IMG/VR virus record: IMGVR_UViG_3300010153_000048
Coordinates: 1-31,826 of that record
Strand: one strand, 5' to 3'
Source of the DNA: a virus
Length of the DNA: 31,826 nucleotides
The notes beneath the pieces were generated by a model. The model did not search any database. It saw nothing but the letters and a program-made list of their open reading frames with translations, and was not told the DNA's origin. The translations under genes were made by a program, and so were the position numbers. Of this stretch, positions 1-31,826 are shown in pieces; position 1 is the first letter of the stretch, and every line of letters begins with the position of its first letter.

Positions 1-1
1 A

Positions 2-1126
2 TATTCTTTGTTTATTCCTATGGAATGGAATTACGAAGGCTTCATTGATGAATACGGACAACCTGTATTCAGCACTCCTAGAGAGTCCGCATTTGATCCA
101 CAAGGATTAGAGATAGATTATGGCGTTATAGACCACTGGGAAAATGAAGCTGAAGGCTTGAAAGATGATCAAGATGCCTTGAATGAATTTTATCGCCAAT
201 TTCCAAGAACAGAAGAGCACGCATTTAGAGATGAGACTGGTAATAGCTTATTTAACTTGGTCAAAATATATGAGCAAATAGATTATAACGAAGGAAATAG
301 AAATTCGTCTGTATTAACAACTGGTAATTTTCAATGGCAAAACGGTGTTAAAGATACTCAAGTAACTTTTAATCCAGACCCAAAAGGAAGATTTAAAGTA
401 AGTTGGGTACCAAATAAAAGATTACAAAATAACGTTATATTAAAACATGGCGTAAAATATCCGGGTAATGAGCACATGGGGGCGTTTGGTTGTGACTCAT
501 ATGATATATCTGGAACAGTAGATAGTAAAGGATCTAAAGGAGCTTTACATGGGTTAACGAAATACTCAATGGAAGATTCTCCGGCTAATACTTTTTTTTT
601 AGAATACATAGCAAGACCACAAACAGCTGAAATATTTTTTGAAGATGTTTTAATGGCATTAGTATTTTATGGTATGCCGATACTTGCGGAAAATAATAAA
701 CCAAGATTATTGTACTATTTACGAAGAAGAGGTTATAGAGGGTTTAGCATGAATAGACCAGATAAGATTTGGAACAAACTATCCGTAGCAGAAAAGGAAG
801 TTGGTGGAATACCAAACTCTAGTGAAGATATAAAACAGGCTCATGCTGCCGCTATAGAAATGTATATTAATGATCACGTTGGTTTACTAGAAGATGGCAC
901 TTATGGCGCTGTGTATTTTAACGAAACACTAAACGATTGGTCTAAGTTTGATATAAATAAAAGAACAAAACATGACGCTTCTATTAGTTCTGGTTTGGCA
1001 ATAATGGCTTGCAATAGACATTTATATAGACCAAATCCAAAAAGAGAAAAAAGATCATTAAACTTAAATATAGCAAAATATAATAACAAAGGATTTTCAT
1101 CACAGATAATTAAAAGTAAAATATGA
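2..1126 (+). CDS. terL: Terminase large subunit, C-terminal nuclease part (5' partial)
   Basis: This is the end of the DNA-packaging motor; the gene begins upstream of the window. The frame is open from nt 2, so the TTG at nt 8 is internal and not a start. The visible part is the RNase H-like nuclease that cuts concatemers during packaging; the N-terminal ATPase lies outside. Counting residues from nt 2, candidate metal ligands are D165 (within GCDSYDIS), E230 (in PILAENN) and D325 (in KHDASISSG). The order and spacing fit the Asp/Glu/Asp arrangement of terminase nucleases, and the stretch around FYGMPILAENNKPRLLYYL is typical of TerL C-termini. A T9 run at 592-600 does not break the frame. 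The gene ends in TGA inside an ATGA overlap with the portal gene, which suggests translational coupling. The assignment is from recalled motifs, supported by the neighbouring portal gene. Confidence 0.86.
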   Translation, partial: YSLFIPMEWNYEGFIDEYGQPVFSTPRESAFDPQGLEIDYGVIDHWENEAEGLKDDQDALNEFYRQFPRTEEHAFRDETGNSLFNLVKIYEQIDYNEGNRNSSVLTTGNFQWQNGVKDTQVTFNPDPKGRFKVSWVPNKRLQNNVILKHGVKYPGNEHMGAFGCDSYDISGTVDSKGSKGALHGLTKYSMEDSPANTFFLEYIARPQTAEIFFEDVLMALVFYGMPILAENNKPRLLYYLRRRGYRGFSMNRPDKIWNKLSVAEKEVGGIPNSSEDIKQAHAAAIEMYINDHVGLLEDGTYGAVYFNETLNDWSKFDINKRTKHDASISSGLAIMACNRHLYRPNPKREKRSLNLNIAKYNNKGFSSQIIKSKI

Positions 1127-3513
1127 GATTAGAACACTCCATGCATTTTCCATCACAGGCAGTTAGCGATTTAGAGAAACTAAGTGAGGAATACGGTTTA
1201 AAAGTAGCAAAGGCAATAAGACACGAATGGTTTTCAGGCACGACGTCTAAATATAATAGTCATAAAAATAATTTCCATACACTGCGTTTATATGCTAGAG
1301 GTGAACAATCTGTACAAAAATATAAAAATGAATTATCTATAAACGGTGATTTATCATATCTTAACTTAGACTGGAAACCTGTTCCAATTATTCCTAAGTT
1401 TGTCGATATTGTGGTAAACGGTATGGCACAAAGATCGTATGAAATAAATTGTTTTTCTCAAGATCAATTTGGTGTTAGTAAAAGAACTGAGTACATGGAA
1501 TCCATGTTACGCGACATGCGGGCTAAAGAATTTGATAAAATAGCTAGAGAACAATTTGAAGTAGAATTAACAGAAAATGATCCAGAAACATTACCAGATA
1601 CTGAAGAAGAATTAGCACTTCACATGCAACTTAATTATAAACAAGCTGTTGAACTAGCAGAAGAGCAAGCTATTAATACTTTAATGGAAAACAGCGATTA
1701 TGACTTAATACGAAGAAGATGTTTATATGACTTAACCGTATTAGGTGTTGCGGCAACAAAAACTACTTTTGATTTTAGTAGTGGTGCTGAGGCTAAATAC
1801 GTAGATCCAGCGAGTTTAATATACTCATACACTGAATCTCCGTACTTTGAAGATATATATTATATTGGTGAGGTGAAAGAATTACCAATAAATGAATTAG
1901 TAAAAGAATTTCCTGAGTTAACGGAAGGAGATATAAAAGATTTAATTGACAAAAGATACTATCCTTATAGTTATAATCGTAATGATGATAAAAACAAAGT
2001 ACAAGTAATATATTTTAATTATAAAACGCACATGAATAATGTGTATAAACTAAAGACTACTGGATCTGGCGGTGATAAAATTATAAAAAAAGATGATACA
2101 TTTAATCCACCAAAAGATAAAGATGGTAAATTTCAAAAATTAGAAAGAGTTGTTGAAGCTTTATATGAAGGTGTTTATGTAATTGGAGCAGACAAGATGC
2201 TAAGATGGAGAATGTGCCCTAATATGATGCGATCAGATTCCGATTTTAATAAAGTAAAAATGAACTACCAAGTTGTGGCACCTAGAATGTACGAAGGTAG
2301 AATAGAATCTTTAGTTGGTAGAATAACTAGTTTTGCTGATATGATTCAACTTACTCATTTAAAGCTACAACAAGTTATGGCAAGAATGGTACCCGATGGT
2401 GTTTACCTTGATGTGGATGGTTTAGCTGAAGTTGATTTAGGTAATGGTACAAATTACAATCCACAAGAAGCTTTAAACATGTTTTTCCAAACAGGTAGTA
2501 TAGTTGGTAGAAGTTTTACATCTGAGGGTGACATGAACCCAGGTAAAGTACCAATACAACAAATAAGTAATGGGGTAAATAGCGGTAAGTTACAAAGTTT
2601 AATAACTACTTATAATTATTATTTACAGATGATAAGAGATACTACAGGGCTTAATGAAGCTAGAGACGCTAGTACTCCAGATAGAAACGCTTTAGTTGGT
2701 GTTCAAAAAATAGCAGCTGCTAATTCTAATACAGCAACAAGACATATATTACAATCTATGTTGTATATAACGGCTGAATTAGCCGAGTGTTTATCTCTTA
2801 GAATATCCGATATTATAGAATACTCTCCTACGAAAGATGCTTTTGTAAGAGCACTAGGTGCTCACAACGTTGCTACACTGCATGAAATGAAAAATTTACA
2901 TCTTTATGACTTTGGTATATTTATAGAATTATTACCAGATGAAGAAGAGAAAGCTATATTAGAAAATAATATACAAGCTGCCTTACAGCAGCAATCAATA
3001 GATTTAGATGATGCTATTGATTTGCGTAATGTTAGAAATTTAAAATTAGCTAATCAGCTTCTTAAAGTTAAAAGAAAAAAGAAGCAAGAGAGAGATCAAC
3101 AGATGCAACAACAAAATATACAAGCTCAATCTCAAGCAAATCAACAAGCCCAACAAGCAGCCGCTCAAGCTGAAATGCAAAAGAACCAACAAAAAATGCA
3201 AATGGATGCTCAAATGGAGCAAGCTAGAAACGAAATGAAAATACAATACTTACAACAAGAAGTTGCTTCTAAAAAAGAACTTATGCAGTTTGAGTTTGAA
3301 TTAAATTCAAAGTTAGAACAAATGAAGCAATTTAGCAACAGTCAAGTAGAGAGTGGTAGAGAAAATAGAAAAGATCAAAGAATTGAAAGACAAGCTGAAC
3401 ATCAAAAAGATATGATAGATAGAAGAAAAGAGGGTGATTCACTTAATAATTTCGAATCCTCAGGTAATGATATACTTACAGGGGGAGCCAATATGGAAAG
3501 ATTCCAAGTTTAA
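1123..3513 (+). CDS. Portal protein with long Gln/Met-rich C-terminal coiled coil
   Basis: Predicted portal: the dodecameric ring at one capsid vertex through which DNA enters and leaves. Length (796 aa) and position directly after terL fit. The region around residues 507-530 (TTGLNEARDASTPDRNALVG) and the following SNTATRHILQS resemble a conserved block that I recall from portals of crAss-like and other Bacteroidota phages. Residues about 647-770 are almost pure Gln/Met/Ala/Lys/Glu helix, predicted coiled coil, which may extend into the capsid lumen as a barrel. The ATG at 1123 is chosen because it forms ATGA with the terL stop; the next ATG, at 1141, would lose only six residues and cannot be excluded by sequence alone. 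No Shine-Dalgarno is seen. The scaffold-like gene follows after 19 nt. Confidence 0.87.
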   Translation: MRLEHSMHFPSQAVSDLEKLSEEYGLKVAKAIRHEWFSGTTSKYNSHKNNFHTLRLYARGEQSVQKYKNELSINGDLSYLNLDWKPVPIIPKFVDIVVNGMAQRSYEINCFSQDQFGVSKRTEYMESMLRDMRAKEFDKIAREQFEVELTENDPETLPDTEEELALHMQLNYKQAVELAEEQAINTLMENSDYDLIRRRCLYDLTVLGVAATKTTFDFSSGAEAKYVDPASLIYSYTESPYFEDIYYIGEVKELPINELVKEFPELTEGDIKDLIDKRYYPYSYNRNDDKNKVQVIYFNYKTHMNNVYKLKTTGSGGDKIIKKDDTFNPPKDKDGKFQKLERVVEALYEGVYVIGADKMLRWRMCPNMMRSDSDFNKVKMNYQVVAPRMYEGRIESLVGRITSFADMIQLTHLKLQQVMARMVPDGVYLDVDGLAEVDLGNGTNYNPQEALNMFFQTGSIVGRSFTSEGDMNPGKVPIQQISNGVNSGKLQSLITTYNYYLQMIRDTTGLNEARDASTPDRNALVGVQKIAAANSNTATRHILQSMLYITAELAECLSLRISDIIEYSPTKDAFVRALGAHNVATLHEMKNLHLYDFGIFIELLPDEEEKAILENNIQAALQQQSIDLDDAIDLRNVRNLKLANQLLKVKRKKKQERDQQMQQQNIQAQSQANQQAQQAAAQAEMQKNQQKMQMDAQMEQARNEMKIQYLQQEVASKKELMQFEFELNSKLEQMKQFSNSQVESGRENRKDQRIERQAEHQKDMIDRRKEGDSLNNFESSGNDILTGGANMERFQV

Positions 3514-3532
3514 TATTTTATAAAATTTTATT

Positions 3533-4726
3533 ATGATAGAACAAAATGAAGAAGTTGTTGAAGAAACAACTGACTCTGTAGAACAAACAACAGAGGATAA
3601 TATAGAACAACCTGTAGAAGAGGTTGTCGAAGAAACAATAGACGAGTCTAAATTTGAAAGCGCTGGAGATGATAGCGTTATAAAAGTAGATTTAGACAAA
3701 CCTCTTAAGCAAAATAAAGAGGAAGATATAACAAAAGTAAATATAGTTGAAGAGTCAAGGGTTGAAGAACCCGCAAAGATTACTTCTGAAGAAACTCCAG
3801 TAATGGAAGAAATTACAGAAGAAGTCACAGGGCAGGTTCAAGAAGTTGTTGAAGAAGTTATAACTGAGGCAGAAAAAACTGGTGAACCACTTCCTGAGAA
3901 TATACAGAAACTTGTAAATTTTATAGATGAAACAGGTGGTGATATAAATGACTATGTCAATTTAAACAGAGATGTTGAAAAAATGGACGACTCTGATGTA
4001 TTAGACGAATACTATCGTGAAACAAAATCTCATTTAACTTCAGAAGAAAGATCTTATTTATTAGAAGATTCTTTTGGGATTAATGAAGAGGTAGACGATG
4101 AGAGGACATCACGAATGAAAAAGATAGCCCTTAAAGAGCAAGTTGCCGAGGCTAGAGCCTTTTTAGACGGGCAAAAGTCTAAGTACTATGAAGAAATCAA
4201 AGCTGGGTCAAAGTTGACCGATGAACAACAGAAAGCTATTGACTTCTTTAATAGACACAATCAAGAATCTGAAGAACAGAAGAAATTAACTGAAGCAAGT
4301 AAAAGATCGTTTTTAAATAAAACTAATAGTCTATTCAATAAAGATTTCAAAGGTTTTGAATATAATGTTGGAGACAAGAAGTATAGGTTTAACGTAAAAG
4401 ATGCTGATAAAGTAAAGACAACTCAAAGTGATATTAATAATCTTGTCAACAAGTTTGTTGGTGAAGATAAATCGACTTTGGAAGATGCCGCTGGGTATCA
4501 TAGATCTTTATTTACAGCTATGAATGCTGATAAAATTGCTCAACATTTTTACGAGCAAGGTAAAGCTGATGCGATAAAAAATCAAGTTGCTAAAGATAAA
4601 AATATTAACTTAGATCCTAGAAAAACACACGGCGAAGTAAACGTTGATGGTATTAAAGTTAGGGCTATAGGTGAATCTTCTTCTGATATCAAAAACAGAT
4701 CCTTTAAAATTAAAAAGAAAAATTAA
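3533..4726 (+). CDS. Probable head scaffolding protein (acidic, coiled coil)
   Basis: Highly acidic 397-aa protein between portal and capsid genes, where tailed phages usually keep their scaffold. Residues 1 to about 125 are a low-complexity Glu/Val/Thr tract built from short repeats such as EEVVEET. Residues about 125-330 look mainly helical and charged. The C-terminus becomes basic, ending in SFKIKKKN, and a basic helix or tail is what known scaffolds use to grip the coat protein. I see no catalytic motif and no serine-protease signature, so self-cleavage is not evident. The ATG sits behind an A/T-only leader (TAAAATTTTATT). Function is inferred from position, charge and length; an internal capsid protein is the main alternative. 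Confidence 0.62.
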   Translation: MIEQNEEVVEETTDSVEQTTEDNIEQPVEEVVEETIDESKFESAGDDSVIKVDLDKPLKQNKEEDITKVNIVEESRVEEPAKITSEETPVMEEITEEVTGQVQEVVEEVITEAEKTGEPLPENIQKLVNFIDETGGDINDYVNLNRDVEKMDDSDVLDEYYRETKSHLTSEERSYLLEDSFGINEEVDDERTSRMKKIALKEQVAEARAFLDGQKSKYYEEIKAGSKLTDEQQKAIDFFNRHNQESEEQKKLTEASKRSFLNKTNSLFNKDFKGFEYNVGDKKYRFNVKDADKVKTTQSDINNLVNKFVGEDKSTLEDAAGYHRSLFTAMNADKIAQHFYEQGKADAIKNQVAKDKNINLDPRKTHGEVNVDGIKVRAIGESSSDIKNRSFKIKKKN

Positions 4727-4744
4727 CTTTAAAAATTTATAATT

Positions 4745-6277
4745 ATGGCAATTACAGGTGGAAGTTTGCTGAACAGTGTTCCGGCACCTACTAAGGCAAC
4801 TTTACAATCAAACTATTTAGACTTAGCCAACAGTACAAATGCTGGCTGGAGTCAACAATACATTCCTGATCTAATGGAGAAAGAAGCAGAGGTTTTCGGA
4901 CCGAGAACTATTTCTGGTTTCTTATCTAAAGTTGGAGCAGAAGAGGCTATGCAAGCTGATCAAGTTGTATGGTCTGAACAAGGTAGATTACATTTATCAT
5001 ATACTGGGGAAATCACTGATGGTGATGCTGGTACTGTAGCTGGTGGACAAATTACATTAGCTAAAGATATTGATGGTGTAGGATTATCAGGTAATAATCA
5101 CGGTATTAGAATTAACGATTTAGTTATCGTTGCTTCTTCAGAAGCTGTAGCAAAATGTATCGTTACTAAAACTAACGTTGGATCAAGTTACGTTATTGAA
5201 GTAGCTCCATATGGTGCTGCTACTTTAAACGCTGCTGGTTTTACTGATGATCAAGGAACTAATTCTGTTACTGTATTAGTTTACGGTTCTGAATACAGAA
5301 AAGGTGATAACTATCAAGGAAATTCAACAAGACAAGCTAATGAGCCTGACTTTAAGTCATTCTCTAACAAACCAATCATATTAAAAGATTACTACGAAGT
5401 ATCAGGATCTGACACTTCTAAAATTGGTTGGGTTGAAGTTTCTACTGAAGCTGGACAAAACGGTTTCCTTTGGTATTTAAAAGCTGAATCTGACACAAGA
5501 GCTAGATTTACTGATTACTTAGAAATGGCAATGTTAGAAGCAACTATGGGTGGTGACGCTTCAGACGTTATGTCTGGTGCTGCTGTCGCTGCAGATGATT
5601 TAGTTGATGATTACTTAGAAGGTGAATCAGCTACTTTCTCTGGAGCTCTTCACGGAACTCAAGGTTTATTTGATGCTATTACAACTAGAGGTAATGTTAC
5701 TTCAGGTGTAACTGGTGTTAACGCTGCTACTGACTTAGCTGAATTCGATGCTATATTAGCTGAATTTGACAAACAAGGTGCTATTGAAGAATACATGATG
5801 TTTGTTAACAGATCAACTAGTCTAGCAATCGATGACATGTTAGCTTCTATGAATTCTTATGGAGCTGGAGGTACTTCTTATGGAGTATTCGACAACTCAG
5901 AAGATATGGCATTAAATTTAGGTTTCTCAGGATTTAGAAGAGGTTCTTATGACTTCTACAAATCTGATTTTAGATACTTAAATGATAAAGCTACAAGAGG
6001 TGGTATTAACGATGCGGCTGGAGCAAACGCAATTAGAGGTGTTATGATTCCTGCTGGTGTATCTACTGTATACGACCAAGCTGTAGGTAAGAATATAAAA
6101 AGACCATTCTTACACGTTAGATATAGAGCTTCTCAAACAGACAATAGAAAAATGAAAACTTGGACTACTGGTTCTGTTGGTGCTGCTACATCTGCGCTTG
6201 ATGCTATGCAATTACACTTCTTATCAGAAAGATGTTTAATTACACAAGGTGCAAATAACTTTATGTTAATGCAGTAA
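4745..6277 (+). CDS. Major capsid protein
   Basis: Predicted HK97-fold coat protein, 510 aa, that builds the icosahedral shell. Evidence is its place after the scaffold-like gene, its size, and sequence I recall from marine podovirus capsids (WSEQGRLHLSYTG near residue 77; FGPRTISGFLSKVGAEEAM near 50). The C-terminal part (VMIPAGVSTVYDQAVG, then HVRYRASQTDNRKMKTW) reads like the end of such coat proteins. Codon use differs from the neighbours: only 3 of 23 isoleucines use ATA, against 12 of 17 in the next gene, as expected for the most abundant protein of the particle. The leader TTTATAATT before ATG has no Shine-Dalgarno. A strong hairpin terminator begins 10 nt after the stop and can set its transcript level apart from downstream genes. 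Confidence 0.86.
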   Translation: MAITGGSLLNSVPAPTKATLQSNYLDLANSTNAGWSQQYIPDLMEKEAEVFGPRTISGFLSKVGAEEAMQADQVVWSEQGRLHLSYTGEITDGDAGTVAGGQITLAKDIDGVGLSGNNHGIRINDLVIVASSEAVAKCIVTKTNVGSSYVIEVAPYGAATLNAAGFTDDQGTNSVTVLVYGSEYRKGDNYQGNSTRQANEPDFKSFSNKPIILKDYYEVSGSDTSKIGWVEVSTEAGQNGFLWYLKAESDTRARFTDYLEMAMLEATMGGDASDVMSGAAVAADDLVDDYLEGESATFSGALHGTQGLFDAITTRGNVTSGVTGVNAATDLAEFDAILAEFDKQGAIEEYMMFVNRSTSLAIDDMLASMNSYGAGGTSYGVFDNSEDMALNLGFSGFRRGSYDFYKSDFRYLNDKATRGGINDAAGANAIRGVMIPAGVSTVYDQAVGKNIKRPFLHVRYRASQTDNRKMKTWTTGSVGAATSALDAMQLHFLSERCLITQGANNFMLMQ

Positions 6278-6287
6278 ACTATTTATT

Positions 6288-6324
6288 TATAAGGGCGGTC
6301 TAGTATCGCCCTTATATTTTTATT
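6288..6324 (+). terminator. Intrinsic terminator after the capsid gene
   Basis: A 10-bp perfect stem (TATAAGGGCG at 6288-6297 with CGCCCTTATA at 6307-6316) encloses a 9-nt loop and runs into a T-rich tract (ATTTTTATT). The GC-rich core stands out in an AT-rich region. Position just after the capsid stop fits a Rho-independent terminator, probably partial because genes continue downstream. Confidence 0.88.
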
Positions 6325-6345
6325 AATTATATTATATATTATATT

Positions 6346-7191
6346 ATGGCAAAGAAAAAAGTAACAACTAAGGTTGAGGAACCTGTAGTTGAAGAAACGG
6401 TTATTATGGAAGAACCTGCGATTGAAACTCCTAAGATAAAAAAAGAAGTTAAATCCGAACCAAAAGAAGAAAAGTGGGAAATAAAAGATAGAACTTACTT
6501 TTTAAAAGGAAGAACAAGACCACTAACAAGAAGTATAAAATCAGCTAATATATATTGGTTTGACGAAGAAAAGGGTTACGAAAGAGAACTAAAATACTGT
6601 GAAAATCAAAGAACATGCTTTGTTGACGAAATGAAAGGTGATCAAAGATTAGCACATATAGTTTTTAAAAATGGAGTTCTTCATGTCCCTAAAAATAAAA
6701 CAATACTTCAAAAGCTAATGTCTTTATACCATCCATTAAAAGACAAAATCTATCATGAGCATAAACCAAAGGTTATAGCTGAAAACCATTTAGAAATACT
6801 TGAGATGCAGACAGACGCACTCATAACAGCTAGACAAATGGATATTGATATGGCTGAAGCGATAATGAGAGTTGAAATGGGTTCTAGAGTATCAGAGATG
6901 AGCTCTAAAGAACTTAAAAGAGATCTACTATTATTTGCTAGAAATAACCCTAGATTGTTATTAGAACTAGCTAATGATAGTAACGTTCAACTTAGAAACT
7001 TTGGTATTAAAGCTGTTGAGGCTAATATATTAAAATTGTCACAAGACCAAAGGTATTTTATGTGGGGATCTACTGATAGAAAAGTAATGACAGTTCCTTT
7101 TGACGAACACCCATATACAGCATTAGCTCATTGGTTTAAAACTGATGAAGGTATGGAAGTATATTCAAATATAGAAAAAAGAATGAATTAA
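6346..7191 (+). CDS. Conserved-looking virion-module protein of unknown function
   Basis: 281 aa. Residues 1-45 are a low-complexity tail of alternating Glu/Pro/Val and Lys, followed by a compact domain beginning WEIKDRTYFLKGRTRPLT. The rest looks mixed alpha/beta then helical (residues about 150-240), without recognisable catalytic residues, signal peptide or membrane segment. It stands alone between two terminators, directly after the capsid gene. I recall similar proteins next to capsid genes in marine phage contigs, always unassigned. Plausible jobs are a capsid-associated or head-completion protein; nothing in the sequence decides. Ile codons are mostly ATA, unlike the capsid gene. The A/T-only leader ending ATTATATTATG has no Shine-Dalgarno. 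Confidence 0.8.
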   Translation: MAKKKVTTKVEEPVVEETVIMEEPAIETPKIKKEVKSEPKEEKWEIKDRTYFLKGRTRPLTRSIKSANIYWFDEEKGYERELKYCENQRTCFVDEMKGDQRLAHIVFKNGVLHVPKNKTILQKLMSLYHPLKDKIYHEHKPKVIAENHLEILEMQTDALITARQMDIDMAEAIMRVEMGSRVSEMSSKELKRDLLLFARNNPRLLLELANDSNVQLRNFGIKAVEANILKLSQDQRYFMWGSTDRKVMTVPFDEHPYTALAHWFKTDEGMEVYSNIEKRMN

Positions 7192-7204
7192 AAATAAATT
7201 ACTA

Positions 7205-7220
7205 GTTAATTCGAATTAAC
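7205..7220. repeat. 16-bp perfect palindrome
   Basis: GTTAATTCGAATTAAC is an exact inverted repeat with no spacer, lying 13 nt after the stop of the 281-aa gene and 6 nt before the terminator stem. It lacks a loop and a T tract of its own, so it is not a second terminator. It could be an operator for a dimeric regulator or a nuclease or RNA-processing site; no partner copy was noticed elsewhere in the window. Confidence 0.7.
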
Positions 7221-7226
7221 AAAACT

Positions 7227-7259
7227 ATAGCCACCTTAACGGGTGGCTATTTTTATTTA
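7227..7259 (+). terminator. Intrinsic terminator closing the head module
   Basis: A 9-bp perfect stem (ATAGCCACC at 7227-7235 with GGTGGCTAT at 7242-7250) has a 6-nt loop TTAACG and is followed by TTTTATTT. The hairpin lies in the longest gap of the window and probably separates head genes from tail genes. Confidence 0.9.
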
Positions 7260-7260
7260 A

Positions 7261-7317
7261 GTGCTAACCTTTCACTTTATTATGTAACTATAATATAGTA
7301 AAATATATTATAAAGAA
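7261..7317 (+). promoter_or_regulatory. Possible promoter region of the tail module
   Basis: Fifty-seven AT-rich bases between a terminator and the next gene, so a promoter is expected here. A TATAAT hexamer lies at 7289-7294, but TTTCAC at 7270-7275 is only 13 nt upstream, too close for a standard -35. I find no clear Bacteroidota-type TTTG/TAnnTTTG pair. A phage-specific polymerase promoter is also possible. Confidence 0.25.
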
Positions 7318-8082
7318 ATGGTAAATATAAATAGTGTATATCAAAAGGTTTTAGCTTTAGCAAATAAGGAACAAAGAGGTTATGTAACACCTCAAGAGTT
7401 TAACTTATTCGCTGATAAAGCTCAACTTGAGATATTTGAAAATTATTTTCATAAAATAAAAATGTCTGAAGTAAAACCAAAAAATCAAATGGACTACGCG
7501 GATGAATTGGAAATGACAGAGGAAAAACTACACGCTTTTCATGTAGACGCATTTGTTAACTGGGACACAACAAATAATTATTTATCTTTACCTACTATTG
7601 ATGGAAATTCTAATGTATACAAAATAATTAGTATAACAAGAAATGGTAATAAGGTTACGCAAGTAAATAAGAATGAAGTAGCATATACTCAAAATCATCC
7701 GTTATTAAAAGCTAATAAAACAAGATCTGTTTTTGTTAGAGAGGATTCTGGTATAATATCTATACATCCACAATCTACAGAATCTGATTACAATTGGAAT
7801 ACTATTACTGCGTCAAATACTGAACCTAATGATACAGAGCGATTTGAAGTTAGTTATTATAAAAAACCCTCTCAACCAAAATGGACATATACTATTATCC
7901 AACAACAAGCATTATTCAATGCTTCATCTCCTGGTTTGCAACATTTTGAATTACATTTTTCAGAAGAAGAGAACTTAGTATATAAAATACTAATGCTAGC
8001 TGGGTTAACAATAAAACAACCTGAAGTGCAACAAAGCGCCGCGGCAGGTATAGAAATGAATCAACGAGAACAAAATAGTTAA
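7318..8082 (+). CDS. Probable head-tail connector / ring protein A
   Basis: 254 aa, first gene after the terminator. The N-terminus (INSVYQKVLALANKEQRGYV, then TPQEFNLFADKAQLEIFE) matches a block I recall from crAss-like and marine podoviruses, where proteins of this size form one of the rings joining portal and tail. The middle looks beta-rich (KIISITRNGNKV; ISIHPQSTESDYNW). The C-terminus is helical (YKILMLAGLTIKQPEVQQSA). No signal peptide or membrane segment. It is separated by only 2 nt from the next gene, so the two are likely co-translated and may form adjacent rings. Assignment to a specific ring is not possible from sequence alone. Confidence 0.62.
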   Translation: MVNINSVYQKVLALANKEQRGYVTPQEFNLFADKAQLEIFENYFHKIKMSEVKPKNQMDYADELEMTEEKLHAFHVDAFVNWDTTNNYLSLPTIDGNSNVYKIISITRNGNKVTQVNKNEVAYTQNHPLLKANKTRSVFVREDSGIISIHPQSTESDYNWNTITASNTEPNDTERFEVSYYKKPSQPKWTYTIIQQQALFNASSPGLQHFELHFSEEENLVYKILMLAGLTIKQPEVQQSAAAGIEMNQREQNS

Positions 8083-8084
8083 TT

Positions 8085-8987
8085 ATGGGATTACTAGACG
8101 GAACAACTCAAGCTCAGTATTACGCATCAAGTAATAGCGGTAATTATGGTAATTATCAGTTTACTACATTAGAAAATATAATAAATGCATTTATGTATAT
8201 TTACGTAGGTGAAGGAAAGATAATATCTAAAGCTAATAGAACTGATATTCAATTTCACGCTATGAGAGCTATACAAGAATTATCTTATGATGTTCTTAAA
8301 TCTTTTAAATCCCAGGAAATAGAAGTACCAAATACTTTATCAATGATACTCCCACAAGATTACGTTAATTATATTAAGTTAGTTAGAGTAGGTACTGATG
8401 GTATAGAAAGAAGATTATATCCAGCTAATAAAACATCTGATCCTTTTGCTATAACGCAAGTGGATGGTGTTTATCAATATACAGATACAGATGACGACGA
8501 AATTACAGATACTTTAACGGAACAAACACCAAGTAATACATCTGATAATTTTGATGATGCAACGCCTACTAATTACCATTTATATGATATTAATTATTCT
8601 TCTGATATAGATATATCTGTAGAAGGTAGAAGATATGGATTAGATCCTCAACACGCTCAAATAAACGGTAGTTTCTTTATAGATAACTTAAGGGGTTTAA
8701 TTAAGTTTGGCTCTACATTAGCTGGGGAAACAGTAACATTACATTACGTAAGTGATGGGTTAGGAACGGATAGTGAAATGATTGTGCATAAGTTTTGTGA
8801 AGAAGCTTGTTATAAACATATAGCGTATGGCATGTTATCCACTCGATCTAATGTGCCAGAGTATTTAGTCCAAAGATATAAAAAAGAAAGATTTGCTGAA
8901 ACTAGAAAAGCAAAAATAAGATTATCAAATATTAAAATAGAAGAGTTCACTCAAGTACTTAAAGGTATGAGTAAGCAAATAAAATAA
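8085..8987 (+). CDS. Probable head-tail connector / ring (tail tubular-like) protein B
   Basis: 300 aa. A helical N-terminal half contains DIQFHAMRAIQELSYDVLKS followed by a beta block (IEVPNTLSMILPQDYVNYIK), which I recall from tail tubular or ring proteins of crAss-like and marine podoviruses (P22 gp4-like role: adaptor under the portal). A middle stretch, residues about 125-165, is acidic and Thr-rich (TDTDDDEITDTLTEQT) and probably a flexible loop. The C-terminal third is helical with many basic residues, including YLVQRYKKERFAETRKAKIR. It starts 2 nt after the previous stop behind AGTTAATT and is followed after 6 nt by the giant tail gene. Role is inferred from recalled similarity and position. 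Confidence 0.65.
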   Translation: MGLLDGTTQAQYYASSNSGNYGNYQFTTLENIINAFMYIYVGEGKIISKANRTDIQFHAMRAIQELSYDVLKSFKSQEIEVPNTLSMILPQDYVNYIKLVRVGTDGIERRLYPANKTSDPFAITQVDGVYQYTDTDDDEITDTLTEQTPSNTSDNFDDATPTNYHLYDINYSSDIDISVEGRRYGLDPQHAQINGSFFIDNLRGLIKFGSTLAGETVTLHYVSDGLGTDSEMIVHKFCEEACYKHIAYGMLSTRSNVPEYLVQRYKKERFAETRKAKIRLSNIKIEEFTQVLKGMSKQIK

Positions 8988-8993
8988 TAAAGT

Positions 8994-11900
8994 ATGCCTG
9001 AGATTAAACACAATTTTACATCCGGGAAAATGAACAAAGATCTCGATGAGAGACTTGTTCAAAACGGCGAATATAGAGACGCTTTGAATATCCAAGTTAG
9101 GACTACTGATGGTGCGGGCTCTGGTATAGGTGAAGCCGGTACAGCTCAAAATATTCAAGGTAATACAAATATAGCAGAAGCATATTTAACTAAAGGTTAT
9201 GAATATACTGAAGATTGGAATACCACTAGATTCGTGGGTAGTGTTGCTGATGAGAAAACTGATAAAGCATATTTCTTTGCTGCGGCTCCTACTCCAGAAT
9301 CTGATAAAGGTTGGTTGACTGAGATCATAAACCCAATAACTGCTCTTAATTTAATATCTAGTGATCAAATAGACGAAGATGATTTTCCTAACGCTCAGTG
9401 GATAACTGATTACCAAGAAGTGTTACCAGGAATGAATGGTCCTGGTAATTTTGACTCTAATGATAACTACTGGGACGCTTATGCTCAATCTATATATTCT
9501 GGTGATACTAAAAAACATTGGATAGATAGTATAATAGAAGTTGATGCTAAAATAGAAGAAGGTGAGCATATATTTGTTGATAAGTTTGCTGTAACGGGTA
9601 GATGGATAGATGTTATGGGGGTAGCACTACCATCAATAGTAGGTCCCGGATCTGGAGTTAATCAAATTACAGTTACAAATGGTTCTCATTATAGAGTAGG
9701 AATGATTGTTAGATTTTTTAATGACGGCAATCAGGATTTATTTTTTGAAAATGGTGTAGACTCAAGTGATGGCGTAGGGGTGGAAATAGTTAATATACAA
9801 GGAAATGTACTATCTTTTGCCACACCACAGCAAGTTAATATAAATGGCTTAGCAAGTATGACTAATCCAACGGTAACTTGGAAAAGCGCTTTTGTATTCG
9901 AATACAGAGAAAGAGTATTACAGTTTAATCCCTTTAGATTAATATCTAGTATAAATATTATTGATAAATTATTATTCTGGACAGATGGTTTTACTGAACC
10001 TAAAAAAATTAATATTGAAAGATCTAAAGAAGGTACAGAACCAGTTAGTAATATAGAGCCAGTTCCAAAGCATACTAAACTTACCGTTTACGATAATGAA
10101 GAAAATGAACCCGATTTAGTAGAAGTCATGGACATGGAGTGGAGTTTAAAAACTTCAGATATAAAGAGAGAACACGTTACAGTAATAAGACGAGCACCAA
10201 TTTCTGCGCCAACTTTAGAAATGCGGGATACGGATAGATTAGGTGATATTAGCTTTAGTATTGTAAACAACTTTATTGATGGTGAAAATTATACACCAGC
10301 CGTTCCTCAAGCAGGGGACACAAGAATAATAGATTTTGATATAAATCCAGATATTAGAGTAGGAGATATTTTAATATTTACTAGTGCTAATAATACTTTA
10401 GATCCGGTAATAATAACAGCTAGAGTAAAGATAATTACAGATGACGCTGTTGAAGGATATGTACATTTTGAAATTCTGTATGTTGACCCAGAATTATCAA
10501 TTTATAACCCACAAGAATGGAACGTGGAGTTACAGCAGCAAAAAGCTTTGTTTGAAACTAAATTTGGTAGAGTTGGTTATAGATATAAATATGAAGATGG
10601 TGAATATTCTTCTTTTTCACCTTGGTCTGAATTAGCGTTTTTACCTGGAGAATTCTCTTATACTCCAAGTCAAGGCTTTAATAATGGTATGGAAAACCAA
10701 CTTAGATACTTAGCTATTAAAGATTTTATACCAGACGATTCTATAAGACCAAATGATGTTAGATCAATAGATTTACTTTGGAAAACCACAGATGATCAAA
10801 ATGTCTATATTATAAAAAGTATATCAAGAGGTAGAAGTAGAGAATGGAAAGATTTTGATGCGGAGGAATTAGAAACAACTGGAAAAGTTATAGTAACATC
10901 TGAGATGATACACAAGGTGTTATCTTCAAATCAATTGTTTAGAGCATGGGATAACGTGCCTAAGACCGCGGTGACTCAAGAAATAACAGCTAATAGATTA
11001 GTTTATGGAAATTATAAACAAGGTTATGATATAAGTAAAGATGTTGGCTTAATTCAAAATATAATATCATCACCAGTTACTTTTCCTTTTCCAAGAAAAT
11101 CTGTAAAATCAATAAGAAAATATAAATGGGGAATTGTACTTGGAGATAAATACGGAAGAGAGACATCTGTATTAGTAGATGGTTATGAAAGTGGTAATAA
11201 TGAAGTTATAACTGGGGATATAACTGTTGACAAATCATTAGCTCATTTAAAAAATAAATTCCAATTACAGCAAGATTGGGGGTTTTCGCCTGGTAATATA
11301 CTTTATTGGGCAGAATACGTTAAGTATTATGTTAAAGAAACGTCTAATGAATATTATAGCTTAGTATTAGATAGATGGTATGATGCTGGTGATGGTAATA
11401 TATGGTTAGCATTTCCATCTGTTGACAGAAATAAAATTGACGAAGAAACTTATCTTATACTTAAAAACCAACATGGTTCTCAAAAACCAGTAGAAGTTGA
11501 GGCTAGATATAAAGTTTTAGCAATAGCTAGTGAAGCACCTGATCATGTTAAAACTAGATACAATAAATTTGAAAGAGTAGAAATAGATCAATTTGGTGTT
11601 TATGGTGTTGGGGAAAATGGAACAGATCTTGAGCCAAATGAAAGTACTGGTGAGATAACGGATGGTATTCCAAGTAATTTAATTGGTAAAATAAAAATAA
11701 GGACTACTAAAACTCTTTGGGACGACGTAGATATAGATAACAACAATTTTAAGGGTAACAAAAAAGTAAGAATAGTAGGTGTCAACGAATATTACAGTGT
11801 AGAGGCGTTTAGTCCGTGGAGAGATGTTAGTAGAATAAAAAGAGCGTGGCAAGCAGGAGCTAGGAGTGGTTGCGACTTACCCTACCCATTTGAATCAGGA

Positions 11901-14900
11901 GAAGTTAACATGTACACCAAAATCTCTGCTATGTTACCACCTGGTGAAATAATCTCTCAAACATCAGTTGACGATGGCCCTTGGGATGATAATCCAGGTA
12001 GCAATAGTTATATAAAATATTACATGGAGTTTAGAGATGAGGTTGTAGAAAATAGACCTCAATTTGACGGTAGATTTTTTGTAAAAATAGAAAAAGATGA
12101 CATACTAACCGAGCAAGTTTTAAACCAAGCTGGAGCCAATGGTGTTGATTATGTTGTTGATGTGGATGCTGGCGTCGCCGTTTATGAAATAGCTTATATA
12201 GATAATAGAACAACTAATCCAGGTGTTGGTGGTGGTTTTGGTGGTGATAACTGGGAGAGTTATATGGAGACAAATGGTTTTTCGGATTCTTTAATTGGAT
12301 ACGTAACACCTCCTATACCACTTCCGTGGAATCCAGGTGATAGTCAACCAAGTTCGTTTTACAATTACCCTCTTTGGGGGTCAACACAAACAAATCCTTG
12401 GTCAATGGATGGATATTGGGGGGACGTTGCTATGAACGTGGCTGCTAACTTTACATCAGATGGTGTTCCATGGTTTGGACCTGGTGGTCCTGTAGACACA
12501 GAAAACTTTTGGTACTGGTGGTTAGAACAAGGTGAAGGAGATAGTCCAGCAAGAACAGCAAGTATATTTTTAGATTCAGCACCTGCGTTTGCCGCATTTC
12601 ATTGGTGGGGTAAAGTATATGCAGAATATACCTCGATGGAGGGAGGATTTTCTGAGTATCAACCAAGGTATTACCCTACTGCTCTAAGTCATTTTGATTG
12701 TGATATAATAAGTAATTATGTTGGTAATCCATCTCTCGTTAATTTTGGCGATACTTATCTTAATAGTAATGGGGTTTATGACGCATCTTTAAATGGTACT
12801 GGTATATATGGTAACGATAGTGGCTTTTGGCCAGGATACAGGGACGGTAATGCTGTTATTGATGGAGATTATTATCCAGAAAATTTTAAGTCAACATTAA
12901 ATTATAATCCACCAGGATTATCACAAGGTAAAGCAATTGACGGTGAATTAGGGCAAATGTGTTTTTCTATGATTAATATAGAACCAGGTGCTTTTGGTTT
13001 TGGTCCAGAGGGTTTGTTTAAAGCTAAAATGCAAACACCGGGTACTTTTTTTAGATTTGTGGAAGATCCATATCAAACTGTTTATAAAGTAACAGAAATT
13101 GATGAGCCAACACCTAACTACCAACAAACTGGTATTCAAGATGACGATGGTGATGGATTTCCGCAAGGGATTGATTATACAGAGTACGCTAATATGAAAG
13201 GTCCTATATCTATAGATAGTATAAACTTCCCTGATAATGATACTAGTAATTTAGTTAGAAACAGGCACTCTATAATAGTTCAATTTGCAAGGGTAGAAGA
13301 TAATGTTCAAATACCTGGAAGTGGTATAAAAACAGATTCATGGGATCCAAGAGGTGCGGTAAAACATAATGGTTTAGGTAGTTTTTCTATAGAATTTTTA
13401 TTAAAAGCTAATGAAGGTGAATTAGCTTCAGATGAAGTTATAACAGAGGGTGCTTGTTGGGAAACGGAACCTAAAGAAGATATAGATGTAGATATATACT
13501 ACGAGGCTAGTAATGCTATACCTATGAAATTAAAACAAAATAATATTAAATTATACGTTGATCCAAGTAGTGATAGAGCAGAAGCTAGTACAATTAATAT
13601 ACAGTCTAGGACACTTTCAAGTACCGATATAAACGGTAATGCTATTATAGAGCCTGTGAATTTAAATGGTTATTATAAAATAAATAATTATTCTACTGTT
13701 AGTGCTTTTGGTGGTGATGGAGGAAACACGTATGTATATAGAACTATTAGTGACGATGTTATAAATATTAAAGGTGGTACTTTAAATTATGATTTTCAAT
13801 ATCTTGCTACACCAATTGGATATGATACGGATTCACCATGGTCTATGTGGGGTATAGCAATAGGTGATATAATTTCTTTTACACATACGGATGGTACTAT
13901 TACTAGATCTAAAATATTAGATCACGTATTACCTATTGATTCTACTAGCACATATGCTTGGGATTTAACCTCACAAGACTACACGGCGTTAAATAGTTTC
14001 GATACTTACACACCTACGGATAGATATACCCTTACTGATGCTACTTCAATAGATACAATTACTAATCCAAATCATCCTATAATAAATTTCCCAAGTAATC
14101 AACTTGATGATTTTTTTGCTATAGGAGGAAATAATATACAGGTTGGAATGGAAGTGATAGGTAATGGTGTAGAAAAAGGTACATTTGTTAAAGAAGTTGA
14201 TATAGCGAATTTTGGAATTTACGAGCCACCTCATAAAATACATTTAAGTAAACCTCTTGTGTCAACTGCTTTACCTAACGATTTTACTTTTATTAGTGTT
14301 ACAGGGTGGTACCAAATAGATAGAGATGTTTGGAGATATCCAGTTGATCTACCTTGGTTTAATTGTTATTCATTTGGTAACGGCGTTGAGTCAGATAGAA
14401 TAAGAGATGATTTTAACGCTCCTCAAATAAATAATGGAGTTAAAGCTTCTTCTACATTTTTAGAATACGGCGAAGAGCGTATGGGTAGTGGACTAATACA
14501 TTCTTCAGAATTATATAATGCAACATCTAGTATAAATGGTTTAAATGAGTTTAGCATGGCTCAAAAAATAACTAAAAATTTAAATCCAATATATGGTTCT
14601 ATACAAGCTTTAAAAACTAGAGATACTGATGTTGTTGTATTAGCAGAAGATAAGATACTAAAGGTTTTAGCTAATAAAGATGCCGTTTACAATGCTGATG
14701 GTAATATGCAATTAACAGCTACTGATAATGTATTAGGTCAAACTATACCATTTGTTGGTGATTATGGTATATCTAAAAACCCAGAGTCACTAGCTTGGGA
14801 TCAGTATAGAATATATTTTGCTGATAAGCAAAGAGGCGCTGTATTAAGATTATCGCGAGACGGGTTAACGCCTATATCTAATGTAGGTATGAAAACTTAC

Positions 14901-16838
14901 TTTAGAGAGTTTATGCCTAAATGTGATAATCTAGTTGGTACATTTGATGTTGTAAGTGGAGAATATAATCTTAAGCTTGGAACAAATGAAATAAACGAAA
15001 CTGAGATGGTGTGTACCCCAGCTGGGTGTAATGTCGCTGCTCAACCAATAACCGTGACGTTTAATGAAGGTTCTAAGGGTTGGGTTAGTTTTAAGTCATT
15101 CATGCATTCATGTGGTGTCTCTGTAACCGGTAAGTATATTACCGCTCCAACAAATAAGCACAGCAACACTCATAAAATATGGAAACATCATGACAAAGAT
15201 GTTGGTAGAAATAACTTTTATGGATCTGGTAATGCCTCTACAATAGACATATTATTCAATGATTTACCTTCTACAGTCAAATCTTTTAAAACTATTAATT
15301 ACGAAGGTTCTAGAGCAAGAGTAAATGTTAGCTTACAAGATAATAATTATTACAACTTACAAAGTAGTTCTGGATGGTATGTGTCAAGTATTATTACAGA
15401 CTTACAATCTGGTAGTGTGCCTGAGTTTATTAAAAAAGAAAGCAAGTTTTTCAACTATATAGTAGGAGAAGAAACAACTTATGATAACATGGATACTAGT
15501 GATATCTCTGTACTAGGAATAGGTTATCCTATACAAATAGGTGCAACAACTGATGATTCCACAACTTCAGTATCTAATATTCAAACAGGTACTATTAGTA
15601 TAGGTGGCGAACCTGATCTTGGTAGTACTGAGAGTGGTGGTGAGGTTGTTACTGGCGGTGGCTCTGAAGAAGGTAGTGAGGGTGTTGTTGTTGGTAACGA
15701 CCCTAATACAGAGGAGACACAAGAAGATGTTGACACTGAAATAGAAATCGAGGAAACAGAATCTGAAGACAGTCTTCCAACTATTAATGAAGTTGGGTTT
15801 ATGACTGCGTATAATAACGAAGACGGCGAAAATAAAGGTACTTTTCTATTTAAAGTTTCTGGTGGTAGTGGTAATTACGTATTTAGATTGCATGCTAGGT
15901 ATGCAAACGGTATTAATATGCCTACTCCTTTTCCTAATGGTATAAATTATAGCGCAAACACTTGGGACGATACAGAAATTAATCAAGTTAATAATTTTTG
16001 GTGGACGGATCAATTGCTTTCTACAGGAGAAATGCAAGTTCCAGATGATTTTGATTGGAGCTATGGCGAATGGGATTTCGCTGCTCATATACAGTTTCCA
16101 ACTGGACTTAGTCTAGATCCTTATGGCTTGGGGATTGATGGAGTAGAATATAAACTTTGGATTTATGATGCGGCTAATTCTTATGACGTAGAAAATCCTG
16201 ATGGAAGTATATCTAACTGGCCTGTACCTGTATACTTGGATGATGATGGACTTCCATCTATTTTAGCACCATCATTCCCATCGGGACCTCAAACTTACTT
16301 CACTTTTAGTGATTTAATTGATCCACCTAATGGCCCAAATCAACTTGGAGTGGGTGATGATGCATTACAAATTGATGGTATACCACTAGCGAATCTAGAC
16401 AATATATCTAATTTCCCTGCCACAGAGGAAGAAGATCCCGATTTTGCGCAAGTGAAATTTACTATAAACTTTCAAGAAGCATACCCTCAAACGGATGATA
16501 ATGGTGTTGCCACTGGCGAGTTCCAAAACTATTTCAATGTAGATATAGATACTATAAACGGTCAAATTTTAGGCGCGATGAATATGTATTTACAAGAGAA
16601 TAACATACAGATTAATTTAAGTGGTGGTAATTTAGATGGAAATGAAACACTTAGTAATGGTATTTCAAGCTTCGGTTCAGCGGAAGCATGGCTAGTTCCA
16701 GGTGATTATATGTGGTCATTTAATACGGCAGGTGCTGGAACACCGTGGGTTTTCGTGCAATTTACTATAACAGATGATCCTAGCGTTTATCCACAAACTA
16801 TAATTAGCACTCCAGTAACATTACAAGAATTAATTTAA
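8994..16838 (+). CDS. Giant tail protein, stabilisation-protein-like N-terminus, multidomain
   Basis: 2614 aa, probably a main part of the short tail. The N-terminus (HNFTSGKMNKDLDERLVQNG, then EYRDALNIQV) and the blocks at 323-339 (DKLLFWTDGFTEPKKI) and 526-542 (RYKYEDGEYSSFSP) resemble what I recall of tail-stabilisation proteins (P22 gp10 / T7 gp12 role) of marine phages. Residues about 1078-1305 are rich in Trp, Gly and Pro with 12 tryptophans, unlike the flanks. D1383-D1387 forms a DDDGDG calcium-loop-like motif. A second conserved-looking block at about 1926-1957 ends in LSRDG. Residues about 2204-2261 are a Gly/Ser/Glu linker, then a beta-rich C-terminal domain follows, a candidate receptor-contact or decoration domain. 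No intramolecular chaperone or protease motif was recognised. Much larger than P22 gp10 or T7 gp12, so fusion or insertion is likely. Confidence 0.72.
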   Translation: MPEIKHNFTSGKMNKDLDERLVQNGEYRDALNIQVRTTDGAGSGIGEAGTAQNIQGNTNIAEAYLTKGYEYTEDWNTTRFVGSVADEKTDKAYFFAAAPTPESDKGWLTEIINPITALNLISSDQIDEDDFPNAQWITDYQEVLPGMNGPGNFDSNDNYWDAYAQSIYSGDTKKHWIDSIIEVDAKIEEGEHIFVDKFAVTGRWIDVMGVALPSIVGPGSGVNQITVTNGSHYRVGMIVRFFNDGNQDLFFENGVDSSDGVGVEIVNIQGNVLSFATPQQVNINGLASMTNPTVTWKSAFVFEYRERVLQFNPFRLISSINIIDKLLFWTDGFTEPKKINIERSKEGTEPVSNIEPVPKHTKLTVYDNEENEPDLVEVMDMEWSLKTSDIKREHVTVIRRAPISAPTLEMRDTDRLGDISFSIVNNFIDGENYTPAVPQAGDTRIIDFDINPDIRVGDILIFTSANNTLDPVIITARVKIITDDAVEGYVHFEILYVDPELSIYNPQEWNVELQQQKALFETKFGRVGYRYKYEDGEYSSFSPWSELAFLPGEFSYTPSQGFNNGMENQLRYLAIKDFIPDDSIRPNDVRSIDLLWKTTDDQNVYIIKSISRGRSREWKDFDAEELETTGKVIVTSEMIHKVLSSNQLFRAWDNVPKTAVTQEITANRLVYGNYKQGYDISKDVGLIQNIISSPVTFPFPRKSVKSIRKYKWGIVLGDKYGRETSVLVDGYESGNNEVITGDITVDKSLAHLKNKFQLQQDWGFSPGNILYWAEYVKYYVKETSNEYYSLVLDRWYDAGDGNIWLAFPSVDRNKIDEETYLILKNQHGSQKPVEVEARYKVLAIASEAPDHVKTRYNKFERVEIDQFGVYGVGENGTDLEPNESTGEITDGIPSNLIGKIKIRTTKTLWDDVDIDNNNFKGNKKVRIVGVNEYYSVEAFSPWRDVSRIKRAWQAGARSGCDLPYPFESGEVNMYTKISAMLPPGEIISQTSVDDGPWDDNPGSNSYIKYYMEFRDEVVENRPQFDGRFFVKIEKDDILTEQVLNQAGANGVDYVVDVDAGVAVYEIAYIDNRTTNPGVGGGFGGDNWESYMETNGFSDSLIGYVTPPIPLPWNPGDSQPSSFYNYPLWGSTQTNPWSMDGYWGDVAMNVAANFTSDGVPWFGPGGPVDTENFWYWWLEQGEGDSPARTASIFLDSAPAFAAFHWWGKVYAEYTSMEGGFSEYQPRYYPTALSHFDCDIISNYVGNPSLVNFGDTYLNSNGVYDASLNGTGIYGNDSGFWPGYRDGNAVIDGDYYPENFKSTLNYNPPGLSQGKAIDGELGQMCFSMINIEPGAFGFGPEGLFKAKMQTPGTFFRFVEDPYQTVYKVTEIDEPTPNYQQTGIQDDDGDGFPQGIDYTEYANMKGPISIDSINFPDNDTSNLVRNRHSIIVQFARVEDNVQIPGSGIKTDSWDPRGAVKHNGLGSFSIEFLLKANEGELASDEVITEGACWETEPKEDIDVDIYYEASNAIPMKLKQNNIKLYVDPSSDRAEASTINIQSRTLSSTDINGNAIIEPVNLNGYYKINNYSTVSAFGGDGGNTYVYRTISDDVINIKGGTLNYDFQYLATPIGYDTDSPWSMWGIAIGDIISFTHTDGTITRSKILDHVLPIDSTSTYAWDLTSQDYTALNSFDTYTPTDRYTLTDATSIDTITNPNHPIINFPSNQLDDFFAIGGNNIQVGMEVIGNGVEKGTFVKEVDIANFGIYEPPHKIHLSKPLVSTALPNDFTFISVTGWYQIDRDVWRYPVDLPWFNCYSFGNGVESDRIRDDFNAPQINNGVKASSTFLEYGEERMGSGLIHSSELYNATSSINGLNEFSMAQKITKNLNPIYGSIQALKTRDTDVVVLAEDKILKVLANKDAVYNADGNMQLTATDNVLGQTIPFVGDYGISKNPESLAWDQYRIYFADKQRGAVLRLSRDGLTPISNVGMKTYFREFMPKCDNLVGTFDVVSGEYNLKLGTNEINETEMVCTPAGCNVAAQPITVTFNEGSKGWVSFKSFMHSCGVSVTGKYITAPTNKHSNTHKIWKHHDKDVGRNNFYGSGNASTIDILFNDLPSTVKSFKTINYEGSRARVNVSLQDNNYYNLQSSSGWYVSSIITDLQSGSVPEFIKKESKFFNYIVGEETTYDNMDTSDISVLGIGYPIQIGATTDDSTTSVSNIQTGTISIGGEPDLGSTESGGEVVTGGGSEEGSEGVVVGNDPNTEETQEDVDTEIEIEETESEDSLPTINEVGFMTAYNNEDGENKGTFLFKVSGGSGNYVFRLHARYANGINMPTPFPNGINYSANTWDDTEINQVNNFWWTDQLLSTGEMQVPDDFDWSYGEWDFAAHIQFPTGLSLDPYGLGIDGVEYKLWIYDAANSYDVENPDGSISNWPVPVYLDDDGLPSILAPSFPSGPQTYFTFSDLIDPPNGPNQLGVGDDALQIDGIPLANLDNISNFPATEEEDPDFAQVKFTINFQEAYPQTDDNGVATGEFQNYFNVDIDTINGQILGAMNMYLQENNIQINLSGGNLDGNETLSNGISSFGSAEAWLVPGDYMWSFNTAGAGTPWVFVQFTITDDPSVYPQTIISTPVTLQELI

Positions 16839-16848
16839 TAATAAATAG

Positions 16849-18636
16849 ATGGCTAAGAATTATACTGCAACAAAATTTAAAGTACGTAATAAAAAAGGAA
16901 GTTCTAGTTTTTTAAATAATTTAAATAAAACTAGCGGAACTATGCGTATTACTCCTAACGGTGGATATGTTGTATCAGCTTCTGATTTTTCAATATCTAA
17001 TATACCTACTGCTTTGTCTTCTGTTGCATTTTCTGATTCAACTACAGCTGGTACAATTGGTAATAAGGTTTTAGTAACAGCTGTTTTCTCTGATACTTTT
17101 GTTGCTAATAAAAATACTAAGATTTCTTTAAAATTAATAGGTAGTGCTAAAAAATGGAAACCAGAAGTTACTAACATATCTATTGGTACTACAATTATTG
17201 ATGATAGAAATAAAAGTAGTAATGGTACAGCTATAATTACAGCCGCAGATAATTATACTACTGAAACTACTAGCGATATAGGTACTAATGGTAGATATGA
17301 TATTATAACAAATAAAATAACTGGTAATTCTACTAAAAATAAATTAACTAAAGTAGGGGAATTAGTTGTTTCTGCTAATACTGATTATAAATTTTTAAGT
17401 GAGCCTTATTTAAAACATGGTGGAATAGATGCTAGCATTAAACTTAAAAAAACTAAAACAACTAAAGATTCAAATAAAAATATAATTAGTTATACGTTTG
17501 ATATAATGTATAAAGACAGTTTAAACGTAAGTTCAAATAATATAGTATATATAATATATAATGCTAAAGTTATACCTACTATTAATAAGGAAATCAGAAG
17601 TGTAACGTTTGGTAGCAACGAAGTATCAGATTTAGGAGAAACTAGGGAAATTATAGTAAATGGAATAAGTGATGCAGCATTTTCATTAACTATTACTAAA
17701 GATAGCGATGGTACTAGTATAATAAGTGACGAGGTTAGCAATTTTGAAACGATTACACCAAGTGGTACTTTAAAAAGTATTGCTTACGCATTTAATGGCG
17801 ATAGACCTGGAATACAATCCGCATCGTTTCTTCAAAAGTTTCCAGCACCTACTGTTTTAAGTACAACATTAAGTAGCGGTATGAGTGATACAACAACAAT
17901 GAATATAGCTAGTAAAGAAGATTTAGCTGTTGGAGATAAAATTAATATGGGACAAATAAAAGGTGGAAAAATTATTAAAATTGTTTCAATTCACGGCAGC
18001 CACAGTCAAGTTACAACAAGTGAAAACATTACAGCTCCATCCGGAGCTCCGGTTACATTTGTTAGAAAAGAAAAATACTACATTAATCTGTACCCGCGTG
18101 AAGGAACTACTTTAGGGCCTAATATACCAACAATAGAACCTAGATACACGATAACGCAAAACGTAAGACCAGTATTAACACTGAAGTGTACATCGACACA
18201 TGCTGCAGCTAATCCAGCTGATATTATATTCGCTGGAAAGGCTAATGCCAAAGGAACTGAATTACGTAATATTAGAGGCGCTTCAGGTAGTACAGCAACA
18301 ATAACTAATAGAAAAAATTACTTTAAAATAAGTTATTCTTTTACGGCGTCAAGTGGTAATTGGACAGATAGCGGTAAAACCGTACCAACTTGGTCTAGCA
18401 CTGATTCATCTAGTTCTAGCTGGACAAACTCTGTCCACGGTGACACGGTACCCGCTCATGGTGGCGTTATAGTAGCTGGTAATGGTGGTACTCATATAGA
18501 AATATCTAATATAAAAGTTGGTGGAATGGCTAGTAATACAGCAACGCTTACAGCAAATGTTTTAGTCAAAAAGTGGGGAACCGATGATGTTACTATGACT
18601 TTAGATATAGATTCAGCATTTATTGATGGTGCTTAA
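16849..18636 (+). CDS. Ser/Thr/Asn-rich beta-type tail protein, function unknown
   Basis: 595 aa, 10 nt after the giant tail gene. Composition is rich in Ser, Thr, Asn, Ile and Lys with very few Cys or Trp before the C-terminal part, and the pattern alternates hydrophobic and polar residues, suggesting stacked beta domains as in tail fibres or adhesins. Residues about 505-525 are serine-dense (TWSSTDSSSSSW). No collagen-like repeats, pyocin-knob or peptidase motif was seen. The N-terminus (MAKNYTATKFKVRNKKGSSS) lacks a signal peptide. By place between a tail protein and a small virion-type protein it may be a fibre or host-contact protein; a tail decoration protein is equally possible. I do not recognise its family. 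Confidence 0.6.
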   Translation: MAKNYTATKFKVRNKKGSSSFLNNLNKTSGTMRITPNGGYVVSASDFSISNIPTALSSVAFSDSTTAGTIGNKVLVTAVFSDTFVANKNTKISLKLIGSAKKWKPEVTNISIGTTIIDDRNKSSNGTAIITAADNYTTETTSDIGTNGRYDIITNKITGNSTKNKLTKVGELVVSANTDYKFLSEPYLKHGGIDASIKLKKTKTTKDSNKNIISYTFDIMYKDSLNVSSNNIVYIIYNAKVIPTINKEIRSVTFGSNEVSDLGETREIIVNGISDAAFSLTITKDSDGTSIISDEVSNFETITPSGTLKSIAYAFNGDRPGIQSASFLQKFPAPTVLSTTLSSGMSDTTTMNIASKEDLAVGDKINMGQIKGGKIIKIVSIHGSHSQVTTSENITAPSGAPVTFVRKEKYYINLYPREGTTLGPNIPTIEPRYTITQNVRPVLTLKCTSTHAAANPADIIFAGKANAKGTELRNIRGASGSTATITNRKNYFKISYSFTASSGNWTDSGKTVPTWSSTDSSSSSWTNSVHGDTVPAHGGVIVAGNGGTHIEISNIKVGGMASNTATLTANVLVKKWGTDDVTMTLDIDSAFIDGA

Positions 18637-18660
18637 AATTAACAATATAAAATTTAAATT

Positions 18661-19125
18661 ATGCCAGCATTTACATTACAATTTCCAAGATCACAATATC
18701 CTTCTTTACAGATAGGAGATTTAGGATATTATGCTATCATGAATAGTGAAGATATACTTGATGAAAATGGCGAACCTACTGGCGATGCTGTAATAGTTAA
18801 CACGGGTGGTTTTCAAACAAATAATCCAGGAGAAGATTTTATGGATTTAGGGCCAATACTATCAATAGATCACACTACATCTTTAGCAGATGGTACGTTG
18901 ACTACTAGTATAACGTTTGATAAACCAGGTAACATAGAAGATCCTACACTTATAGATTTTATATTTTTCTCTAAAAACGATAAATCAACTGGTGCAGGGC
19001 CCGCTACCAATATTAATAAGAGTTCGTTACTTGGTTATTATGCTAAAGCTAAGTTTGTTTGTGGTGATGGTGGTAAAGCTGAAATGTTTTCTACTAGCTG
19101 TGAGATAAGTGAAAGTAGTAAATAA
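18661..19125 (+). CDS. Small virion-module protein of unknown function
   Basis: 154 aa. Starts MPAFTLQFPRSQYPSLQIGD and looks beta-rich, with no membrane segment or catalytic motif. The C-terminus (SSLLGYYAKAKFVCGDGG then FSTSCEISESSK) matches a pattern I recall from unassigned proteins lying between tail and internal virion genes in marine phage contigs. It contains two cysteines (in FVCGDG and STSCEI). The leader AAAATTTAAATT before ATG has no Shine-Dalgarno. A 44-nt gap follows before the candidate ejection proteins. Likely a tail-associated structural protein; the function is not determined. Confidence 0.62.
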   Translation: MPAFTLQFPRSQYPSLQIGDLGYYAIMNSEDILDENGEPTGDAVIVNTGGFQTNNPGEDFMDLGPILSIDHTTSLADGTLTTSITFDKPGNIEDPTLIDFIFFSKNDKSTGAGPATNINKSSLLGYYAKAKFVCGDGGKAEMFSTSCEISESSK

Positions 19126-19169
19126 TCACTAAAAAATGTAACTATTATAATGATAAATATAAATAAATT

Positions 19170-20042
19170 ATGTCACTAATAAGAAAATCAGCTTTTAAGA
19201 AAGTATCACCATTTAAACAAACTGAAGAACAAACTACAGAGTCTGGACTACTTGGCGGTGTGTCTTCGTTTTTAGGTTCCGCTGGTACACCTATAGGTAT
19301 AGCTATGTCTTTAGGTTCTAGTATATTTGGCGCTATAAAAGCGAAGAAAGAAGAAAGAAGAGCTAGAAGGAAGATGAAAAAAGAAGAAGCTAAGATGAAA
19401 GAAATGGAAGATATATATGCTAATCTTGACACTAGTAATCCATATCTTAATTTAGAAAATACAATGGAAGATCTAACTGTTAATCAACAACAGGCAGATT
19501 TTCAAAGACAATCATTTCAACAAACTCAAGCTAATATAATGAATAATCTTAGTGCTGCCGCAGGTGGTAGTGGTATAGCTAATTTAGCGCAATCGTTAGC
19601 TCAACAAGGTCAGATAGCATCACAACAACAATCAGTAGATATAGGTAGACAAGAGAGCGCAAATCAACAAGCTGAAAGGCAAATGGCGGGGTCAATACAG
19701 TTACAAGAAAGACAGGGTGAAATAATATCTAGAGATTTGAAGAGAGAACAAACGGGTACTTTATTAGGTATGGCACAACAAAGAACAGCAGCAGCGGCAG
19801 GTCAAGTAGCGTCAGCTCAAGAAGCTAAATGGGGCGCTATATCAGGTGGTATAACTGGAGCAGCTAAGATGTTCGCTGGATTTGGTGATGGTACAAATGT
19901 AACACCTGGAGGAATAAAAAATGAGTCAGGAGCTGGTACAACTAGTCAACAAGGCGACAACACGGCTTATTATAACTCTTCAGGACAAAGAATAAATGCG
20001 AGTGGGCAAAGAATAGATGAAAACGGAAACGTAATATCATAA
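19170..20042 (+). CDS. Probable internal virion (ejection) protein, Gln-rich
   Basis: 290 aa. Residues 26-56 are Gly/Ser/Ile/Leu-rich and hydrophobic (GLLGGVSSFLGSAGTPIGIA), a candidate membrane-active segment. Residues 57-85 are a Lys/Arg/Glu helix. Residues about 88-225 are Gln/Ala-rich predicted coiled coil with the block NPYLNLENTMEDLTVNQQQA, and AAAGGSGIANLAQSLAQQGQ in the middle. The C-terminus repeats SGQRI with Asn/Gly (about 270-285). T7-type podoviruses carry a trio of ejected proteins whose smallest member is a helical protein that acts at the outer membrane; size and place here suggest a similar role. This is inference from composition, place and recalled similar phage proteins. 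It lies 10 nt before the next gene. Confidence 0.66.
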   Translation: MSLIRKSAFKKVSPFKQTEEQTTESGLLGGVSSFLGSAGTPIGIAMSLGSSIFGAIKAKKEERRARRKMKKEEAKMKEMEDIYANLDTSNPYLNLENTMEDLTVNQQQADFQRQSFQQTQANIMNNLSAAAGGSGIANLAQSLAQQGQIASQQQSVDIGRQESANQQAERQMAGSIQLQERQGEIISRDLKREQTGTLLGMAQQRTAAAAGQVASAQEAKWGAISGGITGAAKMFAGFGDGTNVTPGGIKNESGAGTTSQQGDNTAYYNSSGQRINASGQRIDENGNVIS

Positions 20043-20052
20043 ATAATATAAT

Positions 20053-21405
20053 ATGGCAGATCAATTTTTAGCAAAAGGCGCTGGTCAAGTAGCAGCGACA
20101 AAAGGTTCAGGTAATTTAGCAGCATCGAGAGCTGGTACTGGTGTTGGTGCTTTCTTAGCTGAAGGCATAGGTAAAGTCGTTCAAAAAAGAAACCGTGAGT
20201 TTAATAAATTAATGGAAGCGGAGTTAGCGGCTCATGGAGACTTGAGCGAAGAAGAGTATCAAAAATTATTTAAGCGTTTACAGAAAAAAAGAGGTGGTTT
20301 TGTATATTTAAATAAAAGAGGTAAAATAAATGCGCAAAAAGAACTCATGAAAGAAGCTGACGCGATGAAAAAAGATCCTACACCTGATATTATAGAAGAT
20401 GTATTAGACAAGGGGCAAGAGGGAGGACAGCAAGAAATAATTTTAAAAAATACAAATAAAAAAATAGTAGACGGAAAAACGGTGTACGAAATAGACGAAA
20501 GAACTAAAAAAGCTTTAGAAACAAACCCTGATGAAGTAATGTATCGTAAAAATGAGGAAGGGCAAGACGAGCCGTACTTGTTGTCTTATAATATGGCTTG
20601 GAACAATGAGGATCCAGATGGTAATCAATTAGACTCGCCTAGATTTACTACATCGGCTGATGGTAAAATTAAAACCTCTATACATGGCCATATATATCCT
20701 AACACACCAGAAGGTCAAGCTATATATGAAGCACACGCTGAGTCTGACTGGCAACAGATGGGTGGGCAAGTTCTTGATTTCACTAATGAAGAAACTTTAA
20801 AAGAAACTTGGTATAAACACCCTTCTAAAGAAGATTATGAAAAGGGTAATATTAAAATATTTGAATCACATGCACAGTCTAAAGATAAGCCTGGGGATTT
20901 AGTAGATATGGACGAGTTAGAACTTAAAGGATTATTGAACCAGTTTAACATGGATCAAGATAGTCAGAAAAAATTTGCAACAGTTGTAACCGCTGTTACT
21001 AATGATGCTACAGCATTTAATGGTGGAGATCCTAATAAGGCTTTCAATAAAGATTCTGTTAAAATGAATATTACAAATAATATTCTTAATAGTAAAGATG
21101 TTAATATAAGATCTTTAGCAAAACATAATATATGGGGTAGTACTTCATGGGAGACAGATATGCAAGAAGCTTTAACAAAAGGCACATATCAAAGCTTAGG
21201 TATAACGCAAGAACAAGCTAAAAGTTTAGATCCAAATGGTGGTAATATAACAGCTGAAGATGCTAAAGTTATAACACAAGCTATTATGAAAGACGATACT
21301 TTATTAAAAGAAACTTTAGCGGATTATTATACTGGTATAGCAGAAAAAAATTACAATGCTACAGTTAATACTAATAATAAAGAAGACGAGGACGAGTTTA
21401 ATTAG
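20053..21405 (+). CDS. Probable second internal virion / cargo protein
   Basis: 450 aa, hydrophilic. Residues about 1-45 are Ala/Gly-rich (FLAKGAGQVAATKGSGNLAA, then VGAFLAEGIGKVV) and could be a short amphipathic or hydrophobic helix, followed by a basic helix with KLFKRLQKKRG. The rest is acidic mixed sequence without recognisable enzyme motifs; the tail end is very acidic (NKEDEDEFN). It stops in TAG, the only amber stop in the window, and TAA follows in frame four codons later. Placed between the Gln-rich protein and the 3373-aa giant, it would be the middle member of an ejection trio. An internal head protein of another kind is the alternative. Confidence 0.6.
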   Translation: MADQFLAKGAGQVAATKGSGNLAASRAGTGVGAFLAEGIGKVVQKRNREFNKLMEAELAAHGDLSEEEYQKLFKRLQKKRGGFVYLNKRGKINAQKELMKEADAMKKDPTPDIIEDVLDKGQEGGQQEIILKNTNKKIVDGKTVYEIDERTKKALETNPDEVMYRKNEEGQDEPYLLSYNMAWNNEDPDGNQLDSPRFTTSADGKIKTSIHGHIYPNTPEGQAIYEAHAESDWQQMGGQVLDFTNEETLKETWYKHPSKEDYEKGNIKIFESHAQSKDKPGDLVDMDELELKGLLNQFNMDQDSQKKFATVVTAVTNDATAFNGGDPNKAFNKDSVKMNITNNILNSKDVNIRSLAKHNIWGSTSWETDMQEALTKGTYQSLGITQEQAKSLDPNGGNITAEDAKVITQAIMKDDTLLKETLADYYTGIAEKNYNATVNTNNKEDEDEFN

Positions 21406-21443
21406 AATACAAACATTTAATAACGGGTAACTAACGATACAGT

Positions 21444-24400
21444 ATGACAAAAAGATATAAATTCACCGTCAATGGTGAGGTGAAATATAGAAATGTTTCG
21501 CCAGAAAAAGAGCAAGCATTTTTTGATAAATACGGGCAATACAATCCGATTATAGTAACTGATGAGCCGGGAAAGCAGGAGAGCTCCTCGGCGAAACCAG
21601 AGAACGTAATAGAGAATCAATCTATAGTTCAGCCGACGGGGCAACAATCAACAGAAGAGATAGATCTATCTCAAAACAATCAACAACAAGATACGGGTTT
21701 GAATTTGGGCGATGGTTCTTCGGAGTCATTGTTAAAAGAAAAAAGTAATTTAGAGAAAGCTGAAATTAGAGTTAGCGATAATCAACCTTTACCTTCTGAT
21801 TACGAGGTAAAAGCTAGTCAAGAATATTTAGATAAAATTTCTGGACCAATGCCTGAGATAACTTCAGACCTTACTAGTCAAAAGGAAGATCCAGCATTTG
21901 ATATTTTACAAGATAATTACATCCAGTATGGATTTAATTTTGATAAGTCATTTGATGGCGTATCTGAAATAATAGTTCATTCATCAATGGACTTAGATGG
22001 TGATGGTGTAAATGATTTTAAAGAATTTTCATTTAATGACGCTGATTCTGCCACTGAAATGGATAAGTGGATGAGAAGTCGAGCGCTTAACCCAAAAGAA
22101 AGGTTTTTAGTAATCCATGATTTGGCTCAACCTAAAGATGAACAGCTTAGTAATATACCAACTTACTTAAGTAACGCTAAGAATGTTATACAGTCAGTAA
22201 GAGATGCTTGGGGTTTGGATGAGAGGTGGAATGATACTCAAGTTATACAAGAGTATCAAGCACATATTCAAAGGCATGCTGATATACAAGACTTTGCTGT
22301 AGATACTGGTGGTGGTTTTGGTGGTATTATTTCTGAACAATTAGAAAAAGAACAAGCAGAAGCTGAGGGTAGGGAAGTGAAAGAAAGGCACGGTGATTTA
22401 GTAGCTTGGAATAATAAAAATAATTTATTAAAAGAATTTTGGCCAGAAGGTGTAGAATTTGAAGGTACGTATGGGATTGCACATAAAAATAAAAAAGACA
22501 CCGATATATTAATAGAAGCGCAAAACGAGTATATTCTTAATGAGGCTTTAAAAGAGTATAATAGACAAACAGGGGTTAGTATAAGTAATATACATCACGA
22601 GGAAGGCGGATATACACAACATGGTGCTGATATATTGAATAGTAAAGAATATCAAATTATTAAACAAAATTTAGTAATAGATGAAGATAGTTTTAATACT
22701 TATGTTAATAGAAAGTTTGAACGAAGTTATATTACAGAATTTTATGAAAATAATATAGGCGCTGAGGCTGCTAAAATGGGTGATAGCTTTTTTTTCAAAT
22801 CTGCCACACAAAAAGAAATTGAATCAGAAATAGTTACATATAGTGAAGAGCTTAGTAACAAAGTGAATAAAATTAATATAACATACGAAAAATATGAAAC
22901 TAGTGTAAATAGATTATTAGATTTAAATAAAGATTTAAATAATAATTATACTACTGATCTAGTTAACAATAGGGTAGAAGAATTAAAATCAGTATACAAT
23001 ATTAGAACTGATCAAGAAATAAAACAGGAGGTTGAAAGAATAAAGTCTTTATACAATTTAAATACTCAAGAAGGCGTTGACAAGGCTAATGAAGCAATAA
23101 AATTACTGCAACAAGAGGAAAAAAATAAAATAGATTCACTAAATCAAGATGAGTATTTTACTTTATATAAAGAAAAAATAAATCAATTTAATTACTTGAA
23201 AGATGAAATATTACCTATTCAAGAGGAGTTATTAAAAAAATACGAACAAGAAATTAGCACTTTAGAGATTAGTGAATCTGAATTAGCTACCTTAGCGTCT
23301 GTATTTGATCAAAATCACCAATTAGGAACCGTATTAGCGCAAACACTTAAGCATTCAATTATTGATTTGTTTCAAACAACAGTTATTGATGTTGGTGATA
23401 TGATAATATCATTTCCTAGTAACGTGGTAGATGATTTAACAAATAATAATCCAGTTGTAGATGCTTATCTTAAAACACAGCCTATAATTAAAACAAGAAA
23501 ACAAATATATGAAGACAAGAGCCTATTAGCTAAATGGAGTCAAGATATTAATGAGTGGCAAGAAGAAGACAAAAAAACTTTTAGAAAGTCTATTGCATTT
23601 GGTGAAATATCTAATGGTTGGGAGGCTGGTGAGTGGGCTTTAACTACTTTAGTTCAACAAGCACCACAATTAGCAACATTATATTTTACTGGTGGCGCTA
23701 GTCTATACGTGTTAGGTGCATCTAGTGCTGGTAGTAAATGGAGGGAATTAAATGACCAGAAAGATTTATATCTACAAACAGGAGGATTCCATGGACAAAA
23801 TTATAGCTTTGCTAATATGTATGCTAACGCTATATTTACTGGTACCATGGAGGGTTTGTCTGAAAAAATAACACTTGGACAAGTAAATAGATTAAGAGGT
23901 TTTGTGGGTTCTAACTGGAAGCTTGGGTTTAAAAATGGTATAAAAAAGAATTTCTTTAGTTATAGTGGGCTTAAAAAAAACGGTGGTATATATTTAAAAG
24001 ATGGTTTTAATGAAGGTTTTTCAGAAGTAGTAGCTCAGTTATCTAGTAATGCCGCGGATATAGTTAGCGGCTCAGAAGAAGTTAACATATGGGATGGGAT
24101 ACCGGAATCTTTTTTCTCTGGTTGGGTTGTTTCTACTGGACTTAAAATACCTAGTGTTGCTAAAAGATTAACAGCACCATTTAGATCAAAAGATACTAAT
24201 CAAAAGTTAGGTGAAATAGCTACCGAGATACAGTCTTTAACTAGAAAGTTAGGTAATTTAGATATATCACCAATAGAAAGATCTAATATAGAAAGTAAAA
24301 TAGCTTTATTAACACAGCGAAGTAATAATATATTACAAACAGATATTAAGAGAATAGATCTATTAAGCGATAAAGATAAAAAAGCTTTAGTAAACATAGA

Positions 24401-27400
24401 GAAAAGAAATTTTGAGGCTCGTAAAGAAGCTGAAAAAACAATGTTAAATAATAAGCTAACTAGTAAACAAAAGAAAGCTGCTATAAAAAAACTACAAAAT
24501 TCTGTTGATACTAGAGATAAAGCTAAAGACGCTATATTAAGTAAGTTACCTCCAGGAACTGTAGATAGACATTACAAAAATAAAATACAAACCATGAGAA
24601 CTATGGCTGAGTTAGCTGAGCAACATGGTGCACCAAAGGTTGAAATAGAAGAAGTTAGTGGTAAGGAGATGGCTAAGAAAAGGTCTAAACACGAGCAAAA
24701 CATGTCAGCTGGAAGAGTTAGTAAAATTGCTAAAAGAAATGAAGGTGTAATAAAGGCTATGGAAGCAATAATAGCTGATCCTAAATCTACTAAAGCGGAG
24801 GTTGCTGATGCTAAAGCTAAATTAAAAGATGCTAAACAACAAGTTAGTATAGCTTACAATCTGCTTAGATCAGATACAAATGGTGTTATGCAAGCTACGT
24901 TTGATAAAAAAGGTAACATAGCTAGCATCAAGATATTACTAAATAAAGATGCCATGATAAAAAATGGTAGAATTAATACGGCTGCTCACGAATTTATACA
25001 CGCTGTATTCGCTAATACACTTAAGTTTGATCCTCAAATGAGGGAGATACTCGGTAATAAGTTAATTGATATATTAACTAATGATAAAAACGTTTCGTTT
25101 AAATCTGATATGGCTCGTAGAACTTTTATCAAAAGAGTTTCTGTGTATAGTAAAGAAAAACAGGGTGAAGAGATGTTAGCAATAGCCGCTGAAATGTTGA
25201 TTGATGGGGATATAATAATAAAAAAACCAGGTTTAAAAAGATTAGCAAAGCTATTTAACGATTTTGTACTACGAATGTTTGGTTACGACTTAAAGTGGGG
25301 TAGAGAAATAGAGGTTGACGAAATAAGTTTTGATACAGCGGAAGACATTAAACAATTTTTAATATTATATAGAGACTCTATAATCAATAATAAACCTAGC
25401 GCTGCTATAGCTAAGATGTTAGCTAAAGGCGCTAATGGTAAAATGTTTGAAGATGCTAAAAATCCAGATGAAAGAAAAAATATTTCTATGGAAAGTAAAG
25501 CAGTTGAAGTTGCTTTAGATAATAATGAAGACTTGATGTTTAATAAAAATAAAACGGGTTTTGATGATATAATATGGAACACAACATTTAATGAAGATCA
25601 GTGGGTAAAAGAGGATTTAAAGTATAAAAATGATGAGGAGTTTAAGGTGTCTCAAGGTTTTTGGAGCGGCTATTCTAAAATAGTAGATACTAAAGATTTA
25701 GACGGGATTATAATGTCACATGTACACGAGGGTACTCCTTTGTATGACGTGATACAACCTACTAAAGGATTAAGTAAGAAACAAGCTATAGATAGATTTA
25801 TAAGACAAGTAAAAGAAAGAGCCGGTGAAAAATACATTTCTGAATTTAGTATTGATAAACTTAAAGAAAAATATGGAGAAAATGCTGATATTAGTTTATT
25901 TGGATGGTTAACTGGTTCAGGTGGTGGACAAGGTAAGTCTATAATATATAGATCTAGAGGTGACGTAATGAACAAAATGAAGCAAGAGCCGGATGCGTTT
26001 GGATTTTCTCTTGATACAACTGTGACAGAAGAAACTGGTACTACAAGGGCTGATATGATAGAAGATACTAAATCAGAATACATATCAAGATTAGAAAAAG
26101 CTGATTTATCTGTTAACGCTAAAAAAGAATCTACAGAAACTATCGAAAAGTTATCTATGGTTATGGACTCTATAGATATACCTAGTGATATTAAAGATGC
26201 TGTTAGAACCATTGTAAGGACTTCTAACGTACCTTTAACTGATTTAACATATAAAGGTATTAGGGATTTATTATTATCAATAGAAGGCAAAGCAACTTCA
26301 GAAAAAAATATAATACCAACAGGTCCTTTATTTGAGGTATTAAATTCTATATCTGCAGAATTTGGTGTTGATCCACTTCGAATATTAGCTAAACAAGATT
26401 TAAACGCAGAGCAAAGACAATCAGCGCAGACATATATATTTGACAAAGCAGTTAATGAAGATGGATCATTTAATACTAGTTTATTAGAAGCATTACCAGA
26501 AGGACAAGATAGAGATGGTAAAGCTACTGGTGTTGCTAATACTAAATTAGGGCAATTATACACTAAAGGAGAAAGAGCTAAATATAAACAAGGTGCTACA
26601 GCCGCTGGTTTAGCCACTCAAAATAAAAGAACAGATATAACTAAAGAAGAGTTTTTAAGTTTATTTGGTATAAATCCGGATGGATCATTTCAACCAGGTA
26701 CTAAAGCTGATGGAGCTATAAGAGAGTTGGTGGTTCAAATAGCACAATTAGCTGCTAACCAAGAAATAAGACTAAATGCTATAGATAATACATTGGAAAA
26801 ATCTTCTATTATAGCTAAATTAGGTGATGGTAAATCTGAGTCAATGTTTAGCGAAGAAGGCAATAAATCTTCTCTAATAAAGAACGATTATCAAATGACT
26901 GCTAAAGATATAGCTAATTTACTAGAACAAAGATTAATCCCAGGCAGTGGTGAAAATAAAAGGCTAGGGGAAATGTATAACAAGAAGGAAACCTTCGCGC
27001 AGGCTAGAGATAGAATAATAATAAAATTTTCAAAACAGTTTCCTCAACTAAGATACATACTAGCATTAGGTTTGACTGGTGGACCTAGATCTACAGCTAA
27101 AACAATGGAACATTTTGAGAGTTTAGTCGAACCTATTGAAGGAGAGCGTAGAGATGTAAGAACTCAATACACAGATAAGGGCATATTAACGTTACCTACT
27201 AAAACTATTGAAGATGCAGATGGAAATAAAATAAAAGTAGACGTTAATAGTAAAGAGTTTTATGAAATTGAATTAAATAAACTAGCAATATTAAAAGAGC
27301 TTTTCTTAGCCATACAAGAATACATTAACACTAACCCTAAAGATACGTGGTTATTTTTAGAGATGTTAAGAGATAGTGGCGCGGCTGGGCAAAATCACGT

Positions 27401-30400
27401 TATTAGAAGACTGGCTCCTTTTCTTTTTTATCCAGTAAATCCTAAAGATGATTCACCTGTTAAAAATACAAAAATTAGAGAAGAACACACTGATCCTCAA
27501 AACCAAGTGGGTACAGGATTAATGATGGCAGCTATAAGAGGTAATGTGAATGAAGTGTTCGACACTGTTATAGGTCAATCATATATGCAAGGAGGTTTAA
27601 TAATGAAGCATGATGATATGGTAAATGATGCTGGATATAAAAATACCATGCCAAATATTTATTTTAAACTTGTAATACCTAGATTAAAATCTGGTGAATT
27701 AAAATTAAATCCAGGTATGTCATCAGTAATTAGAATGGCTGTTAGTGGAGTGGATTTAAACAACTCAATGTTAGTGGGCTTTAATCAAACTATAGTTGAA
27801 TACTTTGGTTTACCAAGAATAAGGAACGCTTCTCAAGATGTTGTAGAAGCTCAGAACCAATTAATAACAATGAATTTAGCTGGGCAAATAGAATCAATGG
27901 ACGACGCTGTTGCGGAATTCAATGACAAGTATTTATCATTAAATCCTAACGGAAACACGTTGGCATCAGAAAGTAAAAACTTTGAAGATAACGAGATTAA
28001 CATGAGTAACTCTATAAACTTAGTTAGTTTATCCTTAAGTCAAAATAACTCTTTACTTAGTTTAGAGCCACCTAAAGTAAAAGGTATGTCAACGTTTGAT
28101 TTTGATGATACTTTGGCTAGAACTAAATCAGGTGTTAGATATAGAATACCTAATGAAACGGGTGAACCAGCGCCTGGTAGAAAGGTTATATTCTTAGCTG
28201 GTAGTGCTGGTAGCGGTAAATCTAATGTTGTAGAAAAATTAGGATTAAAAGAAAAAGGATTTAAAATTGTTAATCAAGATATATCTTTAGAGTGGCTGGT
28301 TAAGAATAGTGGTTTACCTACAGATATGAGAGACTTTACACCTGAGCAAGCTAGTAAATGGGGTAGTTTACAATGGGAAGCTAGAGATATAGCACAGCGT
28401 AAACGAATGAAGTTTCAAGGTAGAGGTGATGGTATAGTTGTAGATGGAACTGGTGCTAGCGCTATATCAATGGGTACGCAGGCTATGCGGTTTAGAAACG
28501 CTGGATACGATGTGCATATGTTATTTGTCGATAGTTCTTTGGAAACATCATTAGAAAGGAACAGGGCTAGAAAAGAAAGATCGTTAAAAGATTTTATAGT
28601 TGAACGTAATTGGAAAGCTGTACAGGAAAATAAAAAAGTTTTTAAAGAAGATTTTGGAAATAATTTTACTGAAGTAAATACTGATAATTTAAAGCAAGAA
28701 GATCCTATGCCAAATGAACTGGTTGATAAAATAAACGAGTTTACTGATGGTTACATTAAAGGTAGACTAACGGCGGAAGAGTTTGCTAGCCAAGGTTCTG
28801 AACTACGAGACAAAGGAGCCGAATTTGATTTTTCAGAATTTAATAAAGTAGTAGATGGAACACCTGGGCCATTACTTGATAAAGCTAGAAACAGGGCTAA
28901 AAAGTTTGGTACAAAAGATATGTTTGTTTTAACAGCCCGACCTCAAGCTTCAGCTGTTGCTATACATGAGTTTTTAAAATCACAGGGATTAAATATACCT
29001 TTAGAAAATATAACTGGTCTTGCTAATAGTACTGGTGAAGCTAAGGCTCAGTGGATGTTAGATAAGTTTGCTGAAGGTTATAATGATATGTATTTTGTAG
29101 ATGACGCTATGCAGAACGTTGCTGCGGTTAGAGATGTGTTAAATCAACTTGATATTAAATCTAAAGTTGTGCAAGCTAAATTAAAACAAGTTGATAGATT
29201 AGTTGAGACTAATTCTATCACTATGGAAAGTAAAGTGGTTAATCCTAAAACAGAAAAGAGATTAGACAATAAGTTTAATCAAATGATCGAACGTAGAAAA
29301 GGTGTTAAATTTGAAAAAGTTTTTTCTGCCGCCGAAGCTAGAAAAAGAGGATCACAATCTAATATTGTTAGATTTTTAAAGAGTTTATATATACCACCAT
29401 CAGCTGAGGATTTTAAAGGTTTATTATATTACTTCTTAGGCTCTGGTAAGCAAGGTGAAGCTGATATGAAGTTTTTTGCTGATAAGTTAATAACACCCTT
29501 CGCTAAAGGAATAAAAGCTTGGAATATATATAAACAAAATATGGTTGATGAGTATAAAGCTTTGAAAAAACGAATTCCTAGTGTTGGTAAACAATTAAAT
29601 GCTAAAGTTTTAGGAACTAATTTTACAAATGATACAGCTATTAGAGTTTACTTATGGACAAAAGCTGGATTTGAAATACCAGGTATATCTAAAAGATTAC
29701 AAAATAAATTAGTAAAACACGTTAACAATAATCCTGATTTAAAACTTTTTGCTGATTCATTATCAAAGATAAGCCGTAGGAAAGACGGGTATATTCAACC
29801 TAGTGAAAATTGGATGATGGAAACTATACCTACAGATTTAAGAAATATTGTAGAAAGAGTTGGTAGAAAAGAATTTTTATCTGAATGGATTAATAATAAA
29901 AATATAATATTTTCTCAAAAAAACTTAAATAAAATAGAAGCTTTATATGGAGCTAGATTCTTAGAGGCTTTAGAAAATATATTGTATCGTATGGAAAACG
30001 GTACCAATAGGGTATACAGTAAAGATGGGGACGTTAATTGGTTTACTAATTGGATAAATAGCTCTGTTGGTGCTATCATGTTCTTTAACATGAGATCTGC
30101 TTTACTACAAACTATATCTACTGTTAACTTTATAAACTGGAGTGATAATAATATATTCAAAGCATCAGCAGCATTTGCTAATCAAGATCAATTTTGGAAA
30201 GATTTCTCTATGTTATTTAATTCGCCGCAATTAAAACAAAGAAGAAGAGGTTTGCAAACAGACGTATCCGCCTCAGAGTTAACAAAAACATTTGCGGAAA
30301 ATGGATATACTCCTCAAACTTTAATTAATTATTTATTACAAATAGGTTTTACACCAACACAAATAGCGGATAGTTTTGCTATAGCATTTGGTGGTGCTAG

Positions 30401-31565
30401 TTTTTATAGAAATAGATACAATAAATATGTAAGACAAGGAATGTCTCCTAAAAGAGCTCATAATAGAACTATGTTAGAGTTTCAAGAGATTGCTGAAGAA
30501 ACACAACAATCATCAAGAGAAGATTTAATATCACAACAACAGGCCAGTCCACTTGGCCGTATAATATTAGCCTTCCAAAATGTTACAATGCAATACGGTA
30601 GGTTAACTAAAAAAGCTTTGTCTGATATAGTTAATGGTAGAGGCGATATGAAAACTAATGTATCGAAAGTTATATATTACGGAGCTGTACAAAATATAAT
30701 ATTCGCATCATTACAAAGCGCCCTTGCTTTTATAATGTGGGGAGATGATGAAGAGGAAATAGAAAAGAAAACTACTAGAACATTTAACAGTGTTTTAGAT
30801 TCATTCTTAAGAGGTACAGGTTTGTACGGCGCTTTGGTATCTACCCTTAAAAATACTGTTATACAATGGAACTTACAAAAAGATAAACCTTGGGGTAAAG
30901 AGCGTATAGAAAAAATAGCCCTTGAAGTAATAAATCTTTCCCCACCAATTGGTAGTAAAGTTAGGAAAATTGTAAATGCTTACTATGCAGATTCTTGGAA
31001 TGAAGGTGTATCTGAAGAATTAGGTTGGAGAATAGAGAATCCTAAAGTTTCTATGTGGGCAAATATAGTTGAAGCTGTATTTAATATTCCTCTTGCTAGA
31101 ATACAAAGTAAAGCAAATAATTTAGAAGAAGCTATAACTGGAGATCATGATACGTGGAAAAAAGTTGCTATGTTATTTGGTTGGAATTATTGGAATTTAG
31201 GAGTTGAAGATGAAGAGTTAGAAGAAGCTAAAGATAGAGCTGAAGAAAAAAATAAAGAAGAAAAGAAAGAAGAAAAAGAAAAAGAAAAGGAAGAGGAAAA
31301 GAAAGCTGAAGAAGAAGAAAAAAAGAAAAAAGGTATCAAAACAGTGCAGTGCTCTGGAGTTAATTCAGCTGGGCAAAGATGTGGAATGACTACTGAAACT
31401 GCAGCTAAAACGTGGAAGTGTATGCATCACATGAACTTCACAGATGGAATGGATAGAGATGGTGATGGTGCTAAAGAGTATAGATGTACAGCTACTAAAA
31501 CTAATGGCAAAAGATGCAAGAACAAAACCGAGAATAAGAATAAAAGATGTTATGCTCACCAATAA
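21444..31565 (+). CDS. Giant multidomain protein: metallopeptidase-like, nested HAD/P-loop kinase, Zn knuckles
   Basis: 3373 aa, last of three candidate ejected proteins. In order: a short N-terminal motif (KFTVNGEVKYRNVSPEKEQ), a Gln/Ser/Glu-rich stretch to about 150, an EF-hand-like loop at 183-194, predicted coiled coil at about 450-610, a hydrophobic segment at 733-763, helices to about 1120, and an HExxH zincin-like motif at 1182-1186. An uncharacterised middle with EEHTDPQNQVGTG near 2013 follows. A HAD phosphatase at about 2215-2565 is split by a P-loop kinase. A helical C-terminal region holds hydrophobic helices at about 2875-2889 and 3076-3099, then a Glu/Lys linker (3254-3296) and two Cys/His knuckles. 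The layout resembles phage polyvalent proteins delivered with DNA. No RNA polymerase signature or murein-hydrolase motif was recognised. Ejection into the host is inference; the domain motifs are visible. Confidence 0.75.
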   Translation: MTKRYKFTVNGEVKYRNVSPEKEQAFFDKYGQYNPIIVTDEPGKQESSSAKPENVIENQSIVQPTGQQSTEEIDLSQNNQQQDTGLNLGDGSSESLLKEKSNLEKAEIRVSDNQPLPSDYEVKASQEYLDKISGPMPEITSDLTSQKEDPAFDILQDNYIQYGFNFDKSFDGVSEIIVHSSMDLDGDGVNDFKEFSFNDADSATEMDKWMRSRALNPKERFLVIHDLAQPKDEQLSNIPTYLSNAKNVIQSVRDAWGLDERWNDTQVIQEYQAHIQRHADIQDFAVDTGGGFGGIISEQLEKEQAEAEGREVKERHGDLVAWNNKNNLLKEFWPEGVEFEGTYGIAHKNKKDTDILIEAQNEYILNEALKEYNRQTGVSISNIHHEEGGYTQHGADILNSKEYQIIKQNLVIDEDSFNTYVNRKFERSYITEFYENNIGAEAAKMGDSFFFKSATQKEIESEIVTYSEELSNKVNKINITYEKYETSVNRLLDLNKDLNNNYTTDLVNNRVEELKSVYNIRTDQEIKQEVERIKSLYNLNTQEGVDKANEAIKLLQQEEKNKIDSLNQDEYFTLYKEKINQFNYLKDEILPIQEELLKKYEQEISTLEISESELATLASVFDQNHQLGTVLAQTLKHSIIDLFQTTVIDVGDMIISFPSNVVDDLTNNNPVVDAYLKTQPIIKTRKQIYEDKSLLAKWSQDINEWQEEDKKTFRKSIAFGEISNGWEAGEWALTTLVQQAPQLATLYFTGGASLYVLGASSAGSKWRELNDQKDLYLQTGGFHGQNYSFANMYANAIFTGTMEGLSEKITLGQVNRLRGFVGSNWKLGFKNGIKKNFFSYSGLKKNGGIYLKDGFNEGFSEVVAQLSSNAADIVSGSEEVNIWDGIPESFFSGWVVSTGLKIPSVAKRLTAPFRSKDTNQKLGEIATEIQSLTRKLGNLDISPIERSNIESKIALLTQRSNNILQTDIKRIDLLSDKDKKALVNIEKRNFEARKEAEKTMLNNKLTSKQKKAAIKKLQNSVDTRDKAKDAILSKLPPGTVDRHYKNKIQTMRTMAELAEQHGAPKVEIEEVSGKEMAKKRSKHEQNMSAGRVSKIAKRNEGVIKAMEAIIADPKSTKAEVADAKAKLKDAKQQVSIAYNLLRSDTNGVMQATFDKKGNIASIKILLNKDAMIKNGRINTAAHEFIHAVFANTLKFDPQMREILGNKLIDILTNDKNVSFKSDMARRTFIKRVSVYSKEKQGEEMLAIAAEMLIDGDIIIKKPGLKRLAKLFNDFVLRMFGYDLKWGREIEVDEISFDTAEDIKQFLILYRDSIINNKPSAAIAKMLAKGANGKMFEDAKNPDERKNISMESKAVEVALDNNEDLMFNKNKTGFDDIIWNTTFNEDQWVKEDLKYKNDEEFKVSQGFWSGYSKIVDTKDLDGIIMSHVHEGTPLYDVIQPTKGLSKKQAIDRFIRQVKERAGEKYISEFSIDKLKEKYGENADISLFGWLTGSGGGQGKSIIYRSRGDVMNKMKQEPDAFGFSLDTTVTEETGTTRADMIEDTKSEYISRLEKADLSVNAKKESTETIEKLSMVMDSIDIPSDIKDAVRTIVRTSNVPLTDLTYKGIRDLLLSIEGKATSEKNIIPTGPLFEVLNSISAEFGVDPLRILAKQDLNAEQRQSAQTYIFDKAVNEDGSFNTSLLEALPEGQDRDGKATGVANTKLGQLYTKGERAKYKQGATAAGLATQNKRTDITKEEFLSLFGINPDGSFQPGTKADGAIRELVVQIAQLAANQEIRLNAIDNTLEKSSIIAKLGDGKSESMFSEEGNKSSLIKNDYQMTAKDIANLLEQRLIPGSGENKRLGEMYNKKETFAQARDRIIIKFSKQFPQLRYILALGLTGGPRSTAKTMEHFESLVEPIEGERRDVRTQYTDKGILTLPTKTIEDADGNKIKVDVNSKEFYEIELNKLAILKELFLAIQEYINTNPKDTWLFLEMLRDSGAAGQNHVIRRLAPFLFYPVNPKDDSPVKNTKIREEHTDPQNQVGTGLMMAAIRGNVNEVFDTVIGQSYMQGGLIMKHDDMVNDAGYKNTMPNIYFKLVIPRLKSGELKLNPGMSSVIRMAVSGVDLNNSMLVGFNQTIVEYFGLPRIRNASQDVVEAQNQLITMNLAGQIESMDDAVAEFNDKYLSLNPNGNTLASESKNFEDNEINMSNSINLVSLSLSQNNSLLSLEPPKVKGMSTFDFDDTLARTKSGVRYRIPNETGEPAPGRKVIFLAGSAGSGKSNVVEKLGLKEKGFKIVNQDISLEWLVKNSGLPTDMRDFTPEQASKWGSLQWEARDIAQRKRMKFQGRGDGIVVDGTGASAISMGTQAMRFRNAGYDVHMLFVDSSLETSLERNRARKERSLKDFIVERNWKAVQENKKVFKEDFGNNFTEVNTDNLKQEDPMPNELVDKINEFTDGYIKGRLTAEEFASQGSELRDKGAEFDFSEFNKVVDGTPGPLLDKARNRAKKFGTKDMFVLTARPQASAVAIHEFLKSQGLNIPLENITGLANSTGEAKAQWMLDKFAEGYNDMYFVDDAMQNVAAVRDVLNQLDIKSKVVQAKLKQVDRLVETNSITMESKVVNPKTEKRLDNKFNQMIERRKGVKFEKVFSAAEARKRGSQSNIVRFLKSLYIPPSAEDFKGLLYYFLGSGKQGEADMKFFADKLITPFAKGIKAWNIYKQNMVDEYKALKKRIPSVGKQLNAKVLGTNFTNDTAIRVYLWTKAGFEIPGISKRLQNKLVKHVNNNPDLKLFADSLSKISRRKDGYIQPSENWMMETIPTDLRNIVERVGRKEFLSEWINNKNIIFSQKNLNKIEALYGARFLEALENILYRMENGTNRVYSKDGDVNWFTNWINSSVGAIMFFNMRSALLQTISTVNFINWSDNNIFKASAAFANQDQFWKDFSMLFNSPQLKQRRRGLQTDVSASELTKTFAENGYTPQTLINYLLQIGFTPTQIADSFAIAFGGASFYRNRYNKYVRQGMSPKRAHNRTMLEFQEIAEETQQSSREDLISQQQASPLGRIILAFQNVTMQYGRLTKKALSDIVNGRGDMKTNVSKVIYYGAVQNIIFASLQSALAFIMWGDDEEEIEKKTTRTFNSVLDSFLRGTGLYGALVSTLKNTVIQWNLQKDKPWGKERIEKIALEVINLSPPIGSKVRKIVNAYYADSWNEGVSEELGWRIENPKVSMWANIVEAVFNIPLARIQSKANNLEEAITGDHDTWKKVAMLFGWNYWNLGVEDEELEEAKDRAEEKNKEEKKEEKEKEKEEEKKAEEEEKKKKGIKTVQCSGVNSAGQRCGMTTETAAKTWKCMHHMNFTDGMDRDGDGAKEYRCTATKTNGKRCKNKTENKNKRCYAHQ
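24987..25193 (+). other. HExxH metallopeptidase-like domain inside the giant protein
   Basis: H1182-E1183-F-I-H1186 lies in a helix-like context (NTAAHEFIHAVFANTL) after a strand-like run (SIKILLNKDAMI). A candidate third zinc ligand is in GEEMLAIAAEM (E1242, E1243 or E1250), about 56-64 residues downstream. This is the layout of zincin peptidases of the kind found in phage polyvalent proteins. It could mature the virion protein or cut a host target; the sequence does not tell which. Confidence 0.68.
28083..29140 (+). other. HAD phosphatase split by an inserted P-loop kinase
   Basis: HAD motif I is D2219-F-D2221-D-T2223 (TFDFDDTLA). About 30 residues later a kinase begins: Walker A G2253 to S2260 (GSAGSGKS), a post-strand-2 acidic site in NQDISLEW, a Walker B-like VVDGTG with D2334, and an Arg-rich lid R2372-R2379 (RNRARKER). 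The HAD part resumes at about 2441 (GRLTAEEFA) and continues with motif II T2497 (FVLTARP), a candidate motif III Lys2534 (GEAKAQW) and motif IV D2553-D2554 (YFVDDA). All motifs needed for both activities are present. The kinase most resembles the zeta-toxin/T4 polynucleotide kinase type. Confidence 0.78.
31350..31562 (+). other. Tandem Cys3His zinc-knuckle-like motifs at the giant's C-terminus
   Basis: Two copies share one spacing: C3303-x9-C3313-x12-C3326-x2-H3329, and C3348-x9-C3358-x10-C3369-x2-H3372, the latter one residue from the end. Both have Gly three residues before the second Cys (SAGQRC, TNGKRC). They follow a 43-residue Glu/Lys-rich helix, so they probably sit on a stiff stalk. 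Zinc binding and nucleic-acid or protein contact are inferred. Confidence 0.7.
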
Positions 31566-31602
31566 ACGTGTGATTATATTAGAGAAACAATAAATTAAAA
31601 AT

Positions 31603-31782
31603 ATGGTAAATTGGATAAATTCTTGGAAATCAAGTAACAAAAAGAACAAAATAGATTTTACATTCAGATTTGGGTGGCTAACAATATGGGAGATAAAGTG
31701 GTGCGCTTCTTGTAAGAAAGATGAAGTGTGTTGTAAAAACAAATTTAGATTAATGCTATTAAACTTTGGATTTGAAATATAA
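31603..31782 (+). CDS. Small cysteine-containing protein (59 aa), unknown
   Basis: 59 aa from ATG behind AATTAAAAAT, 37 nt after the giant gene and 5 nt before the next gene. It is basic in its N-terminal third (NSWKSSNKKNKIDF), then carries an aromatic stretch (RFGWLTIWEIKW) and four cysteines at 34, 37, 43 and 44 (WCASCKKDEVCC). The C-terminus is hydrophobic (FRLMLLNFGFEI). The CxxC...CC pattern could bind a metal or form disulfides. The tight spacing and shared strand support a real gene; I do not recognise the family. The leader is A/T-only, like its neighbours. Confidence 0.62.
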   Translation: MVNWINSWKSSNKKNKIDFTFRFGWLTIWEIKWCASCKKDEVCCKNKFRLMLLNFGFEI

Positions 31783-31787
31783 AAAAT

Positions 31788-31826
31788 ATGGCTTTTAAAC
31801 TAAAAGGATGGTCCGCTTTTACGAAG
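31788..31826 (+). CDS. Start of a further phage gene (3' partial)
   Basis: Thirteen codons, MAFKLKGWSAFTK, run to the window edge from an ATG behind AAAAAT, 5 nt after the previous stop. Short Lys/Ser-rich starts of this kind occur on small structural proteins of marine phages, but nothing can be assigned from 13 residues. Confidence 0.5.
   Translation, partial: MAFKLKGWSAFTK

Follow-up and report, generated by a model that had tools for sequence, protein, structure and literature searches.

The giant gene and its virion module

The window analysed here is the whole of virus record IMGVR_UViG_3300010153_000048, a marine phage genome fragment of 31,826 bases that carries every large gene on the + strand. 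Its gene order runs from the end of TerL through the portal and the capsid-region genes to a 2,614-aa protein, whose C-terminal domain is a crAss-type muzzle, and on through further virion-region genes to a 3,373-aa protein encoded by a single ORF at the end of the virion module (21444..31565, + strand). Identities of 41-51% link the portal to its counterparts in cultured flavophages (Maribacter phage Panino, Flavobacterium phage elemo) and in an environmental podovirus genome; Cellulophaga and Tenacibaculum phages have matching portals too. The same operon closes in elemo with a 3,757-aa gene (gp72) annotated as 'structural protein', and the Tenacibaculum phage Gundel_1 protein gp074, which has the same annotation, matches residues 699-1040 of the giant protein (25.8%, 9e-12). 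Gundel_1 belongs to the Pachyviridae and has podovirus morphology (PMC8776804). Both isolates thus resemble the window in carrying a giant gene in the virion module alongside a related portal. Based on this synteny with annotated isolate genes, the 3,373-aa protein probably belongs to the virion, in agreement with the original prediction.

Several parts of the giant protein are well conserved, the best of them being the HAD phosphatase described below and the 600 residues that follow it. The stretch behind the HAD (residues 2600-3270, window 29241-31253) is conserved nearly as well as the HAD and has no Pfam match. Further upstream, an HExxH motif of zincin-like metallopeptidase type lies at residues 1182-1186 (24987..25001, +) in the sequence AAHEFIHAVF, and H1182, E1183 and H1186 are nearly invariant among 13 full-length relatives of the protein; it may mark a self-processing zincin of the kind suggested for polyvalent proteins. 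The chain ends in a double Cys/His zinc-finger-like repeat (residues 3303-3373, 31350..31562, +) behind a Lys/Glu-rich linker. The tandem units follow the patterns C-x9-C-x12-C-x2-H and C-x9-C-x10-C-x2-H, their GxRC and CxxH columns are visible in relatives, and they are possibly a DNA-binding zinc finger.

A P-loop kinase nested in a HAD phosphatase

Residues 2212-2577 of the giant protein comprise a HAD phosphatase that holds a whole P-loop kinase between its motifs I and II. The N-terminal HAD piece (residues 2212-2238, 28077..28157, +) carries motif I, D2219-F-D2221-D-T (residues 2219-2223, 28098..28112, +), which reads D-x-D-x-T in every relative, followed by the first strand of the flap hairpin (about 2230-2236, 28131..28151, +; from DSSP of the model), where the insert begins. 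The kinase then occupies residues 2244-2436 (28173..28751, +). Within it we recognised a Walker A motif, GSAGSGKS (2253-2260, 28200..28223, +); a putative general base, D2279, in an NxD motif (28278..28280, +); the sequence VVDGTG (2332-2337, 28437..28454, +), which aligns more closely with the EGT of zeta toxins than with the DTN/DATN of PNK; and an arginine-rich lid, RNRARKER (2372-2379, 28557..28580, +). The C-terminal HAD piece (residues 2437-2577, 28752..29174, +) supplies the second hairpin strand and motifs II (T2497-A-R2499), III (K2534) and IV (D2553-D2554). Every motif of the original prediction falls, in the translated ORF, on the residue assigned to it.

The kinase segment scores above the curated cut-offs of both Pfam AAA_33 (42.8 bits) and Zeta_toxin (34.0 bits, cut-off 22.3). 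The window's own segment is matched by no HAD model, and the weak matches of DUF2608 and of the general HAD model fall on HAD-only relatives. The HAD assignment is based instead on the four motifs, their invariance and the structural model.

An AlphaFold2 model of residues 2205-2580, built from 53 aligned sequences, has a pLDDT of 86 and a pTM of 0.71; at this pTM the placement of the two domains relative to each other is not reliable. The order of elements in the model runs from the motif I strand to the hairpin strand at about 2230-2236, through the kinase, to a strand at about 2437-2443 and then the remaining HAD. The model of a HAD-only relative has these two strands as well, at 24-28 and 34-38, joined by a five-residue turn. 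A Foldseek search with this HAD-only model gave no match below 0.001, with HADs leading by probability at low TM-scores. The C1 cap site of HAD proteins is a position within the beta-hairpin that follows motif I. As the kinase is inserted between hairpin strands that a short turn joins in HAD-only relatives, it lies in the C1 cap site, and the protein has both motifs I-IV and an insert inside the post-motif-I hairpin, as expected of a C1-type insert. The split order of the motifs, the model and the same arrangement in relatives all bear out the earlier proposal of a kinase looped out of the HAD cap site. We are highly confident of this anatomy: a HAD phosphohydrolase with a complete P-loop kinase in its flap-hairpin loop, giving two active sites in one compact module.

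Conservation and selection of the nested module

The nested arrangement is kept over 352 residues in viral relatives, and 55-58 sequences with identities of about 44-86% show no change in the catalytic residues. On the HAD side, D2219, D2221, T2497, R2499 and K2534 occur without change in 169 distinct relatives, among which D2553-D2554 is altered in a single truncated row (L073). Relative rows were chosen by the pattern D[FV]D[DE]T, so the invariance of motif I is partly fixed by that selection, although ten left-out rows also have D-x-D-x-T. On the kinase side, all 58 HAD-linked and all 73 standalone kinases compared have K2259, D2279, D2334 and T2336 unchanged; both sets also keep the lid residues R2376 and R2379 throughout, and most of their members keep R2372. 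Pairwise dN/dS is about 0.05-0.14 for HAD and kinase alike.

The nesting is therefore real, conserved and selected. Conservation had been put forward earlier as a check on the arrangement, and 55 distinct nested forms retain it together with their catalytic residues. The Pfam scores, the kept arrangement, the invariant residues, the dN/dS values and the model together place the observation beyond chance. These data also bear on whether the domains might serve the giant protein's folding or assembly and not catalysis after entry. Such a structural role would fit the location of the module in the giant protein's best-conserved parts, the HAD and the 600 residues behind it. However, both domains keep all their catalytic residues and many relatives lack the kinase altogether, and we regard a purely structural role as very unlikely.

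Nested, HAD-only and tandem relatives

Scans of viral contigs recovered 55 distinct HADs of nested type, 111 HAD-only forms and three in which HAD and kinase stand in tandem, HAD first; these counts depend on the queries used. The HAD-only forms, with their short hairpin, are the standalone versions lacking the insert whose existence had been raised as a question by the original prediction. Among bacterial and archaeal genomes, a scan by the nested profile gave only two HAD matches, both in metagenome-assembled contigs. Most relatives are HAD-only, and the kinase was absent elsewhere on the 24 HAD-only contigs examined, several of them 60-71 kb long, suggesting that the phosphatase is the core of the module and the kinase an optional part. 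Where the kinase is present, it is tied to the HAD.

One branch of the HAD tree (100/100) unites all nested forms with four HAD-only forms, and the tandem forms are placed among the remaining HAD-only ones. Branch support (97/96) suggests that those four lost the kinase secondarily, but the loss is not secured, as the AU test does not reject the nested forms as a single clade (p=0.242). Tandem and nested kinases are 73-78% identical to each other, compared with an average of 69% among the nested ones, while the tandem HADs share 73-76% identity with HAD-only HADs and only 58-60% with nested HADs. As nested-like kinases here adjoin HADs of the HAD-only clade, HAD and kinase have been coupled at least twice. 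These identities are most simply read as the re-fusion of a kinase of nested origin in another lineage, about 30 residues behind the HAD. As a rough estimate from one event, re-fusion within 50 residues of the HAD would have a chance of roughly 3% if positions were uniform along about 3,800 residues.

Identity of the kinase

A Foldseek search of the PDB placed the predicted kinase fold nearest to the bacterial Pnkp kinase (8.8e-8, TM to target 0.73-0.76), followed by Pnkp1, T4 Pnkp (1.1e-6), zeta toxin (2.4e-6) and adenylate kinase (3.7e-6); Pnkp1 and T4 Pnkp were aligned over both domains. The structural alignment to Pnkp and zeta toxin suggested earlier therefore favours the bacterial Pnkp kinase, with T4 Pnkp and zeta close behind. 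Judged by its sequence, the kinase is a member of a marine phage zeta/AAA_33-like family: kinases of Pelagibacter phage HTVC008M (gp129), Methylophilales phage Melnitz (gene 118) and Agrobacterium phage Atu_ph07 (gp053) score 87-108 bits, against 12 bits for T4 Pnkp. In hhalign, HTVC008M gp129 reaches 99.6% and T4 Pnkp 83.6% for its first 35 residues. The phage kinases, as a domain in Atu_ph07 gp053, share about 190 residues with the nested kinase, including N-x-D, DxTG, GYD and RNxxRxxR. They are standalone or fused to other domains, whereas the kinase of the window sits inside a HAD; among the phage records searched, the HAD-kinase region matches other proteins only via its kinase. PDB sequence searches returned thioredoxin-like and miniGq matches, which we discarded as noise with no usable homologue among them.

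The matches of this family also touch on a role in which the kinase acts on tRNA or protein, like PSTK or KTI12, with the HAD as a separate phosphatase that does no more than harbour it. Foldseek matches include O-phosphoseryl-tRNA kinase, and HTVC008M gp129 matches NCBIfam selen_PSTK at 2.5e-10. This match lies under the cut-off, at 40 bits against 290, and the window's own kinase has none, so that we consider such a substrate highly improbable.

As in T4, bacterial and animal Pnkp, a DxDxT HAD phosphatase is paired here with a P-loop kinase, whose fold class is also the same; in other viruses such a pairing repairs RNA or DNA at broken ends. The module has the corresponding Walker A motif, base Asp and lid arginines as well as HAD motifs II-IV. 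In polynucleotide kinases, an acceptor-site Arg lies three residues after the base Asp (Arg38 in T4, Arg41 in Clostridium thermocellum). The equivalent position is Leu2282 in all 58 HAD-linked kinases, and Phe or Tyr in the 73 standalone ones. After D-x-T-G, standalone kinases have R/K-D where HAD-linked kinases have G/A-S, from which we infer that the acceptor site probably changed on joining the HAD. The HAD itself has nothing beyond motif I in common with the T4 Pnkp phosphatase (hhalign 0.9%), and a PDB profile search with it reached mammalian PNKP only at E=0.22. Pnkp domains stand end to end, whereas those of the window and 54 other distinct relatives are nested and three relatives have them end to end with the HAD first; the module is moreover part of a 3,373-aa virion-module protein, with no RNA ligase found. 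Membership of the Pnkp family, as first envisaged, is thus not upheld: the acceptor Arg is absent, the HAD shows no sequence kinship, and RNA ligase, RtcB and DUF6267 were not found among 39 relatives.

Zeta-type chemistry was the alternative already named by the original prediction. The kinase would phosphorylate either a free nucleotide or a nucleotide sugar such as UDP-GlcNAc, the HAD would dephosphorylate the same or a linked metabolite, and after ejection host wall synthesis or nucleotide pools could be weakened or tuned. Like the zeta/PezT UDP-GlcNAc kinases, the nested kinase has a DGT motif, a base Asp, an Arg-rich lid and a Pfam Zeta_toxin match above cut-off. Thr118 of the zeta E116-G-T118 motif, which binds the beta-phosphate of UDP-GlcNAc (PMC3062530), corresponds to T2336 of the invariant D2334-G-T2336. 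Polyvalent proteins and MuF fusions have also been reported to include zeta-like kinases (PMC5512222). In register with the common E/D-G-T motif, however, the equivalent of zeta Arg120, which contacts the UDP phosphates, is Gly or Ala in 55 of the 58 HAD-linked kinases. The kinase is an internal domain in a virion operon, inserted in a HAD, and no cognate epsilon antitoxin gene of its own was found in the window; Foldseek also favours the Pnkp kinase, with a zeta TM of about 0.5. We hold a zeta-type function to be possible but rather doubtful.

One nested relative in the Foldseek viral library, UniProt A0A218MLT5, has been automatically named UDP-N-acetylglucosamine kinase. This name would favour a zeta-type function, but is unsafe as the protein has no Arg120 equivalent. 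Since the module departs from Pnkp in two features (domain order and acceptor Arg) and from zeta in one (Arg120), we have filed it under neither.

Ligases and gene neighbourhoods

RNA ligase, RtcB and DUF6267 were searched for among 39 relatives and not found; most of these contigs are fragments, in which absence of a partner ligase is weak evidence. PF09414 'RNA ligase' matches in 11 of the 39 were set aside as support for RNA repair, because the two that were checked proved to be ATP DNA ligases (PF01068 plus an OB domain). The T4 Rnl1-type model PF09511 matched no relative, and its control was empty too. Some relatives, with and without the kinase, do encode an ATP DNA ligase. No tRNA genes were found in 15 flanking loci.

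Around standalone relatives of the kinase (141 contigs), the next gene encodes a HIGH-type nucleotidyltransferase in about 81 cases and an NT5C-type HAD in 24, and DUF6267 is nearby in 92. At L085:5950-7249 and on similar contigs, the NT5C-type HAD gene follows the standalone kinase gene, forming another kinase-HAD pairing. As hhalign found no kinship between the nested HAD and the NT5C-like genes of Melnitz and HTVC008M, this pairing is one of neighbourhood only. A further combination occurs at L371:3459-7043 (also L370, L372 and L373), where a 1,195-aa fusion joins a kinase of the same family to a PAP2 phosphatase and to Pol-beta-type and HIGH-type nucleotidyltransferases. The kinase is therefore found with a phosphatase in at least three settings, a pattern that speaks for a coupled task of the two enzymes and, less strongly, for end repair.

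The nucleotidyltransferase neighbours and fusion also suggest a small-nucleotide role in counter-defence, in which kinase and HAD would modify or dephosphorylate NAD-derived or nucleotide messengers of host immunity at entry. Polyvalent proteins have been proposed to hold signal-degrading enzymes (PMC7824862), and a zeta-like fold is reported to phosphorylate NAD (PMC5087710). Against this, no PADLOC model matched above noise, and we judge counter-defence of this type distinctly unlikely.

DUF6267 (PF19782) deserves separate mention. The domain is found at L086:3209-4441, which corresponds to HTVC008M gp127, and in 80 relatives, with the motifs KWDGAPA, QGDLL and PEGYVAVDxxGxAVKLVDR. Its KWDG and PEGYVAVDxxGxAVKLVDR resemble ligase motifs I and IV-V, and hhalign paired the latter with EGYVAV of T4 RnlA at negligible overall probability. 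The domain may represent a ligase family of T4-like marine phages that has yet to be described.

Discussion

The reading that we prefer, tentatively and with a probability of roughly 0.38, is that the nested kinase-phosphatase acts on nucleic-acid ends in the manner of Pnkp. The HAD site would take phosphate off broken ends (a 3'-phosphate, for instance) and the kinase, using ATP, would add phosphate to ends (a 5'-OH, for instance), leaving healed ends that a ligase, whether of phage or host, would be needed to seal. The phosphatase would be the core function and the kinase an optional, mobile addition. The giant protein is probably packaged and ejected, which would make the module active at entry, and its own zincin-like part may cut it.

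In favour of a Pnkp-like mechanism we count the nesting model, the Foldseek order, the preservation of both active sites, the dN/dS values, the coupling of HAD and kinase on at least two occasions, the NT5C and PAP2 pairings, the DUF6267 neighbours, the ATP DNA ligases and the virion context. Against it are the Leu at the acceptor-Arg site, the restriction of HAD similarity with T4 Pnkp to motif I, the zeta/AAA_33-like kin, the lack of RNA ligase, RtcB, DUF6267 and tRNA genes in the relatives and loci searched, and the lack of a kinase in two thirds of the relatives sampled; zeta toxin and adenylate kinase also follow only 1-2 orders behind in Foldseek E-value. The Pnkp-like mechanism is what we infer from this balance, with nucleotide or nucleotide-sugar chemistry close behind.

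The position of the module in an ejected virion protein is plausible, and ejection with the genome followed by repair at entry would extend this reasoning. The full proposal, that a virion-borne, ejected kinase-phosphatase with the kinase as HAD cap repairs or chemically resets ends cut by host defences before phage genes are expressed, seems to us unlikely.

Large polyvalent phage proteins, including some with zeta-like kinases, have been described previously (Iyer et al. 2017, PMC5512222). The giant protein resembles them in its size, multidomain build and encoding with virion genes, and combines a zeta-like kinase, a HAD, an HExxH motif and a zinc-finger-like end in one chain. No known polyvalent Pfam domain matches it, and a term search of that paper found neither a polynucleotide kinase/phosphatase nor a HAD domain. 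No earlier description of a kinase within a HAD was found in the open-licence papers searched. We therefore regard the module as a new architecture built from known parts, whose status as a Pnkp is not established.

The empty, nested and tandem forms within one phage group represent domain insertion and re-fusion inside a single gene family, and this natural series lets function be tested through comparison of close relatives. Should the module heal ends, a repair enzyme would be delivered alongside the genome, with a bearing on the survival of phages that meet RNA- and DNA-cleaving defences before expression begins. If it acts instead on nucleotide sugars or signals, polyvalent proteins would gain a new effector.
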